Assembly (NCBI RefSeq): GCF_034366625.1
Contig: NZ_JAXMIH010000011.1
Span: 124,001 to 188,000, forward strand
Direction of reading: 5' to 3'
From: Prosthecobacter sp.
Lineage (GTDB): Bacteria > Verrucomicrobiota > Verrucomicrobiia > Verrucomicrobiales > Verrucomicrobiaceae
Length of the DNA stretch: 64,000 nucleotides
In this document: piece after piece, positions 1-64,000 of the stretch
Position numbering within the stretch: the stretch's first letter is position 1
Layout of the letters: each line of letters opens with the position of its first letter
The notes under the pieces: model-generated
Told to the model about the DNA's origin: nothing
The model's database searches: none
The model's input: the letters and a program-made list of their open reading frames with translations, nothing else
Position numbers and translations under genes: made by a program

Positions 1-87
1 GGAATGGGGGCGGCTACCTACTTGCATCGCATGGCGAATGCCAGAAATTACAGATTGCCTGATTAATTTGAATCTTGAGAATGTGAA

Positions 88-1002
88 ATGGATTGGACCG
101 TCACTGAAACCGCCGAACTCGGCGAGCGTTTCGACAAGCACCTCGCCCGGCGCCTGTCGGATATGTCACGCTCGCGGCTCCAGGACCTGATCAAGGACGG
201 CCACGCCACGCTGAACGGCAAACCGGTCAAATCAGGCGCGACTATGAGAGCTGGGGATGTGGTGAGCGTCACGGTGCCGGAAGTAGCTGAGGTCGAGATC
301 AAGGCCCAGGACATTCCGTTGACGATTTTGTATGAGGATTCCGACATCGTAGTGCTGGACAAAGCATCCGGGCTTGTCGTTCACCCGGCGGAAGGAAATC
401 CTGACGGCACACTCGTGAATGCCCTCCTGCACCACATTGATGACCTCAGCGGCATCGGCGGCGAGATGCGGCCCGGCATCGTCCATCGTCTCGATAAAGA
501 CACCAGCGGCTGCATGGTCGTGGCAAAGAATGACATCGCGCACCGCCGCCTGACGGAGGCCTTCGCCGAGCGACGACTCACGAAAATCTACCTCACCGTG
601 GTCAATGGCGTGCCGCGTGAGAAAAGCGGACGCATTCAGAACTACATCGGCAGACATCCCGTGGACCGCAAACGCATGTCCATCCTGCTCGATGGGGCAG
701 GGAAGGAGGCCGTTACCGAATGGCAGTTGCTCGCCACCGATCAAGGCTGTGCGCTAATCCAATGCCGCCTGCTCACCGGGCGCACGCATCAGATTCGCGT
801 TCACATGCGCGAGGCGCTGCAATGCCCCATCCTAGGCGATCCGATTTACGCGCAACCCGCCAAGCAGCGTGTCCGCGTCCCACGTCTCATGCTCCATGCA
901 TGGAAGCTGGCTTTCAATCACCCCATCCACGACCAGCCGATGGCTTTCGAGGCCAAATTGCCGCCCGAGTTTGAACCCTGGATGAATTGCGTGCAAAGCT
1001 AG
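88..1002 (+). CDS. RluA/RluD-family rRNA pseudouridine synthase
   Basis: Isomerises specific uridines to pseudouridine in ribosomal RNA, in the cytoplasm. The 304-residue protein has an N-terminal S4 RNA-binding domain (about residues 12-75) and a catalytic domain with the family signature GIVHRLDKDTSG at about 130-141; Asp136 in HRLD is the expected catalytic aspartate. A second conserved stretch, LLTGRTHQIRVHM, follows near residue 230. Length and domain order match RluD-type enzymes, although the target uridine cannot be read from the sequence. The ATG at 88 follows a purine-rich stretch. The next gene begins 17 bases after the stop, on the same strand. Confidence 0.93.
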   Translation: MDWTVTETAELGERFDKHLARRLSDMSRSRLQDLIKDGHATLNGKPVKSGATMRAGDVVSVTVPEVAEVEIKAQDIPLTILYEDSDIVVLDKASGLVVHPAEGNPDGTLVNALLHHIDDLSGIGGEMRPGIVHRLDKDTSGCMVVAKNDIAHRRLTEAFAERRLTKIYLTVVNGVPREKSGRIQNYIGRHPVDRKRMSILLDGAGKEAVTEWQLLATDQGCALIQCRLLTGRTHQIRVHMREALQCPILGDPIYAQPAKQRVRVPRLMLHAWKLAFNHPIHDQPMAFEAKLPPEFEPWMNCVQS

Positions 1003-1019
1003 CCGCACCCTTTTACGCC

Positions 1020-1388
1020 ATGCTCAAACTCTACGCCTACTCCGGCTGCTCCACCTGTCGCAATGCCATCAAATGGCTCAAGCAGCACGCCATCGCCTTT
1101 GAAGAAGTCGCCATTCGCGAAACACCGCCGTCGGTTGCCGAACTCAAAGCCGCGCTTGCCGCCCATGACGGTGATTTGCGGAAACTCTTCAACGTTTCCG
1201 GCCTCGACTACCGCAGCCTGGGCCTCAAAGACAAACTGCCCGCGATGAGCACCGATGCCGCGCTGAAGCTCCTCGCTGAAAACGGCAATCTCGTGAAGCG
1301 CCCCTTTGCCATCGACGCGAAGAACAAGATTCATCTCGTCGGTTTCAAGGAGCCTGAATGGCAGGCAGCCTTACTTCACCGCCGCTGA
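1020..1388 (+). CDS. ArsC/Spx/YffB-family thioredoxin-fold protein
   Basis: A 122-residue thioredoxin-fold protein of the arsenate reductase (ArsC)/Spx family. It opens with a beta strand and a CSTC motif at residues 10-13, and carries the conserved LVKRPFAI segment near residue 90. The family includes glutaredoxin-type arsenate reductases and uncharacterised YffB-like proteins. With no arsR, arsB or acr3 nearby, a specific role in arsenate resistance is not supported. The ATG at 1020 is preferred over an in-frame TTG at 987, which would overlap the previous gene. The last 18 bases overlap the 3' end of the convergent esterase gene. Confidence 0.85.
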   Translation: MLKLYAYSGCSTCRNAIKWLKQHAIAFEEVAIRETPPSVAELKAALAAHDGDLRKLFNVSGLDYRSLGLKDKLPAMSTDAALKLLAENGNLVKRPFAIDAKNKIHLVGFKEPEWQAALLHRR

Positions 1389-2192
1389 CTGCTCTTTGAA
1401 GAATTTCGCGATCAAGGCCGGCGCTTCGTCAGGAAACTTGTGCGTGCCTTGATGAATGAAAGCCACAAATGGAGCGCCGACCTTCGAGGGAAATAGCGTG
1501 CAGTCCTGCGCCCACGATTTGCCTTCCGCCTCGCACTGATTGATCTGCCTCACCTTGTTCATCGCCAGCTCCTGCCACGCATACTTCACCAGCGGGTCTT
1601 GTGTTCCCGCGATGTGCATCGCAGGTTTCGGCTTGAAAGATGCATCTGCCAGACGTGCGCTGGCAGCGGCAGAAGGTGCCATCGCGCAAAACACCTCCGG
1701 CTTGGTCTGCCACAGCAGATACGTGAAACCGCCGCCGTTCGAGTGCCCGGTCGAAAAAATCCGCTTCGCATCGACCTTGTAGTTCTCCTTCAGATTCGCC
1801 ATCACCGCGTCGAACAGTTTCAAATCACGGTCGCCTTCCGCCCCTGCCCCATGCTGCCAGCCGGGCTTTTTGCCCTCAGGATCGGTCAGCTTGCCCGGCG
1901 TGTTCAATCCTTGCAGATAAACCGAGATCGCCTCCGGCCAGTGCTTGTGCATCGCAAAAGAGCGTCCTGCCTGCAACGCCGTGCCGCCGTGGCCGTGAAA
2001 CACGAACACCACAGGCGTTGGCGTTTCCTTCGCACTGGCGGGCGCATACACAAACCCGCTGCGTGCCACGCCATCCACGGTCAGTTCCAGCTTGTGAAAG
2101 CCTGCAGGAAGCTGAACTTGCGCCCGGCAGGCGACCGGGGAGATGAGACAACCAAGCAGAACGGCGAAGAGGCAAATGAAGCGATGTTTCAT
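1371..2192 (-). CDS. Secreted alpha/beta-hydrolase (PHB depolymerase/feruloyl esterase-like)
   Basis: A predicted exported serine esterase of 273 residues. Residues 1-24 form a signal peptide (hydrophobic core, then ACRAQ). The mature part has an oxyanion-hole motif HGHGG at 66-70, a nucleophile elbow GHSNGG with Ser151, a GTQDP acid motif around 197-201, and a GTHKFP histidine motif at 249-254, which together make a complete catalytic triad. The arrangement resembles LpqC/PHB-depolymerase and feruloyl esterase families acting on polymer or plant-wall esters; the true substrate is unknown. The beta-lactamase-fold gene upstream is on the same strand with a 19-base gap, so the two may be co-transcribed. 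Confidence 0.85.
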   Translation of the reverse strand: MKHRFICLFAVLLGCLISPVACRAQVQLPAGFHKLELTVDGVARSGFVYAPASAKETPTPVVFVFHGHGGTALQAGRSFAMHKHWPEAISVYLQGLNTPGKLTDPEGKKPGWQHGAGAEGDRDLKLFDAVMANLKENYKVDAKRIFSTGHSNGGGFTYLLWQTKPEVFCAMAPSAAASARLADASFKPKPAMHIAGTQDPLVKYAWQELAMNKVRQINQCEAEGKSWAQDCTLFPSKVGAPFVAFIHQGTHKFPDEAPALIAKFFKEQSAAVK

Positions 2193-2211
2193 AAGGTGCG
2201 AACCTCAAACC

Positions 2212-3402
2212 TCATGGTTTCGCGAGAGTTGCGGACGCCGCCTCCTGAAAGGCCTGCCGCATCGACGAAGCATCACCGTTCTTCAAGCCTGCGCGTTGGA
2301 TGAGCATGACGTAGATCGTCTTCTTCACCGGATCGATCCACCCCTGCGTGCCATGGGCTCCACCGTGTCCAAACGTGCCTGGACTCAGCATCGACGTGAT
2401 TCCCATCGGTTCACGCACGACTTGAAAGCCCAGTCCCATGCCCATGCCATCGGTGAACGCGGCCTTCAGATCGCCCGTTTGATTCGCCGTCATCAATTGG
2501 AGCGATTTTTCCGAGATGTAGCGCTTCCCGTCTGTCTCACCGCCGTTCAGCACCATCACATAGAGCTTCAGCAAATCCTCCGCTGTCGAGAAAAGCCCGC
2601 CCGCAGCCAGTGGCGCACGCTTTTTGTTCGAGAACGGCGGCGTGAGGTAGCGAATCGTCGTCGGCTCCAGTCCTTTGCCATCCGCCGTCGGTTTATAGCT
2701 CGTGGCGAGACGTGCGAGTTGCTTCTTGCCCGGCCAGAACGTCGTCTCGCGCATGCCCAGCGGCTTGAAGAGGCGTTTCTCCAAAAACTTCGCGTACTCT
2801 TCGCCGCTCACGACTTCCACGATGCGGCCCAGCGTGTTGATGCCCGGATTGCAGTAGGACCACTTTGATCCCGGCTCGAATTGCAACGGCGACAGCGCAT
2901 ACGTGATTACCGCTTCCTTCAAATCGAGCACATCCAGCGCATCACCATCCAGTGGCGAATTGCCCACCAGTCCGCTCGTGTGCGTGAGCAGGTCCTTGAT
3001 CGTGATCGGTCGCGCTGGCTTCACCAGCACCGTTTGCTCCGCCGTCTTCTCCTTGATCAGCATCTGGCCTTTGAACTCCGGCAGGTGCTTCATCACCGGA
3101 TCGTCGATGCTCAGCTTGCCCTCGTCCTGCAGCATCATCACCGCCAGCGCGGTGATCGGCTTGGTCATCGACGCGATCCAAAACAAGCTGTCCTTCGCCA
3201 TCGGCGTCTTCGTTTCGAGATCCTGGAGGCCGACGGCTTCCTCGCTCACGACTTTGCCATCGTGATACAGCAGCGTCACCGATCCCGAGAGCGATCCGTC
3301 CTTCACTAGAGCCTCCATGCTTTCGCGAATCGACCTCACCTCCGCGTGGAGGCTCAGGGACAGCGAAAACAGCAGGCAGGTGACGAGGCGGATGAATTTC
3401 AT
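2212..3402 (-). CDS. Secreted serine hydrolase, class C beta-lactamase/esterase family
   Basis: A 396-residue penicillin-binding-protein-like serine hydrolase (Pfam beta-lactamase family) with a signal peptide at about 1-20. The active-site SMTK motif is at 78-81, the Tyr of the second motif is in the YCN triad at 183-185, and the C-terminal HGGAHG stretch stands where KTG lies in true beta-lactamases. This combination is typical of EstB-like esterases and D-aminopeptidase-like enzymes rather than resistance enzymes. It is read first in a two-gene minus-strand unit with the alpha/beta-hydrolase. Substrate is unknown. Confidence 0.88.
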   Translation of the reverse strand: MKFIRLVTCLLFSLSLSLHAEVRSIRESMEALVKDGSLSGSVTLLYHDGKVVSEEAVGLQDLETKTPMAKDSLFWIASMTKPITALAVMMLQDEGKLSIDDPVMKHLPEFKGQMLIKEKTAEQTVLVKPARPITIKDLLTHTSGLVGNSPLDGDALDVLDLKEAVITYALSPLQFEPGSKWSYCNPGINTLGRIVEVVSGEEYAKFLEKRLFKPLGMRETTFWPGKKQLARLATSYKPTADGKGLEPTTIRYLTPPFSNKKRAPLAAGGLFSTAEDLLKLYVMVLNGGETDGKRYISEKSLQLMTANQTGDLKAAFTDGMGMGLGFQVVREPMGITSMLSPGTFGHGGAHGTQGWIDPVKKTIYVMLIQRAGLKNGDASSMRQAFQEAASATLAKP

Positions 3403-3480
3403 GAGGGTCGCAGCATACGATGAAACCCCGGTGCTCTGTCAATCTCTTGCCTTCGCGCATCAGGACGCTATATCGCCACC

Positions 3481-3858
3481 ATGTTCAAAACCGGCCAGCA
3501 GGTCGTCTGCATCGACGATCAATTCGATCCCTGGGTCTTCGACCTCTACAAGTCCCTGCCCAAGAAGGATCAAATCTACACCGTGCGTGCGCTCCGAGCC
3601 GGCCGCTCCAATCCGCAGTTCGTCGTCAATGACGATGCTGAAATCAAACTCGCGGGTGCCGAGTTTGATCTCCTTCTCCTGCTCAAAGAGCTCCACAACC
3701 CCGACGATCCGCATTCCAGTGTGAAGCAGGAACTCGGCTTCCGCTCCGAGCGTTTCGCCCCGCTTCTCGAACAAACCGAAGAAGAGGAAGAAGCCGAGCT
3801 CATCGGCGTCGGCCACGGCGAGAAGACATGGGAGCCCGAGCCTGCCTGGTCAAAGTAG
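3481..3858 (+). CDS. Conserved hypothetical protein, acidic C-terminus
   Basis: A 125-residue soluble protein not assigned to a family. The N-terminal half (KTGQQVVCIDDQF, then QIYTVRALRAG) reads like a small beta-rich domain; the C-terminal third is strongly acidic (EEEEEAELIG). No signal peptide or membrane segment is present. It stands alone, divergent from the serine hydrolase gene, with about 78 bases between the two starts. Codon use resembles its neighbours, so it is probably a real native gene. Confidence 0.65.
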   Translation: MFKTGQQVVCIDDQFDPWVFDLYKSLPKKDQIYTVRALRAGRSNPQFVVNDDAEIKLAGAEFDLLLLLKELHNPDDPHSSVKQELGFRSERFAPLLEQTEEEEEAELIGVGHGEKTWEPEPAWSK

Positions 3859-3861
3859 TCG

Positions 3862-3908
3862 AGAGCTTTAGCTCGTCAGTCTGAGTTCGTAGTTTGGGCT
3901 TAAGCCCG
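3862..3908. repeat. Short intergenic palindromes (GAGCT..AGCTC, GGGCTTAAGCCC)
   Basis: Two small palindromes lie between the hypothetical gene and moxR: GAGCTTTAGCTC at 3862-3873 and GGGCTTAAGCCC at 3897-3908. They could act as a weak terminator for the upstream gene or be remnants of a REP-like family. No T-run follows either, so the terminator role is only a guess. Confidence 0.35.
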
Positions 3909-3976
3909 TTCTGCCTTCATTGTGTTTGCGTTGAAAACTTGGCACCTTCGCCGCTGTTTGATACACCACACACCTC

Positions 3977-4993
<1,017 letters not shown>

Positions 4994-5212
4994 AGCATGA
5001 GCACCACGCCCAAAACCTGGACTGTCACTCGTTGCGATTCCTTCTAGGACATGCGGCGCGTCAGCATCCACAACTGGCAGCGCCGCCGAACGCCGTCAGG
5101 CCGCGTGGGAGCTCGTTGTCGGAGCCTGGCAGATGCAAAAACGCAATCCGAATGAACTCCGACTTCAGAATATTATTCGGGTGCTGTGTAGTGGGGCTGA
5201 ATCACAACGCGG
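4994..5212. other. Junction region with a possible operon remnant
   Basis: Between moxR and the FRG gene there is no convincing gene. Directly after the moxR stop an ATG at 4998 opens a frame of only 16 codons before a stop, placed exactly where a co-transcribed gene would start. The first half of the region is GC-rich like the Bat operon and the second half becomes AT-richer like the inserted genes. It may therefore hold the truncated start of a lost operon member at an insertion boundary; this is inference. Confidence 0.35.
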
Positions 5213-5899
5213 TCAAAGCAGGTGAGGCAATTGATCAAGTAGGATCTGCCACTCTAGGCCATTGACGAGAATATCCTTCAAGTCATCGCAAACCCCACCC
5301 AACCCAGGAAACAATCTGGAATGGTTGATTCCCAAGATCGCCAACTCCCTCCGGATCCGTTCTTTTTGAGATTTGGGAACTGTAACTTTGCGGACATTGT
5401 TGACTATCAGTGGCTCGTTGGGAGCTGGGCAAACGATAAAGCAACCCGACTGCCCAATAACACGCTCGCTTGTGTGTGGTGGGTCATACACGAACGGATC
5501 CCTCGCACTAAAGACGTCACTGGCACCTTCATCGCGAGATTCGATTTGCGTTGTCGCAATCACTTCGCCATCGCCATCGTGACCCGGGTCGGATGCAAAA
5601 AAGAGGGCGATTAGCGGATTTGTCGTAAAATCCAAAAGACGTGTTGGGCAGCCAAAATGCTGCATTAAGCACAGCCATTCTAGGTCGTGGTCGTGTTGGG
5701 GCACCACTTTCAAAAACGGGATACTCCTCAGCTTGAAGTGACGTAGTGAATCTTTCTCCTTCGAGCTCACTGTCGGCCAATCTTCGCTGTAGTGTCTACC
5801 AATCGACGGTTTCAGATCCCATTTAAGGTTTGCATGGCCACGAAAAATGGCATTTTGCTTTGCGTCAAATTGCTTCAACAGGTCAGGGACAATGTTCAT
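5213..5899 (-). CDS. FRG domain-containing protein
   Basis: A 228-residue protein with the FRG domain, named for its conserved Phe-Arg-Gly, here at residues 19-21 (AIFRGH). The other hallmark, QHFGCPTRLLDFTTNPLIAL, follows near residues 79-98. The biochemical function of FRG domains is not established; such proteins often occur as solitary genes in accessory regions. It faces opposite to the surrounding moxR/DUF58 operon and is noticeably AT-richer than its neighbours, which suggests horizontal acquisition. A role in phage defence is possible but not shown by the sequence. Confidence 0.85.
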   Translation of the reverse strand: MNIVPDLLKQFDAKQNAIFRGHANLKWDLKPSIGRHYSEDWPTVSSKEKDSLRHFKLRSIPFLKVVPQHDHDLEWLCLMQHFGCPTRLLDFTTNPLIALFFASDPGHDGDGEVIATTQIESRDEGASDVFSARDPFVYDPPHTSERVIGQSGCFIVCPAPNEPLIVNNVRKVTVPKSQKERIRRELAILGINHSRLFPGLGGVCDDLKDILVNGLEWQILLDQLPHLL

Positions 5900-6021
5900 T
5901 TCATTGAAATTGCGAGTCTCAAAATCCGGGGACTCTGAATGGGGTTTATAATGGGTTTCGACAAAAAGACGCTGAATTAGTCAGTTCTTGCGTAAAACGA
6001 TTCTTTGCATAAGCATTTAAC

Positions 6022-6504
6022 ATGATCATCACACCTACCCACGCCGGCCTACAACAGTTGGTGGCGGACTCGGGTCCATTTTTTGATCAAATCAGGAACT
6101 ACGGTGACTCGACGACTCGAGAGCGGATTTTGAGCGCGCTTTATTTGCTTGCAGATATAAAATCATCAACACTTCGCTCGGCAATTGGTGATAGGGGATT
6201 TACCGCGCTGACCATGTCCTTTGGGCCGGACGATAGAATTTTTATAGGAGTGAAAATGCAGGATGCTTTTGTTCCTCTGTTGGTAGCACTTCATGAATTA
6301 ATTCTCCACGAGTTGTTGAGAATGCGTGGCCCTGATGCGAAGCCAGATCCGGAATTTGCGAATGTTTTGGCTCATGCTTTTTTGGGCAACCATACACCGG
6401 TCTACATGGGTGAGAAAAAAGCATTCTTCGGTGGCACGAAACCTGATATTCGGCGCATGTCTCTGCCTTTAGTTGCGGGCATCGAAGAAGTTTTGTGGCG
6501 TTAA
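6022..6504 (+). CDS. Hypothetical protein, AT-rich island gene
   Basis: A 160-residue soluble protein that I do not recognise. It is divergent from the FRG gene, with 122 bases between the starts that can hold promoters for both. It contains a His-rich helix HELILHELL near residue 93, but the spacing is not the HExxH of zinc proteases. Lower GC content and different codon use from moxR and the DUF58 gene group it with the FRG gene as a probable acquired pair. The region from its stop (6504) to 6688 shows no further gene. Confidence 0.6.
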   Translation: MIITPTHAGLQQLVADSGPFFDQIRNYGDSTTRERILSALYLLADIKSSTLRSAIGDRGFTALTMSFGPDDRIFIGVKMQDAFVPLLVALHELILHELLRMRGPDAKPDPEFANVLAHAFLGNHTPVYMGEKKAFFGGTKPDIRRMSLPLVAGIEEVLWR

Positions 6505-6688
6505 GCGTGGAAACGACGTCGAGTTGCTCAAACAGGCAATCAACGTGTCAGTGGATTCGAGCGGAAGGCCTTTTTTAACTCACTCGCTGTTCACTCTTGG
6601 GCCAGGACCCGGATTGGCTGAAATACTCGACTAGTTCATCTGTATTGTTTGGCTATTATGGCGGCGCTTCCTTATCCCTGATACACAC

Positions 6689-7606
6689 ATGTCCGCCTTC
6701 CTCGATCCCGCCGCGCTCATGCGCATCAAGTCGCTCGAACTGCGAGCCAAGGTCGTCGTCGAGGGACTCTGGAAAGGCATGCATCGCAGCCCGTATCACG
6801 GCTTCTCTGTCGAGTTCAGTGAGTACCGCGCCTACGTCCAAGGCGACGATCCGCGCTACATCGACTGGAAGGTGCTGGCGCGGAGTGATCGGACTTACAT
6901 CAAGAAATTCGAGGACGAGACGAACCTGCGCTGCCAGCTCGTGATCGATCACAGCAAGTCGATGAAATACGGCTCGCAGAGCTTCACGAAGGCCGATTAC
7001 GCGGCCACGCTGGCAGCAACGCTCGCATCCTTCCTCATGAAGCAGGGCGATGCGGCTGGATTGACCACCTTTGCGGATGGCATCGAGGAGCATCTGCCGC
7101 CGCGCAATCGTCCCGGCCATCTGCGCCGCATCATCACCGAGTTGGAGCGCCCGGCAAAGGCCGTCGGCACTTCACTCGATCTCTCCGTCGGCCAGTTGGC
7201 CGACCTGCTGCGCAAACGCGGCATGATCTGCCTCATCACCGATCTCCTCGCGCCCATCGAGCACTTGGAGAAACAGCTCGCCCTCCTCGGAGCGATGGGC
7301 CACGACCTCGTGATCTTCCACCTCATGGACCGCGCCGAGATCGACTTCACCTTCGAAAAATCCGCCCACTTCCGCGATGCTGAGACTGGCACCGAGCGCT
7401 TCATCGACCCGCAAATCGCCCGCGAGACTTACCTCAAGCGTCTTCAAACCCATCGCGACACGATTCAAGCCGCCACCGACCGCCACAACGTCGAATACCA
7501 CTTCTGCCCCACTGATCAGCCCTTGGAAGAAGTGCTCTTCGACTTCCTCAGCGCCCGTCAGCGCAAGAAGGCCTCCAAATCTTCCGCCCCACGCGCTGCC
7601 GCATGA
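6689..7606 (+). CDS. DUF58 domain-containing protein (Bat operon)
   Basis: A 305-residue protein of the DUF58 family, which adopts a von Willebrand A-like fold and works with MoxR ATPases. The hallmark segment FSEYRAYVQGDDPRYIDW is at about 47-64, followed by a VWA-like strand LVIDHSKSM near 89-97 carrying the DxS-type metal-site motif. No transmembrane segment is seen, as in the short soluble DUF58 members. It would normally follow moxR directly; here the FRG island separates them. A large potential hairpin and then the BatA-like gene follow on the same strand. Confidence 0.92.
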   Translation: MSAFLDPAALMRIKSLELRAKVVVEGLWKGMHRSPYHGFSVEFSEYRAYVQGDDPRYIDWKVLARSDRTYIKKFEDETNLRCQLVIDHSKSMKYGSQSFTKADYAATLAATLASFLMKQGDAAGLTTFADGIEEHLPPRNRPGHLRRIITELERPAKAVGTSLDLSVGQLADLLRKRGMICLITDLLAPIEHLEKQLALLGAMGHDLVIFHLMDRAEIDFTFEKSAHFRDAETGTERFIDPQIARETYLKRLQTHRDTIQAATDRHNVEYHFCPTDQPLEEVLFDFLSARQRKKASKSSAPRAAA

Positions 7607-7608
7607 AA

Positions 7609-7705
7609 TCCTCCTCTTCCTCCTACTCTTACTCCTCCTCCCTTTTTGAGCGTCCATCAGCCCTCGCTTTCAGGGAGGAGGAGTAGGAGGAAGAGGAGGA
7701 GAAGG
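7609..7705 (+). repeat. Long polypyrimidine/polypurine inverted repeat
   Basis: A pyrimidine-only tract just after the DUF58 stop (about 7609-7644) is mirrored by a purine tract at about 7671-7705. The arms pair over nearly their full length, apart from six extra bases (TCTTAC) in the left arm, with a loop of about 26 bases. The transcript could form a very long stem between the DUF58 and BatA-like genes, which might damp read-through or act as an mRNA stabiliser. The function is inferred only from the pairing. Confidence 0.6.
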
Positions 7706-7725
7706 ATTCGAACCGACATCACCCC

Positions 7726-9759
7726 ATGAACTGGCTCTTTCCACTCTACCTCGCCGGTGCCGCCGCGATCATCGCGCCGATTCTGCTGCATCTGCGTCGT
7801 CGTCCGCCGCAGGATCGCGTGGAGTTCAGCTCGCTGCTCTTCCTTGATGCGCAGACGCCCGTGCCCGTCAGCAAGCGCCGCCTCGAAAACTGGCTGCTGC
7901 TTCTGCTGCGTTGCCTCGCGCTCATCCTGCTCGCACTCATGTTCTCGCGGCCCTTCGTTCAAAGCGAATCCACCGCAGCCGCATCGCCCAACAGCGCCAC
8001 GCTCATCCTCCTCGATCGCAGCGCCTCGATGCGTCGCGCTGACTTGTGGAAGCAAGCCATAGCCGAAGCCGAAAAGCAGCTCAAAGCCGCCAAACTCACC
8101 GACCGCATCGCGCTCGCCGTCTTTGATCGCGAACTCACACCGCTGTGGAGCTTCGAGGAAGATCGCAACACACCCGCGAATCGCCTCACGGCCATCCAAA
8201 CACGTCTCGCGTCCCTCACGCCCACTTGGAACGCCACACAGCTCGACCGCGCTCTCATCGCCGCCGTGCCGAGCTTCGATTCAAGCACGACTTCGCTCAA
8301 AAAACGCATCCATCTCATCTCCGATCTTCAAGAAGGCACCAAGCTCGACGCCCTCCGCACCATCGCCTGGCCCGCCGAACTCACGCTAAGCATTCACCGC
8401 CTCGATCCCGCCACCAACGACAACCTCAGCATCGTCCTTGCCGCCCGCGAGCAAGACGGGAGCGCGGACACTCTTGTCCGCCTCCGCTTGAGCAACACCC
8501 GCGACTCCGCCCTCCGCGATTTCACCCTCGTCTGGCAGGGCGCGCCCAAAACCGACGCCATCACCGCGCAGATCCCGCCCGGAGCCTCGCGCATCCTCAC
8601 CGCGCCGCCGAATTCCACCAACGCCACCACGCTCACCCTCACCGGCGACACCCACGACTTCGACAACCGTATCTTCATCGCCCCGCCGCAGCCGCGTACC
8701 GTGCGCATCCACTTCCTCGGCAAAGACGCCACCCGCAACGAAGCCGTCGCGCCGCTCTACTACCTCGCTCGCGCCCTCCAGCCCACTGCCACGCTCGCGC
8801 CGGTGCTCACCGCCGACGAAAAACTCCCCGCTCAACCCGCCGACATCCTTTTCATCGTCGGCAGCGCTCCCGCAGACGGCCTGCGCGACTACATCGAGCG
8901 CGGCGGGTTTCTCGTCACCGTGCCTTCGGACGCCACCTTGCTCAAAACGCTCACCGGCCTCGACCTCACTGTCACCGCCGACACCAGCGACGAGTATCGC
9001 ATGCTCGCTGAAGTCAAAACCGAGCACCCATTGCTGAAACCCTTCGTCGATCCCAAACTCCGCGACTTCACCAAACTCCGCTTCTGGAAGCATCGCCATA
9101 TCGAGATCAAAACGGCCAATCCATCGCTCGAAACACTCGCCACCTTCGACAACAGCCATCCCGCCATCCTCAGCGCCCGCATCGGCAAAGGCACGCTCAT
9201 CGTCCTCGCCTCCGGCTGGCATCCTGGCGACAGCCAGTTCGCCCTCAGCACGAAATTCGTTCCGCTCCTCTACGGCTGGCTCGCTGCCGCCGGCTTCAGT
9301 CACGATCCCGCCGCCACGTTGCTCGTCGGCGATTCCTTGCCGCTCGATGCCACGCAGGCTCACACGATCACCGATCCCGAAAACAAGACGCACAGCGTCA
9401 AACCCGGCGAAACCTTCACCACGAGCCAGATCGGTCTCCACAAGGTCCAAAGCGCCACGCGCACCCAAACCATCGCCGTCAATCTCCCGCCCGACGAAAG
9501 CCGCGTCCTGCCTCTGGAACCGCAAAAGCTCGCCGAATACGGCATCAAGCTCTCCAGCACCTCCGACACCGCCGCCGCCAGCGAAACTACCGATCAACGC
9601 CTCACCGCCACCGACACCGAACAACGCCAAAATCTCTGGTGGTGGTTCCTGGTCACTCTTTTGGCCGTCCTTTTGCTCGAAACAGCCATTGCTGGCCGCG
9701 CAAAGTGGTCCGCACAGTCCCCTGTGCGGCGCTCCGCCACGTCAGAAAGCACCGCATGA
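7726..9759 (+). CDS. BatA-like membrane protein with VWA-type domain
   Basis: A 677-residue inner-membrane protein. It starts with the BatA N-terminal segment (hydrophobic helix at about 4-23, then LHLRRRPPQDRVEFSSL), a second helix at about 51-68, and a periplasmic VWA-like region opening with LILLDRSASM near residue 90. A glutamine-amidotransferase-like middle region and a final helix (WWWFLVTLLAVLLLETA) at about 635-655 follow. Such proteins pair with MoxR and DUF58 proteins in Bat-type envelope operons. The last 17 or so codons run through a REP palindrome (9705-9740), so the C-terminus after the final helix comes from repeat DNA. Confidence 0.88.
   Translation: MNWLFPLYLAGAAAIIAPILLHLRRRPPQDRVEFSSLLFLDAQTPVPVSKRRLENWLLLLLRCLALILLALMFSRPFVQSESTAAASPNSATLILLDRSASMRRADLWKQAIAEAEKQLKAAKLTDRIALAVFDRELTPLWSFEEDRNTPANRLTAIQTRLASLTPTWNATQLDRALIAAVPSFDSSTTSLKKRIHLISDLQEGTKLDALRTIAWPAELTLSIHRLDPATNDNLSIVLAAREQDGSADTLVRLRLSNTRDSALRDFTLVWQGAPKTDAITAQIPPGASRILTAPPNSTNATTLTLTGDTHDFDNRIFIAPPQPRTVRIHFLGKDATRNEAVAPLYYLARALQPTATLAPVLTADEKLPAQPADILFIVGSAPADGLRDYIERGGFLVTVPSDATLLKTLTGLDLTVTADTSDEYRMLAEVKTEHPLLKPFVDPKLRDFTKLRFWKHRHIEIKTANPSLETLATFDNSHPAILSARIGKGTLIVLASGWHPGDSQFALSTKFVPLLYGWLAAAGFSHDPAATLLVGDSLPLDATQAHTITDPENKTHSVKPGETFTTSQIGLHKVQSATRTQTIAVNLPPDESRVLPLEPQKLAEYGIKLSSTSDTAAASETTDQRLTATDTEQRQNLWWWFLVTLLAVLLLETAIAGRAKWSAQSPVRRSATSESTA
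9705..9740 (+). repeat. REP palindrome 1, within the 3' end of the BatA-like gene
   Basis: A REP-like element starting GTGGTCCGCACAG, with a stem of GTCCGCACAG and CTGTGCGGC type and the tail GCTCCGCCAC. It matches REP 3 in the same orientation and is inverted relative to REPs 2 and 4. It lies inside the coding sequence and supplies the last codons of the protein. Confidence 0.85.
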
Positions 9760-9820
9760 TCCCAAAACCACTTTCTATGCGCGCATCTTCTTTGGAGTTC
9801 TTCTAAACAGCCATCGACAC

Positions 9821-9848
9821 GCCGCACACAGGACTGTGCGGACCACTC
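9821..9848 (-). repeat. REP palindrome 2
   Basis: Inverted copy of the same REP family (GCCGCACACAGGACTGTGCG, then GACCACTCT), one base before the RAYT start codon. Together with REP 1 it forms a head-to-head pair about 80 bases apart on the left side of the transposase gene. Confidence 0.85.
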
Positions 9849-9849
9849 T

Positions 9850-10434
9850 ATGTCCACCACCTTTCAGTTCTTCAATCCTGCTGCGAAGGTCACCATCACC
9901 CACGGCCATCTTCCCCACTGGGATCAAGCCAACGCCACCTATTTCATCACCTGGCGCACCGCCGACTCCATCCCCCGCGAAATCTGGCTGCGTTGGCGCG
10001 AGGAACGCGATGCATGGCTGCTCGCCCACGACATCAATCCCGTCGCCAAGGACTGGCGCTTCGACTTCGAAATGCTCGACGAAGCAGCCCGCGACGACTT
10101 TCGTCAGTTCGCCCGTGCTCTGGAAAAGGAACTCGACGCCACCCGCTACACCTTGGGCGACTACGCCATCATGCCGAATCATGTGCATCTGCTCGTGGGT
10201 GGCCTTCCTCGTCAGGCCATGCTCAAGCAGGTCGAATCCTGGAAGAAATGGACCGCCATCCAAATTAATGAGGCACTGAACCGCAGCGGTCGTTTCTGGC
10301 AGGACGAAAGTTTCGACCATCTTGTCCGCAACGAAGCGTCTTTTGGCAAGTTTCGGGCTTACATCGCCAAAAACCCCGTCACCGCCCGCCTCAAACCCCA
10401 CGAGTTCATCCTATGGCAGCGCACATCCTCATAG
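9850..10434 (+). CDS. REP-associated tyrosine transposase (RAYT)
   Basis: A 194-residue member of the Y1/HUH transposase superfamily, REP-associated subgroup. The HUH motif is HVH at 111-113 within IMPNHVHLLVGG, and the probable catalytic tyrosine is Tyr171 in the helix FGKFRAYIAKNP. Further family marks are YFITWRT near 31-37 and the GRFWQDESFDH motif at about 147-157. RAYTs are single-copy domesticated transposases linked to mobilisation or maintenance of REP elements. Two REP palindromes in opposite orientation lie on each side, and the gene's own stop codon is the first part of REP 3. It interrupts the Bat-like operon between the BatA-like gene and the DUF4175 gene. Confidence 0.92.
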   Translation: MSTTFQFFNPAAKVTITHGHLPHWDQANATYFITWRTADSIPREIWLRWREERDAWLLAHDINPVAKDWRFDFEMLDEAARDDFRQFARALEKELDATRYTLGDYAIMPNHVHLLVGGLPRQAMLKQVESWKKWTAIQINEALNRSGRFWQDESFDHLVRNEASFGKFRAYIAKNPVTARLKPHEFILWQRTSS

Positions 10435-10466
10435 TGGTCCGCACAGTCCTCTGTGCGGCGCTCCGC
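10434..10466 (+). repeat. REP palindrome 3
   Basis: Same orientation as REP 1: GTGGTCCGCACAGTCCTCTG, then TGCGGCGCTCCGC. The RAYT stop codon TAG ends on its first base. Confidence 0.85.
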
Positions 10467-10541
10467 AAACACTCAGGACTCCGAATTCTCCAAGAGCCGT
10501 CCTCGTGCGGAACTACACTGCGTGAGGTCCACCAGGAGCCT

Positions 10542-10576
10542 GCCGCACCCGCACAGAGGACTGTGCGGACCACTTT
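10542..10576 (-). repeat. REP palindrome 4
   Basis: Inverted copy (GCCGCACCCGCACAGAGGAC, then TGTGCGGACCACTTTG), which pairs with REP 3 to make the right-hand flank of the RAYT gene. It ends 53 bases before the DUF4175 start codon. Confidence 0.85.
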
Positions 10577-10629
10577 GCTGTCGCCTCGTTCGCACGAATC
10601 CTGCTGCTGCCACCGTTAATCCCACCACC

Positions 10630-13600
10630 ATGATCGCACGCACCATCCTCGACGCCCGCATTGCTGAAGTTCGCGAGGCTCTGCGTCGCGCGCGACTCCT
10701 CCGCCATCTCGCCGTTGTCTTCGCGCTCGGCATTCTCGTGCGCGGAGCCTTTCTGCTGGCCACGCTGAATGGTCACACCATCCCGAAGCGCCTTGATCGC
10801 TGGTCCATGCTCGGCCTCATCGCGCTCGCGCTCGTTGCCTGGCTCAAAGGACGACGCAACATCTGTAGCGACCGCGAAATCGCCCGCGTCATCGAGCAAA
10901 AGCATCCTTCGCTCGACTCGCTGCTCCTCACCGCCATCGAGCATGAGCCGGACGCTGACGAACCCGCCGGTTTCCTCCACGAGCGCCTCATCGACCATGC
11001 CCTTGCCCGTGCCGCGACGCAGAACTGGCCCATCACCGTCGCCAACAAGCCCTACACCCGCGCCCTCGCTGCCGCGTGGATTGCTGTCGTCGCGTTCCTC
11101 GCCACTGACATCGCACTGCGTCTCAGCACGCCAGACACGAAGTCAAAAATCGCGAGTCAGAAAAACGAAGCCGCGCCCAAGGCCACCGAGTTCAAAGCCA
11201 TCCTCACACCCGGCGACGCCGAGGTCGAGCGCAACTCCCGTCTCATCATCGAAGCCCGCTTCGAAGGCCCCGTGCCCGCCGATGCCATGCTCATTGTCAG
11301 CGGGGCCGATGGCAAAATTCGCGACCGTTTGCCCATGCGCCTCACCGTGGATGAGCAGGTCTTCGGCGGCCTCATCGCCAAAGTGGAGCGCGACACGAAA
11401 TACCACGTCGAGTTCGCCAATCAGAAATCACAGCAGCACACCCTCACCGTCTTCGACTATCCCGCGCTCGTTCGCAGCGACGTGATCGTCACGCCGCCCG
11501 AATACACGAAGCTTCCTGCCAAAGAGACCAAGAACACGCAGAAAGTCACCGCGCTCGAAGGCTCGAAGATCGCTTGGAAGATCAAGGTCAACAAACCACT
11601 CACCAAGGCCGATCCCTTCTCCCCGCATCTCACCGCCGCCGAGCTATTTGGCGAGGATAAGACCGTCATCGAGTTCAAACCCAGCGCCACCGATCCCACA
11701 CTGCTCGAAGCCACGATGCCAGCCGAGAAGACTCAGAAATACCGTCTCCATCTCGTGGACGAGGCCGAGCGTGCGAACAAAAACCCGCCGTGGTTCACCG
11801 TCACTGTCCAATCCAATCAGCTTGCGAAGATCGAAGTCGTCTTCCCGAAGCGCGATCTGCAAGTCTCCAGCATTCAGGAGCTTCCAGTCGAAGCCAAAAT
11901 CTCGGATGACCTCGGTGTCACGAAATCCGGCGCGGTTTTCAGCATCAACGGCAACAGCAAAGAAATCCTCTTCAAGCATGCCGTCACCGCGCCGCAGAAG
12001 AAGCAGGACGTGCGTGCCGATCTCACGCTCGAAAAAGAAAACGCGCAGCCGCGCCAACTCGTCAGCTACTACCTCTGGGCCGAGGACACCGGTCCCAAAG
12101 GCGAGGTGCGTCGCAGCATGAGCGACATGTTCTTCGCCGACGTGCGCCACTTTGAGGACATCTTTCGCGAGATGGAAGCCCCGCCGAGCGAACCCGGCAA
12201 ACCCAAGCCCAAAAGCGACAAGCTCGTCGATCTCGTGAAGCAGATCGTCAACGCCACCTGGAAGATCATCCGCGACACCAACGCGGGCCGCGTCATCGAA
12301 GCCGCCACGCCTGACATCGACGTCGTGCATGAGTCCGTCGGCATCGCGCTTGAGCAGGTCAAAGAAGGCATGGAAGAGGCCGAGGACGCCGAGATCAAAC
12401 AAGCCCTCACCGAAGCCTGGAAAGCCCTCAAGGATGCCCAGCCGCCGCTTCAACAAGCCTCCGCCGAGAAAAAACGCTCGCCACTCAATCAAGCGCTCAC
12501 CTTTGAGCAGACCGCGCTCGAATGGCTGCATCGCGCGCAAAGCCGCGAGCATCAGGTCATGCGCCAAAACAGCCCGCCACAGCCCGGCGAAGCGCAGCAG
12601 GCGAACAAGAACCAGATCATGGATCTTGAGCTGAAGCAGCAGGACCAGCGTTACGAAGAAGAGAAAGCCGCCACTGAGGAGCAAACCGCCGAGCAGCAGG
12701 AGAACCTGCAAGTTTTGAACCGCCTCAAAGAACTCGCTCGCCGTCAGGAAGCGCTGGCCGAGAAAATGAAGGAGCTGCAAAACCAGCTCGCCAAGGCCAA
12801 GACCGAGGAAGAGAAACAAGAGCTCGAAAACCAGCTCAAACGCCTCCAGGCCGAGCAGGAACAGCTCCTCAGCGATCTCGACGACCTCAAAGAGCGCATG
12901 GACAAACCTGAGAACGCGCAAAATATGGCAGAGGCCAAGGAGCAGCTCGAAAAGACCCGCGAGCAGGTCAACGAAGCTGCCGAAAAGCTCAAGGAAGAAC
13001 AACTCAGCGACGCCGCCAACTCCGCCACGCGTGCGCAGCGCGAATTGGAGAAGATGCAGGAGGATTTCCGTCAGAAGACGAGCAAGAAATTCGCCGACGA
13101 GATGAAGCAGCTCCGCCAGCAGGCCCAGCAAGCCGCCGAGGCGCAGAAGAAGATCAGCGAAGCCCTCGAAAACCAAAAGCCCGCCGAAAGCGACATCGCC
13201 CAGAGCCTGCAAAATCAGGCGCAGGCCCGTCAGGTCACCGAACAGCAGGAGAACGTCGAAAAGCTCCTCAACAACATGCGCCAGCTCAGCGAGCAGTCCG
13301 AGCAGAGCGAGCCCTTGCTGCACAAGAACCTCTACGACGCCGTGCGCAAAGCCCAGACCAGTGGCCTGGAAGAGAACCTCCAAGAAACCCGCGACCAACT
13401 CCGCTACGGCAGCGCCGCTGAAGCCAAGGACGCCGAACGCAAAGCAGCCAACGCGGTCGAGGAATTGCAAAAGGGAGTCGAGAAGGCTGCTGAGAGCGTG
13501 CTAGGCAGCGAGAGCGAGGCGTTGCGTGTCGCGAAGAACGAACTCGATAAACTGATCAAGGAAGCGCAGGAACAGGAGGGCGGGCAGAAAGGTCAAGAGG

Positions 13601-14748
13601 GTCAAGAAGGTGCCCAGCAAGCCTCTGCGAAGTCCGACAAGTCCGAACCCAAAGGCCAAAAGTCCGGCGAAAAAGGCGAAGGCGAAGCCCAAGACGCCCA
13701 GACTGCTGAAAAAGGCCAACAACCCGGCCAGAAAGGCGAAGAGGGAAAAGAACCCGGCAAGGGCCAGGGCGAAGCACAAGATCCCAAGATGGCCGAGAAT
13801 GGCCAAAAGCCCGGTGAAGGCCAAGAAGATCAAAAACCCGGTGAACAAGGCCAAGGCAAAGGACAGCCGCAAGATCCCAAGACCGCGCAAAACGGTCAAA
13901 AACCCGGCGAAGGTAAAGAAGGTCAGCAACCGGGTGAAAAAGGCCAGGGCGAAGCCAAGGACGGCCAAAAGCCTGGTGAAAAAGGCCAGGGCCAAGGCGA
14001 AGGCCAAGATCCCAAGATGGCCGAAGGCAGCCAGCAGCCCGGTGAAGGCAAGCAGGGCCAAAAACCCGGCGAACAAGGCAAGGGCGAGGGCCAACAGGCC
14101 GACGCCAACTCACCCAACGGTCAAAAGCCTGGTGAAGGTGAAGGCAAACAACCCAGCGAAGGGCAAGGCAAAGGTCAGCAAGCAGGGCAGGGACGTGGTG
14201 AGGGACAGCAACAAACGGCCGATGCTAGCAATCAAAATCAGAGCGGACGAGGGCGTCCGCGCTCCGATAACAAGGGCGACAACAACCAGATCGCTGGCGG
14301 CCCCACCAGTGACCGCGATTCCGACAACGACCGCTCTCGACCGCAGATCAACGGCGGTGCTCTTTCCGAATCTCTCTTCTTCGACGATTCCAAAGAGCAG
14401 CCCGACACCAATGTCTTCACCGGCGACGGCTACGACCGCTGGAGCGACCGCCTGCGCAATGTGGAGGAGCTTCTCAACAACCCCGAACTCCGCAACGAAG
14501 CCGCCAAGGTGCTCGACCGTGCGCGTGAGTTGCGCATCAACCTCAAGCGCAGCAACGAAGCCCCGCAGGTCGCGGTTTTGAACACGCGCATCACGCAACC
14601 ACTCATCGAACTGCGTGATCGCGTCGTTGAAGAACTCTCGAAGAAGGACGCCGGTAAAAATCTCGCACCCGTGGATCGCGATCCGGTGCCTGCTGAGTTC
14701 CGCGACCTCGTGAAGCGCTACTACAAAGAGCTGGGCGCTGGGAAGTAG
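10630..14748 (+). CDS. DUF4175-type giant membrane/coiled-coil protein
   Basis: A 1372-residue protein. Three hydrophobic helices lie near the N-terminus (about 23-47, 58-76 and 142-160). A beta-rich extracytoplasmic region spans about 180-520, and a long Gln/Glu/Lys-rich coiled coil runs from about 600 to 970. A low-complexity stretch built from GQKPGE-like units follows at about 980-1215, then a short folded C-terminus. The architecture fits DUF4175-family proteins found next to BatA-like genes. The in-frame ATG at 10630 is preferred over the upstream reading from 10453, which would translate REP elements. It probably forms an envelope complex with the Bat-like proteins; that role is inferred from context only. 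Confidence 0.82.
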   Translation: MIARTILDARIAEVREALRRARLLRHLAVVFALGILVRGAFLLATLNGHTIPKRLDRWSMLGLIALALVAWLKGRRNICSDREIARVIEQKHPSLDSLLLTAIEHEPDADEPAGFLHERLIDHALARAATQNWPITVANKPYTRALAAAWIAVVAFLATDIALRLSTPDTKSKIASQKNEAAPKATEFKAILTPGDAEVERNSRLIIEARFEGPVPADAMLIVSGADGKIRDRLPMRLTVDEQVFGGLIAKVERDTKYHVEFANQKSQQHTLTVFDYPALVRSDVIVTPPEYTKLPAKETKNTQKVTALEGSKIAWKIKVNKPLTKADPFSPHLTAAELFGEDKTVIEFKPSATDPTLLEATMPAEKTQKYRLHLVDEAERANKNPPWFTVTVQSNQLAKIEVVFPKRDLQVSSIQELPVEAKISDDLGVTKSGAVFSINGNSKEILFKHAVTAPQKKQDVRADLTLEKENAQPRQLVSYYLWAEDTGPKGEVRRSMSDMFFADVRHFEDIFREMEAPPSEPGKPKPKSDKLVDLVKQIVNATWKIIRDTNAGRVIEAATPDIDVVHESVGIALEQVKEGMEEAEDAEIKQALTEAWKALKDAQPPLQQASAEKKRSPLNQALTFEQTALEWLHRAQSREHQVMRQNSPPQPGEAQQANKNQIMDLELKQQDQRYEEEKAATEEQTAEQQENLQVLNRLKELARRQEALAEKMKELQNQLAKAKTEEEKQELENQLKRLQAEQEQLLSDLDDLKERMDKPENAQNMAEAKEQLEKTREQVNEAAEKLKEEQLSDAANSATRAQRELEKMQEDFRQKTSKKFADEMKQLRQQAQQAAEAQKKISEALENQKPAESDIAQSLQNQAQARQVTEQQENVEKLLNNMRQLSEQSEQSEPLLHKNLYDAVRKAQTSGLEENLQETRDQLRYGSAAEAKDAERKAANAVEELQKGVEKAAESVLGSESEALRVAKNELDKLIKEAQEQEGGQKGQEGQEGAQQASAKSDKSEPKGQKSGEKGEGEAQDAQTAEKGQQPGQKGEEGKEPGKGQGEAQDPKMAENGQKPGEGQEDQKPGEQGQGKGQPQDPKTAQNGQKPGEGKEGQQPGEKGQGEAKDGQKPGEKGQGQGEGQDPKMAEGSQQPGEGKQGQKPGEQGKGEGQQADANSPNGQKPGEGEGKQPSEGQGKGQQAGQGRGEGQQQTADASNQNQSGRGRPRSDNKGDNNQIAGGPTSDRDSDNDRSRPQINGGALSESLFFDDSKEQPDTNVFTGDGYDRWSDRLRNVEELLNNPELRNEAAKVLDRARELRINLKRSNEAPQVAVLNTRITQPLIELRDRVVEELSKKDAGKNLAPVDRDPVPAEFRDLVKRYYKELGAGK

Positions 14749-14749
14749 C

Positions 14750-14950
14750 CATCATGCTCCGCGTGATGAGCACGGCGGATTCATCCGCGAGAACGATCAC
14801 GACTTTCGGCGGCAAGGATGTCTGCGGGAGCGCAAGGCTCGTCTCATGGAGTGAGACGGCTGCTTTGGTGGACGCTGGAAAGTAAGGAAGTCCGAGATTC
14901 TTTGTCGGAATGCAGGCTCGACGCCCCCGCGTTGGTCATCATACTCCGCG
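14750..14950. other. Structured noncoding spacer with flanking direct repeats
   Basis: No gene is seen between the DUF4175 and FHA-Sel1 genes. The spacer holds three short hairpins: GCGGAT/ATCCGC at 14775-14788, CGTCTCA/TGAGACG at 14840-14858, and TCCGA/TCGGA at 14891-14909. It is bounded by a near-identical 14-bp direct repeat, CATCATGCTCCGCG at 14750-14763 and CATCATACTCCGCG at 14937-14950. It may be a small repetitive element inserted in the operon. Confidence 0.5.
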
Positions 14951-14953
14951 CCG

Positions 14954-17368
14954 ATGTCGTTGACGGTTCTGACACTGCGCACTCAAGATGGCGAGCACCG
15001 GATTTCCTGTCCGCTGCTCTCGTCGCTCGCTCTTGGCAGCGCGCCGGAGTGTGAGATCGCGCTCGATGGCGTGGGCATCCTGCCGAAGCACTGTGTGCTG
15101 TATCGGACGGGAGAAAAAACCTTTCAGATCATTGCCACGGCGGCGGTGGCGCATTTCACGGTGAATGGCGTGACGGCAGGAGAGCTGGAGGTGGATGTGC
15201 CATTCAAGTTCGGCATCGCTGATGAGGTCATTGATGTCGATCTCGTCTCCGAAGAGGATGAAAAGCCGTCGCAGGACGCGGAGGTGATGGAAGCTGCCAC
15301 CGGAGGCGAAACGAATGATTCTGCCGCTGGTGCTCGCGCCACTCGTCGTGATTACCTGCTGCAACCGACTTCCTTGAAACCGCGCGGGGGAGGACGGGTG
15401 GCGGAGGTGATTGTGCAAACGCCACCTGAGCCTGCGGCGGTCCCGGAGCCCAAGCAAAAACTGGAAGCGCCCGCTGCGGCAGAACCCAAGCAGGACGAGG
15501 AAGAGTCATCGCCACTGCTGCTGACGGGCCTGCTGGTCTGCGGCGTGATGATCGCGGCGATCATCTACTGGCAGCAGCATCTGGATCAGGTCTCGTCATC
15601 GCCAGTCGTCGAGGTGAAGCCGGTGGTGCCAGTGACCACAGTGCCTTCCAATCTCTCGCCGGAGGCGACGATTCGCGCTTGCGAGGATCTGCTGCGTGCG
15701 GGTGCGCCGATGCTGGCCGCGCATTTGTTGATGCCGCTTGCTGAGGAAGGGCATGTGTGGGCGATGCATCAGCTTGCTCTCGCGTTGCGAGCTTCCGGTG
15801 AGTTTGGCGAGGAAGTGGTGTTTCTGCTGCAACAGGCCGTGGAAGGCGGCAGTCGTGAGGCTTTGCGTGACTTTGTGGGCGTGATCGATGATGCGGACAA
15901 TCCGGCGCGCTATGCCGAAAGCGCCTTCAAGCAGCTTCAACTGGCGGCGAAACTCGGGGAGGCATCGGCCTGGATGCCGTTGGGCGAACGGCATGAGCAC
16001 GGCAACGGCACGGTGCCGGACATCAAGCTGGCGCTGGTCGCTTATGAAAAGGCGAAGACGCTCGGCGACTCGCGTGCCGAGGCCAAGCTCTCCGCCAAAC
16101 AGGCGGCGATGGATCGTGCGGTGGCCTTCATCCGCTCATGGAACGAAGTCTCCGTGGCGACGCTGCTGGATCACGTGGCCGCGGGGCAGGGGAAGTTCTT
16201 CATGCTCGATCATGCGCCGATGGATGCGCTGTTGCGGCTGGAGGAGCAGATGCGTGTGCGCTGGCCGCTGCGGCGCATCAGCGTGGCCGCCGGAGCGAAG
16301 GCGGAGGTGGAGAACTTTGACCGCATCCAGGTTTCCCAGCCGTTCCAGTTCGAGGTGCAGCGTGGAGAGCGCATTGCGCGCGGCAAAGGCGTGCTCGCCT
16401 GCTCGGTGCAGCGTGATGAGGCCGGCAAGTGGCGCATCACGGATGCAGATGACACGATTGAACTGACCGAGCTGCTGCCTGCGAAGGAGCAGTTTGTCAG
16501 CGCCTCATCGTTGCGTGAGCTGAGGCCGGCCTTCACGCGTGAGGAGCAGCTAGAGGAAGCGCGGCTGGAGATCGTGCGTGAGATGCGTGGCATCGAGGAG
16601 ACGCAGGACTTCAAGGCGGCGCTCACCGCGCTGATGAACGCGGTGTATGAGTTTCCGCAGGAGACGTTCTGGCGGCCGTTTGCAGACACGCTGTGCGATC
16701 ACATGGCCCGGCAGTTGTTCGCCGATGGCAAATGGCTTGATGTGGCATGGGCGGAGCCGGTGCATCAGCTCGCGGAGCGCGGCAGTGTGTCCGCCATGCT
16801 GCTGGAGGGGCATCTGCTCGCGGCTGGTTATGGCTTCACACGCGACGAAAAACGCAGCACGGCACTGTATCAGCAGGCCTTCGAGACCGGCAAGCGGCGC
16901 GATGCGCGGTTCTATTATGCCGAGGCGCTGTTTCAGGGGCGTGGCGTGCCGCAGGACATTCCGAAGGCCGGTGCGTTGGTGCTGTCGTTCATGAGCCGCT
17001 CCAAGCATCCGCTGGAGGCCTATCTCGCCGCCCATCTGCTCTGGCGGAAGGCGGAGATCGATCCCTCGCTCTGGCAGCAGGTCTATGACACGCTGTCACG
17101 CGTGGCGGACAAGCATCCGCCCGCGAAGAATCTCGCCGGCATGGTGCTGTTGAATCACGGCCAGACGACGAAGGAGCGCAAAACCGGTTTCGCCGCCATC
17201 AAGGCCGCCGCTGAGGCAGGTGTGGTCGAGGCGATGAAGACGCTCGCGAGCTGTTATCAGGACGGCATCGGCTGCGAGAAGGATTTTCTCATTGCGACGA
17301 CCTGGAAGCAAAAGGCCGCCGTGACGCCGCCGCTGAGGAAGAGGCATTACACGGAGTTTGAGGAGTGA
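14954..17368 (+). CDS. FHA-like domain, membrane-anchored Sel1-repeat protein
   Basis: An 804-residue bitopic membrane protein. Residues 3-98 resemble a forkhead-associated (phosphothreonine-binding) domain: LGSAPECEIAL at 27-37, then ILPKHCVLY at 42-50. A Pro/Ala/Glu-rich linker leads to a transmembrane helix at about 187-206. The rest is alpha-helical with Sel1/TPR-like repeats, for instance ALFQGRGVPQDIPKAGALVL in the second half and a final SCYQDGIGCEKDF unit. The FHA-like part is cytoplasmic and the repeat region most likely periplasmic. It is the last gene of the Bat-like operon and could link phospho-signalling to envelope assembly; that is inference. Confidence 0.8.
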   Translation: MSLTVLTLRTQDGEHRISCPLLSSLALGSAPECEIALDGVGILPKHCVLYRTGEKTFQIIATAAVAHFTVNGVTAGELEVDVPFKFGIADEVIDVDLVSEEDEKPSQDAEVMEAATGGETNDSAAGARATRRDYLLQPTSLKPRGGGRVAEVIVQTPPEPAAVPEPKQKLEAPAAAEPKQDEEESSPLLLTGLLVCGVMIAAIIYWQQHLDQVSSSPVVEVKPVVPVTTVPSNLSPEATIRACEDLLRAGAPMLAAHLLMPLAEEGHVWAMHQLALALRASGEFGEEVVFLLQQAVEGGSREALRDFVGVIDDADNPARYAESAFKQLQLAAKLGEASAWMPLGERHEHGNGTVPDIKLALVAYEKAKTLGDSRAEAKLSAKQAAMDRAVAFIRSWNEVSVATLLDHVAAGQGKFFMLDHAPMDALLRLEEQMRVRWPLRRISVAAGAKAEVENFDRIQVSQPFQFEVQRGERIARGKGVLACSVQRDEAGKWRITDADDTIELTELLPAKEQFVSASSLRELRPAFTREEQLEEARLEIVREMRGIEETQDFKAALTALMNAVYEFPQETFWRPFADTLCDHMARQLFADGKWLDVAWAEPVHQLAERGSVSAMLLEGHLLAAGYGFTRDEKRSTALYQQAFETGKRRDARFYYAEALFQGRGVPQDIPKAGALVLSFMSRSKHPLEAYLAAHLLWRKAEIDPSLWQQVYDTLSRVADKHPPAKNLAGMVLLNHGQTTKERKTGFAAIKAAAEAGVVEAMKTLASCYQDGIGCEKDFLIATTWKQKAAVTPPLRKRHYTEFEE

Positions 17369-17376
17369 GCCGTTTT

Positions 17377-17430
17377 GTAGTTCCGGCTTTAGCCGGTGCA
17401 TTGAGTCGGACCGGCTAAAGCCGGAACTAC
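17377..17430. terminator. Perfect 21-bp inverted repeat between convergent genes
   Basis: The arms GTAGTTCCGGCTTTAGCCGG(T) at 17377-17397 and their exact complement at 17410-17430 enclose a 12-base loop. It lies eight bases after the FHA-Sel1 stop and 21 bases before the stop of the convergent 885-residue gene. It is well placed as a bidirectional terminator, though there is no strong T-run. It may also be a member of a dispersed repeat family. Confidence 0.65.
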
Positions 17431-17451
17431 GGAGCAGCGATGGGTTGGTTC

Positions 17452-20109
17452 CTACTCACCCACACGCAACACGTCACAGGTGATGAAGATGGCCTGGAGG
17501 ATGTCCTCCTTCTCGAACTCGGGTTTGCCGGTGGGTTTGTAGAGGGAGAGGAGGCGAACGGTGCCGTCGGGCATGGTGATACCGGTGTTGACCTTGGCGG
17601 CATGGTAATCGGTGAGCGGGAATTCAAGTTTCCGGCCCTGCGTGTCGAGAATGTGCTCGCGATGCTCGAAGGGCGCGGCGGTGTGGAACTCGGGGGCGAT
17701 GGTGAGTTCGATTGTTTGTCCGTCCGCACCGATTATGGCTTCGAGTTCGACCCTGTAGCCGACGTTGCGGGTCTCGGTGATGATTTCGGGAGAGCCTTCC
17801 TTGCTGATGCGCACGTCAGCGAGCGCGGTGTGTTCTGCGCCTTGTTGCGTGATGGCGCGGACGCCGGATTTGGTCTCGATGCGGTTCGTGCCGAGGGATT
17901 GCGCGTCGCCTTTCTTCACGGCAGCGAGGAGTTCGTCGAGCTCGGCACGGTGGTTGCTTTTGCCGGCGGATTGAGCCGTGAGGCGGCGTAGCAACGGGCC
18001 TGGGGCCTGGAGGACGTGGGTGGTGAAGATGATAGTCGGGGAAGGCTTCACCAAGATGTCATCAACGAACGTTGCCACCAAGGCGAGATTCTCGTTGGTG
18101 TTTCTAACGATCATTGTGTTCGTTGATGGCTTGTAGTCCGCACTGGCCCCATCAGGAAATTCAACCCCCTGTGCCTCAAGCACGCTTCTGGCCGTGATCC
18201 TTGGTGCCCCAAGTCCGGAAGAGAGGAAATCTGGTGGAACCCGGAATCGTTTGATGTTCCAAGCCTTGGGATCGACCACAGGCATGGTTTTTCCCGCAGA
18301 GTTGTGGGTAACAGGGGGCTTTGGAATGTGCGGCACCACAGCACAGTGCAAGAACGTGGCCCAGAGTTTGCCTTCGGTATCACGGCCTGTCGGGTGATGG
18401 AGGGAGATGAGTTTGGTGCTGCCTTTGGTGATGCTGAGGCCGTTGGTGGTTTTGAGGACATGGAAGTCGGTGGCGGTCATGGCGAAACGCTGGCCGGAGG
18501 CGGGATCGCGAAAGTGAGCGCCGCGTGTCTCGGGAGGGGCGGGATGGAGTTCGTGGCTGAAATTGAGCTCCACGGTGCGGCCGTCCGCGCTGATGACGGG
18601 CTCGACCTCGAAGATGGAGCCGACTTTGCGCGTCTCGAAGGTGATCTCGGGCTGGTTTTGGGCGTTGAGGTCGAAACTGGAGATGAAGACATGCTCGCGC
18701 ACGGATTCGTGTGAGGCGCGGAGGCCGGATTTGGTTTCGATGAAGAGGGAGTTGATGTAACGGGCCTCTCCGCGTGCGATGGCGGCTTCCGCTGCGGTGA
18801 ACATGGCGGTGTCGTCAGCGCCTGTGGCGGTGGATTGCCGGGAAAGGTCACGCAGGAGTGTTTCGGGTGCCTCGATGGAGTGCAGGGTGAAAGCGATGGT
18901 TTTCGGTGCGACGGATTCGGCGTGGGAGATCAGAGCGCCAATGGCCTCGACCATGGCGGAGGTGTTGGTGACATGGAGATGGTCGCCTTTTTGTTCCAGC
19001 GAGGCTCCGGGAGGGAAGGGGACGCCTTGTTGTTTCTCTAGCCACTCACGCAAAGGCTGCGAGGTCGTTTCCATGAGGGATTCGAGCAATCCGGGCGGTG
19101 CGTGCAAGGTGATCGAAACCATGCCCTGTGGTGCGGGCATCTGCGGTGGTTCTGTTTTTGGCAATGGTAGAACACGTCGGATGGTGCTGGTGAGGAAGGC
19201 GGCCCAGAGGACATCAGCCTTTTCATCGGCGAGGCCGACGGGTTTGGTGACGCCGATGAGCTTCGTGGCTCCGCTGGTGCTGACGAGCGAGGTGATGAAC
19301 TCGGCCCCGGCAGTCACGGAGAAGGGAAACTCGGCATCGCGTCCGGTGAGCGGCTCGGTGACGGTTAGCTGACGCAGGTGCGGTGTGACGGGATGAAACT
19401 TGATGACAATGCTATTTTCGATGGTGATGCCGTCGGTTCTCAGCGTGGGCTCGACTTCGAGCGTGAGGCCGAGCGGACGCATGTCCCAGGAGGCGGTGGC
19501 GCGGCTTTTCGAGTCGAGATTGAGGTCGGTGGCGTGAACGTGCTCGCGCACGGCGGTGGTGGTGCTGTGGGTGCCGGACTTGGTTTCGAGGAAGGCATCC
19601 GCGACGACGCGGACGTTGGAGCCTGGATTTTTCGCGTAGTCGAGCAGGGTGGTGAGCTCTTTTCGGGCGTCGGCGGTGTGTGATGCGGCCGCGTTGGCTG
19701 TGCGAATGAGTTCTCCCGGACCTTCGAGGATGATGAGTTGATGGGCGAGGGTGGCGGGAAAGAAAGCCGGATTCGGGTCAACGAATGCCTCGACTAAATC
19801 GAGATTGGGCTGTGTGTTGGTGACAATGAGTAGGCCGGTGGCGGGATTGAAGGCGGCGCTGGAACCTTCGGGAAAGGTGATGCCTTGAGCTTCGAGGACT
19901 TGTTTGGCCGATTGACGCGGAATTTTGCCGTCGGCAGGGGTGGGCTGGCCAGCGGCGAAAGGATCAGCGGGAGAATCCGGATCGGGCTTGCCGATGGATA
20001 GGAAATCGGGCGGGACGATGAAGCTGCGGGTGACAATCTTTGGCTTCTCCGCATGCAGCGCTGCGGTGAAGACAAGGAGGAGCGCCGAGAGGCGGCAGAG
20101 GCCGTTCAT
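17452..20109 (-). CDS. Exported protein with three tandem secretin-related modules
   Basis: An 885-residue protein with a signal peptide (1-20) followed by three related modules of about 270-290 residues (about 27-315, 330-597 and 617-885). Modules 1 and 3 begin with PPDFLS (33-38, 625-630) and LEAQG (72-76, 644-648), then a secretin N1-like strand-helix-strand. All three carry an ETKSG motif (175-179, 458-462, 745-749) and a (V/I)xxDG(x)T(I/V)E strand. These motifs also occur in the secretin at 29202-31844 (PPDFLS, ILEAQG, TKSGTR, GADGNTIELTLAPE). The secretin's conserved C-terminal gate signature is absent. It therefore looks like a periplasmic or outer-membrane paralogue made from triplicated secretin pieces. 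The function is unknown. Confidence 0.75.
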   Translation of the reverse strand: MNGLCRLSALLLVFTAALHAEKPKIVTRSFIVPPDFLSIGKPDPDSPADPFAAGQPTPADGKIPRQSAKQVLEAQGITFPEGSSAAFNPATGLLIVTNTQPNLDLVEAFVDPNPAFFPATLAHQLIILEGPGELIRTANAAASHTADARKELTTLLDYAKNPGSNVRVVADAFLETKSGTHSTTTAVREHVHATDLNLDSKSRATASWDMRPLGLTLEVEPTLRTDGITIENSIVIKFHPVTPHLRQLTVTEPLTGRDAEFPFSVTAGAEFITSLVSTSGATKLIGVTKPVGLADEKADVLWAAFLTSTIRRVLPLPKTEPPQMPAPQGMVSITLHAPPGLLESLMETTSQPLREWLEKQQGVPFPPGASLEQKGDHLHVTNTSAMVEAIGALISHAESVAPKTIAFTLHSIEAPETLLRDLSRQSTATGADDTAMFTAAEAAIARGEARYINSLFIETKSGLRASHESVREHVFISSFDLNAQNQPEITFETRKVGSIFEVEPVISADGRTVELNFSHELHPAPPETRGAHFRDPASGQRFAMTATDFHVLKTTNGLSITKGSTKLISLHHPTGRDTEGKLWATFLHCAVVPHIPKPPVTHNSAGKTMPVVDPKAWNIKRFRVPPDFLSSGLGAPRITARSVLEAQGVEFPDGASADYKPSTNTMIVRNTNENLALVATFVDDILVKPSPTIIFTTHVLQAPGPLLRRLTAQSAGKSNHRAELDELLAAVKKGDAQSLGTNRIETKSGVRAITQQGAEHTALADVRISKEGSPEIITETRNVGYRVELEAIIGADGQTIELTIAPEFHTAAPFEHREHILDTQGRKLEFPLTDYHAAKVNTGITMPDGTVRLLSLYKPTGKPEFEKEDILQAIFITCDVLRVGE

Positions 20110-20149
20110 GGTGCGAGACTACGGGATGCGGTGGAGTCGGGTCAAGGCT

Positions 20150-20262
20150 GCGCCGTCAAGATTCGTCAAGGGAGGTCAAGCGGCTGGCTTGGGAGGCTTG
20201 ACGAATCCTTGACCACTTGACGACGGCAGCGTTCTTGACCTGACCAGTTGCACAGCAACTGG
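20150..20262. repeat. Intergenic cluster of TCAAG/CTTGA motifs and a hairpin
   Basis: The spacer holds many GTCAAG and CTTGAC words in opposite orientation, including the inverted repeat GATTCGTCAAG ... CTTGACGAATC. It closes with the hairpin CCAGTTGC-ACA-GCAACTGG at 20244-20262. A very similar cluster lies on the other side of the next gene (21460-21540). No gene is seen here. Confidence 0.55.
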
Positions 20263-20270
20263 GCTACTTT

Positions 20271-21428
20271 TCAGAGGGTCTGATGAATGCGCCCCAGCGC
20301 CATCAAGATGTAGCTGGTGGTGAGGACGGGGTCGCTTTCCATCCAGCGGCCTTCGGAGTTGGCCCAGGAGCCGTCGCCTTTTTGGAGGTTGAGGAGCTTT
20401 TGGGTGATGTCGGCGCGCCAGTCGATGAGCTTGCCGTCTTTGGTCTTGATGAAGTCGATCTGGGCGATGCTGAGGGCCTTGCTGAGGGTGTGGTAGTAGT
20501 AGTAGAGGCCCTGGGCGCCGAGACCGGGGTTTTCGTCGGCGCTGTAGTTGGCGCTGATCCATTCGATGACGGCTTTGACGCGGGGGTCGCTTTTATCGAG
20601 GCCGGCGTAGATGAAGCTGAGGAGGCCGGCGTAGCTGATGCTGCCGTAGCTGCGGAGGGAGATGGTGCCGTCAGGGTTTTCGACCTTGGCACCGCGGGTT
20701 TCGGTGGGGTTGTAGATGAAGCCGCCGGCGTCTTTGGGGTCTTTGCTGACCCAGCTTGATTTGTTGCTCTCGGGGCGGTTCTGGCAGCGCTGGATGAAGT
20801 CGATGGCGGCACCGAAGTTGAGCTGGGGTTCGCCTTTGGCGGCGTCGCCTTTATCAGCGAGGAGGGACTGGGCGTAATAGAGGGCTTCGAGGGCGAAGGT
20901 GGTGTTGGAGAGATCGGCGTGGGTGGCTTTTTCCTCGCCGTAGCCGATGCCGCCGTCGGTGGGGTTGTCCTGCTTGCCTTTTTCGTCGAGGTCGAGCTGG
21001 CGGGTGACGAGGTAGCGGCGGGCCTTGAGCATGACCTCCTCGTTTTCGGGCTTGTTGTTCAACAGAAGCGCGGTGAGGGCGATGGCGGTGTTGTAGGTGG
21101 CGCGGGCCTTGATGGAGATGGAGCCGTCGGGCTTGGCGTTGCTGATGAGGTAGCGGGTGGCTTTTTCGACCTCGGCAGGGACGGGATCGCCGGGCTTGCG
21201 GTTGGGGTCGAGCATGAACGCGGTCATGGCCAGACCGGTGATGGCAACGGGTTCGGCTTCGCCCCACTGGCCGGTTTGCTGGTTTTGTTTGGCGCGGAGG
21301 AAGTTGAGGCCGCGCTCGACGCCGAGACGGAGTTCCTGCTTGAGGGACTCATGGCGCGGAGCCTGCGTGGCGGCCTGGGGGAAGGCCGAGGCGGTCGCGA
21401 GGATGAGGAGGAAGGCTGGAAGTTTCAT
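20271..21428 (-). CDS. Secreted prenyltransferase/squalene-cyclase-fold protein
   Basis: A 385-residue protein with a signal peptide (1-22) and alpha/alpha-toroid repeats typical of the squalene-hopene cyclase/prenyltransferase superfamily. Visible units include GLNFLRAKQNQQTGQWGE near 39-56, AVEWISANY-type repeats in the middle and DGSWANSEGRWMESDPVLTT near the C-terminus. The catalytic DxDD of true cyclases is not evident. With a signal peptide this is more likely a periplasmic repeat-scaffold protein than a terpene cyclase. Such proteins are common in Planctomycetes and Verrucomicrobia; the function is unknown. Confidence 0.78.
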   Translation of the reverse strand: MKLPAFLLILATASAFPQAATQAPRHESLKQELRLGVERGLNFLRAKQNQQTGQWGEAEPVAITGLAMTAFMLDPNRKPGDPVPAEVEKATRYLISNAKPDGSISIKARATYNTAIALTALLLNNKPENEEVMLKARRYLVTRQLDLDEKGKQDNPTDGGIGYGEEKATHADLSNTTFALEALYYAQSLLADKGDAAKGEPQLNFGAAIDFIQRCQNRPESNKSSWVSKDPKDAGGFIYNPTETRGAKVENPDGTISLRSYGSISYAGLLSFIYAGLDKSDPRVKAVIEWISANYSADENPGLGAQGLYYYYHTLSKALSIAQIDFIKTKDGKLIDWRADITQKLLNLQKGDGSWANSEGRWMESDPVLTTSYILMALGRIHQTL

Positions 21429-21459
21429 GATGGGATAACTGGAGGCCAGAAGAGGGCGT

Positions 21460-21540
21460 CGTCAACGGTCAAGGAGTCAAGGGGGTCAAGAGGGGACGAT
21501 TCTTGACCATGCCTTGACTTGCTTGACCACTTCTTGACCG
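21460..21540. repeat. Second intergenic TCAAG/CTTGA cluster
   Basis: Three GTCAAG-type words (GGTCAAGGAGTCAAGGGGGT and on) are followed by four CTTGAC-type words in the reverse sense (CTTGACCATGCCTTGACTTG and on), so the transcript can fold on itself. It matches the cluster at 20150-20262 in word content and layout. Confidence 0.55.
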
Positions 21541-21543
21541 GCG

Positions 21544-22278
21544 CTATTTCGCCGGTGTGATGATGAGCGTCACCTTGGTTTCCTCCGCCGGGATATTCGC
21601 TGGCATGCTGATCCAGAGGTCGTCGCGGTGGTTGCCTTTGGCGGGGGAGTTGATGATGGCGGTGCGGTCCACGTAGGTGGAGATGATGGAGCCGGTGATT
21701 TCGGCGACGAAGCCTTCCGCGTCGATGCGGGAACCGTTGAAGATCCAAGTATCAAGATCGGGCGGGGTTTTGCGCTCGTCGATGTTCTGGATGAAGTCGG
21801 AGAGGGGGACGTTGTGGGTTTTGTCGCCGTCTTTCCACTCGCAGCGGATGTGGAGGCGGTTGGCTCCAGGAGTGGCGGGTTCGGTGTCCTTGTCCTGGTA
21901 GGGACGCTCTTCCATGGGATCGAGCTTTTCGAGGATGCCCTTGGTGGCGGGCTGGTAGTTGGCGAGGAGGAGGGCGAGTTGCACCTGAATCGGCTTTACC
22001 ATGGTCTGGAGAATGGTCTCGTGGACTTTCTCACCGGTTTCATGCACAAGGGCATATTCGATGGGCAGCTTCTGATGCAGAATGCTGCACGGGATGCGCA
22101 ATTCGCGTGTGGCGGCGGTGATCTGAATGCCGTTGAGGTCGTACACACCGGGCGCGGTTTCTTTGAGCAACTTTTTGGCTTCTTCGAGCTGTGCTTTGGC
22201 GTCCACCTTGGGCACGGCGGCTTCTTGAGCGGCCAGGCATGGGAGGAAGGCGAGGAAGGCGAAGACAGGGAGGCGCAT
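21544..22278 (-). CDS. YdjY domain-containing secreted protein
   Basis: A 244-residue exported protein with a signal peptide (MRLPVFAFLAFLPCLA, cut near residue 18) and the YdjY domain. The latter is recognised from the segments KLLKETAPGVYDLNGIQI and LPIEYALVHETGEKVHETIL, the latter close to the family signature. YdjY proteins are linked to iron-sulphur/ferredoxin-like loci in Enterobacteria and are abundant as stand-alone genes in Planctomycetes and Verrucomicrobia; the molecular function is not known. The start is placed at the ATG at 22278, which begins a clean signal peptide, rather than the ATG 36 bases upstream. Confidence 0.8.
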   Translation of the reverse strand: MRLPVFAFLAFLPCLAAQEAAVPKVDAKAQLEEAKKLLKETAPGVYDLNGIQITAATRELRIPCSILHQKLPIEYALVHETGEKVHETILQTMVKPIQVQLALLLANYQPATKGILEKLDPMEERPYQDKDTEPATPGANRLHIRCEWKDGDKTHNVPLSDFIQNIDERKTPPDLDTWIFNGSRIDAEGFVAEITGSIISTYVDRTAIINSPAKGNHRDDLWISMPANIPAEETKVTLIITPAK

Positions 22279-22347
22279 GCGGGAAGGGTTTGGGTGAAAA
22301 CGCCGGAGCGACAAGGTTCCTTGGGGGACAAGGGGAGCCGGGTGTTT

Positions 22348-23457
22348 TTACAGCTTGGGCAGCTTGTAGGTGCCGACACGGAGGGATTGCTCGACATTTT
22401 TCGGCACGACAGCCACGGGCTGGACTTCGTAAGCGGGCTGCGGCTTGAAGGTTTTGTCGCTGCGCAGTTTGACGATGATTTGCAGGGCAAGATCGACGAG
22501 GGCAGGCTGGACGATGGTGGCGTCGATCTCACCCTGGCGGACGAGTTCCAGACCCTTCTTCTGGCCGGAGATGCCGTCGGTGCCGACGATGAAGATGTTT
22601 TCACGCTGGCCGGCGGTTTCGGCGGCTTTTGCCGCGCCGATGGCCATGGCATCGTTGTGCGCGTAGATGGCGTCGAAGTTTTTCTGAAGACGGAAGGCTT
22701 CCGTCGTGCGCTGGGTGGCGCTTTCAGTGCTCCAGTCTGCCGGGGCGTCATGCACAAGGATGACACCGGGCTGGGCATGCAATCCTTCGCTGAAGCCCTC
22801 GGCGATTTCATTGGTGAGGTGGCCGCCCTCCATGCCGCGCAACTGAATGACGCGGCCGGTGACTTCGGTGCGACCCTCCTCGTCCGCCTTGCGTTTGAGG
22901 GCTTCGAGGATGGTTTGCGCCGCTAGGCGTCCGACGAGGCGCTGGTCACTGTACACGATGCTGGCGCAGCCTTCTTTGAGCATGCGTTTGTCGAGGCCGA
23001 TGACGGCGATGCCCGCGGTCTGGGCTTCGACAATCAAGGCGGCGAGCGCAGGAGGATCGATGGGACTGACAATGATGGCGGCAGGCTTGGCGGCGATGGC
23101 CTGGCGGAATTGCTCGATCTGCTGCGCTCCGTTGCCAGCGGCGTCGTGCGTGGTGAGCTTGTAGCCCGCCTGCCTGCCGACGAGCATGGCGAGGCCGTTG
23201 CGCTGGAACTCCTGCATGGCGATGCGGACATCGGGCAGCAGGAGAATGATTTCAGCACGCTCGTCTTTGGCGGCTAGGCCTGAGGCTTCAAGGAGGCCAG
23301 CGGGTGGAGAGGTGCTGCCAGGTGAACTTGCCGTGGTCTTCTGCGCCTTCTCGAACTCACTCACCACTTTTTCAACATCCGCTTCCCCGGAGGGACCGCA
23401 GGCGGCCAGGATGAAGGTGCAAAGAATTGGGACTGCGATTCGGGTGAGGAAGAACAT
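22348..23457 (-). CDS. Sugar-type ABC transporter substrate-binding lipoprotein
   Basis: A 369-residue periplasmic binding protein of the ribose/galactose type (Peripla_BP_4). The N-terminus is a lipoprotein signal with the lipobox ILAAC and Cys20 as the likely lipidated residue. The two-lobe fold is marked by AKPAAIIVSPIDPPALAALI, the hinge-proximal FDAIYAHNDAMAIGA and a VGTDGISGQKKGLELV loop. No permease or ATPase gene is adjacent, so it may act with a distant transporter or as a sensor lipoprotein. The ligand cannot be inferred. Confidence 0.85.
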   Translation of the reverse strand: MFFLTRIAVPILCTFILAACGPSGEADVEKVVSEFEKAQKTTASSPGSTSPPAGLLEASGLAAKDERAEIILLLPDVRIAMQEFQRNGLAMLVGRQAGYKLTTHDAAGNGAQQIEQFRQAIAAKPAAIIVSPIDPPALAALIVEAQTAGIAVIGLDKRMLKEGCASIVYSDQRLVGRLAAQTILEALKRKADEEGRTEVTGRVIQLRGMEGGHLTNEIAEGFSEGLHAQPGVILVHDAPADWSTESATQRTTEAFRLQKNFDAIYAHNDAMAIGAAKAAETAGQRENIFIVGTDGISGQKKGLELVRQGEIDATIVQPALVDLALQIIVKLRSDKTFKPQPAYEVQPVAVVPKNVEQSLRVGTYKLPKL

Positions 23458-23596
23458 GGTATGAAGTCAATCTAGCCCAGAACGCAGAGCCTGCACAAGT
23501 CTGTGATGCTCACGAAAAACACATTCAGGCTTTGCTTGCACAATGGTGGGATTGCCACAGACTCCGCGCCTGTTTCCCCCGTTCAAAACCCTCGCA

Positions 23597-24553
23597 ATGA
23601 GCCACAAAAAGAAGACCGCTGTCGTCACAGGAGCCGCTGGATTTCTCGGCTCTCACCTCACCGACCGCTTGTTGAAGGAGGGTTACAAGGTGATCGGCAT
23701 CGACAATCTTCTGACGGGCAACGTACACAACATCGAGCACCTGGCGGGCAAGGGGAATTACAAGTTCATCCACCATGATGTGACCGAGTTCATTTATCTG
23801 CCCGGCGATGTGCATCTGGTGTTCCATTTTGCCTCGCCGGCGAGTCCGATTGATTATCTGAAGCTGCCGATTGAGACGCTAAAAGTGGGATCCATCGGCA
23901 CTCATCACGCGCTGGGTCTGGCGAAAGCCAAGGGGGCCACCTTTCTGCTGGCATCGACGTCCGAAACGTATGGCGACCCGTTGGAGCATCCGCAGAAGGA
24001 AACCTACTGGGGTAATGTGAATCCCATCGGCCTGCGCGGAGTGTATGATGAGGCGAAGCGTTTCGCCGAGGCGCTGGTGATGGCCTACCATCGCACGCAT
24101 GACATGGACACGAAGATCGTGCGTATCTTCAACACCTATGGCCCGCGTATGCGTCTGGAGGACGGTCGTGTGGTGCCTGCTTTCATCGGCCAGGCGCTTG
24201 CAGGCGAGCCGTTGACGGTGTTTGGCCAAGGCCAGCAGACGCGGAGTTTCTGCTTCGTGTCCGATTTGATCGACGGCATCTATCGTCTGTCCCAGAGCGA
24301 CTATCATGAGCCGGTGAACATCGGCAATCCTGCGGAAATGACGGTTCTGGACTTCGCCAAGGCAATCCTGCGCATCACAGGCAGCCAATCTGAGATCGCT
24401 TATCGCGAGCTTCCGGCGGACGATCCCAAGGTGCGGCAGCCCGACATCACGCTGGCGAAGCGTTTGCTGGGATGGGAGCCGCAGGTGCCGTTTGAAGAGG
24501 GAATTTCCCGCACAGTGGAGTATTTTCGCGACTTTCTGAGAATCCCTGCTTGA
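23597..24553 (+). CDS. UDP-glucuronate decarboxylase-like SDR
   Basis: A 318-residue extended short-chain dehydrogenase, most similar to UDP-glucuronate decarboxylase (UXS), which makes UDP-xylose from UDP-glucuronate using bound NAD. The Rossmann motif is TGAAGFLGS (11-19), the catalytic Tyr and Lys are in YDEAK (Tyr150, Lys154), and STSETYG provides the active-site Ser/Thr. The segments [14 protein letters not shown] and [11 protein letters not shown] with DGRVVPAFI are those that mark UXS rather than dTDP-glucose dehydratase. The ATG at 23597 gives a clean N-terminus; an in-frame upstream start adds 18 unlikely residues. It is divergent from the binding-protein gene. Confidence 0.88.
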
Positions 24554-24609
24554 TGCGTGACGTGTTTTGCTGATAAAACACTAAAATAACAAGAACAACC
24601 AGCCGCATC

Positions 24610-25242
24610 ATGAAACTCTTCGCCTTGAGTATTGCCCCCCTCTTCATCGCATCCGCGCTTTATGCCCAGGCTCCTGCGGTCCAGGAGACGCTCCCAGCAG
24701 TCAAGGTGGACATCAAGCGCGTGACGGTCACTGAACAGCCGACGCCGCAGTTTACCGCGTCCAATGTGAAAGAAAAGCGCTGGCGTCCCAAGAACTGGAT
24801 TGAGGTGGATGTGGAGTTTGACATCAAGGTTCCTGTAGATGCCGGAGGCAGAAATGGATCTTATTCCGCCATGCAGTTGAATGTTTACCTGGCCCTCCAG
24901 CACATGACCAAAGACGGCAAGCGCGAAGTCATCACAGGCACGCTTGATCTGTTAAACATTCCGGCCGGGGAAACCTGCCATGCGCTGGCCTACGTCTCTC
25001 CCGCCACGATGAGATCGATTTTTCTCAAAGACAACGTGACCGCTTCCACTGACATTCAGGGCTGGGGTGTTGAATTCATCGCCGAAGGTAAGCGCATTGC
25101 CGGGGATTCCAGCGTGGGCAAGTCTCCCTGGTGGGAGAAGACAGAGAACTTTGCGATGCTCCAAGGATCGCTCCTCAACAAACTGCAAACTCCCTTCGCT
25201 CCACTCTGGGGAGATTATGATGTGCCCGTCAAAGCAAAATAA
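24610..25242 (+). CDS. Amuc_1102-like secreted pilus-locus protein
   Basis: A 210-residue protein with a signal peptide (cleavage near LYAQA at 16-20) and a predicted all-beta domain, for example RWRPKNWIEVDVEFDIKVP. Its place as first gene of a five-gene set followed by PilM-, PilO-, PilP-like and secretin genes matches the Akkermansia locus Amuc_1102 to Amuc_1098, where Amuc_1102 is the corresponding small secreted protein. By analogy it is a periplasmic or surface component of the type IV pilus-like machine. The assignment rests on gene order and general features, not on an alignment. Confidence 0.68.
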   Translation: MKLFALSIAPLFIASALYAQAPAVQETLPAVKVDIKRVTVTEQPTPQFTASNVKEKRWRPKNWIEVDVEFDIKVPVDAGGRNGSYSAMQLNVYLALQHMTKDGKREVITGTLDLLNIPAGETCHALAYVSPATMRSIFLKDNVTASTDIQGWGVEFIAEGKRIAGDSSVGKSPWWEKTENFAMLQGSLLNKLQTPFAPLWGDYDVPVKAK

Positions 25243-25304
25243 AAAGCAGGCATGATGCCCTCTCTCTCCCGATCTCCTGATCAGCGAACATAACAATTTC
25301 CAGC

Positions 25305-27053
25305 ATGGCAGACCCAAATAGCATTGCAGTCATCAATCTCGGCTCCCAGCGTGTCGGAGGAGCGGTCTTCGGCAGGACACCGGGAGGAGATCTCATTCTG
25401 AAGCGGTATGAGTTTGTGGAGATGGACGGCGATCCCTCCGTGGATGTCAGCCGCCTGCCGCAGCTCAAAGTGGCGCTCAGCGAACTCGTCGCCAAACTGA
25501 AGATCAGGGGGCATAAGACTTGGTGCACTGTGCCTGGACACCCGGTGTTTAGCCGTTTCGTCAAACTGCCTCCCGTGCATGGGGACAAGCTGGCGCAGAT
25601 TGTCGAGTTTGAAGCGCGTCAAAATGTGCCGTGGCAGCTGGATGAGGTGTCGTGGGACTATGAGGTCGTTACCAAATCAGACTTGGGTGAAGTTGAAGTG
25701 GTGCTGGCAGCCATGAAGTGCGAGCCGCTGAATGAGATGCATCAGGAGGTTGTCTCCTGCGGGATCAAGGTGGTGGGGGTCGATGTCGGTCCGCTGGCGC
25801 TCTACAATGCCTTCCGCTATAGCTATCCTGATGTGGACGAGCCTGCCTTGGTCGTTGATTTGGGAGCGCGCTCAACCAACTTGGTGTTTGTCGACGGGGA
25901 GCGATTCTTCACCCGTAACCTGCTTGTTGGCGGTGCTGCGGTCACCAATGCGATTGCGAAGGAGTTTAATATTTCCTTCGCCGAGGCGGAGCGGCAGAAG
26001 TGCTCCCAGGGTTTCGTTGCCCTTGGCGGAGCGGTGGAAGACCACCCTGATGAAGGTGTGAACGCCATGTCCAAGGTGATGCGTAATTCGATGACGCGAT
26101 TGCACGCTGAAATCATGCGCACGATCACCTTCTACCGCAGCCAGCAGGGCGGCAGTGCTCCGAAGCGGGTCTTTCTTGCGGGCGGTGGTTCGGCGGCGGG
26201 CTACATCGCCGAGTTTTTCGCGGAAAAATTGAAGCTGCCTGTGGAGCTCTTTAACGGCCTGCGTGGTGTGCAGCCGGATCGCGGTGTGAATGGCGAAGCC
26301 GCCAAGGTTGATGCCCCGGCGCTCGGGGAATTGGTCGGGCTGGCGCTCCGTGGCATGGGGGCCTGTCCATGTGAGATTGAGTTGATTCCTGACGCCTTGG
26401 CCGCCGCGCGTGATGCCGCGCGGCGTGCGCCGGCCCTGATCCTCGCAGGTCTTTGTATTTTGGGTGCGTTGGGAGCCTCCATTTTCTGGTTCAAGAGTGC
26501 CAGCGAGGCAATCCAGGAACGTGCAGCCGCCATGCAGGCCGACGGCTCGCGTCTGAGCAAGCTGGCCAATGACATCCGCCAGTTGGAGGTCAGGCAGGAA
26601 GAGCTGCGTGTGCGCAGCTCGCAACTCGAACAGGCGGTCATCGACCGCTCTTGGTGGGCGCGGCTGCTCAATGACCTCAATCAGCAGTTCGACAATGATC
26701 TGATCTGGCTGACAGTCATCGAACTGATCAAGGATGACAAGCCTGTTACCGCACCCCTGTGGGGTGGGAATAGCGATGACAAATCCAAGTCTGAAGCCAC
26801 AAAGCCGGGGATGCCAGCAGCTCCGGTCTATAAACTGCGTCTTCAGGGTTTGTATCGTCGAAACACCGAGGGCGAACAAAAAGTGGTCTATGATTTTGCA
26901 GCCAAACTGGCCAAAATGGAGGCTTTCGTCATGAAAGATTTTGAAACCAAGCGTGACGAATACGTGAAGGTTGACAGTGGCGTCGAGGAAGACCGCTACG
27001 CCTATCATTTCGAGATTAAAATGCCGCTGAGCAAGCCTCTGCAATTCAAATAA
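25305..27053 (+). CDS. PilM-PilN fusion protein (Amuc_1101-like)
   Basis: A 582-residue inner-membrane protein of the type IV pilus alignment complex. Residues 1-360 are an actin-like ATPase domain of the PilM/FtsA type (AVINLGSQRVGGAVFG at 8-23, VVDLGARSTNLVFVDG near 185-200, FLAGGGSAAGYIAEFF near 288-303). A transmembrane helix at about 375-393, a coiled coil, and a PilN-like periplasmic domain (SWWARLLNDLNQQ ... LRLQGLYRR ... YDFAAKL) follow. In most bacteria PilM and PilN are separate proteins, so this is a fusion joining the cytoplasmic ring to its membrane partner. Six bases separate it from the PilO-like gene. Confidence 0.82.
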   Translation: MADPNSIAVINLGSQRVGGAVFGRTPGGDLILKRYEFVEMDGDPSVDVSRLPQLKVALSELVAKLKIRGHKTWCTVPGHPVFSRFVKLPPVHGDKLAQIVEFEARQNVPWQLDEVSWDYEVVTKSDLGEVEVVLAAMKCEPLNEMHQEVVSCGIKVVGVDVGPLALYNAFRYSYPDVDEPALVVDLGARSTNLVFVDGERFFTRNLLVGGAAVTNAIAKEFNISFAEAERQKCSQGFVALGGAVEDHPDEGVNAMSKVMRNSMTRLHAEIMRTITFYRSQQGGSAPKRVFLAGGGSAAGYIAEFFAEKLKLPVELFNGLRGVQPDRGVNGEAAKVDAPALGELVGLALRGMGACPCEIELIPDALAAARDAARRAPALILAGLCILGALGASIFWFKSASEAIQERAAAMQADGSRLSKLANDIRQLEVRQEELRVRSSQLEQAVIDRSWWARLLNDLNQQFDNDLIWLTVIELIKDDKPVTAPLWGGNSDDKSKSEATKPGMPAAPVYKLRLQGLYRRNTEGEQKVVYDFAAKLAKMEAFVMKDFETKRDEYVKVDSGVEEDRYAYHFEIKMPLSKPLQFK

Positions 27054-27058
27054 AGACC

Positions 27059-28057
27059 ATGGACTGGATTCGTGAAAACAAACCGCTTGCCGCCATTCTT
27101 GGCGTCATCCTCGCAGGCTCACTGGCCTTGGGCTACCTGCTGTTTGATGCATGGAGCAATTATGCCGAAACAAGAGACGCTTACCTCAGCATGGGCAGCC
27201 AGGTGGCTGGTTTGAAGGGATCGCGTCTGGCCCCCACCGAAGACAACGTGAAGGCCAAGCAGGCGCTGGTGGAGGAGTATGCGGTGAACGTGAACAGGCT
27301 TGGGGGGGCACTGCTCATTTTGCAGCCCCCGGTGCAGCCGACCAAGGACATCGAATTCCAGGCCAAGCTCAAAACCAAGATCGCGGAAGCACGCAAAGCG
27401 GCGACAATGTCCAAAATGTCACTCCCGCCTGAGTTTGCATTTGGATTCGATGATTACACCGCCGGATTGCCGAAATCCGCCGCCGCCGCCGCCGAGCTTG
27501 CCAGCTTTCTGGATGCCATGGATGAATTAGTCCGGCTATTTATGCAGTGTGGGGTTCAATCGGTTGATCTCCTGGAGCGCTCCAAACTCGCCATCGAACA
27601 GGACCAAGCGGCTTCGTCGCCGCAGCGGAACAGCAGAACTGGAGTGCAGCCCCAGCAGCAGATGGCTTCCGCTATTCTCGAAAAACGGCAGATTTCGGTG
27701 ATTTTGACCTTGGACCAGGGGCCGCTGCAGCTTTTGATCAGCCGTCTTGCGAATCCTTCAGACATGCCGTTCTTCACCAGTCTGCGGCTGCTGCGCATCG
27801 AGAATGAACGTCAGGACGGGCCTTTGAAATCGGATGTTCGTCTCCCAGAGGTGGTGCCCCCTAATCCTGGTGGAGGAGGTGAAGCAGCAGCACCTGCTCC
27901 TGCGGCATCGGATGAAATCAAGCCTCCTCCTCCGGCCACTGCTGACTCTGTGCCTGTCATCGGAAAAGAACGATTGAAGGTTAGAATGGAGATCGATTTG
28001 GTAAAGTTTTTGGACGCCGCCAAAGGTGTCGTTGCCCAGCCACCTGTTGGGCGTTGA
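27059..28057 (+). CDS. PilO-like pilus protein (Amuc_1100-like)
   Basis: A 332-residue bitopic membrane protein: short cytoplasmic N-terminus, transmembrane helix at about 11-31 (LAAILGVILAGSLALGYLLF), a coiled coil to about residue 115, then a periplasmic alpha/beta region and a Pro/Ala-rich stretch near 265-300. This PilO-like layout and its position third in the operon equal Amuc_1100 of Akkermansia, a pilus-associated envelope protein. It probably pairs with the PilN part of the preceding protein. Identification is by context and topology. Confidence 0.72.
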   Translation: MDWIRENKPLAAILGVILAGSLALGYLLFDAWSNYAETRDAYLSMGSQVAGLKGSRLAPTEDNVKAKQALVEEYAVNVNRLGGALLILQPPVQPTKDIEFQAKLKTKIAEARKAATMSKMSLPPEFAFGFDDYTAGLPKSAAAAAELASFLDAMDELVRLFMQCGVQSVDLLERSKLAIEQDQAASSPQRNSRTGVQPQQQMASAILEKRQISVILTLDQGPLQLLISRLANPSDMPFFTSLRLLRIENERQDGPLKSDVRLPEVVPPNPGGGGEAAAPAPAASDEIKPPPPATADSVPVIGKERLKVRMEIDLVKFLDAAKGVVAQPPVGR

Positions 28058-28098
28058 ATATTTTTGACCCCCTTTAATACCGCAAGCCCTCACGCACC

Positions 28099-29100
28099 AT
28101 GCAGAACAGCCAGGGAAACTACGAAAAAATAATCCTGACCATCTCGTCCCTTCTCGCCATCGGGGTGGCGGTCTGGCTCGTCCTCCAATCCCAAGGGTTT
28201 GAGGAGAGTTTGGCGCTGACGCAGACAACGTCCAAGAATGACCTCAGTGCGCCTAATAATCAGGCTGTTGTTGGGGCCATTGAAACCATCAAGAAGAAGT
28301 ATTCATGGGTTTCGCCCGTGAAAGGGGGCAAGGCCGTTCCTTTGAACAAGTCGGTGCTGCTCGTCATGAAAGGCGGCCAATTGTTCGACCTCCTGCTGCC
28401 GGAACCGAAGCTCCGTGAGCCCATGACCAACATTTTTCTCACCGGTGACTTGACCAAAACCCCACCAGAATCCCAGCTTCCGGATATTTTCTCCCCCAAT
28501 GTGGGCGATTTGGATGCAGATGACGATGGCTTCTCAAACTTGGAAGAATTCAACGCCAAAACCAATCCCCGTGATGCGAATTCAATGCCCCCGCTTACCA
28601 ACAAGTTGTTTTTGCGCCAGCGCATCAGTCATGATTATATTTTAAAAATGGTCAGTGGGGATGGGGCGACCTTCCAAATTCAACGCCTGAAGCCCGAGCC
28701 CAAAAGCAGCAAGTTTGCGGCATCGAACGAAGGTTTCGGTTTTGAAAGGGGAGTAGTTCGTTTCAAGATTATCTCGTCCAAAAAAGACACCATTCAACAC
28801 CCGACACTTGGGCCGATGGAGGTTTTCGTCCTGAAAATTCTCGATCTGTCCACAAACAAGGAGTTTGATCTCACCCAAGGCAAGGAAATTAATCTTGCTG
28901 AATATGAGGCTGAATTGGAGTTCCGATGGAAAAAGCGACAGATGGTGCCTGGCACCGTCAAAGAGGGCAAATCCTTCCAGCTTCCGGGCCTTGGCAAATC
29001 CTATTACATCCTAAAGCTGGAAGAAACCAAGGCCGTCATCGCGCCTCTCGGCAACGATGGCAAACCCACGCCAGAAACCGTTGAAATTCAGCAGGGATAA
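28099..29100 (+). CDS. Amuc_1099-like pilus-locus membrane protein
   Basis: A 333-residue protein with one N-terminal transmembrane helix (about 11-28, IILTISSLLAIGVAVWLVL). A periplasmic domain follows, including the calcium-loop-like DLDADDDGFSNLEEFNAKTN (about 135-154; thrombospondin-3/EF-hand-like DxDxDG). Between the PilO-like and secretin genes this is where PilP-type linkers normally lie, and it corresponds to Amuc_1099 in gene order. A bridging role between inner membrane and secretin is plausible but inferred. Confidence 0.7.
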   Translation: MQNSQGNYEKIILTISSLLAIGVAVWLVLQSQGFEESLALTQTTSKNDLSAPNNQAVVGAIETIKKKYSWVSPVKGGKAVPLNKSVLLVMKGGQLFDLLLPEPKLREPMTNIFLTGDLTKTPPESQLPDIFSPNVGDLDADDDGFSNLEEFNAKTNPRDANSMPPLTNKLFLRQRISHDYILKMVSGDGATFQIQRLKPEPKSSKFAASNEGFGFERGVVRFKIISSKKDTIQHPTLGPMEVFVLKILDLSTNKEFDLTQGKEINLAEYEAELEFRWKKRQMVPGTVKEGKSFQLPGLGKSYYILKLEETKAVIAPLGNDGKPTPETVEIQQG

Positions 29101-29201
29101 CACGGTGGATTTTTCCTCTCAGCCAAAAAAATATCTCGCCAAAGTTCGCCTTCATCTGTTAGTAATCATACTTTACCACAAAAACGCTGCTAGTTCGCCT
29201 T

Positions 29202-31844
29202 ATGACCCATCCCTCCCGTCTGGTGCTTAACCTGTCCCTCCTTGCTTTGACTGCGATTTCGCCGCAAATCATGGCTCAAAGTTCCGTTTCAGGAATGGCC
29301 AACCGCGAAATCGCCCGCCGTTACGCGCGCATTGAGGATGCCCGAACCGCCATGGATCGTGGAGATAAACTTTTCAGTGAGGGGGATTATGATGGCGCTC
29401 TCGGTTCATACAAGGCGGCTATTGATGCCCTTCCCAATGCCCCACTGACCCGTGACTGGCTCGAACTTGCCCAACTCAAGCATGCTGATTGCAGCGTGGT
29501 TGTTGCGCGCGAACGAGCCAAAGAAGGCAAATATGACGAAGCACGTCAATTGCTAGAAGGTGCAATCGTGTCCATTCCTGGGCATAAAGATGCTCTGGTG
29601 TTCCTGAAGCAATTGGATGACCCTGATCGTTGGCCGCCTGCTCTCACCGCACAGCATGTGGAAAATGTTACCGTTGTAAAGAAGGGGCTTCTCATAGCAA
29701 ACAGTTCGGTAGAAATTGGCAACTACGACACAGCCATTTCGCAGTATCAAGATGTTCTTCGTGTGGATCCGTACAATAGTGCCGCTCGCCGTGGCATGGA
29801 AAATGCCGAGCGCAAACGCATGGAGTACTACAAAGCAGCATACGATCATCAGCGCGCCAAGATGCTGGCCCAGGTGGATGAAGCATGGGAAGACAAAGTG
29901 CCGGTGCAGGGGGCGCAAGTGGCATTTGATTATGGTATGGGGCGCAGTCCTGGGTCATTTCTGACAGAGAAAATGAACAAAATAATCTTTCCGACAGTGC
30001 AATTCCAAGGGGCCACGATTGATGAGGCTATTGAGTATCTTCGAGTCAAAAGCCGAGACTTGGACACCTTTACGGATGCTTCCGGCGTCAAAGGGGTGAA
30101 TATTATCCTTCGCACGGGCGATGCTCCAAGTAATGCCTCGATCAGTCTTGACTTGAAAGACGTCCCGATGTCTGAGGCATTACGTTATGTCACCGAACTG
30201 GCACAAATGAAATACAAGGTTGAGGCGCATGCCGTTTTGGTGGTGCCCCTGTCTGAAGATGCTAGCCAACAATATACGAGGACATATCGAGTGCCTCCTG
30301 ATTTCCTCAGCATTGGCGGTGGCGATGGTGGTGGAGCAGCTGCTCCATCTGCGCCGGCTGACCCCTTCGCCGCAGGCGGTGGGGCCGCTCCAGCCGGTGG
30401 TGGTCTTATTGCAAGAAAAACTGCCAAGCAGATTCTCGAAGCTCAAGGAATTACTTTTTCAGATGGATCGTCCGCTAGTTTTAACCCGGCAACGTCGCAG
30501 TTGGTGGTTAGAAACACGCAGCCCAACCTTGATTTGGTCGAAGCATTTGTGGATACGATCACCAAGAATGCTCCCAAGATGGTCGTCATCACCTCCAAGT
30601 TTGTTGAAGTGACGCAAAAGAACACTGAAGAGCTGGGTTTTGATTGGTTGCTTGGCAGTGTGGGCATGAATGGGAACAATGTGTTCCTTGGAGGTGGGGC
30701 TACAGGTACTGGCAATGCGTACTCTCCGGCCAACTATCCGTTTACAAGCAACTACGTAAGCCCCGCTCTTCTAACAGGCACTCCTCTGACAACGGTATTC
30801 CCCGCGATTCCTATTGTGGGAGCATTTGCAGGTCCCGTTCCGAGCGGGGCAGGGCTGCCTCCAACAGGGGCAACTCCAGTCTTCCCGACGGGGGCTGGAC
30901 CCATTTCGTCTGGATTGCGATCTGGCAATTACGCAGTCAACAATAACAGTATTGACAACCTGTTGACGACTGGTGCAACCACAGGCACTGCAAACGTTGC
31001 GCCTGGTATTTTTTCCGCAGCGGGTATTTTTTCCGACCCGCAGTTTCAGATGGTGCTTCGCGGATTGAGCCAGAAAAAAGGAGTGGATTTGATGAGCGCT
31101 CCAAGTGTGACTACAAAGAGCGGCACTCGTGCAACAATGGAGGTGACTCGTGAATTCATTTATCCAACTGAATTTGATCCGCCTCAGCTTCCGCAGGGAG
31201 GGGGGGGGAATCTCACCCTTGGTGGTGGTGGTGGTACACAGATCGCTACTCCTACAACACCGACCGCATTTGAAATGCGACAAACGGGAGTTAGGCTCGA
31301 AGCTGAACCTACCGTTGGGGCTGATGGAAACACCATAGAACTTACCTTGGCTCCTGAAGTTGTGGAATTCGATGGTTTTATCAATTATGGCTCGCCGATC
31401 TTATCCCCCTCCAGCCAGTCAGTTCTGCCAATTCAATTGACTGCTGGGATTCCTCCTGGAAACACCTCTTATATACCAATTAGTCAGCCAGAGCGCCTGA
31501 TTACTCCCAACGTGATCAATCAGCCCGTTTTCTCGGTTCGTAAAGTCACCACTGGGGTTTCTATCTGGGATGGCCAGACGGTAGCGTTGGGAGGACTGAT
31601 TCGTGAAGATATACAGGATGTGGAAGATAAAATCCCTCTTCTTGGCGATCTGCCTCTTATTGGGCGCCTGTTCAAATCTGAGTCCGAACAACACTTTAAG
31701 CGTAACCTAATGATATTCGTTACCGCTCATTTAATTGATCCATCAGGCCAAAAGGTGAAAAACAATCAACCGGCCGCAGGTGCAGCCATAGCAGGTCCCG
31801 GCTCAGTGGGAACACTTTTGCCATCAGTAACGCCTGCCCCGTAG
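29202..31844 (+). CDS. Secretin of a type IV pilus/type II secretion-like system (Amuc_1098-like)
   Basis: An 880-residue outer-membrane secretin. It has a signal peptide (1-26), TPR-like helices at about 45-240, an STN/N0-like domain near 265-350, and a PPDFLS segment near 365. An N1-type domain with ILEAQG near 411 follows, then the core domain with TKSGTR near 639. The diagnostic C-terminal signature GQTVALGGLIRED ... KIPLLGDLPLIGRLFKS closes near 790-825. Long Gly/Pro/Thr-rich inserts at about 370-400 and 485-600 look like flexible or surface loops. It forms the exit pore for the pilus whose inner-membrane parts are encoded just upstream. The 101 bases before it contain no evident gene and could hold a separate promoter. 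Confidence 0.9.
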   Translation: MTHPSRLVLNLSLLALTAISPQIMAQSSVSGMANREIARRYARIEDARTAMDRGDKLFSEGDYDGALGSYKAAIDALPNAPLTRDWLELAQLKHADCSVVVARERAKEGKYDEARQLLEGAIVSIPGHKDALVFLKQLDDPDRWPPALTAQHVENVTVVKKGLLIANSSVEIGNYDTAISQYQDVLRVDPYNSAARRGMENAERKRMEYYKAAYDHQRAKMLAQVDEAWEDKVPVQGAQVAFDYGMGRSPGSFLTEKMNKIIFPTVQFQGATIDEAIEYLRVKSRDLDTFTDASGVKGVNIILRTGDAPSNASISLDLKDVPMSEALRYVTELAQMKYKVEAHAVLVVPLSEDASQQYTRTYRVPPDFLSIGGGDGGGAAAPSAPADPFAAGGGAAPAGGGLIARKTAKQILEAQGITFSDGSSASFNPATSQLVVRNTQPNLDLVEAFVDTITKNAPKMVVITSKFVEVTQKNTEELGFDWLLGSVGMNGNNVFLGGGATGTGNAYSPANYPFTSNYVSPALLTGTPLTTVFPAIPIVGAFAGPVPSGAGLPPTGATPVFPTGAGPISSGLRSGNYAVNNNSIDNLLTTGATTGTANVAPGIFSAAGIFSDPQFQMVLRGLSQKKGVDLMSAPSVTTKSGTRATMEVTREFIYPTEFDPPQLPQGGGGNLTLGGGGGTQIATPTTPTAFEMRQTGVRLEAEPTVGADGNTIELTLAPEVVEFDGFINYGSPILSPSSQSVLPIQLTAGIPPGNTSYIPISQPERLITPNVINQPVFSVRKVTTGVSIWDGQTVALGGLIREDIQDVEDKIPLLGDLPLIGRLFKSESEQHFKRNLMIFVTAHLIDPSGQKVKNNQPAAGAAIAGPGSVGTLLPSVTPAP

Positions 31845-31867
31845 TCCTTCGAAAAAATCACAAACCG

Positions 31868-31910
31868 AATCAGGCAGGACCTGCGAAAGCGTCCTGCCTG
31901 ATTTCGTTTT
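31868..31910 (+). terminator. Rho-independent terminator after the secretin gene
   Basis: A 13-bp perfect stem (AATCAGGCAGGAC / GTCCTGCCTGATT) encloses a 10-base loop and is followed by TCGTTTT. It starts 24 bases after the secretin stop and separates the pilus operon from coaE-rho-rnd. Confidence 0.85.
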
Positions 31911-31944
31911 GTGGCTAAATCTGTGTCTCCTAAGGTCGTATCCC

Positions 31945-32547
31945 ATGAATTCTTGGCTGATTACCGGTTGCGCTGGTTGTGGTAAAAGTTCAGTGATGGC
32001 TTTGATGCTGAGGCACTTTGGACCCTATGCCTATGCGTTTTCTGCTGATCTGGCTGTTGCTGAGGAGTTAAAAAATGCTGCTATGGTTGAAAAACTGGTG
32101 GCTGCATTTGGTCCCAAGACGCGTCAGACCTCCGGGGAGGCAAACCGTGAATGGTTGCGGGACGCGGTGCTGCCAGAGACCTCACTCCGCAAGCAATTGG
32201 AAGCAATTCTGCACCCTCCGGTTCTCGCCGCTTTGGAAGCAGCCCGTATTGAGGCTAACAGGTCGGGTGTGAATCTTTTCCTTGCGGAAGTCCCCCTCCA
32301 CTATGAGATTGGTTCTACAGTTTCAGCAGACTTCGTCATCGTGGTGGCTTCCAGCCGGTCGGTGCAGGTCAGGCGGATGATGGAAACCCGGGGGCTCGAC
32401 GAACAGACCGTTCACAAGTTCTTGGAGGCCCAATGGCCCATCGAAGCCAAGGTTGAAAGAGCGGACGCCGTCATTTGGAATGATGGCAGTCTGGCCTCTC
32501 TTGAAGCCCAGGTGCTGACGCTGGCAAGTCCACTCTTGCAAGCATGA
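31945..32547 (+). CDS. coaE: Dephospho-CoA kinase
   Basis: Catalyses the last step of coenzyme A synthesis, ATP-dependent phosphorylation of dephospho-CoA. The 200-residue protein has the P-loop GCAGCGKSS at 8-16 and the LEAILHPPV helix near 85. It also has the VPLHYE segment and the C-terminal VIWNDG with AQV pattern typical of CoaE. The P-loop is slightly unusual, with Cys residues and Ser-Ser in place of GGIASGKST. The ATG at 31945 is chosen; an upstream TTG reading would start inside the terminator. Its stop overlaps the rho start by ATGA. Confidence 0.85.
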   Translation: MNSWLITGCAGCGKSSVMALMLRHFGPYAYAFSADLAVAEELKNAAMVEKLVAAFGPKTRQTSGEANREWLRDAVLPETSLRKQLEAILHPPVLAALEAARIEANRSGVNLFLAEVPLHYEIGSTVSADFVIVVASSRSVQVRRMMETRGLDEQTVHKFLEAQWPIEAKVERADAVIWNDGSLASLEAQVLTLASPLLQA

Positions 32548-34001
32548 ACGACCAATCTACCGAATCCCCCGCCACGATTACGGCTCCCCCCGTCAATCAA
32601 ACATCGGAAACCCTCTCTGCTGCTGATCCCTCCTTGGCGAGTCTTGGCTCGCAGTCGGGGCACCTAAAGCATCACCCTGCCGAGGCTGCTGAGCAGGCTG
32701 GTGACTTGCAGAAGTCCGAAGGTGCTCAACCACCCTTTCCGCAGGAAATCTCAATCAACGATTTGCAAAATAGCACCCTGGCGGAATTACAGGAGCTCGC
32801 AGACGCGGTCAGCCTCCGGTTGAATGCCAGCCGCACCAAGCATCAGCTCATCTACGATCTCTGTTCCTGGCTCGCCGAGAACAAAACCCGCCTCAAAGTC
32901 GAGGGTGTCCTCGAAATTGGCATGGATAACTATGGGCTCATCCGTTATCCGAAATACAGTTTCACCCCCCTGCCTGAGGATGTTTTTGTTCCATTGTTTT
33001 TGGTCAGAAAATTTAATCTGCGTCCCAGCCAGAAGATTGCGGGTTTTGCCAAGGCCCCTAAGGACCGGGACAAGTATCTGGCGATCGATCGCATCACCGA
33101 GGTCGAAGGCATGCCGATCGAAAACTGGCAGTCTCCCACAGAATTTGACAAATTGACCGCCACCTTCCCGAACAAGCGCATCATTCTCGAAACTCCGAAG
33201 CCCTGTGCTGTCAGCTCACGCATTCTCGACATCGTGGCACCGCTCGGCAAAGGCCAGCGCGGTCTCATCTGCGCGCCTCCTCGTTCGGGCAAGACAGTGA
33301 TCCTCAAGGACATCGCCAAATCCATCTCGCAGAATCACAAGGAGATCACGCTCATTGTTCTCCTGCTCGATGAGCGCCCCGAAGAGGTCACCGATTTCGA
33401 GGAAACCGTGCAAGGCTGTGAGATTTACAGCTCCACATTCGATGAAAGTCCGAAACGGCATAGCCAAGTTGCCGAGATCGTGCGCGAACGCGCCTGCCGG
33501 CTCGTCGAGATGAAGAAGGATGTCGTTATTTTGCTCGATAGCATCACCCGTCTAGCTCGTGGATACAATGCCATGCAAGGAGGCAAGGGTGCCATCATGT
33601 CAGGTGGCGTGGGCACCAAGGCCTTGCAAAAACCCAAGAAATTCTTTGGTGCTGCTCGCAACGTGGAGGAAGGCGGCAGCCTGACCATCATCGCCACAGC
33701 CCTCATCGAAACTGAAAGCCGCATGGACGAGGTGATTTTCGAAGAATTCAAAGGCACCGGCAACATGGAGGCCACGCTTGACCGTGAAATCTCCGAGCGC
33801 CGGATTTATCCGGCCCTGCACCTGCTTAAATCCGGCACGCGTCGCGATGACTTGCTATATCATCCCGACGAGTTCAAGCGCATTACCCAGGTGCGCAAGC
33901 AGCTCGCTGCTGTCCCTGCTGTCGAGGCGCTCGAATTGCTCATTCGCAACATCAACCGCACCAGCAACAACGCTGAAATCCTCCTGATGGGCCTGAAATG
34001 A
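32544..34001 (+). CDS. rho: Transcription termination factor Rho
   Basis: The hexameric RNA-dependent helicase that ends transcription. The 485-residue protein has a 70-residue low-complexity N-terminal extension, a Rho N-terminal helix bundle (NDLQNSTLAELQELAD) and a cold-shock-like RNA-binding domain. The ATPase core has Walker A APPRSGKT at 244-251, and VVILLDSITRLARGYN with FGAARNVEEGGSLTI later on. All are close to canonical Rho. ATGA overlaps on both sides suggest translational coupling with coaE and rnd. Confidence 0.97.
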   Translation: MNDQSTESPATITAPPVNQTSETLSAADPSLASLGSQSGHLKHHPAEAAEQAGDLQKSEGAQPPFPQEISINDLQNSTLAELQELADAVSLRLNASRTKHQLIYDLCSWLAENKTRLKVEGVLEIGMDNYGLIRYPKYSFTPLPEDVFVPLFLVRKFNLRPSQKIAGFAKAPKDRDKYLAIDRITEVEGMPIENWQSPTEFDKLTATFPNKRIILETPKPCAVSSRILDIVAPLGKGQRGLICAPPRSGKTVILKDIAKSISQNHKEITLIVLLLDERPEEVTDFEETVQGCEIYSSTFDESPKRHSQVAEIVRERACRLVEMKKDVVILLDSITRLARGYNAMQGGKGAIMSGGVGTKALQKPKKFFGAARNVEEGGSLTIIATALIETESRMDEVIFEEFKGTGNMEATLDREISERRIYPALHLLKSGTRRDDLLYHPDEFKRITQVRKQLAAVPAVEALELLIRNINRTSNNAEILLMGLK

Positions 34002-35128
34002 GCGAAGCTGGATCAATACAGGCGGACTACGAGTTTATCGACACGCCGAAGCATCTCGATCAATGGATCGGCAAGATGCGGCGTTGGCTTGCAGACAGCC
34101 CGGACAAGCGCTGCTGCCTCGACACCGAGGCTGACAGCCTGCACCACTACCATGAGAAGCTCTGTCTTCTGCAGGTAAACTGTGCCGGTCGTTATGCCCT
34201 GGTTGATCCGCTGGCCATTGCCGATGTTTCATCGCTGCTGGAATTGCTTGATGCGCATGAGTTGTGGTTTCACGGCGCTGATTACGATCTGACCATGCTC
34301 AGGCGGACCTACGATTGGAGCCCGCGCGTGATTCGTGACACGCAGATTGCCGCACGTCTCCTCGGCGCACGTCAGTTTGGTCTCGCCGCCTTGGTAAAAA
34401 ATACCTTTGACCTTGATCTCTGCAAGGCCTCGCAGAAGGCTGACTGGAGCCGCCGCCCGCTCCCGCCGAATATGCTTTCGTATGCCGTCGATGACGTGCG
34501 CTACCTGCTCCCAATCGCGGACAAGTTTGTCTCCCAGCTTCGGGAGAAGGGCAGGGAGGACTGGTTTCATCAAAGCTGTCGTGAGTTGCAAGAAGATGTC
34601 GCCGCGCGTGACAATGCTCAGCGCGAAGATCCGTGGCGTGTGCAAGGCTGCGGTCGTCTGCATCCCAAAGGCTTGGCCGTTTTGAAGGCCATGTGGGAGT
34701 GGCGTGAAGGTATCGCAAAGGAGCGCGACACCCCATGCTTCAAAATCATGTCGAACAAGCAGATGGTCGCCTATGCCGAGCAGTTCGAGGTCGATCAGTC
34801 GCTCAATCCCCCCAACGGCTGGCGTCCGCGCTGGAAAAAAGAGTTCCATGACATCGTGGCTGCCGTCATCGCATCCCCATCTTCCGAATGGCCGGCACGG
34901 GCTAAAAAAGTCAAAGGCCGCCTCAGCGACACCCAACGCGATCAGATCGACAAGCTCTGCGCTCATCGCGAGAAAGTGGCTCAAGAACTGGAAATCGAGC
35001 CTTCGCTGCTTGGATCACGGGGCACCATCGAAGAGCTCGTCATTGATGGCAATCCTGCCAACCACCTCATGAACTGGCAGCACGATTTGCTAGCGCGCGG
35101 TTTGGAACAGGTTCTTCAGGCTGATTGA
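33998..35128 (+). CDS. rnd: Ribonuclease D
   Basis: A 3'-5' exoribonuclease acting on tRNA precursors. The 376-residue protein has the DEDD exonuclease domain (Asp42 and Glu44 in LDTEAD, then HGADYDLTML and YAVDDVRYLL) and an HRDC helical domain from about residue 215 (LKAMWEWREGIAKERDTPCF). A further helical C-terminal region follows. Its start overlaps the rho stop by four bases. It is convergent with the ModA-like gene, 15 bases away. Confidence 0.93.
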   Translation: MSEAGSIQADYEFIDTPKHLDQWIGKMRRWLADSPDKRCCLDTEADSLHHYHEKLCLLQVNCAGRYALVDPLAIADVSSLLELLDAHELWFHGADYDLTMLRRTYDWSPRVIRDTQIAARLLGARQFGLAALVKNTFDLDLCKASQKADWSRRPLPPNMLSYAVDDVRYLLPIADKFVSQLREKGREDWFHQSCRELQEDVAARDNAQREDPWRVQGCGRLHPKGLAVLKAMWEWREGIAKERDTPCFKIMSNKQMVAYAEQFEVDQSLNPPNGWRPRWKKEFHDIVAAVIASPSSEWPARAKKVKGRLSDTQRDQIDKLCAHREKVAQELEIEPSLLGSRGTIEELVIDGNPANHLMNWQHDLLARGLEQVLQAD

Positions 35129-35143
35129 TCCGCCTCCCGCGCA

Positions 35144-36670
35144 TTATTTCTGCTTCAACCAGTCAGGCAGCACGATCTCGGTGCTTTTGACCGGAGCCGT
35201 ATCGCCTTTCCAGACAAAGCCCGCATCTTCAAAACTCTCGTGGTGCTCGCGTAGAAATCCCAGCAATCTGCGGCCCATCTGTTTGTTCGGCGAATCATGA
35301 CGCACGGCAAAGGGCTGCACCGCCTTCGATTTGTCCGCAGGCAGCGGCACCGCATCGAAATGCACACTGTCGTTATGAATATTGATGCGATACACCACCG
35401 CCGCGTCCAGCGAGCCCGTGCGCATCTGGTTGACCAAAAAATCCGCCGTAGGCACCTGGGATGAAGCATTCTTGCTCACGCTGTCCCACAGATTCATCGA
35501 CTTCAGCATCGATTTCGTGAGAAAGCCCAGTGTGGACTGCTCCGCATTGCACAGGCCGACACGCAACCCCGGACGTGCCAGATCGGCCAGCGTGCGGATG
35601 TTCTGCGTGTTGCCCTTCGGCACGGCGATCACAATCTCCGCCTCCGTCAGCATGACTGATTCTGGAAACTGTTCAGCCACGGGCGGCACAAAGCAGATGT
35701 CGCAGGCATAATAAGCATCCGGGAATTTTGGATTGCTGCTGTCGCCCATTGTTTTCATCGTCGCACACAGGATGCCGCAGCCGTTGAACACCGTCGTCAT
35801 CGTGATGCCCTCGCGCGTGGCGAACTGCTGCAGCAGCTTCTCAATGGCCGTGCGGTTCACGCCGCCGCTGTAAAGAATCAAGTCGGGCCGCATCGCCCAT
35901 TTGTCTCCCGGCACCGCAGTGAATCCGTGTTTTTGGAAAATGACGGCCCCTTTTTCAGGTGCGGTCAGGTAGCGGGCGAATCGCAGCGCCTCCGCAGGCT
36001 GCTGGCAGGAGGCAAGCACCGTGGCCGTGGCAAATTCTTCATGTTTCGCCAGCCCCGGCAGCGTCACGGCCTCCAGCTCCTTGAACTGCGGCACGGTCGA
36101 GTCCCACACAATCGCCGCATCCACCGCTCCCAGCGAGAGATCCGCCGCGATTTCGGTCACGGTCGGCTTCATCACCGCTGCCTTGGCCGCCAGTGCATCC
36201 CATTCACTCCCGAGCAGTTTCTTCGTCACACGTCCTATGCTCGCCGCTTCGGGGTTCGGCAGTGCCAGTTTGATTTCGTCCTTCTTCAGCGCCTCCAGGC
36301 TGTCGATGTGCTTGGGATTGCCCCTGGCCACGGCCAGCACCGGCTTCTGTTTCGCCACTTGAAACTCTTCACGGGTCACACCCAGTTTTTTCGCATCCGC
36401 CAGTGCTCCATCATCCGCAGCGACGAAAAGATCACCCTGCTTGGCGATTTTGAGCTGACTGAGCAGCGTTCCGGTGCCGCCATACTGCAGCCGCACCTCC
36501 GTTCCCGTTTCCTTTTGATAAGCGAGAGCGATTTCTTCCACAGGTTTCTTCAATCCAGCGGCGCAGAACACCGTGAGCGTGCCGGAACCCTGTCGGTCAG
36601 GCTTCAACACGATCCATACCGCCGCTGTGGCGGCTGCCAGCAGGAGAAGGGAGAGCAGTTTTTTCATCAT
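35144..36670 (-). CDS. Double ModA-like substrate-binding protein
   Basis: A 508-residue exported protein with two tandem type-2 periplasmic binding domains of the molybdate/tungstate (ModA) kind. The N-terminal hydrophobic helix MKKLLSLLLLAAATAAVWIV is a signal or anchor. Domain 1 runs about 30-250 (TLTVFCAAGLKKPVEEIA, GGTGTLLSQL, VDAAIVW). Domain 2 runs about 260-500 (LILYSGGVNRTAIEKLLQQF, FNGCGILCATM, GSLDAAVVYRI). A normal ModA has a single domain, so this is a duplication/fusion. No modB or modC is next to it. The start is placed at the MMKK double ATG (36670). It may be the last gene of the minus-strand operon, 40 bases after the DUF1501 gene. Confidence 0.8.
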   Translation of the reverse strand: MMKKLLSLLLLAAATAAVWIVLKPDRQGSGTLTVFCAAGLKKPVEEIALAYQKETGTEVRLQYGGTGTLLSQLKIAKQGDLFVAADDGALADAKKLGVTREEFQVAKQKPVLAVARGNPKHIDSLEALKKDEIKLALPNPEAASIGRVTKKLLGSEWDALAAKAAVMKPTVTEIAADLSLGAVDAAIVWDSTVPQFKELEAVTLPGLAKHEEFATATVLASCQQPAEALRFARYLTAPEKGAVIFQKHGFTAVPGDKWAMRPDLILYSGGVNRTAIEKLLQQFATREGITMTTVFNGCGILCATMKTMGDSSNPKFPDAYYACDICFVPPVAEQFPESVMLTEAEIVIAVPKGNTQNIRTLADLARPGLRVGLCNAEQSTLGFLTKSMLKSMNLWDSVSKNASSQVPTADFLVNQMRTGSLDAAVVYRINIHNDSVHFDAVPLPADKSKAVQPFAVRHDSPNKQMGRRLLGFLREHHESFEDAGFVWKGDTAPVKSTEIVLPDWLKQK

Positions 36671-36710
36671 GCCATGCTTGAACGTGTAATGATGAAGACA
36701 TCGCTCATTT

Positions 36711-38135
36711 TTAACCAATCAATTTATCAATCACCCGCCCCCCGAACTGCGAGAGCTGCTTGAAGCGGCCCGCGTGATAAAACGTCAGCTTGTTGTCATC
36801 CAGGCCGAGCAGCCGCAGCAGGGTCACATGCACATCACGCACATGATGCACCTCCTCGATGGCTTCCATGCCGCGATCATCGGTGGAACCAATGGTGTGA
36901 CCCGCCTTCACGCCACCGCCGGCAAACCAGACCATCATCGCCTTCGGGTTGTGATCGCGGCCATAGGCCGTGCCACCGCGCACGCCGTTGTCCGGAGTGC
37001 GTCCAAATTCACCGCACCAAACGATCAGCGTGTCGTCCAAAAGACCGCGTTGTTTGAGATCCCTGATCAGCGCGGCAATCGGCTGGTCCACCTGCCGGAT
37101 CAGATTGCCGTGCGCACGCTCGATGTAGTCATGACTGTCCCAGGTGCCTGCGTAGAGCTGCACAAAGCGCACGCCCTTCTCCACCAGCTTGCGCGCTAAC
37201 AAACACTTCCGACCAAAAGCATCCGTCGCGTCATTACCGATGCCGTACATGGCTTTCGTCTTGTCGTCTTCCTTGCTCAGGTCCAGCGTCTCTGGCACCT
37301 GCGTCTGCATGCGAAAGGCCAGCTCGTAATTGTTCATGCGAGCCTTCAGTTCATCGTGCCACGGATGCTCCTCGGCGTGCTTTTGATTTAACTTCGCCAG
37401 CAGATCCAGATTCGCTCGCTGATGCTCCGGCGCGATGCCCTGCGGCGGTTTCAAATCGAGAATCGGCGAGCCTTTCGGCCTTAGCGGCGTCCCTTGAAAC
37501 TGCGCTGGCAGATAACCATTGCCCCAGTTCGCGCTCCCGCCTTGCGGATAGCTGATCTCCGGCAGCACGATGAATCCCGGCAGATCCTGATTCACCGAGC
37601 CGAGTCCATACGTCACCCACGACCCAATCGCCGGATCACCGCCGAAGCGATTGCCGCAGTTCATCTGATACATCGCCGTCGGATGGTTCACCGAATCGAC
37701 CTGACATCCGCGAAAGAAACACAACTCATCCGCCACCGCGCTCAGATGCTGCCACGGCTCGCTCATCCACGCGCCCGACTGCCCATGCTGTGCGAACTTG
37801 AACGGCGACTTCACATAATACCGCTTCCCGCTCTCCATCGCTGACTTCTGCTTCCCCTCCCGCGTGAACTCCTTCAGATGCAGCTTCTCCAGCATCGGCT
37901 TCGGGTCAAAGCAGTCGATATGGCTCGGCCCGCCCTCCATCATTAGAAAAATGCAGTTCTTGGCCTTCGCCGGCACCTGCTGCGCCTTGGGCGCCAGCGG
38001 TCCCTTCGCTTCCGCCGCCAACAGCGAAGTCAGAGCTACGCTGCCAAGTGAAGTGCCCAGTCCATACACAAACTCACGCCGCGTCGGTGCATGAAAGGCG
38101 CGCGATCCAGCACAGGGAAAGAAGGAGGTGTTCAT
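36711..38135 (-). CDS. DUF1501 (sulfatase-fold) protein, module A
   Basis: A 474-residue DUF1501 protein, an alkaline phosphatase/sulfatase-superfamily relative frequent in Planctomycetes and Verrucomicrobia. A twin-arginine leader TRREFVYGLGTSLG near 18-31 suggests Tat export. Conserved family segments include FLMMEGGPSHIDCFDPKP, VRFVQLYAGTWDSHD and VWCGEFGRTPDN. DUF1501 genes are almost always paired with PSCyt1-DUF1549-DUF1553 genes, as here, with a three-base gap. The function is unknown; a role in surface polysaccharide breakdown is often suggested because of such neighbourhoods. Confidence 0.92.
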   Translation of the reverse strand: MNTSFFPCAGSRAFHAPTRREFVYGLGTSLGSVALTSLLAAEAKGPLAPKAQQVPAKAKNCIFLMMEGGPSHIDCFDPKPMLEKLHLKEFTREGKQKSAMESGKRYYVKSPFKFAQHGQSGAWMSEPWQHLSAVADELCFFRGCQVDSVNHPTAMYQMNCGNRFGGDPAIGSWVTYGLGSVNQDLPGFIVLPEISYPQGGSANWGNGYLPAQFQGTPLRPKGSPILDLKPPQGIAPEHQRANLDLLAKLNQKHAEEHPWHDELKARMNNYELAFRMQTQVPETLDLSKEDDKTKAMYGIGNDATDAFGRKCLLARKLVEKGVRFVQLYAGTWDSHDYIERAHGNLIRQVDQPIAALIRDLKQRGLLDDTLIVWCGEFGRTPDNGVRGGTAYGRDHNPKAMMVWFAGGGVKAGHTIGSTDDRGMEAIEEVHHVRDVHVTLLRLLGLDDNKLTFYHAGRFKQLSQFGGRVIDKLIG

Positions 38136-38138
38136 GGC

Positions 38139-40912
38139 TCAGTAGAGATAAGAAAATTCATTCGAGTTCAGCAACACGAGGCACACATCTGCCAGCGCAC
38201 GCGTGCGAGCATCGACATCAGCAGGTTGCAGGTCGGGAATGAACTCGGTGTATCCGGGCAGCTTCTCGTGGAACGAAAACTTCTCGCCCGTGTTCTCCTC
38301 CACAGCGTCGCGCTTCACGCTCAGTGGCGGTTTGGGTGTCGCAATGACCACGGTGGCTTGTTTCTTCTGCATCTGCTGCCAGTGGGCTTCGCAAGCTGCC
38401 TTCTCATCCGCCGTTGGAGTCCGGCCATAGGTGAGCTGAAACACTCGCTCGATCACATCAGCCGATTTTTCCTTCAAAACACGATTCGCCAGCGCCAAGG
38501 CACGATCATAACTCGCCTGACCATTGAACAGGCTGAAAACCTGCGGCGTGACCGTCGAAACTTCACGTGCTTCGCACGAAAAGTCCGGCCCAGGCTCATT
38601 GAACACCTCCATGAACGGATCACGCACGCCGCGAATCTTCAGCGCATACAAACTGCGCCGATGCCGCTGTTCCGGCAACGCATTCGGCACCCAGGCTGCC
38701 GCAAAGGTGCCCATCACCTGCCGCGGCTGCATCGCCACCTCGATGTTGATCTCCGGGCGATTCGGGATGCCGCCGAGAGCGGGATTCAGTTCACCCGTGA
38801 TACTGAGCATCGTGTCCCTCATCTCTTCGGCCATGAGGCGGCGGGGTTTGAAGGTGGCGTAAAACTCGCTCTACGATACGCCGCGCTCATCATGATCACC
38901 CGATGCATCTCCTTGATGCTCCAGTTCTTCTCCACCAGCGTCGCCGCCAGCCAGTCGAGCAGTTCGGGATGAGTCGGCTTCTTCCCCGTGCTGCCGAAGT
39001 TGTTCGGGTTCCCCGCGATGGCCTGGCCGAAGTGCCAGAGCCATAGGCGGTTCACGATGGTGCGCGTGGTCAGCGGGTTGTCTTGGCTCGCAATCCAGTT
39101 CGCCAGCGTCATTCGACGGCCTTCGACAGCATCGCGAAACTCGACGCTTGCCAGAACGGACAGCACGCCCGGTTTGACCGGCTTCGTCGGCGAAAACAGA
39201 TCACCGCCGCCCAGGATGGCCGTCTGCTCCAGTTCACCGCTCGTCATGCGATCCTGCGGCATCCGCATCGGTTGATTGACCGACGTGATCTGCGGCGTGC
39301 GGCCATTATAGACACTGAATGCGAAGGGCTCATAGCGCTCCAGTTCCCACTTCAGCCGCTCCAGACCTTTGCGTGCCACACGCTCGTTGCCGTAATCCTC
39401 GGGTTCGAAGCCGACAAGCTTCGGCGGATACTGATCTTCCGGCAGATTCTGTTTCTGCATCGCGCTACGGGCCACCTCAAAGGCACCGGTGAAATCACGC
39501 TTGCCCTTCTTCATCTTGCCGCCCTGCGCAATGAATGCCTGCGCTGATGCCACCGCCTTGTCCCACGCACTGCGGTCCAGCTTCTTTTCGGCATACCACT
39601 TCTCGGCATTGGCGAGCATTTTTGCATCCAAGGTCTTGAGCATCTGCATGTGTTCGATACGTCGCGTCTCCAGATGCTTCTTCTCATCAAATCCCACAGT
39701 GTTCTCCTCCTTCAAAAACGGTGCCTGACGCTCCGCAAGCTGTGTGGTCGAGAAGCAGGCCTGCATCGAGTAATAATCATGCGTTGGGATGGGATCAAAT
39801 TTGTGATCATGACAGCGCGCGCATTGCAGCGAGTGAGCGAGGAAGGTTTCACCCACGCTGTTCGTCACATCATCGAGAAACCGCTGCCGTGCCACCTTCG
39901 CCACCTCCATGCCTGTCAGTTCCCACGGCCCCATGCGCAAGAAACCAGTCGCGATCAGTGATTCTGCATCATTTGGTTTCAATTCATCTCCTGCGATCTG
40001 CTCTTTGATGAACTGGTCATACGGTTTGTCGGCATTGAAGCTGCGCACCACATAGTCGCGGTAGCGCCACGCATTCCCGCGCTCGTAGTCATTCGCAAAA
40101 CCGCTGCTGTCCGCATAGCGCACCACATCCAGCCAGTGCCGCGCCATGCGCTCGCCGTAGTGCGGTGACTCCAAAAGACGATCAATCAGCTTCGCATAGG
40201 TCGCATCACTCCCATTCGTCCTATCCATTTCATCCACAAACGCCGTCACCTCCTCCGGCGTCGGCGGCAGGCCCGTAAGGTCAAAGGTGGCGCGACGGAT
40301 GAAGGTGCGGGCATCCGCAGGCGGCGCGGGATCTTTGACCGCCAGCAGTGCATCAATTTCCTGGCCCTTCGCTTCTGGCTCCACGCTCGGTTTCTTCACC
40401 GGCTGATACGCCCACAAACCTTCCGGCTTATAACGCCGGTTTGCCCACTCCGGCGACAGCGCTCCTGTCGTCTTCACCGTGATGCCATCTTCCGCGCTCC
40501 ACTTCTCGGCGTTGGCCTTCGCGATCTCATTGCGGCGGACTTCATCCGGCCATGCAGCACCTGCGGTGATCCAGTCTTTGATCCAGGCAATCTGCTCAGC
40601 GTAGAGCTTGTCGGCTTCCTTCGGCGGCATCGCCTCCCAGTCGTCATGCTTGCGGGTGATGGCGAGATACAGCGGGCTTTGATCCGCCTTGCCGGGTATG
40701 AGCGCAGTCTGCTCGCTCTCACCGCCCTTGAGCGTGGCGGCGAGCGTGCGCATGTCGAAGCCACCCTTGATCTTCTTCTCGTCGTTCCCATGACAGGCGA
40801 GGCACTTCTCCTGAAACAGCGGCCATACGCGGCGCACAAACAACGCCTCGGCGTCCTCGGCATGGAGCGAGGAAACAGCCACTAAAATGAGGAGGATAGC
40901 TTTGTCAGTCAT
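38139..40912 (-). pseudogene. PSCyt1-DUF1549-DUF1553 protein, frameshifted
   Basis: The N-terminal part (40912-38819, 697 residues) has a signal peptide, a planctomycete cytochrome c motif CLACH, the DUF1549 domain and most of DUF1553. The C-terminal part (frame open through 38834-38139) completes DUF1553, with MRDTMLSITGELNP and HRRSLYALKIRGVRDPFMEV. The frames overlap; adding one base to the A4 run at 38861-38864 (T4 on the coding strand) restores the typical reading SFYATFKPRRLMAEEMRD. It is therefore one gene with a one-base frameshift: a recent mutation, sequencing error or slippage site. The start is taken at the ATG at 40912, which opens the signal peptide. Confidence 0.8.
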
Positions 40913-40928
40913 GTGCGGATAAAAAAGC

Positions 40929-42455
40929 TCATTCGGGTTGGCCTTGTTGATAAATGGTTTGAATCTCAGCGGCGGATAAAACGGCGCTGTAGATCGCAAA
41001 TTCATCAATCGCGCCGTTCAGATTGCGGATGGGGAAGGGGTGGCTGGCGGTTGGGAGGCCCCAGTTGCCGATCTCGCAGGGACCGAAGGTGATGTCGCGA
41101 CCGGGTTGATGCAGCGCGGAAACTTCGCGGCTGACCTCGCGGCCGTCGAAGTATTGGATGACCGCGCCGCTTTGATTGTCATAGCTCACGGCGAGGTGAT
41201 GCCAGCGGCCGAGGCTGTCGGCGGTGAAGACGGGTTTACTGTAATACATCTGGTTGTACATCGCGTTCTTCGCGGCATCGGCAGGTCGATAAATGATCGA
41301 GAACATGAGGCTGCCGTCCTCGTGGATCTGCCAATGCGGCTCGCCGTTGTCGTAGCAGTCGGTGAGCAGCAGTGAGTTATACTTTTTGTCCACGCTATCG
41401 ACCTTCACCCAGCAGGCGAGTGTGAGCGCCTGGTAGGTGCCGTCGAGATTCAGGCGCACACGATCACCGGGGCGTTTGAACTCAAGCGCCTCCTTTTCCG
41501 GCCAGCGGCCCTGTGTCCAGCTCGCTCCGACGGCTCCGCCTGCGCGTTCTTTGCGGCGTGGCTCGGTGAAGTTGTTCACGAGCCGATCCCAGCGGTCGTC
41601 CGGCCAATGCTTGAAGGTGTAGTAGGCGATGAGGCGCGGGTCTTTGCGCGCTTCCTGCGACCACTTCTGCCAGTCCGCATGGCGCTGGCTCTGGCGCTGC
41701 TTCACCAAGCCTTGCAACTCGCTGATGGGAAGGAAACCAGCGGTCGTCTGGCCGAGCGTCATGCCTTCTTTGAGGCTGGCGGGCGGTTGGTCGGTGTGCG
41801 CGATGACCTCGCCCTCGAAGACATGTACGGCACTGGTGTTGTCCTTCACATTCAGCGCGAACTCGGTGCCGAGATCCTCCAGCTTTATGCCGGGGGCGTG
41901 CATGAGGAAGCCTTTCGCAGCCGGTGGCACATGCACACGCACGCGACCGTTAACACAACGTGCCTCCCAGGCGGAGATGATTTCGATTTCGGCGGCTCCT
42001 TCGACCAAGGCGGTGGCGCCGCTGAAGAACTCGATCTGCGCGAGGCCTTTGGCGAGCTTGATGGTGCCGGGATTGATCGTGTCGCCGCTGCGGAGGGTGG
42101 TTTGCTCGAACTCGGCGTCCATTGTCTGGCTGAGCATGGCAACGCCGTTCGAGGTGGCCTCGGCGTCGGTAGTTTCGCGTGGCCAGAAGACAAACGCGAG
42201 CGTGATGACGGCAGCGGCAGCGAACGCTGGGATGAGTTTTTTCCACCGCAGAGATTGGGAGAACGCAGAGGCTTGGTTTTGAAGGCGACCCGTGCCGATT
42301 TGCGGCTGCTGGAGCAGGCGGGCGTGTTGATCGGCGAGTTCGAGATAAAGGCGGCGGGCCTGCCAGTCGTTGCGCAGGAGGCTTTCGAGCTGCGCGTGCT
42401 GCTCGGGCGTGATCTCATTGTCGAGCTGGGTGTGGATGAGCGATTCGAGGTTCAT
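40929..42455 (-). CDS. FecR-like anti-sigma protein with LamG/concanavalin domain, module A
   Basis: A 508-residue membrane protein. A short cytoplasmic N-terminus (LIHTQLDNEITPEQHAQLES, zinc-finger-like anti-sigma helix without the HxxxCxxC) is followed by a transmembrane helix at about 72-88. A FecR-like beta domain (about 120-240, [20 protein letters not shown] and DLGTEFALNV) and a C-terminal LamG/concanavalin-like jelly roll (about 275-500, LTLACWVKVDSV, GRWHHLAVSYDN) come next. It is coupled by ATGA to the sigma factor gene, so it probably controls that sigma from the membrane while its outer domain binds glycans. The start at 42455 is set by the overlap. Confidence 0.85.
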   Translation of the reverse strand: MNLESLIHTQLDNEITPEQHAQLESLLRNDWQARRLYLELADQHARLLQQPQIGTGRLQNQASAFSQSLRWKKLIPAFAAAAVITLAFVFWPRETTDAEATSNGVAMLSQTMDAEFEQTTLRSGDTINPGTIKLAKGLAQIEFFSGATALVEGAAEIEIISAWEARCVNGRVRVHVPPAAKGFLMHAPGIKLEDLGTEFALNVKDNTSAVHVFEGEVIAHTDQPPASLKEGMTLGQTTAGFLPISELQGLVKQRQSQRHADWQKWSQEARKDPRLIAYYTFKHWPDDRWDRLVNNFTEPRRKERAGGAVGASWTQGRWPEKEALEFKRPGDRVRLNLDGTYQALTLACWVKVDSVDKKYNSLLLTDCYDNGEPHWQIHEDGSLMFSIIYRPADAAKNAMYNQMYYSKPVFTADSLGRWHHLAVSYDNQSGAVIQYFDGREVSREVSALHQPGRDITFGPCEIGNWGLPTASHPFPIRNLNGAIDEFAIYSAVLSAAEIQTIYQQGQPE

Positions 42456-42985
42456 GCGAGGCCCTCCGATTGAAGCTGGCGTGTGACGCACTCGTGCAGG
42501 CGCTGGCGCAGCAGCTCCAGATTGCGGAACAGCGTGCGGCGGCTCAGGGCGAAGCGCTGCATCATCTCCTCCGCGCTCTGGCGTAGAGCGTAGCGGCTGG
42601 TGACCAGTTCCTTGTCCTGCGGCGTGAGTTTGCCGAGGCAGCCATCGAGGAGCCGCAGACGCTCGTCGAGTTGTGGTTCAATGTGGGCACGCTCATTCGC
42701 GATGAGGTCGATCACATCCTCACTAAACAGCAGCAGCGGCGAGCGTGCCGACTTCTCGCGATGCTTCTGCACCTGGAGATAAGCGAAGCGATACGCCCAC
42801 GGCAAAAAGGGCCGCGTGGTGTCATACTGGTCGAACTTCCGAAACAAGGCCACGCTCGTCTCCTGCAAGATGTCCCGCGCATCGGCCTCGCAGGGCACGA
42901 GACTGAAGATGTAACGGAAAAGCGGTTCCTGATGCTGCGTGAGCAGCAGAATGAGGCTTTCGGTGCTGTTGGGCGAATCTGGCAT
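42452..42985 (-). CDS. ECF-like sigma-70 factor, module A
   Basis: A 177-residue RNA polymerase sigma factor of the extracytoplasmic type seen in Planctomycetes and Verrucomicrobia. Region 2 is EADARDILQETSVALFRKFD with the core-binding helix RPFLPWAYRFAYLQVQKHR, and region 4 is LSRRTLFRNLELLRQRLHEC. It heads the module FecR-LamG / DUF1549-DUF1553 / DUF1501. The ATG at 42985 is preferred; the 13 residues before it in frame are not sigma-like. Its targets probably include its own operon. Confidence 0.88.
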   Translation of the reverse strand: MPDSPNSTESLILLLTQHQEPLFRYIFSLVPCEADARDILQETSVALFRKFDQYDTTRPFLPWAYRFAYLQVQKHREKSARSPLLLFSEDVIDLIANERAHIEPQLDERLRLLDGCLGKLTPQDKELVTSRYALRQSAEEMMQRFALSRRTLFRNLELLRQRLHECVTRQLQSEGLA

Positions 42986-43060
42986 GCTCCAGTGTATTCC
43001 CGACGATGGCCGACGCAGTGCCAATAATTCATCAGGCAGGCTCGCCCGGCGTTCGATAAG

Positions 43061-45370
43061 TCAGTCTTCCTGTTTTGGCATCAGGCGCGGAATGAAGATG
43101 GCCAGGAGCAGCAGCGCGAAGATGCCGGCGGCTTTCCAAGTCCAGTCTGGAAGGCCGGAGGCGGCGGTTGAAACAGTCGCGAGGGCGGGCACGGCCGCCG
43201 GGGCAAGCGCGGCGGCATTGATCTTGCGCAGGCTGACGTTCCGCACGCGTGCCGTGCTGCCGGGAGGCATGCGATAAGAGTTGAAGCCGATCAGGCCGGC
43301 CTCCACCTCCAGGCCGAGCCGCGCCATGTCATCGCGCGTGGCGACGGTGCGGCCGTTCACCTCATAGGTGATTTTTCCGCCAGCCGTGCGTACGCTGAAG
43401 GTATTCCACTCCTGAAGGCGAAAATCGACCGAGCGGGTGCTTTTGTCCGGGCTCGCGCACCAGGCCTTCGTGGCGGCCTGATCGCCGCGGATCGGAATGA
43501 TCATGACGCGCAGGCCATTCACACAGTCTGGCAGCCAGTGGAGCAAGGGCCCGAAGCCGTGACCAAAGCGGCTGCGCTGAACTCCGGCGGGCATGTCGAG
43601 GGCGATCTCGCCCTTCATCTCAATGTCCGGCCCCAAGGGCACGCGCAGCAGCAGGCGGGAACGCGGATGGTCCGTGCCGCGGCTGACGAGGCAGCCTTCC
43701 TTGTCCACGCTCCAGTCTCCCTCCTCAGGCTGGAGAAAGGCGGTGAGATGCCTTCGGAAGGGCAGGCTCACCCAGCCGCCTGCCTCCACGGCTTTTTGCA
43801 GGCCGGTGAACTCTCGCGCCTCACGCACATACTCCAGGGCGTCGTCGGAGAGGCCCTTCTCATCCACCTTGAGAAAAGCGGCGTGGATGTCCTCGACCTT
43901 AGCGTCCGGCGCGGGACTGGCGGCGGCGCGCACAGCCTCGCCGTAGGCACCGGTGTCTGCCTCCACCTCTGCCCGCAGGAGGCTCTCGTGGAGAAACATT
44001 TCGTGCAGGCGGGATCGGGTGCCGCGGTGCAGGCGCGGACCTGCGGCGGCGAGCGCCTGCGCTGCCAGCGCGTCGTCGTCCGCAAGCCAGGCGCACAGCG
44101 CCGCGTCCGACTGCCGCAGGTGGCGCGTCAGAGGCGGCGCGGCGGCCGCCGCTTCGAGGTAACCACGGCTCAACGTGGAAATTGCGGCGCGCACTTGGTC
44201 ATGTCGGAACACAGGCTGCGGACTGTAAATCTCCTCCGTGATGTTCATGGCCGCGGTCATGAGCAGGGAGGGGACACGCGTGTCGTAACGGCGTGTCTCC
44301 GCGCAGGCCTTGCCAAAGGCGAGCATCCGCTCATGGCTGCCGCCCCAGCGCGGCCGGTAGGCCCACAGCAGGGAGGTGTAGGCCGGTTGGTAGTCAAACT
44401 GGGCGCCCACCGCACGGTCAAACCATGCACGAATCTCGGACGGGTCCACGCTTTCACCCATCGCCACGGCGATCATGGAGGTGGCGGCCTCCGGGCGGTC
44501 AGGGCGCAGGCGTGCCGCCTGCCCCAGCAGTTCACGCGCGGATTTGAGGTGCTCCGCGAAGCCTTTCCACTGCTGGTCGGTGACACGGTCCGCCCACCCG
44601 CTGCTGCGCTTGACCCAGCCCAGTTCCTTTTCCGCGATGCCACGCAAAGTGAGCTTCAACCAGTCCGGCAGAGCAGCGGCCTCCACTGCCTTGCCATAGC
44701 CCTCCAGTGGCCCCGGCTGCGTGAAATCGACGGTGTTCATCAGGACCAGGTGCTGTCGCAGCAGCACGACATGAGTCGCCTCGTCGTAGCTGCCATCGCC
44801 AAGGCTACGAATGGCTGCCTGCGCCCAGCGAGATGCGATGGCGTCCTTGTTGACGCCATCTTTTTCCGCCGCCAGCCATCGCGTGTGAAGCGCGAGGCAC
44901 TCCAAGGCTCCGCCCAGTTCCTGGAAGGATCGTGACAGCACCTTTTCCAACGGCGGGGTCGGCTCCCGCCATGAGTCCGTCACCTCCAGCACGGCCCGCG
45001 CACCGAAAACGAGCACGAGCGGCTCGTCCGGAGCCTTTTGCATTAATTCGCGAAACTGGTTTGCCAGCGGCGAAAGCGCATGAGGATCGAGAAACTCCTT
45101 CTCCGCCTGTTCCAGCGCGGATTCGATCAGGGCGGAGGCTTCCGCTGCCCACGGCTGGCTCTTCCAGCGCTCCTGCGCCGGAGCCAGAAGCATGCGCCTG
45201 GCCCAGGCCCGTTGCTCGGCCTGGTAGTCCTTTTCCAGCATCGCGTCCTGTTTCACCGGCACAGGCTCCTCGACAGGAAAAGGCGTCCCGTCGTCCCGAG
45301 AACGGTTTTGGCCTTGCGAGAAGGAAGAGGCGAACGTGAGCAACAAGGAAACCAGCAGCAGATGTCTCAT
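43061..45370 (-). CDS. Large secreted or membrane-anchored protein of unknown function
   Basis: A 769-residue protein not assigned to a family as a whole. It has a signal peptide (MRHLLLVSLLLTFASSFSQG), a long alpha-helical TPR-like region (about 30-520), and a beta-rich domain near 560-720 resembling 3-keto-disaccharide hydrolase (DUF1080)/LamG-type jelly rolls (FSVRTAGGKITYEVNG, GLIGFNSYRMPPG). A C-terminal transmembrane helix (about 745-762, WKAAGIFALLLLAIFIP) ends the protein, with a short basic tail. It is probably periplasmic and anchored at its C-terminus. It lies between the two sigma/DUF1553 modules, 75 bases before the module A sigma gene. Confidence 0.75.
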   Translation of the reverse strand: MRHLLLVSLLLTFASSFSQGQNRSRDDGTPFPVEEPVPVKQDAMLEKDYQAEQRAWARRMLLAPAQERWKSQPWAAEASALIESALEQAEKEFLDPHALSPLANQFRELMQKAPDEPLVLVFGARAVLEVTDSWREPTPPLEKVLSRSFQELGGALECLALHTRWLAAEKDGVNKDAIASRWAQAAIRSLGDGSYDEATHVVLLRQHLVLMNTVDFTQPGPLEGYGKAVEAAALPDWLKLTLRGIAEKELGWVKRSSGWADRVTDQQWKGFAEHLKSARELLGQAARLRPDRPEAATSMIAVAMGESVDPSEIRAWFDRAVGAQFDYQPAYTSLLWAYRPRWGGSHERMLAFGKACAETRRYDTRVPSLLMTAAMNITEEIYSPQPVFRHDQVRAAISTLSRGYLEAAAAAPPLTRHLRQSDAALCAWLADDDALAAQALAAAGPRLHRGTRSRLHEMFLHESLLRAEVEADTGAYGEAVRAAASPAPDAKVEDIHAAFLKVDEKGLSDDALEYVREAREFTGLQKAVEAGGWVSLPFRRHLTAFLQPEEGDWSVDKEGCLVSRGTDHPRSRLLLRVPLGPDIEMKGEIALDMPAGVQRSRFGHGFGPLLHWLPDCVNGLRVMIIPIRGDQAATKAWCASPDKSTRSVDFRLQEWNTFSVRTAGGKITYEVNGRTVATRDDMARLGLEVEAGLIGFNSYRMPPGSTARVRNVSLRKINAAALAPAAVPALATVSTAASGLPDWTWKAAGIFALLLLAIFIPRLMPKQED

Positions 45371-45422
45371 GGCATGCGGTGATACCAAAACCATACGCCA
45401 TGCCGCAAGCTCAAAACATTTG

Positions 45423-46676
45423 CTACTCTCCCAAAGTGGCCTCGCGGATGGCCTTCGCGGCTTCGGTGAGCTTTTGGACGATCTCGGGATGTTGCGTGGA
45501 AACGTCCGTCATTTCGCACACATCGGCCTGAAGGTCGAAAAGCATCGGTTTCGGGTTCAAATGCAGCTTCCAGCGGCCTTCGCGCATGGATTCGAGGCGA
45601 CGTTCTTTGTAGCCATAGAGGGAGAAGAGCGTGGTGCGGCGGGATTTGGCCTCAGCGTTGAGAAAAAGGTCAAGTTGGTCAAGGCCGTCAAGATTCGCGG
45701 GCGGTGGTGTTTCGACGAGGTGGCCGAAGGTGGGCAGCAGGTCGAGCGTGCTGACGAATTCAGCACAGACGCGATTCGCAGGCACTTTACCGGGCCACCA
45801 CATGATGCAGGGCACGCGCAGGCCGCCTTCATAAACCGTGTGCTTCGTGCCGGTGAGTGGCGCGGCGGTGCCGGGTGTTTTGCGCTCGGGGCCGTTGTCA
45901 CTGGTGAAGATGACGAGCGTCTTCTCCGCGAGGCCGAGGGCGCGGAGTTTGTCGAGGATCTGGCCGGTGCTATCGTCGAGTTCTTCCACCACATCTCCGT
46001 AGAGGCCGCGCTGCGATTTGCCTTTGAACTTTGGCGATGCGTCGAAGGGCAGATGCGGCATGGCGTGGCCGAGATAGAGGAAGAAGGGCTTTTCGCGATT
46101 GGCTTCGATGAATTTCAGCGCCTCGGCGGTGTAGAGTCCTGTCATTTCGGCGGGCACGGCGGGCCGTTTCTCGACGGTGTCGCCGCGCAGCACGGGCATG
46201 CCGCCTTCCTTTTCAAAGACGACGGTCTCAAACTTATCGAGGTTGTGCAGCACGCCGTAATAGCTGTCGAAGCCCTGATCCATCGGCCGCATGCCTTTGA
46301 CGAAACCGAGATGCCATTTGCCGATGCAGCCGGTGGTGTGGCCGGCGGCCTTGAAAACCTCTGCCAGGGTTGTTTCGCTGCCCGCGAGGCCGTTTTGCGC
46401 ATCAGGACGCAGGACACCTGTTGCTAGTCCGAGACGTCCCGGATATTTCCCCGTCATCAAAGCAGCGCGCGAGGGCGTGCAGAGCGCGGAGGTGACGCTG
46501 AAGTCCGTGAATCGTGTGCCCTCCGCCGCCATGCGGTCGAGATGCGGCGTGCGGATGTCTTTGGCACCGTAACAAGCGAGATCGCCATACCCGAGGTCGT
46601 CGCAGTTGATGAGGATGACGTTCGGCACTGCGGCATGGAGGCTGGCGCAGGCGAGCAGCAGGAAGAGTCGTGACAT
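45423..46676 (-). CDS. Secreted sulfatase
   Basis: A 417-residue type I sulfatase that hydrolyses sulfate esters. A signal peptide (1-15) is followed by the metal-binding NCDDLGYGDL (Asp26, Asp27) and the signature CTPSRAALMTG, in which Cys66 would be converted to formylglycine. A second metal site, TSDNGPERK, lies near 258. The protein belongs to the arylsulfatase A-like group common in polysaccharide-degrading Verrucomicrobia. A Cys-type sulfatase needs a formylglycine-generating enzyme, which is not in the window. It lies five bases after the unknown gene at 46682. Confidence 0.94.
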   Translation of the reverse strand: MSRLFLLLACASLHAAVPNVILINCDDLGYGDLACYGAKDIRTPHLDRMAAEGTRFTDFSVTSALCTPSRAALMTGKYPGRLGLATGVLRPDAQNGLAGSETTLAEVFKAAGHTTGCIGKWHLGFVKGMRPMDQGFDSYYGVLHNLDKFETVVFEKEGGMPVLRGDTVEKRPAVPAEMTGLYTAEALKFIEANREKPFFLYLGHAMPHLPFDASPKFKGKSQRGLYGDVVEELDDSTGQILDKLRALGLAEKTLVIFTSDNGPERKTPGTAAPLTGTKHTVYEGGLRVPCIMWWPGKVPANRVCAEFVSTLDLLPTFGHLVETPPPANLDGLDQLDLFLNAEAKSRRTTLFSLYGYKERRLESMREGRWKLHLNPKPMLFDLQADVCEMTDVSTQHPEIVQKLTEAAKAIREATLGE

Positions 46677-46681
46677 GTTGA

Positions 46682-47731
46682 CTATTTCACGACCGATTCA
46701 CCTGTCGTGCCAGTTTTTTTGCCCGAACTGAACGCCTTGAAAGCCTCGCACACTTCCTGCCACGGCTTCGCATAGTAGCCCTCGTAGTTCCGGCCAGCCT
46801 TGAGTGTCTTGTAAAACGAGTCGTTGCCATCATGCTGTGGCGTTTCGGAGTTCAGCTCGATGATGAGCAGATCAGCGCTGAATCCCGAGAGCACGCTAGG
46901 CTTGGCATTGGCGAGGATTTCATCCACGGCGAGGCGATTCCGGCCTGCGGGCAGCGGCATGTTCTTGTGTGCGTCGTCGTAGCCGGGGTATTCACCGCGC
47001 TTCGTGTTCGCGTAGTCCCAGGCCACGACGATGAGATCATAGGCGATGGGTTTGGTCTGCTCGTTGCGTAGTGAAACCCACTTCCGCAAGGTGTCGCGAC
47101 CAAAGCCGCGATCCTGCCAGTCCTCGTTCGTTAAGCCGTGGCAAAAGCCACTCCAGGTGTCCTCCACAGCGGCGGTGAACGGCGCGTCGAGCGGCTCGTC
47201 CGGCTGCAAGCCGACGCGGATCAGGCCTTTCGGAAACTGCTTCGCCATCGCGTGCAGTCCTGCACCTTGATCACGCTTGGGCAGCACGTCATAGACGGCG
47301 ATGCGTTCGGCATGGATCTCCGTTTTGAAAAACGTGAGCAGTTCATCAAGCTCCGCCGCAGTGAAGACAGGTGTCGTGGCCTTGTCATACATCTTGAGCA
47401 CCAGCGCGGGAACAATCTCCACCGAAGCGGGGCAGGCCTTGCGCCAGTCGCGGAAGATGCGCTTCGTCTCGGCAACGGGCAGCTCGTGATGGTGAATGAG
47501 GTAAAGCCGGTTCGGATTCGCTCGCTCGATGAGCATTCGCGCGGCGTTGGTGATCTCGGTCGATGTCGGTGCTTCTGGCGGCGCAAAGCTGGTGCCCCAG
47601 TAGCCAAGCTTGGGCACTGCCAGCGATGCATTCAGCCAGAACGAGCGCTCCAACTTCGCGAGATCATGACCACTCGATGCTGATACGAGGGAAAGCAGGG
47701 CGACGAGCCAGAGATGGAGCCTCTTCGTCAT
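46682..47731 (-). CDS. Secreted protein of unknown function
   Basis: A 349-residue protein with a signal peptide (1-22). It has no clear family motif. A repeating alpha/beta pattern (NRLYLIHHHELPV, ERIAVYDVLPKRD, AYDLIVVAWDYAN, ADLLIIELNSETPQHDG) suggests a barrel or SGNH/glycoside-hydrolase-like fold. It lies between the module B DUF1501 gene (12-base gap) and the sulfatase (5-base gap), so it is probably co-expressed and works on the same extracellular substrate. The function is not established. Confidence 0.7.
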   Translation of the reverse strand: MTKRLHLWLVALLSLVSASSGHDLAKLERSFWLNASLAVPKLGYWGTSFAPPEAPTSTEITNAARMLIERANPNRLYLIHHHELPVAETKRIFRDWRKACPASVEIVPALVLKMYDKATTPVFTAAELDELLTFFKTEIHAERIAVYDVLPKRDQGAGLHAMAKQFPKGLIRVGLQPDEPLDAPFTAAVEDTWSGFCHGLTNEDWQDRGFGRDTLRKWVSLRNEQTKPIAYDLIVVAWDYANTKRGEYPGYDDAHKNMPLPAGRNRLAVDEILANAKPSVLSGFSADLLIIELNSETPQHDGNDSFYKTLKAGRNYEGYYAKPWQEVCEAFKAFSSGKKTGTTGESVVK

Positions 47732-47743
47732 TCTGTGAAGCGA

Positions 47744-49213
47744 TCACACTAGCATCTGCTTGATCACATGGCCTTCCACATTCGTGAGGCGGCGTTGGAA
47801 GCCATTGTGCTCGAAGGTGAGGCGCTCGTGGTCGAGTCCGAGGAGGTGGAGGATGGTGGCATTGAAGTCGTAGAGCGGATGGATGTCCTTCACAGCCTTC
47901 TGGCCGAGTTCGTCGGTCTCGCCGGTGCTCACGCCGGGTTTGACGCCTGCGCCGGTCATCCAGCAGGTGAAGCCGTCGGGATTGTGGTCGCGACCCTTCG
48001 CGCCTTTTTGGAAGAAGGGCATGCGACCAAATTCGGTACACCAGACGACGAGTGTGTCTTGAAGCAGGCCGCGCTGTTTGAGGTCACGGATCAGAGCGGC
48101 GGCGGGTTGATCGAGGATGGAGGCATGCACGTCATACTGTGTCTTGAGGTCGCTGTGGCCGTCCCAGTTGAGCTTGCCGCCGCTGGCATACGCGCCGTTG
48201 AAAAGCTGCACGAAACGCACGCCGCGCTCAATGAGACGACGGGCGAGGATGCAGTTCTTGGCAAACGCGGCCTTGTCGGCGTTCTGCGTGTCGTCGGCAC
48301 CGTAGAGCTTCAGGATGTGCGCTGGCTCGGTGCTGAGATCGTTGATCTCGGGGACGCTGAGCTGCATGCGCGCGGCGAGTTCGTAGCTGGCGATGCGTGC
48401 AGCGAGTTTTTGATCTCCCGGATTCGCCTCCAGATGCCGCGCATTCATCTTTTGAAGCAGAGAACGCGCGGCTTTATCCGCCTGTGCGGAGACTCCGGGC
48501 GCGGAGAGATGGCGCACGGGGCTTTTGCTGCTCATCGTGGTGCCTTGGAAGGCGGCGGGCAGGAAACCCGGCCCCCAATTGTTGGCACCATTTTGCGGCA
48601 CACCGCGTGGATCAGGAATGGCGACGTAGGACGGTAAATCCTGGTTTTCGCTGCCAAGCGCGTACGTCGTCCAGGCACCGAGACTCGGGAAGCCATCGAG
48701 CACGGAACCGGTGGAGAGGAAATTCTCCGCCGGGCCATGCGTGTTTGATTTGCTCGTGAGCGAATGCACGAACGCGAGGTCATCCGTCAGCTCCGCGAGA
48801 TGCGGGATCATGTCGCTCACCCACTTGCCGGTCTGACCGCGTGGTCGGAAGGCATACTGAGGTCGTGCGAGATTGCCTGCGGGGCCTTGGAAGGTCACGG
48901 CTGGGCCTCCGGGCAAGGGTTTGTCGTCCCACTTGATCAGCTCCGGCTTGTAATCCCATGTTTCAAGCTGGCTCACCGCACCGGCGCAGAAGATGACGAC
49001 GACGTTCTTCGCCTTCGCCGGAAAATGTGGCTGTCGCGGCGCATAAGGTCGGCCGGGGTCGATGTTCGGACCATTGGCGGCGAGCAGGCCATCCAGCCCG
49101 AGCAAATTTGTCAACGCGACGGAGCCAAGTGCCGTGGCGCTGCTCGAAAGGAATCGCCGACGATCCAAAAGATGGCGTCCTGCGAGGGAGAGGTGTTCGG
49201 GGGAGTGTGTCAT
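47744..49213 (-). CDS. DUF1501 (sulfatase-fold) protein, module B
   Basis: A 489-residue DUF1501 protein with a twin-arginine-type leader [20 protein letters not shown] at about 15-34. Conserved segments [40 protein letters not shown] and [12 protein letters not shown] parallel the module A copy. Its normal partner, the PSCyt1-DUF1549-DUF1553 gene at 50340, is separated from it by truD. The ATG at 49213 gives the leader a standard length. Confidence 0.92.
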
Positions 49214-49252
49214 CGAGTCGTCACGGAGTAATCTCCCTGGCGCGGCCACATT

Positions 49253-50290
49253 TTACGGAGTTTCTCGCGGTTCTTCCAGCACCGCCAGTTCCCGCAGGAT
49301 GGCTGTGGCATAGGTGCCGCGAGGCAGATCAAAGCTCAGTTGCAGATCACCGCCCTCCAAGGTCACGAATTCGGGATTCATCGGGCGCAATCGCATGACG
49401 CGTCGTTCCTGGCGCAGCCCGGCGGCTTCAAGCCCGGCTGTGAGCTCGGGGAAGCGAGACATTACCTCCATCTCCAGCTCACGGACCTCGCCCGCGGTGT
49501 GCAGATCACCGCAGCCCCACAGCGGCGCGGTGATTTCCACTTTTCCATCGGCGAAGCGCTGCATTTCATCTCCACGTTGGTTCTCGATGAGTAGCAGCGT
49601 ACCGTTGTCGGGAAAGCCATACACTTCACCCGGCAGCGCCCGGTCCCAAATGCCACGCGCCATTCGCTCAGCCACCACCGCATTGAACAAATGGCTGCGC
49701 ACTGCCGACAGCAGCAGCCCGCGCAGAAGACGATCCCCTGGCGTGAACTCACCGCGAAACATGGCGATCGCCTTCTCCACATTGCGGCCTTCATTGCCGA
49801 ATCGTTGGCTGCCGAACACGTTCGGCACGCCGACACTCACGATCTGACTCCATCTCTCCGCAGCATCGAAGTCAGGCTCACGCAGCCGAATGGTGAAGCG
49901 ATTGCCGAGATGGATGCCTCGCCGCAGCTTGCGGGTGTTTCGCGTGACGCGCAGCACGCGCAAACCTTCCGATTCCAGCGCCGCTGGCTCTGGTGAAGGT
50001 TGTCCCGGCATGTGCAGACTGAACCACTGCCGCGTCACGGCATGGCGGTCCTTCAGTCCGCAGTGGCTCACCAACCGCCGACGCAATCCCAGCGCATCTG
50101 CCAGTCGCGCACCCGCTGTGTTGCTGTCCAGATCACGCTTTTCCACCCACACCAGGCAATGCTCGCCGACACCGGAAGGCTCAAAGCCCAGCAGCTCTTC
50201 CACGATGAAGTCCTCAGGCTGCGTCTTGAATCCGACGCGACCTAGCGGGCCTCCGTGCAGGTAGGGTGGTTCGATTGAGTCGATTTCCAT
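49253..50290 (-). CDS. truD: tRNA pseudouridine(13) synthase TruD
   Basis: A 345-residue pseudouridine synthase that modifies U13 of tRNA. The family motif GLKDRHAVTRQW is at 78-89, with Asp81 the expected catalytic residue. PNVFGSQRFGNEGRNVEKAI, near 154-173, matches the conserved FGxQRFG motif. Length agrees with bacterial TruD. It is odd in context: a housekeeping enzyme between the DUF1553 and DUF1501 genes of a secreted-protein operon, with gaps of 49 and 39 bases, which suggests insertion by rearrangement. Confidence 0.95.
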   Translation of the reverse strand: MEIDSIEPPYLHGGPLGRVGFKTQPEDFIVEELLGFEPSGVGEHCLVWVEKRDLDSNTAGARLADALGLRRRLVSHCGLKDRHAVTRQWFSLHMPGQPSPEPAALESEGLRVLRVTRNTRKLRRGIHLGNRFTIRLREPDFDAAERWSQIVSVGVPNVFGSQRFGNEGRNVEKAIAMFRGEFTPGDRLLRGLLLSAVRSHLFNAVVAERMARGIWDRALPGEVYGFPDNGTLLLIENQRGDEMQRFADGKVEITAPLWGCGDLHTAGEVRELEMEVMSRFPELTAGLEAAGLRQERRVMRLRPMNPEFVTLEGGDLQLSFDLPRGTYATAILRELAVLEEPRETP

Positions 50291-50339
50291 GAAGACTCAT
50301 CCTATCTCACTCACGCGGTCCGGCCAATGAGGGATGCAA

Positions 50340-53102
50340 CTAGGGGACAAAAAGAAACTCGTTCGAGTTGAACAACGCACGACAAAGAGTGGCGATGCCG
50401 TGCTGGCGCACGACGGGCTGGGTTTCGGCGAGTTCTTTGTGTGTTGGCGCACGACTGAGGGCGAGTTGGTAGGCACGGGTGATCTGTTTGGCGCTGTCTT
50501 CACCGGCTTCCTTTTTCACGCGGGCGGCGAAGGCATCAGCCTGGGCGAGAGTGAAGAGGCTGTTGAAGAGGTTGAGGGCTTGGATCGGAGTGGTGCTGGC
50601 GCGGCGGATGGCGGTGCTTTGGCCGGCGTCAGGGCAGTCGAATGCGCCGAAGACGGTCTCGGGCTCGCGGCGGACTTTGTGGGCGTAAATCATGCGGCGT
50701 TGGTTGTCGGGCGTGAAGGTCTCGATGGGATCAAAGCCGCTGAGGCCGCCGCGTTGATCGAAGAGATTGAACCCACGGCCATGCATCTTCACATTGAGCT
50801 GACCACTGACGGCGAGCATGGAGTCGCGGATGGATTCGGCTTCGAGACGGTGAGAGGGGAAGCGCCAGAGGTAGCGGACGTCGGAATCGATTTGAACAGG
50901 AGATAACGAAGAAAACGGAGAATCAGACTTCTGATCTTTTTTTGCTTCGTTATCTCCTGTTGAAGAACTCTGGCGATAGGTCTTCGAGAGCACGATCAAG
51001 CGATGCATGTGCTTCACGCTCCAGCCACTGCGGATGAACTCAGCGGCGAGCCAGTCGAGAAGTTCGGGATGGCTGGGCTTCATGCCCAAGTGCCCGAAGT
51101 CACTCGGTGTGGGCACAAGGCCGGTGCCGAAGTGGCCTTGCCAGATGCGATTCACCATGACGCGGGCGGTAAGTGGGTTCTGTGGATTCGCAATCCATTC
51201 GGCGAGAGCTTGGCGGCGTTGTTGCTCAGGCGTTTCTTTGGTGAGCTTCAAATCACCGAGGGCAGTGAGGACGGCGGGAGTGACGGGTTCCTTCGGTTGC
51301 TCGGGATCGCCGCGATTGAGGAGGTGGATGTCATCCGGCGTGCGGAAGGTGCCAGCGAAGACCTTTTGCGCGTTTTCTGCAGCTTTGATCTTGGCCTCGA
51401 TGTCAGCTTTTTCCTGGATGAGAGGTTTGGCGCGCTTCGTCTCATCGGGGCTGAGGCCGCTGAGGTTCGGCTTCACGAGCTTTTTGCTTTTCGGGTCAAA
51501 CTTTTGCCGGTCGCTCGCATCGGCGACGGTGTGCCATTGGCCTGCGCTGTCACCGATCTCGATTTGGTAGTCGATGGCGAGGCGGTCAGTGAATTTGCCC
51601 TCGCGATCACGGCCCCAGACGACGCGTTCGATGGTCTGCTCCTGCTTGAACTCTAGTTCGATCCAGCCTTTGCCCTTGTCGCTCGCCATCCAACTGCGCC
51701 CGTTGCCGTAGCGACCGTCGTTGATGAAGCGCAGCTCGTGACGCTCGGCCACGCCGATGTCACCGCCGGATTTGCGCAGCGTGCCCGCAGTGGCGAGCGC
51801 GACGTTTTCGCCGCTGGTGTTGAAGACTTCTAGTTCGTCGATGCAAGGCTCCAGATTGTTCGTGGACTTGATGGTGAAGCGCACGCGTTTGGCCTTCGTT
51901 GGCGCAAAACGATCCGCGTTTTCACGGGCGTTGATCATGGGGCGCTCGGTGCCGGATTTCGCCAAAGGGACAAAGCGGGCGAGTTCTTTGTCGATCTCGG
52001 CGAGGCGCGGTTTGAGTAGCGCAGCTTGCGCGCGGGCTGCCTCGGCTTCCGGCGTGCGCAGATCGCGGTCACCATACTCGACTCCGGCGACGAATGCCTG
52101 CATGGCGTAGTAATCTTTAGCTGTGATGGGATCGAATTTGTGATCGTGACAACGCGCGCAGCCGATGCTGAGGCCGAGGAAAGTCTGGCCGATGTTCACG
52201 ACGATTTCGTCGATGGAATCTTGTCGTGCGAGGCGCTTCGATTGATCGTCTTTGCCGATCTGGCCCGGCAACAAAACGGAGGCTGTGACGAGGAATCCGG
52301 TGGCGGCATCCTGGCCCATCGCATCGCCGACGAGCTGCTCTTTGATGAAGCGATCATACGGCGTGTCGTTGTTGAAGGCGCGGATGACGTAGTCGCGGTA
52401 GGGCCAGGCATTGGGCCGCTCGGTGTTTACTTCAAAGCCGTGCGTGTCGGCGTAACGCACAACATCGAGCCAGTGCTGCGCCCAGCGTTCGCCGTAGCGT
52501 GGAGATGCGAGGAGGCGTTCGACGACGGCTGCATGGTCTTTACTCTTCAAAAACTCGGCGGCTTCCTCAGGCGTGGGCGGCAGGCCGGTGAGATCAAAGG
52601 TGACACGACGCAGCCAAGAGATCGGATCAGCCTCGGGTGATTTGGCGAGGCTGTTCTCTTTGAGCTTTGCCTCAATGAAGCCATCAATCGAACCAATCGT
52701 GGATTTGTTGAGTGGCTTGAAGCTCCAGTGATCGCGACGGTCTTCGAGTTTGGCGAGATCGACACCATCCGGCCACACGGCACCTTCGTTGATCCAGGCA
52801 GTGAGTGTTTCGATCTCGGTAGAGGAGAGCTTGCCTTTCGGCGGCATGAGTTCGTCCTCGTCATCGGTGGTGAGGAAGTGGATGAGTGGGCTGTCCTTCG
52901 CGTTCTTGGCGATGATGTCAGGCGCATGATTGTCGCCGCCTTTGAAGGCGAGCGATTTGATGTCGAGGCGCAGACCGGACTTTTGCTTCTTTTCGCCGTG
53001 GCACTCGTAGCAGTGCTTTTGGAAGATGGGGCGCACATCGCGCACAAAGTCGATGGGCGCGGCGAGAGCGGAGGTGGTGAGAAGAAGACAGAGGAACCTC
53101 AT
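50340..53102 (-). CDS. PSCyt1-DUF1549-DUF1553 protein, module B
   Basis: A 920-residue exported protein. It has a signal peptide (1-14), a planctomycete cytochrome c domain with heme-binding CYECH (31-35), DUF1549 (about 150-370, SWLRRVTFDLTGLPPTPEEA), an inserted F5/8-type-C-like beta domain (about 395-535, RFTIKSTNNLEPCIDELEVF) and DUF1553 (about 640-905, HPELLDWLAAEFIRSGWSVK). This is the intact counterpart of the frameshifted module A gene, which lacks the discoidin-like insertion. Such proteins are thought to act on extracellular polysaccharides, possibly by redox chemistry; direct evidence is lacking. Confidence 0.93.
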   Translation of the reverse strand: MRFLCLLLTTSALAAPIDFVRDVRPIFQKHCYECHGEKKQKSGLRLDIKSLAFKGGDNHAPDIIAKNAKDSPLIHFLTTDDEDELMPPKGKLSSTEIETLTAWINEGAVWPDGVDLAKLEDRRDHWSFKPLNKSTIGSIDGFIEAKLKENSLAKSPEADPISWLRRVTFDLTGLPPTPEEAAEFLKSKDHAAVVERLLASPRYGERWAQHWLDVVRYADTHGFEVNTERPNAWPYRDYVIRAFNNDTPYDRFIKEQLVGDAMGQDAATGFLVTASVLLPGQIGKDDQSKRLARQDSIDEIVVNIGQTFLGLSIGCARCHDHKFDPITAKDYYAMQAFVAGVEYGDRDLRTPEAEAARAQAALLKPRLAEIDKELARFVPLAKSGTERPMINARENADRFAPTKAKRVRFTIKSTNNLEPCIDELEVFNTSGENVALATAGTLRKSGGDIGVAERHELRFINDGRYGNGRSWMASDKGKGWIELEFKQEQTIERVVWGRDREGKFTDRLAIDYQIEIGDSAGQWHTVADASDRQKFDPKSKKLVKPNLSGLSPDETKRAKPLIQEKADIEAKIKAAENAQKVFAGTFRTPDDIHLLNRGDPEQPKEPVTPAVLTALGDLKLTKETPEQQRRQALAEWIANPQNPLTARVMVNRIWQGHFGTGLVPTPSDFGHLGMKPSHPELLDWLAAEFIRSGWSVKHMHRLIVLSKTYRQSSSTGDNEAKKDQKSDSPFSSLSPVQIDSDVRYLWRFPSHRLEAESIRDSMLAVSGQLNVKMHGRGFNLFDQRGGLSGFDPIETFTPDNQRRMIYAHKVRREPETVFGAFDCPDAGQSTAIRRASTTPIQALNLFNSLFTLAQADAFAARVKKEAGEDSAKQITRAYQLALSRAPTHKELAETQPVVRQHGIATLCRALFNSNEFLFVP

Positions 53103-53111
53103 GAATCGTGA

Positions 53112-54560
53112 TCAGCGGTAGGGATTGCCAGCGGCGTGGAGGGCGCGGATTTCGTTGTCGCTCATGGCACGACCGAGCAGGAGCAGTTCATCCACGCGAC
53201 CGCTGAGTTTGCGGTCCTGCTGGTTCCAGTTGCCGATCTGCGCAGGGCCGAGCCGAGCGGGATGCGCGACCTGCTGGCGGGTTTCTTTATCAAACTGGCC
53301 GTTGAGGTAAAAGCGCACCGTTTTGGTCTGCGAATCATACACAGTGGCGAGGTGGACCCATCGGCCTTGTTCGGGCAGCACAGCGGTGCGCGAGTCGGGA
53401 TGACCATCGCGTTCGTTGGCATCGGGCGCGAGCGTGTTGCCGATGAGGGCAAGGCGCATGGTGGTGTCGCGATTGATCATCCAGTGAACCTGGCCGGGGT
53501 TGTTTTTGCTCCAGCCATCGGTGTGCAGCAGCGATTGATACGGCGCGCCGAGACGGTCGATGCGCACCCAGGCGGCGAGCGTGAGCTGCGGCCAGTCACG
53601 GTCTCCACCGACATCGAGTTTCAAATGATCGCCAACATGGACGAACTCCGGCGCGTGAGAGCCGGGCCAGCGGCCTTGCACCCGACGAAACACACCCGGC
53701 TGAGCCTCGTCGGACTCGAAATCGAGCAGCGCGATCAAGGCAGGATCGTTTTTCAAATTCGTCAGCGCTGATTCGGCACGCGCACGCTGACCGGCGGCGA
53801 GACCGGCGGTGAGTTCGGACATCTCATCAGCTTGGATGAAGGCGGAGGAACGCAGTTCGCGCGACGTGCTGGCTCCTTGATCGAAAGTCACGGCATCACC
53901 ACCGCGCAGGCTTTGCTTCGCTTTTTCGCCAGTGGCCTTGGTGATGACCTCGCCCTGAAAGACATGCACCTCTGCCGCGCCACTCATTGGCACATCCACG
54001 CCGAAGCGCGTGCCGAGGTCAATCGCATCACCAGTGGGCGTGATAACAGTAAAACCCTTCGCTGCGGGCGGCACATCGGCGGCGAGACGACCGCGCTTCA
54101 TGTGCAATCGCTGTGCGGACTCAAAGCGGAACTCAGCCGGAGCCTCGATGACAATGCGCGCACCGCGTGCGGTGACGAGCGCCACGGAACCTGCTTTGAT
54201 CTCGTGCGATTCACCGCGAAGTGACGACCCGTCAGCCATTTCGACGACCCCGGCGGCCTTCTCCACGGTGGCAAAGGCACTCTGCGAGTCCTGCCACCAC
54301 CAGCCACCCAACAGCAGCGCCACACTGGCCGCTGCGGCCATCCAACGAGGTGTTGTCGCACGCCACTTTGTTTGACGAACCACTGGCGCTTCATCCTTCG
54401 TCCAGCCTGCGGCCATCGCCGCGAGCGCGGAGTCCACGTTCAAGATTTCGGCAAACTCGCGTCGGGCCTTCGCATCGGTCAGCAGCAACGCATTGAGTTG
54501 CTGCAGCTCTGGCGCGGTGATGGTGCCGTCGAGGTAGGCGTCGATGAATTTCGTGCTCAT
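53112..54560 (-). CDS. FecR-like anti-sigma protein with LamG domain, module B
   Basis: A 482-residue membrane protein with the same plan as the module A copy. It has a short cytoplasmic helix ([20 protein letters not shown]), a transmembrane helix near 70-86, a FecR domain (about 100-220, [26 protein letters not shown]) and a LamG/concanavalin jelly roll (about 255-475, [40 protein letters not shown]). Its start overlaps the sigma factor stop by ATGA, and the DUF1549-DUF1553 gene begins nine bases after its stop. It is a probable membrane switch for the adjacent sigma factor. Confidence 0.85.
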
Positions 54561-55090
54561 GACGCCACCTCCTGGGTCAAAGCGCGGCGAATGCACTCCA
54601 GCAGCAGCTTTCTCATGCGGTGCAGCCATTGATAAAAACCTGCGACTGTGCGCCCGCTGCCCTGCGCCACTTCATGGATGCGTGACTCCGGTTGATACGC
54701 CTGCATCAGCAGCTCGCGCTGATCACCGGGCACCTTCTTCATACAATGCTCCAGCGCCTCGCGTTGCTGCTCCAGGCGCGGCTCATCGGCGGTGGTTTCT
54801 TCGGCGATCTTGGTGATGACCTCTTCATCAAGCACCAAACGGTCACGTCCACGATCCCGCAGCCAGGCCAGCACCTCAAAGCGCGCCACGCCGAATGCCC
54901 AGGCTTTGAAGTCCGCGCCATCGCGAAACGAATCAAACTTCTCCCACAGCACCACGCTGATCTCCTGCATCACATCGTCCGCATCCGCCCGCGCCGGCAC
55001 GAGCCGCCGCACATGGGCGCGGACGGCCGGTTCATGCGCGGTGAAGCTGCGCAGGAAGCGGTGATGGCGTTCGGTTTCGGTCGGGGACAT
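54557..55090 (-). CDS. ECF-like sigma-70 factor, module B
   Basis: A 177-residue sigma factor. Region 2 includes [20 protein letters not shown] (37-56) and the [19 protein letters not shown] helix; region 4 ends with [20 protein letters not shown]. It is the same length as the module A sigma factor but clearly diverged from it, so the modules are old paralogues rather than a recent duplication. It is the first gene of the long minus-strand run and probably drives it. Confidence 0.9.
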
Positions 55091-55181
55091 GGGCGGTCAT
55101 GTTTCTATCTCCGCCAGACGGGGTGATTTTACGGATGATTGCGTTTTTATTCCACGCAGGGCTTTCTGCTGCACAACTGGT

Positions 55182-56456
55182 CTATCCTTTTTTCGGGAGC
55201 AGCGTGGAGCAGAGCCGGAGCAATTTGTTGGCGCTTTGTTCCCACGAAAAATCCCGGGTGACGCGTACGAGTGCCTTTTCAGCGATGCTTTTGCGCAGGG
55301 CTCCATCCAGCAGCAGGCGCAGAATGGCCGCGCAGAGAGCAGGGGCGTCATCGGCCAGCAGGATCTCCTGCCCATCGCTGAGGTACAGGCCTTCGGCACC
55401 CAGGGTGGTGCTCACCACAGGGACACCAGAAGCCATGGATTCGAGGATCTTATGACGTACGCCGCTGCCAGCTCTCAGGGGGACCACCTGCAGAGCGCAC
55501 TCACGCAGGTGGGGGAGAACTTCCTCGACCGTGCCGGTGATTTCAATGCCGGTGCTGGCGGTAGCAAGCCGGTACATGGCAGTGGTTGGTTCACGGCCAA
55601 TGATGCGAAAGCGAACTTTGGGCAATGTCTGCCGGATCAGCGGCAGTACTTCATGGATGAACCAGAACACCGCATCTGTATTGGGCTGCCAGTTCATCTT
55701 GCCGACAAAGGCGATGCATGGCTCTGCCTCCTGCAGGAGCACCGCAGGGGGAGGCTCCTGCGTGATAAAGTCGATTCCAGGCAGAACGCTGCCGAGAATG
55801 TTGGTCAGGTGGTAAGTTTCACGATGATACGCCGCATCGGCCTCAGAAATCGCCGTGACGCCGTCAAGCAGGCGGCACAATTCCGGCTCACGCCGCTGCA
55901 TGCGACGCGCCATGGTATGATAGAACAGCCGCGTGAACGGATTGCGCTGCAGCCGGGCCATGCCCTTCCAAATGTTGGCCTCGACGTTGTGCTGGAGCAG
56001 GATGGCTGGCACCTGACGCTCCTTTTCCCAACCGGCAAGGGCAGGCGCGCTGAGTAGGCCATCAATGAGGACGAGGTCGAAACGACCGCTCAGGGTGAGC
56101 TCGCGGGCACGCTCTACGAGTGCGGGACTGCGGCAGATGTCCAGGATAAAAGCTTCGCGGGAGGCGCAGAGATTGCGCACAATCGGCCAGAGGAAGGTGA
56201 GGAACTTGCGTGACGACCATGCGGGCATGAGCCGGGAATAAACGCGTTCTACTTCATGAGCATAGGGCACGGTTCCGGTTTTCCGACGCTCCTCCGAATT
56301 GTGCAGTTCCAGAACATGCACATGGCAGTGGTTCATCAGGTGAGTGAGGAGGTTATAGGAATAGATGGCACCTCCATAGTTGAGCGGCAGACAACTCCCC
56401 ATGCAGACCCACAAGATGCGCTGCTGTTCTTTTGGGGGTGGTGTCTCCTGTATCAT
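55182..56456 (-). CDS. Glycosyltransferase, GT-B fold (GT4-like)
   Basis: A 424-residue cytoplasmic glycosyltransferase. The N-terminal lobe begins after a short leader with LWVCMGSCLPLNYGGAIYSY (about 14-33), the Gly-rich acceptor loop of GT4 enzymes. The C-terminal lobe holds IAFVGKMNWQPN near 245 and the nucleotide-sugar motif GSGVRHKILESMASGVPVVS near 350, with its conserved Glu. It probably builds an exopolysaccharide or cell-surface glycan. It is divergent from the methyltransferase gene at 56599. Confidence 0.9.
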   Translation of the reverse strand: MIQETPPPKEQQRILWVCMGSCLPLNYGGAIYSYNLLTHLMNHCHVHVLELHNSEERRKTGTVPYAHEVERVYSRLMPAWSSRKFLTFLWPIVRNLCASREAFILDICRSPALVERARELTLSGRFDLVLIDGLLSAPALAGWEKERQVPAILLQHNVEANIWKGMARLQRNPFTRLFYHTMARRMQRREPELCRLLDGVTAISEADAAYHRETYHLTNILGSVLPGIDFITQEPPPAVLLQEAEPCIAFVGKMNWQPNTDAVFWFIHEVLPLIRQTLPKVRFRIIGREPTTAMYRLATASTGIEITGTVEEVLPHLRECALQVVPLRAGSGVRHKILESMASGVPVVSTTLGAEGLYLSDGQEILLADDAPALCAAILRLLLDGALRKSIAEKALVRVTRDFSWEQSANKLLRLCSTLLPKKG

Positions 56457-56598
56457 GAGAGCCTCTACTAAAGGGACGATTTTTGGTAAAGCTCTATCGG
56501 CTCAGAAGGCGCCAGAAACGGTCCCGCAGTAATTTTTTGCTTCCAGATTGGTTAAGAAAGGCTTATTATCAGCGAGTTACGTCTTTTTCACCCTCCGC

Positions 56599-57546
56599 AT
56601 GCCGCCCCTTGTCCTCCAGGAACGAATGTACGACCGCCGGGGCGGTGTCGTGCCCTTGATGCAGTTTGATGATCTGCTGCGTGAATTGATCGCTAGTGGC
56701 GGGCCCATGCCGCAGGAGTATGCGCTGCTCAATCGAACCCTGCGGCAGCTTGGGGATGCAGTACGGGCCAAGGTGATCGCACGGGATGATGTGCTGGCCT
56801 ATGCGCAGGACATCACGCACCGGCACCTCGAAGGAACCATGCAGGCGCGGGCGCTGGGCAAGAAGTTCGGCTACAGCGGCGACTTTGAGATGATCGAGGC
56901 GATCTACACCCTGCAGACCGCGCAAGAGCCGCATCTGCGCCGCTGGGACCTGTATTTTCATTCCCAGGCCGCTCCGAATGCGGTGCGCAACCGCAAAGCC
57001 TACTTCCACCAACTGCTGCATTCGCATTCGGTGGGTCGTTCCAAGGCACCACTCAATGTCCTGAACGTCGCCAGCGGCCCGGCGCGCGATGTGCGCGAGT
57101 GGGTGCTCGACAATCCCGAACGCGAGGTGTTTTTCGACTGCGTGGACGCGGAGATTCACGCCATTGAGCATGCGAAGAAACTCTGTGCGCCGTTTGCTCA
57201 GCGTGTGGAGCTTTATCACCGCAATGTGCTGCGTTTCCTGCCGGCGAAGGGCTACGACCTCGTCTGGTCGGCGGGCTTGTTTGATTACCTGGCCGACCGC
57301 TCGTTTGTGTATCTGCTGAAGGCGCTCATGGCCGTGACGCGTCGGGGCGGGGAAGTGGTGGTGGGCAATTTTTCCGACTTCAATCCCAGCCGCGATTACA
57401 TGGAGCTTCTGGGCGACTGGGTGCTGCAGCACCGCACGCGCGATCATCTGCGCGAGCTGGCGCTCGAAGCGGGCGCGGCGGCGGATTCGATCGAGGTGCA
57501 GTGGGAGCCTGAGGGTGTGAATCTGTTCCTGCACATCCGGCGCTAG
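56599..57546 (+). CDS. SAM-dependent methyltransferase-like protein
   Basis: A 315-residue protein. The N-terminal third is helical (MQFDDLLRELIASGGPMPQE); the rest is a class I methyltransferase fold. The SAM loop is LNVASGPARDVREW near 152-165, the acidic strand FFDCVDAE near 175, and YDLVWSAGLFDYLADRSF near 210 the motif IV region. It resembles proteins annotated as EF (3-hydroxypalmitic acid methyl ester) biosynthesis-type methyltransferases. The start is uncertain: ATG 56599 is used, while ATG 56626, preceded by CAGGAACG, is a good alternative. Its stop overlaps the convergent arginyltransferase-like gene by four bases. Confidence 0.75.
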   Translation: MPPLVLQERMYDRRGGVVPLMQFDDLLRELIASGGPMPQEYALLNRTLRQLGDAVRAKVIARDDVLAYAQDITHRHLEGTMQARALGKKFGYSGDFEMIEAIYTLQTAQEPHLRRWDLYFHSQAAPNAVRNRKAYFHQLLHSHSVGRSKAPLNVLNVASGPARDVREWVLDNPEREVFFDCVDAEIHAIEHAKKLCAPFAQRVELYHRNVLRFLPAKGYDLVWSAGLFDYLADRSFVYLLKALMAVTRRGGEVVVGNFSDFNPSRDYMELLGDWVLQHRTRDHLRELALEAGAAADSIEVQWEPEGVNLFLHIRR

Positions 57547-58205
57547 GAGGGACTGAGGGCGTGCCACTCGCCGCTGGTCCAATCCAATGTCTCGGTGCCG
57601 CGAAACTGTTTCTTATAGTCGTAGGCGCTGGGTTCGTGCGTGGCATAGCCGGGATAAAGCCAGCGCAGGCCAGAGGCGCGGCAGTGCTGGATTTCCAGGA
57701 GCATGGTGAAGATGCCGAGGCTGCGTCTCGCATGCCCGGGCTCAAAAACGCCATACACGCTGGAGGCAGCGGTCTGGCCCACATCGAAGAAACTGGCAGC
57801 GATGAGGCTTTCACCCTCGAACACGCGCACCATGCGGCATTCGCAGGGACCGTTTCCAGGATCGGAGCCGAGGAAGGTTTCGAGTGCGTCGGGGATGTTG
57901 TGGGTGAAACGCCGCTTGTGGTGTTGAAACATGGCCCGCAGGCTGTCATCGATGGTGGCAGGGACGATGTCGTGGCGCAGGCCGGCGTTTTTGTTCAGCA
58001 CGCGGCGCTGGCTTTTGGTGAGGGAGAAGGACGCAAGGTCGATGCGCAGCGGCGTTATGGTTTGAGTGGTGCCCTGTGCGTCCGGTTGGGTGCTGTAACG
58101 AAAGAAATACCTGCCGAAATGCCGCCAGCCCGCCGCCCACAGCCCATCCATGATGTCCGCAGGCACGGAATCACAGATGAATGCGTCGTCGAGGGCGGGC
58201 GTCAT
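57543..58205 (-). CDS. Arginyl-tRNA-protein transferase-like protein
   Basis: A 220-residue protein resembling the C-terminal GNAT-like domain of arginyl/leucyl-tRNA-protein transferases (ATE_C). The segment SLGIFTMLLEIQHCRASGLR, followed by YPGYATHEPSAYDYKKQFRG, is the usual motif. The N-terminal cysteine cluster of full ATE/Bpt enzymes is missing, so it is shorter than the family norm (about 240-250). It may transfer amino acids to proteins of the N-degron pathway or have diverged to another acyl-transfer role. Confidence 0.7.
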   Translation of the reverse strand: MTPALDDAFICDSVPADIMDGLWAAGWRHFGRYFFRYSTQPDAQGTTQTITPLRIDLASFSLTKSQRRVLNKNAGLRHDIVPATIDDSLRAMFQHHKRRFTHNIPDALETFLGSDPGNGPCECRMVRVFEGESLIAASFFDVGQTAASSVYGVFEPGHARRSLGIFTMLLEIQHCRASGLRWLYPGYATHEPSAYDYKKQFRGTETLDWTSGEWHALSPS

Positions 58206-58285
58206 AAGCCCTCAATAATCCGGCGGCGCGGATTGACAACCGCAGTCCCGCCAGCACACTCCGAACTGACAGCCCCCTCACGCGC

Positions 58286-60001
58286 ATGAACTTCCTGCAA
58301 CGCATCGAACGCGTCTTCTTCTGGCTCTCCGCAGCCTCCTCCGACAACCTCGACTCCTGCCCGGCCTGGGAACGGCGCAAATACGTGGCCTTCGGCGCGA
58401 CGGTGTTGGTGCCCTCGATCTTCGCCATCATCGCCTGCGCGTATGCGCTGAGCACGCTCACGGACAACTGGCTCATCATCGCGCCCGTGTCGCTCGTGTG
58501 GTCGTTCATCATCCTCACCGTGGACCGCGCCCTGCTGGCCACCTATCGCGCCTACCAGAGCTTCTTCCGCAAGGCGGCGCAGTTCTCGCTGCGCATGGTG
58601 GTGGCGGCGCTGATGGGCATCACCATCTCGCATCCGCTGACGCTGCTCTTGTTCAAAGACACCATCAGTTCGGTCATCGAGAGGCATCGCCAGGGCGAGA
58701 TCGAGGCGGCGCGTGAAACGTCCAAGCAGCAGAAAGTCGCCGTCGAGGCGCGCATCGTGCCGCTGGAGGCCGAGATCGCGAAACAGCGCGAGAACTGGAA
58801 CGCGACCTTCAGCGCCAAGTTCCTCGATGAAAACGGCAAGCCCGTTGAAAAGCCGCTCACCGACGAGGAAAAGCAGCTCAAGGCCGAACGTGATGCCAAG
58901 ATTGCCGAGGCTATCGCTCCTGGCAAAACGCGGCTCGAAGTGCTCGACAAGGAAATGGCCAAGCAGAGCGCCGATTACCAAAAGATCGCCGAGGAACTCA
59001 ATCACTGGCAGACGGAGTTCGAGCGCGAGGTCAATGGCCAGCGCAGCGGCATCATCGGCCTCGGCCCGCGTGCCAAAAGCATCCAGGAAGACCAGCTCAC
59101 CTGGCGTCGCGCCGAGTCCGCCCGCCTCAGCAGCGTGCTGGACACGATGACGAAGAACCGCGTGGTTCTTGTGGCCGAAATCAAGGCCGCCGAAGACGGT
59201 GTGAATGCCGCGCTCGATGCCAAAGCCGCCGAGGAAGCCGCCGCCAACAAGCCCGAGCAGGTGCGTATTCTCGCGTTGAAGCAGAAGGTGCAGACGGAGC
59301 AGGCGGATCAGTTCGTTTCGCAGCAGAACGCCATTCGCGAGACCTTGAAGACGCAGATCGACACGCTGCTGCTCCAGGAGAAAAACATGCACGAGGAAAT
59401 CACCGCCATCACGGCGGATGAGACCACCCGCATCGCCAAGATCCACGCCGAGCCGCGGCGCGACATCCTCACGCAGACGCTGGCGCTGCACGAGCTGTTC
59501 CAGAGCGGGGCGCAGGGCGGCATGTTCGCGCTCGTCGCTTATCTCGTGCTCACCATGCTCTTCATGCTGGTGGACACCATTCCTCTCATCGTGAAGTTCT
59601 TCTCCAAGCCCGGCCCCTATGACACGATACTCGACCGCGAGGAGATGGGCTATGAAGGCGAGCGCAAAGCCTTCCTTGATGGCTTCAGCCGCCAGATGAA
59701 GGAACTGGGTGAAAGCAAGCTGCTCAACCTGACGCGGAACAAGACGCTCGAACGCGCCTTGGTCACGGGCATGGACGGCGCTCGCTCGGCGAAGGAGTTT
59801 CTGGTCTATCTGATGGACCTGGAGCGTGACTTTGAAGAGAGAAGCCGCATCGCGCGGGAAATGGCCGCCAAGAGCGGCGTCAGCCACACGGCGGAAGCGA
59901 TCGAGGAGATGTCCCGCAATTTCTACGCCGACCTGCGCGAACGCATGGAGAAGTTCTTCCGCGAGGACGGCCGCCACACGCCTGCCACAGGCCGGGCGTG
60001 A
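58286..60001 (+). CDS. DUF4407 multi-pass membrane protein with long coiled coil
   Basis: A 571-residue DUF4407 protein. Three hydrophobic helices occur at about 31-55, 61-80 and 103-124, a Glu/Lys/Gln-rich coiled coil at about 130-405, a fourth helix at about 412-432 (MFALVAYLVLTMLFMLVDTI), and a helical C-terminus. DUF4407 proteins are found in diverse bacteria without a defined role. The start ATG at 58286 begins the characteristic FFWLSAASSDNLDSCPAW segment. No operon partner is seen. Confidence 0.88.
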   Translation: MNFLQRIERVFFWLSAASSDNLDSCPAWERRKYVAFGATVLVPSIFAIIACAYALSTLTDNWLIIAPVSLVWSFIILTVDRALLATYRAYQSFFRKAAQFSLRMVVAALMGITISHPLTLLLFKDTISSVIERHRQGEIEAARETSKQQKVAVEARIVPLEAEIAKQRENWNATFSAKFLDENGKPVEKPLTDEEKQLKAERDAKIAEAIAPGKTRLEVLDKEMAKQSADYQKIAEELNHWQTEFEREVNGQRSGIIGLGPRAKSIQEDQLTWRRAESARLSSVLDTMTKNRVVLVAEIKAAEDGVNAALDAKAAEEAAANKPEQVRILALKQKVQTEQADQFVSQQNAIRETLKTQIDTLLLQEKNMHEEITAITADETTRIAKIHAEPRRDILTQTLALHELFQSGAQGGMFALVAYLVLTMLFMLVDTIPLIVKFFSKPGPYDTILDREEMGYEGERKAFLDGFSRQMKELGESKLLNLTRNKTLERALVTGMDGARSAKEFLVYLMDLERDFEERSRIAREMAAKSGVSHTAEAIEEMSRNFYADLRERMEKFFREDGRHTPATGRA

Positions 60002-60379
60002 TCAGGGCCGCCGTAGGTAGGGCGGCTGGTCCCCAGCCGCCGCTGCGGCGCAGGTAGGGCGCTTGGTCCCCCAAGCGCCGGTTTGGAGGCGCTCAGTGAC
60101 ACAGGCTGCCTGTCCCCGATCAGAAGTTGGCAGTGGTTGACGGTTGTTTGCGATTGTTGACGGTGGTTGAGGGTAGCAGCGGACGTGAGTCCGTGTTCGG
60201 GGGGCGTTGTTCTCGGTTCGCAGTTCGCAGTTTCCCGGTAGCAGCAGACGGCGGCGAGATCGGCATTCATCACCTCGCCGGGCAGGCCTGGCGGGCTATC
60301 ACTGACGCAGCGGGTGGGTCCGGTGAAAATCGTCACTGCCACCCGGCCTCCGGCGCCCTGCCTGGAGGGAAAACCGGTT
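60002..60379. repeat. Gene-free region with REP-like hairpins
   Basis: No convincing gene. Two closely spaced hairpins follow the DUF4407 stop: GGCGGCTGG-TCC-CCAGCCGCC at 60021-60041 and GGCGCTTGG-TCCC-CCAAGCGCC at 60058-60079. Each is preceded by AGGTAGG, which suggests tandem members of one REP-like family and possibly a terminator. A third palindrome, CGGACGTGAGTCCG, lies at 60180-60193, and GTAGCAGCRGACG occurs twice (about 60173 and 60238). Confidence 0.6.
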
Positions 60380-60724
60380 TCACGGATGACGTTGTCGTAC
60401 GCAGGAATCGTCCGTCAGCCATGACGCGCGGCCCGTCAGCTTGCACGGATGAGCCGTCAGCTTTGACGGACAGTCCGTCAGGTACGCAAACTCGCGCGTG
60501 AAACCGTCCGGCAGGCTCTTGCGCCGCTTGCCGTCCTGCTGCTGCTCCGTGATCCACGCCTTCAACTCCGCCGCCTTTTCCACCGTCAATCCCGCCGCCG
60601 CCAGCACCTCCTCCACCCGCCGCTGCGGCCCGGTGCCTTCCGCGTTCGGTTTCGGGTTTTCCAAAGGCGGTCCTTGCCGGTTTGGGCGACGAGACTTTGA
60701 GAGAGAAGACGTCTTCGTCCGCAT
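60380..60724 (-). CDS. Small basic hypothetical protein with heptapeptide repeats
   Basis: A possible 114-residue protein, basic and Pro-rich at the N-terminus, with a helical segment RRVEEVLAAAGLTVEKAAEL in the middle. A C-terminal run of seven-residue units (YLTDCPS, KLTAHPC, KLTGRAS, WLTDDSC) comes from a 21-bp tandem repeat. No family recognised. It may be a real gene or a chance frame through a repeat region. Confidence 0.35.
   Translation of the reverse strand: MRTKTSSLSKSRRPNRQGPPLENPKPNAEGTGPQRRVEEVLAAAGLTVEKAAELKAWITEQQQDGKRRKSLPDGFTREFAYLTDCPSKLTAHPCKLTGRASWLTDDSCVRQRHP
60413..60496. repeat. 21-bp tandem repeat, four units
   Basis: Four imperfect 21-bp units, each opening with CGTCAGC or CGTCAGG and most carrying GACG or CACG in the middle: 60413-60433, 60434-60454, 60455-60475, 60476-60496. 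The period is a multiple of three, so the reverse-strand reading frame stays open across it. Confidence 0.7.
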
Positions 60725-60790
60725 GACATGCGGGTGGTTGGTTGGCGGAATCCAATCAGGTCCGTCCCTGAGACACCACTGAATAAGGAT

Positions 60791-61132
60791 TCAAAGTGGA
60801 TGCACCGAAGGGATCACCCCCCCGCCGCATCCAGGAGCCGTTGAAGCTCCTGCGGAAGCATCGGGAGAAGTGAGGCTTGAGCGAAGGGCGAAGGGCGAAG
60901 GGCGAAGGGCGAAGGGCGAAGGGCGAAGGGCGAAGGGCGAAGGGCGAAGGGCGAAGGGCGAAGGGCGAAGGGCATTGATGCCTGAAGGACTTCCTCCCCA
61001 TGGCTTGCTGTCAGGAATCGACTCCCGCCCCTTTCTTGCATTGACTGGTATGAAAACACCCGCTGCCTCGACCACTCGCCGCACCCAAGGCTTGACCTCC
61101 GGCAACTTTTTCGCTGCAATCGGCTCATTCAT
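60791..61132 (-). CDS. Small hypothetical protein running through a heptanucleotide repeat
   Basis: A possible 113-residue protein. The first 54 residues (MNEPIAAKKLPEVKPWVRRV and on) look like a normal sequence, then the frame runs through 13 copies of a 7-bp repeat giving (PFALRPS)n, followed by an unrelated tail. A length change in the repeat would shift the tail's frame. No family recognised; it could be a disrupted or chance gene. Confidence 0.3.
   Translation of the reverse strand: MNEPIAAKKLPEVKPWVRRVVEAAGVFIPVNARKGRESIPDSKPWGGSPSGINALRPSPFALRPSPFALRPSPFALRPSPFALRSSLTSPDASAGASTAPGCGGGVIPSVHPL
60882..60972. repeat. Heptanucleotide microsatellite (CGAAGGG)13
   Basis: Thirteen perfect copies of CGAAGGG (91 bp). 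Perfection over this length implies recent expansion by slippage. Because the unit is seven bases, gain or loss of one copy shifts any reading frame that crosses it. Confidence 0.95.
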
Positions 61133-61185
61133 AAAATTCTTTTTGGGTTCGTGATACCCATTTTACCTCAATCCACCCCGCCAAA

Positions 61186-61232
61186 CCACACTAAACTGTG
61201 GGCGAATCTGATTCGCCCACAGTTTAGTGTGG
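61186..61232. repeat. 47-bp perfect palindrome
   Basis: Arms of 23 bp (61186-61208, beginning CCACACTAAACTGTGGGCGA, and 61210-61232) pair perfectly around a single base. No T-run follows on either strand, so a standard terminator is unlikely. It lies 21 bases upstream of the first gene of the cassette array, with a GTTCGAT motif at 61242-61248 between them. Confidence 0.9.
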
Positions 61233-61253
61233 AAAAACAACGTTCGATGCAAA

Positions 61254-61607
61254 ATGAAGAACTCGCAACCGGCTGCAATCACTGAAGGCCACGACGCAAG
61301 AAGCTCTAGCGTGCGAGTCGAGCGTGAACATGGATTCAAGTGGAGATCCTTGTCCACTTGGATTCTGATATTGGCTCCGATATCAATTCTCACTTCGGAT
61401 TGGATGTTGTTTCACGCGATCATCCTTTTTTCAGTTGGACCGTCCCTGGTTGGAAGTTCAATGAGCAAGCGGGGAGCATACTTGTTGCCATTCACCATTG
61501 CTCTTTGCCTTTCACTGTCGATTGCGGTTTTTGGTCATTCCTTTTTGACTGAGATCGGCGTGGCAGGATTTCTGCCTGAGCTACTCGGCCAAGGCTCCAC
61601 AAAATGA
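61254..61607 (+). CDS. Cassette gene 1: small membrane protein
   Basis: A 117-residue protein with three hydrophobic segments (about 36-52, 54-75 and 80-100) after a hydrophilic N-terminus. No family recognised. Its stop lies three bases before the first attC-like site, as expected for an integron gene cassette. The ATG at 61254 is preferred to an upstream reading through the palindrome. Confidence 0.55.
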   Translation: MKNSQPAAITEGHDARSSSVRVEREHGFKWRSLSTWILILAPISILTSDWMLFHAIILFSVGPSLVGSSMSKRGAYLLPFTIALCLSLSIAVFGHSFLTEIGVAGFLPELLGQGSTK

Positions 61608-61610
61608 AGA

Positions 61611-61737
61611 ATCGAACAAGCCGCATCGTGCAACCACTACCAGCCGTTCAGTTTCGATGATTTCACCTGACTACAACCTTAACCCCGTGATCGACGCGCG
61701 CCCCCGCTGGTAGTGGTGCATGTGCTCATCGTTCGCC
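61611..61737 (+). other. attC-like recombination site 1
   Basis: Outer boxes ATCGAAC (61611-61617) and GTTCGCC (61731-61737) are complementary at their GAAC/GTTC core. The inner arms GCAACCACTACCAGC (about 61630-61644) and GCTGGTAGTGGTGC (about 61706-61719) pair with one unpaired A in the left arm, the extrahelical base that orients attC sites. Between the arms is a variable loop. The conserved AAC/GTT boundary bases agree with known attC sites, although the 7-base boxes are not the exact RYYYAAC/GTTRRRY consensus. Confidence 0.72.
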
Positions 61738-61743
61738 TCACCC

Positions 61744-62205
61744 ATGAATACCCGCGTAGAGTTCAAGTCGGCAGCGTTCCCGAAGTATCCAAATGAGGAT
61801 GCTGAACTTGTGAACTCGAACTGCTGGGGAAAGCGGCTGGCGGAGTTCGTCCGTGATAGTCTCCCGAAGCACGGCATTCCCACCGAAGATATTCTTTGCG
61901 AAGATTGGGGCTGGCTTGTGAACGTGAAGAACGATGACTTCCCACTTTGGATCGCCTGCGGTGTTCAGGACGAGTTCTCCGACTCCGACGAAGAAAGCGA
62001 GGATGAAGGAAACACTTCTCAGAGCAGTCCTGCTGGAAACAACGGCATCACTCAGTTCTGTGTCTTCGTGACAGCGGAACCCAGCCTCGTTCAGAGATGG
62101 TTCAAGCGCGTGGATACGAAACCAGCCGTTCAGAAGGTTGTTGATGGCCTCCGTCGACTGATCGAGGCATCACCAGACATTCAAGAAGCCACATGGACAG
62201 AATGA
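61744..62205 (+). CDS. Cassette gene 2: hypothetical cytoplasmic protein
   Basis: A 153-residue soluble protein with an acidic insert (DEFSDSDEESEDEG near 80-93). Aromatic-rich strands (GWLVNVKNDDFPLWIACGV, QFCVFVTAEPSLVQRWF) suggest a compact alpha/beta fold. Not recognised. The ATG at 61744 lies six bases after the GTTCGCC box of attC 1 and the stop precedes attC 2 by 20 bases, a standard cassette layout. Confidence 0.7.
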   Translation: MNTRVEFKSAAFPKYPNEDAELVNSNCWGKRLAEFVRDSLPKHGIPTEDILCEDWGWLVNVKNDDFPLWIACGVQDEFSDSDEESEDEGNTSQSSPAGNNGITQFCVFVTAEPSLVQRWFKRVDTKPAVQKVVDGLRRLIEASPDIQEATWTE

Positions 62206-62225
62206 CCATCAACCTCCAAATCCAA

Positions 62226-62318
62226 GGCGAACAAAACGGATGCAGGCAACGGCTCGGATGGCATCTGTCGTGTCATCGACGCTTCCCGCTCGCCGTCGCC
62301 TGATCCGGGACGTTCGCC
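62226..62318 (+). other. attC-like recombination site 2
   Basis: A 93-bp site from GGCGAAC (62226-62232) to GTTCGCC (62312-62318). The inner arms CGGATGCAGGCAACGGC and GCCGTCGCCTGATCCG pair with one unpaired base in the left arm. It is nearly identical to sites 3 and 4, as is usual within a chromosomal cassette array. Confidence 0.8.
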
Positions 62319-62339
62319 CAACCAACAGCGTCACCCGTA

Positions 62340-63005
62340 ATGAAGCAGAAGGAGTTCACACTCTCAGGAGGATGCCTGAAGATAGTGGCTGGCATGGTGC
62401 TGATCGGCATCATGATTTGGGGCACTTATCAGCTCGCTTCGTTTGTTCTACCTTCGGCATGGAAGAGCGACATGGCGATGTTTGGCCTTTGCTTTGCCAT
62501 GCTCATTTTCGGCATCGAGTTTGCCACCGTGATTCTTAGCCCAGGTTCTTCGACACCTTTTGGCATTCTCGGTGCTAAGCCGAGTAACTCGACACCGGAT
62601 GCATTGCGTTCACGGGGCCTGTTGGTTTCTGAGACGTTTCATGCCCAAAGGGCCTTTGAGGTTGAACCCAGAGGAGACGAAGGTTCACAGTATTTCATTG
62701 AACTTACCGACGGGAGAGTGCTGTTTTTGGCTGGGCAGTATCTTGATGACTATGGCCCGATCACAGACGACCCCGAGCTGAGTCAGCCACGTTCATTCCC
62801 CAGCACTGAGTTCACTGTCCACAGCGATGCACGTCATGGGGGATGTGTTCAGATTGATTGCTCCGGCGATGTCATAGAACCATCGCCTGTCACTCCGCCA
62901 TTTACGAACGCCGAATACAGATTGAAGCAGGTGCCAAGCGATGGAGAAGTTGTGGATTCAGAGAGTTACGACACGATCTTAGCTAGGAGGCTTGCGCCAG
63001 CATGA
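62340..63005 (+). CDS. Cassette gene 3: membrane protein with soluble C-terminal domain
   Basis: A 221-residue protein with two N-terminal transmembrane helices (about 13-35 and 45-66) and a roughly 150-residue soluble domain (YFIELTDGRVLFLAGQYLDD, a beta-hairpin-like stretch). No family recognised. The gene lies between attC 2 and attC 3, 21 bases after the former's GTTCGCC box. Confidence 0.7.
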   Translation: MKQKEFTLSGGCLKIVAGMVLIGIMIWGTYQLASFVLPSAWKSDMAMFGLCFAMLIFGIEFATVILSPGSSTPFGILGAKPSNSTPDALRSRGLLVSETFHAQRAFEVEPRGDEGSQYFIELTDGRVLFLAGQYLDDYGPITDDPELSQPRSFPSTEFTVHSDARHGGCVQIDCSGDVIEPSPVTPPFTNAEYRLKQVPSDGEVVDSESYDTILARRLAPA

Positions 63006-63024
63006 CATCCCACACAAGAACGAG

Positions 63025-63180
63025 GGCGAACAAAACGGATGCAGGCAGCGGTTCGAATGGCATCAGTCGTGTCATCGACGGTTGCCAGCGCCCCCCGGCG
63101 CTGCCCTTCGGGTTGCCTTCTGCAAGCTATGTCGCTCCGCTCCATTCCCGCTCGCCGTCGCCTGATCCGGGACGTTCGCC
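63025..63180 (+). other. attC-like recombination site 3, long loop
   Basis: Ends GGCGAAC (63025-63031) and GTTCGCC (63174-63180), with inner arms as in site 2. At 156 bp it is much longer because the variable loop contains an additional hairpin, CAGCGCC/GGCGCTG, and about 60 further bases. Confidence 0.78.
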
Positions 63181-63207
63181 CAACTTCAGACGCCACTCAC
63201 CAAGCAC

Positions 63208-63645
63208 ATGAAGACCGTTCTCGATCGCATGGTTTCAGCGGGGTGTCTTCTCTTGCTGGCCGCCTTCGTGGTGGCGATTGTTTGGACGTTCATTGCAGGC
63301 TGGAATCACAGCATCTGGATTGGGGTCATCTTGGGACTCGGCCTCCTGCTAGGGCAGTATTCGCGTTATAGGCTTTGCCGTGCAGTTCAGGCCATGATTG
63401 ACTCAGCGTTTGTCTCACGAGGTATTCAGTCACCCACATTCACGCAGGCTGGTAGCTATGGCTATCCCGGTTATCGGCTCTCGTTCGCCAGTAAAGAGGC
63501 TGAGCAGGCTGCACTGAGCAGCGGTGCTTTGTCGGCATTCAAGGCCAGTATTCAGGACTATCATCGAGACGACGGATCGAAGAGCCGTCCGTTTGACGTT
63601 GAGATGGCAGTTCACACCACCTACCCGAACAAGCCACTCTTCTGA
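63208..63645 (+). CDS. Cassette gene 4: small membrane protein
   Basis: A 145-residue protein with two transmembrane helices (about 10-30 and 36-52) and a soluble tail ending in FDVEMAVHTTYPNKPLF. Not recognised. Start ATG at 63208 lies 28 bases after attC 3; the stop precedes attC 4 by about 33 bases. Confidence 0.68.
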   Translation: MKTVLDRMVSAGCLLLLAAFVVAIVWTFIAGWNHSIWIGVILGLGLLLGQYSRYRLCRAVQAMIDSAFVSRGIQSPTFTQAGSYGYPGYRLSFASKEAEQAALSSGALSAFKASIQDYHRDDGSKSRPFDVEMAVHTTYPNKPLF

Positions 63646-63678
63646 CTCACCTATGAGCAGCAAACATCCACAACCAAA

Positions 63679-63766
63679 GGCGAACGGATGCAGGCAACGG
63701 CTCGAATGGCATCTGTCGTGTCAGCGACACTTCCCGCTCGCCGTCGCCTGATCCGAAGCGTTCGGC
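63679..63766 (+). other. attC-like recombination site 4
   Basis: An 88-bp site from GGCGAAC (63679-63685) to GTTCGGC (63760-63766), with inner arms CGGATGCAGGCAACGGC and GCCGTCGCCTGATCCG. GTTCGGC differs by one base from the boxes of sites 1-3. The short spacer between GGCGAAC and CGGAT (no AAAA) sets it apart from sites 2 and 3. Confidence 0.78.
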
Positions 63767-63792
63767 CTATGGGTAACCTTCTTGTCCCCATC

Positions 63793-64000
63793 ATGATGAG
63801 CACTCAACAGCCTGAGATCTCTAGTAGAACCGATCACCAACGGCGCAGCTCGGGAGGGGCTGGCGGCATCGTTCTTGTTGGCTGGTTTTTACTGATGTGC
63901 TCTATCAACACTCTCTCCGCGGCCCCTGGCGCACGCGCGCATGGGGCCACCGCGTCGGAGGTGCTTGTCCTGCTACTCGTGCTTCCTTGCCTTGCCGTGA
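63793..64000 (+). CDS. Cassette gene 5, partial: small membrane protein
   Basis: An open frame from ATG 63793 (or 63796) that continues past the end of the window. At least 69 residues: a polar N-terminus, a hydrophobic helix (GGIVLVGWFLLMCSI near 25-39) and a second (VLVLLLVLPCLAV) at the window edge. Its position after attC 4 indicates the next cassette. Incomplete, so no family can be given. Confidence 0.5.
   Translation, partial: MMSTQQPEISSRTDHQRRSSGGAGGIVLVGWFLLMCSINTLSAAPGARAHGATASEVLVLLLVLPCLAV

Follow-up and report, generated by a model that had tools for sequence, protein, structure and literature searches.

Secretins are outer-membrane channels. Pilotins are small lipoproteins with non-secretin folds, those of type IV pili having a TPR fold, and TsaP has LysM and FlgT-like domains. 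The secretin family that concerns us here, Amuc_1098 (NF042912), is identified in a published account (PMC4960237) as the PilQ of Akkermansia muciniphila. Within a 64,000-nucleotide stretch of DNA from Prosthecobacter sp. (the window), we analyzed a gene for an exported protein made of three tandem secretin-related modules. Sequence and structural comparisons trace this protein to the type IV pilus secretin of its own order, and both its ancestry and its fold are well established. Outside subscription papers, a literature search turned up no publication describing pore-less or tandem secretin proteins in this bacterial group.

The module protein and its parent secretin

The open reading frame that fills positions 17452-20109 of the window encodes 885 amino acids on the minus strand, a strand that the sequence-only reading of this DNA had not named. 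A signal peptide-like N-terminus (about residues 1-20; 20050-20109, minus strand) was identified from sequence, hydrophobicity (hydrophobic 11-mer score 2.37) and a helix at residues 2-18 of the predicted structure, and this Sec-type signal sequence bears out the export proposed earlier. Three modules of 298, 294 and 273 residues follow on the same strand: module 1 (residues 21-318; 19156-20049), whose N-domain is the most secretin-like part, module 2 (residues 319-612; 18274-19155), whose N-domain is the most diverged, and module 3 (residues 613-885; 17455-18273). Their tandem relationship, as originally read, is upheld by pairwise identities of 30-34% (modules 1 and 2, 30%, E 7.5e-28; 1 and 3, 33%, E 4.3e-41; 2 and 3, 34%, E 1.1e-42). 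Of the motifs said to be common to all three, ETKSG is indeed present throughout, whereas PPDFLS and LEAQG are limited to modules 1 and 3, being replaced in module 2 by PPGLLE and LEKQQG. The ADG strand reads TDGITIE, SADGRTVEL and GADGQTIEL in the three modules.

The module gene lies 9 kb from the gene of its parent type, a full-length Amuc_1098-family type IV pilus secretin of 880 amino acids (29202-31844, plus strand; NF042912 995.5 bits, cut-off 750), which is preceded in the pilus operon by Amuc_1102-, 1101 (PilM)-, 1100- and 1099-family genes, all over their cut-offs (24610-29100, plus strand). Direct comparison with this secretin confirms the kinship of all three modules, with best segments of 60% identity over 93 residues for module 1, 38% over 106 for module 3 and 31% over 85 for module 2. 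The NCBIfam Amuc_1098 model NF042912 matches six stretches of the 885-residue protein (192 bits, E 1.4e-56), which excludes chance resemblance, although the score falls under the equivalog cut-off of 750 bits. The PF00263 match covers two stretches and passes its gathering cut-off by a narrow margin (28.2 against 27.5 bits). A profile of 60 modules aligns colinearly with residues 356-720 of the secretin in hhalign (probability 99.8, E 5.2e-29), and scores against that profile are inflated by construction for the modules that built it. In some pilus-locus paralogues the N0-N1 block is 47-53% identical to the secretin over 208-218 residues. A phmmer search of the PDB with the whole protein returned nothing useful.

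It had also been proposed that the protein might be a pilotin-like partner, and pilotins do resemble it, as first proposed, in being exported secretin helpers. A simple pattern search found no lipobox in the 885-residue protein, and a Pfam scan at E<=1 returned Secretin and Secretin_N only, with no TPR and no LysM/FlgT-like match. The absent lipobox and TPR match led us to reject pilotin identity, the secretin fold is a further difference from pilotins, and we found no positive evidence for a pilotin-like role. Signal sequences were found across the module family, and some single-module relatives carry a lipobox-like signal by the simple pattern (L125, 331-1437; L126, 3524-4804; L053, 6150-7424), so that parts of the family may be lipoproteins.

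Predicted fold and the segments kept and lost

To compare the modules with known structures, the whole protein was modeled by AlphaFold together with 20 family members (pLDDT 83.4, pTM 0.77). The 32 best PDB matches of this model, down to E 7.6e-4, are secretins; its best VIA score of Z 8.7 is weak for an 885-residue chain. Module 3, modeled alone with 60 module rows, gave a secretin fold with pLDDT 93.8 and pTM 0.82, and Foldseek aligned it with 40 PDB entries at E<=1e-3, every one a secretin, and then with nothing better than E 0.051. By VIA, this model aligns with GspD 9k8v (Z 14.3, 201 residues, rmsd 6.1) and with pIV 7ofh (Z 14.3, 193 of 231 residues, rmsd 6.1), the best non-secretin row reaching Z 6.1; with rmsd values this high, the resemblance is to be read at the level of fold and topology. 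The models thereby show each module as a predicted secretin N-domain (N3-like) and a secretin core. With structural comparison and hhalign both finding a match to secretin domains, the view of the protein as a secretin relative, which was to fall if no such match appeared, stands.

Module 3 is markedly shorter than the window secretin in several intervals: from strand 1 to the helix (146 residues in the secretin, 21 in the module), from KSG to the hinge-position Gly (55 and 35), from ADG to the next Gly (74 and 44) and from DG to the last strand (44 and 23). The C-terminal signature of the window secretin (P-[LIV]-LG-x-[LIV]-P), which reads DKIPLLGDLPLIGRLF, is missing as previously noted: it occurs in none of 49 ORF records that contain at least two full modules, a set that includes some genes fetched twice. 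We take this LLGD-P-LIG-type segment to be that of PROSITE PS00875. The description of the protein as gateless is not established, however. Positions 112-200 of the module profile align with PulD 420-508 with no net length change, in a weak match (E 0.0074), and the module 3 model has hairpin strands at 139-156 and 162-181 in the Gate 1 position. Since this hairpin is kept, a secretin without its membrane part is a better description than a gateless one: what is lost is the outer-barrel/lip segment and the LLGD-P-LIG segment, not the gate proper. Residue G172 of module 3 is the only one that is invariant both in 60 modules and in 43 modules, and by the PulD alignment it would sit at the second Gate 1 hinge glycine. 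The protein is a secretin by descent and fold and is not one by the outer-barrel/lip and C-terminal signature features tested. A working secretin, with outer-membrane insertion of the modules and a pore built from the inner barrel alone, would agree with inner-barrel-type hairpins that are kept in length and fold, but the reduction of the outer-barrel/lip segment from 146 to 21 residues and the loss of the signature segment make it very improbable.

These comparisons show how the protein arose. The pilus secretin lost its TPR/N0 part, its outer-barrel/lip segment and its C-terminal signature segment, after which three such shortened units were joined in one chain. Because the membrane-crossing parts are gone, the exported protein would stay soluble in the periplasm. 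The explanation to which we lean, at somewhat less than even confidence, is that of a periplasmic, membrane-free secretin offshoot that has kept the subunit-pairing sheets and would use them to bind or brace the pilus secretin. Its modules could pair side by side through secretin-type sheets, giving a pre-joined arc of three subunits; alternatively, the module sheets may lie against the pilus secretin and brace, cap or tune its periplasmic part. In either arrangement the protein would be an accessory part and not one that the pilus machine requires.

Distribution, neighborhoods and divergence of module genes

The protein is not a single unusual case: it belongs to a set of 68 distinct ORFs in which one or more full modules are present and the C-terminal signature is absent. 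These were collected across 97 loci (77 plus 20, with another 20 loci left out and incomplete ORFs counted in) and comprise 30 three-module, 23 two-module and 15 one-module proteins. Their distribution, across two families of the order, is patchy, their evolution is fast, and the three-module form is confined almost wholly to one genus. Searched with the three-module C-terminal profile at E<=1e-10, that genus gives matches in only 21 of 48 genomes (19 of 33 good assemblies), an incomplete presence that counts against a partner of the pilus secretin. The 20 named loci with a three-module C-terminus are labeled Prosthecobacter, Verrucomicrobiaceae, Verrucomicrobiales or Verrucomicrobia MAGs, with one labeled Akkermansia muciniphila, and a three-module protein outside the genus is found in G058 (L129). 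In the order and phylum searches, 6 to 8 candidates were scored per genome. Across the order, 89 of 288 genomes match the module profile at E<=1e-25, the weaker ones seeming to be ordinary secretins. At E<=1e-34, a cut-off set by eye where genomes with apparently only ordinary secretins match at 1e-20 to 1e-31, 56 of 288 genomes remain by a count taken straight from the listing, and these belong to two families only (34 to that of the window, 22 to family f3). A draw from the phylum gave 5 of 387 genomes at E<=1e-30, three from the window's family and two weak ones from other families. The Amuc_1098 family was found in all 28 module genomes tested at E<=1e-40, 25 of them over its cut-off; this co-occurrence says little, as the secretin appears to be nearly universal in the order.

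The proposed phylogeny of modules and secretins was built as a quick tree of 167 rows, in which 57 of 164 inner branches are open. A single branch with support 99 divides the modules from 16 secretins. Within the three-module proteins, modules 1, 2 and 3 cluster largely by position (5, 4 and 2 changes), so the triplication predates most of the paralogue expansion. One relative has three single-module genes in tandem (L124, 2843-6131), an unfused counterpart of the triple protein. Other relatives carry giant ORFs of 1881 to 3261 residues (L056, 3445-13230; L050, 3677-12745; L057, 4972-13794; L055, 8343-13988) with secretin-like N1 stretches and no secretin core; the one scanned, that of L056, has STN and TPR matches too. 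These giant ORFs are a second line of secretin-derived proteins.

The window gene order runs from an FHA-like/Sel1-repeat protein gene (14954-17368, plus strand; Sel1 over its Pfam cut-off, FHA below), convergent with the module gene and kept in relatives, through the module gene to its upstream same-strand neighbor, an exported squalene-hopene-cyclase-like protein (20271-21428, minus strand; PF13243 28.3 bits) that stays with it in relatives, then an unknown gene, a periplasmic-binding protein and the pilus operon. As far as the stretches reach, this order also occurs in L062, L064, L065, L066, L067, L072 and L073, and, with the window counted, 8 pilus loci have a module gene flanked by the Sel1 and cyclase-like genes. 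Across six loci the cyclase-like protein keeps 82-85% identity. A perfect GTAG-led palindrome, GTAGTTCCGGCTTTAGCCGG, lies with its inverted copy at 17377-17430, in the space separating the two convergent genes (fold -49.8 kcal/mol, z -7.9); it has 45 near copies in the genome at <=3 mismatches, against 11 for a reversed control, and is presumably a REP-type element.

Beyond this block, the neighborhoods vary. In eight other genus loci (L132-L136, L138, L139 and L141), the stretch read contains the pilus operon but lacks a module gene. In a near relative, G032 (L137), an MscS-type channel gene with a cNMP-binding domain (3032-4579) occupies the exact place of the module gene, with no module trace. 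Most module copies are located off the pilus operon and have unrelated genes as neighbors; a search for a constant partner of these dispersed copies gave none, the neighbors including carbamoyl-phosphate synthase, BipA, MetRS, racemase, PSCyt/DUF1501 and sulfatase genes. Both the G032 replacement and the location of most copies off the operon stand against binding to the pilus secretin. A possible, if doubtful, alternative is exaptation of the modules as a general periplasmic or surface scaffold of one, two or three sheets in a row with no tie to that secretin, operon proximity then being a leftover of local duplication. Such a scaffold is favored by the dispersal without a constant partner, by the occurrence of one- and two-module proteins in other parts of the order and by the fast evolution of module genes; it is disfavored by the gene block conserved beside the pilus operon at 8 loci and by a module-1 N-domain that stays secretin-like at the pilus locus. 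Under the secretin-bracing explanation that we prefer, the pilus-locus copies, with their secretin-like N-domain, would contact the pilus secretin, whereas dispersed copies would have drifted and may serve other complexes.

This N-domain contrast was quantified as 36-55% identity to secretins in 17 pilus-locus rows and 16-41% in 50 other rows; the pilus-locus label was assigned by us, counts one G014 gene twice and, for G014 and G010, whose contigs stop short of the operon, rests on neighbors or tandem layout. One- and two-module proteins are among the other 50 rows, so the contrast is partly phylogenetic. We considered and rejected a recent conversion of module 1 by the neighboring secretin gene, as the N-domain DNA of the window's module 1 has its closest counterparts in other module genes (73% over 257 bases in L040 and 83% over 122 bases in L079, against 70% over 132 bases in the secretin of the window). 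An N-domain tree, with few columns and weak support, likewise does not nest module 1 among the secretins. In the comparison with the nearest relative, dS rises from 0.64 over the gene as a whole to 1.51 in the module-1 N-domain, which makes it likely that module genes exchange sequence with one another.

Over its full length, the window module gene differs from its nearest relative with dN 0.21 and dS 0.64 (dN/dS about 0.33), and three other module-gene pairs give about 0.31, 0.36 and 0.38, in comparison with about 0.11 for a secretin pair (L067-L062; 0.07/0.61). Module genes are therefore under purifying selection and evolve at about three times the rate of the secretin, which is odd for a machine part. 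Tandem copies are present in L065 (three) and L067 (two), L073 has one intact and one frame-broken copy, and broken copies comprise the frame-broken ones of G001 (L073) and L084 and an internally deleted one in G012 (L140). Such copies might indicate a decaying duplicate without function, but all 885 codons of the window copy are intact, its dN/dS is that of a constrained gene and many positions are invariant across 20 proteins of the family, which makes decay highly improbable. A decoy or regulator that co-assembles with or imitates the secretin, blocking or diverting a ligand such as a phage, incoming DNA or a competitor's factor, would explain the duplication, loss and fast change of module genes, and the tandem and broken copies, the replacement at the locus and the threefold dN/dS are in its favor. 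Opposed to it are a dN/dS well under 1, the absence of a known ligand, the absence of any PADLOC defence match and the absence of matches to the module protein among viral contigs, plasmids and phages (in PHROGs, only the pIV family, E 0.026), and we consider it quite unlikely. These same collections gave no match that would indicate a phage or plasmid origin of the gene.

Relation to known secretin systems

A periplasmic ring around a pilus secretin has a structural precedent. TsaP forms a heptamer on the PilQ 14-mer (PDB 6ve2), a periplasmic ring with fewer chains than the secretin, although its domains are unrelated to those of the 885-residue protein. Four or five pre-joined triplets of the module protein could close into a membrane-free secretin ring, a periplasmic barrel of 12 to 15 units coaxial with the pilus secretin. 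We regard this ring as unlikely; were it true, a secretin core without its outer barrel would act as a soluble gated collar, and family members with one, two or three modules would represent that ring divided into segments of different size.

A family that keeps the secretin core without membrane parts would show that this core can live off the membrane, and tandem membrane-free cores would help to separate the ring-assembly part of secretins from the insertion part. The module gene also adds a variable component beside an Amuc_1098-1102-type pilus locus, which is studied in Akkermansia for its host effects. The Amuc_1098 secretin is like the modules in its sequence order, its PPDFLS/LEAQG N-domain, its ETKSG and ADG strands and its presence at the same locus, whereas the 885-residue protein lacks its TPR/N0 part, lip/outer-barrel segment and C-terminal signature and carries three units per chain. 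More widely among PF00263 proteins, pIV, GspD, PilQ and InvG form rings in the outer membrane whose chains each hold a single secretin unit, in contrast to modules that are joined and missing their membrane parts, and they nevertheless have in common with the modules an N3-like domain, a secretin core and a hairpin at the Gate 1 position.

Follow-up and report, generated by a model that had tools for sequence, protein, structure and literature searches.

An integron cassette array with attI and an intI remnant, and dispersed attI sites, in Prosthecobacter

The cassette array

The window analysed here is a stretch of 64,000 nucleotides from Prosthecobacter sp., corresponding to positions 124001-188000 of contig C11 in a host genome of 6.65 Mb (30 contigs, 96.7% complete). 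An array of gene cassettes spans 61.2-64.0 kb of the window and runs on to 64.3 kb beyond its edge. Five plus-strand cassettes, each consisting of an ORF followed by an attC site, were found, four inside the window and the fifth, which is damaged, just outside. The initial annotation had described an integron-type cassette array without an integrase, with four complete plus-strand genes and one partial gene, and these genes were all recovered. It had also called for inspection of the sequence to the right of position 64000; the array does continue there, but the count thereby becomes five cassettes and a fifth attC site is added.

The array was compared with 48 congener genomes, and 70 attI loci were inspected across the genus. 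Integrase genes (intI) were called with the TIGR02249 profile at a cut-off of 265 bits. The attC sites were scored with a covariance model, R1, trained on 26 sites from the host genome and its congeners; site 2 of the window was in the training set, and sites 3 and 4 were outside it. The features of the locus are as follows (window coordinates).

61037-61135, minus strand: intI 5' stub, 33 codons long, from a 'type A' IntI (one that has an N-terminal extension); the remainder of the gene is missing
61092-61120, plus strand: putative Pc-like promoter motif, TTGACC-17 nt-TGCAAT, directed towards the cassettes
61186-61246, plus strand: attI, a 23-bp inverted repeat (61186-61232) and the core AAACAAC-GTT (GTT at 61242-61244)
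61254-61607, plus strand: cassette 1 gene, 117 aa with hydrophobic segments, without known family
61611-61737, plus strand: attC 1, of the second sequence family, with 12-bp perfect arms and a long, perfect inner stem
61744-62205, plus strand: cassette 2 gene, 153 aa; the cassette is an exact unit (61730-62323) in two congeners
62226-62318, plus strand: attC 2, genus attC family, model R1 118 bits, fold z -3.1
62340-63005, plus strand: cassette 3 gene, 221 aa, hydrophobic segments at the N-terminus, without known family
63025-63180, plus strand: attC 3, model R1 88 bits, 64-nt insertion in the terminal loop
63208-63645, plus strand: cassette 4 gene, 145 aa; a G029 gene with 89.5% DNA identity is likewise followed by attC
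63679-63766, plus strand: attC 4, model R1 92 bits (63677-63769), fold z -3.1, spacer after R'' lost
63793-64000, plus strand: cassette 5 gene, incomplete in the window; the ORF continues past the edge and ends at 64104
64125-64311 (C11:188125-188311), plus strand, beyond the window: attC 5, damaged, without recognisable R'

The left flanking gene, ending at 60001, is presumably of the DUF4407 type, and the right one, starting at C11:188903, is taken by us to be of the DUF1501 type. In eight congeners (G044, G022, G009, G036, G023, G019, G043 and G030) the genes that flank the array lie about 50-370 nt apart with no array between them, and none was present in the examined flank sequences of the close relatives G040 and G010. 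The window array is thus an insert specific to this species.

Structure of the attC sites

The four sites first noticed inside the window are real attC sites, and chance is ruled out as their source. They show the complementary outer boxes (R''/R', GGCGAAC/GTTCGCC) and the unpaired base in the inner stem that had been reported from the sequence, here seen as one extrahelical base in the L''/L' arms, together with 4-nt spacers and a conserved loop. Sites 2, 3 and 4 belong to one sequence family and site 1 to another. The suggested covariance-model check, run with model R1, placed sites 2-4 far above background (E values of 3e-28 to 2e-20). Among the 26 sites, two-sided changes occur in 9 of the 22 pairs, which was reached in 0 of 500 shuffles. 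Folding of the bottom strand, also suggested beforehand, gave a structure better than those of shuffled sequences for sites 2 and 4 (z -3.1 each) and weaker results for sites 1 (z -1.9) and 3 (z -0.55). No match to attC or to another relevant RNA was returned by Rfam, and a home-made generic scan for attC gave too much noise to be relied on by itself.

Site 1, being of a different sequence family, was not matched by model R1. Its R'' (ATCGAAC) and the start of the cassette to which it belongs (GTTCGAT, 61242) are exactly complementary over 7 of 7 letters, and copies of site 1 with 74-78% identity lie close to a full intI in G008, a broken intI in G012 and an attI in G025. A match of this kind extends over 7-8 letters in window cassettes 1, 2 and 3 (GTTCGAT/ATCGAAC, GTTCGCCT/AGGCGAAC and GTTCGCCC/GGGCGAAC respectively). 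Across tandem arrays, R'' matches its own cassette start at 4.08 of 6 letters versus 3.08 of 6 for the R' of the same site (shuffles: mean 3.38, maximum 3.85), as would be expected if cassettes circularise at G↓TT. When R'' was matched with the start of its own cassette over the attI loci, the result was 19 against a shuffled mean of 14.9 and maximum of 18, which is not decisive.

The loop insertion of attC 3 (63077-63140, 64 nt) recurs at 86-98% identity in the attC loops of five other loci (L026, L022, L079, L113 and L112), resembling a small nested repeat.

As in clusters of attC sites lacking integron integrases (CALINs), every attC closes a unit with one small same-strand ORF, and the array includes at least two sites that have R''/R', L''/L', spacers and the extrahelical base.

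The cassettes

Searches of the cassette proteins against Pfam and NCBIfam returned nothing over the cut-offs, and plasmid searches with attC and with cassette 2 returned zero matches. Cassette 2 is found at 91% identity in G027, inside an array of five attC sites, and at 85% in G010. In both congeners the similarity begins at 61730/1 and ends at 62320-62323, bounds that fall at G↓TT. These comparisons show that cassette 2 has moved as an exact unit. A remoter homologue in another family of the same order lies between sites that look attC-like by eye.

The integron platform upstream of cassette 1

The initial annotation had stated that the expected intI gene is absent upstream of the first cassette. 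The full gene is indeed missing, but its first 33 codons and an attI site remain there. The stub corresponds to residues 6-38 of the G014 integrase (85% identity, E 1e-11, tblastn). In the type A integron integrases of G014, G037 and G010 (L033, L036 and L054), the TIGR02249 domain is preceded by an N-terminal extension some 140 aa long. Immediately left of the stub, about 13 perfect tandem copies of the heptamer GAAGGGC were observed (60881-60975).

The attI, contained in the roughly 110 nt that follow the stub, was recognized by position and homology: the same element forms the junction between intI and cassette 1 in G014, G037 and G010. Thus, an attI lies between the intI remnant and the first cassette of the window array, as in a complete integron. 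Its end closely resembles the published class 1 attI end, AAACAAAGTTRRRY (PMC12901181). In the palindrome, 79% of cells are paired and two-sided changes are not clearly beyond those of shuffles, so hairpin function is not claimed.

The attI end follows the TTGACC-17-TGCAAT motif at a distance of 155 nt. TTGACC, or a one-mismatch variant, stands at the same distance, with a hexamer ending in AT 17 nt further on, at about 37 of the 70 genus attI loci, and a TTGACC-like motif persists at L183, L190 and L167, where similarity to intI coding sequence is gone. A strict sigma-70 scan did not report the motif; its conservation fits a candidate Pc promoter.

Since stub, Pc-like motif and attI sit exactly where they would be expected, the locus reads as a beheaded integron and not as loose attC sites, and the stub together with an attI directly upstream of cassette 1 points to an integrase formerly encoded in cis.

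Integrase genes in the host genome and the genus

A genome-wide search for intI had been proposed. Searches of the assembled host genome with TIGR02249 and with a congener intI gave nothing but stubs and Xer-type proteins. Every TIGR02249 hit is Xer-like and scores far under 265 bits, and the two best-scoring tyrosine recombinases are closest to XerC/XerD; no intI scoring as complete by this profile lies in cis to the window array. The locus had been read as an orphan cluster or one whose integrase lies elsewhere. It is an orphan now, but its integrase was once in cis, to judge from the stub, and none is present elsewhere in the assembly. An intI could be missed because about 3% of the host genome is unassembled.

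Stubs of a second integrase type, type B, lie at C19:183046-183358 and C19:82080-82133 (L022 and L027), next to further attC sites. Judging from these remnants, the host genome has lost integrons of two integrase lineages, type A and type B.

Among the 48 genus genomes, an intI exceeds the TIGR02249 cut-off in 14, and broken or partial copies occur in others. The attC family of the window forms tandem arrays beside full intI in G014, G017 and G004, so the window repeat is the attC of the genus's own integrons. The family is also arrayed in G030, beside an intI in two pieces that scores just below the cut-off.

Dispersed attI and attC sites

Model R1 gave 17 attC hits in the host genome. Repeats scattered singly across the genome without cassettes had been named as an observation that would count against an integron. 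The hits are indeed scattered over several contigs and many are single, but most of those linked to an attI carry a cassette. About seven attI loci are present in the host genome: that on C11, C19:170642, C19:227543, C24:94780 (partial), C28:116679, C28:189466 and C6:944708. At the last of these, a 562-nt attI-cassette-attC unit stands between two convergent genes, and the homologous flanks in G040 are 10 nt apart.

An attI of the window type was found in 27 of the 48 genus genomes, in some by short matches. In an exact-pattern scan of named genomes, matches were confined to Verrucomicrobiaceae and other Verrucomicrobiota drafts, including Prosthecobacter sp. and Akkermansia. A full intI lies beside three of the 70 attI loci and an intI 5' stub at about 18. 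Nearly half of the 70 have an attC within 2 kb downstream, and several others are near contig ends.

The left ends of the intI homology cluster at 160-219 nt, just upstream of TTGACC (24 of 67), and at 40-69 nt, at the attI palindrome (26 of 67); only three of the 67 fall at 100-159 nt. This clustering looks as if promoter plus attI, or attI alone, had been kept. The dispersed modules were searched for a common GTT or crossover motif at their left ends, and none was found.

Minimal attI sites were also observed, in different species, downstream of a few conserved host gene families that recur (L160, L161, L170 and L173). Further groups of this kind comprise L172, L179, L185, L191, L194 and L198, and L171, L176, L188 and L197. 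Such placement may reflect a favoured location or some connection with the termination of host genes. At L053 (G037:C519) and L174 (G025:C859), a tyrosine recombinase ORF of 298-301 aa starts about 60 nt past the attI crossover, as if a gene or element had inserted at attI.

Orthologous attI sites with different cassettes

Three groups of orthologous orphan attI sites carry different cassettes in different species. In the first (G000, G044, G043 and G010), the upstream sequence is 83-94% identical over 285-888 nt as far as attI, and four different genes follow; at the three loci with enough sequence, flank homology returns after the unlike inserts. In the second, at C19:227, G000 and G040 have about 2.2 kb as well as attI in common (93%) and differ in their cassettes. 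The module is missing from G043, although its flanks are there, and comparison with four congeners places the right-hand boundary of the G000 module at the attC end. The third group is formed by G040, G043 and G023. In the first two groups, as in the G040/G043 pair, the GTT core is where homology ends, and such a break at the crossover is the trace expected of cassette exchange at an orphan attI. The model detected no attC at several of the orthologous loci (the L160 group), and cassette exchange there rests on the homology break.

Origin of the array and of the dispersed sites

The array is probably a beheaded integron, and the orphan attI sites, about seven in this integrase-less genome, would be pads loaded by IntI in trans or before its loss. 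IntI would have recombined the folded bottom strand of attC with attI at G↓TT, inserting the cassettes. The intI gene was presumably lost afterwards by deletion down to its first 33 or so codons; loss of intI with retention of Pc, attI and cassettes would be favoured. The orphan attI sites would then be cassette landing pads, served in trans by the IntI of the genus, which comes and goes, or filled before each loss. This idea of landing pads follows from the orthologous orphan attI sites that hold different cassettes across species, with homology breaking at the crossover. More tentatively, and with somewhat less than even confidence, the integron of the genus may be pictured as a distributed system. 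Many conserved orphan attI pads per genome would lie behind a Pc-like promoter or a host gene, mostly with one or a few cassettes, which would be swapped over species time by an integrase acting in trans from an intI that is rarely kept and quickly lost.

Plain decay is a serious possibility, though less likely than not, in which each attI locus is a separately acquired integron minus its intI, an ordinary CALIN with no action in trans. Remnants of just this kind occur: stubs of variable length at the loci counted above, some of them long and frameshifted (L141), broken intI genes in several congeners, and stubs of two lineages within the host. Decay accounts poorly for the 26 of 67 loci that begin right at the attI palindrome with no intI traces. 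Several of these stand directly after conserved host genes common to several species and yet hold different cassettes, which needs recombination without a linked intI. Dispersal of attI-cassette modules by another mobile element, with IntI uninvolved, is unlikely. The variable left ends without a crossover motif would suit such an element, whether a rolling-circle element or the 298-aa tyrosine recombinase gene whose ORF abuts attI at L053 and L174. That recombinase, however, is present at few loci, and the single module for which several congeners allowed mapping has an attC end on its right. It is also improbable, and slightly more so, that a working intI sits in the unassembled part of the genome and that an active integron uses the scattered sites as off-target or satellite sites. 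The assembly is incomplete, repeats break assemblies, and in draft congeners many attI loci run up to the end of a contig; against this, no full intI stands beside any inspected assembled attI of the host, and the searches described above returned stubs and Xer proteins.

That the repeats might be a dispersed palindromic family (REP- or MITE-like) mimicking attC is scarcely credible. Conserved loops and many single copies on different contigs and on both strands would be in keeping with it, but such a family would not account for tandem arrays beside full intI, an attI next to intI, cassettes that are exact units, the match between R'' and cassette start, or the attC-specific bulge and spacers. 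This reading was rejected on the intI-linked arrays in congeners.

Relation to known integrons

CALINs and loss of intI are already known (PMC8618304; PMC9024848; PMC12444791), as are integrons in Verrucomicrobiota (PMC8618304), and attI outside class 1 has been described as poorly known (PMC9024848). The array itself is of a known kind, a CALIN or decayed integron; the dispersed orphan attI sites appear to be new. A literature search in a partial open collection gave no report of multi-copy integrase-less attI with cassette turnover. Integron theory assumes one attI beside one intI, whereas attI in this genus is multi-copy and mostly without an integrase. The locus and its relatives give a definition of attI for Verrucomicrobiota and a clear case of intI loss with a presumably expressed cassette retained. 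Also, the multi-copy orphan attI sites with differing cassettes make it testable whether a shared integrase serves many expressed landing sites.

Like a CALIN, the window array has cassettes with at least two attC sites and lacks a complete intI nearby, and intI loss is one proposed origin of CALINs (PMC9024848; PMC8618304). Unlike a CALIN, it keeps attI, a promoter-like motif and the intI 5' end, and the genome has several more orphan attI sites at scattered places. The inactivated sedentary chromosomal integrons of Xanthomonas are similar in showing an ancestral integron, repeated loss of intI and CALINs elsewhere (PMC12444791). They differ in having one platform site, at ilvD, whereas the attI of this genus is multi-copy and integrase-less, with different cassettes per species at the same attI. 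The attG insertions of Loot et al. (2024), as far as they are described in PMC12444791, likewise are dispersed chromosomal cassettes placed by IntI away from its own attI; in that description they enter ordinary genome sequence, whereas the dispersed sites of this genus carry a conserved attI-Pc element of about 55 to about 160 nt. In the delta-attI-type cassettes of class 1 and class 2 integrons, pieces of attI also travel with cassettes (PMC12901181). Those are short fragments (14-18 nt in class 1) downstream of the ORF, whereas the attI of this genus is full, lies upstream of the cassette and has its own chromosomal locus.
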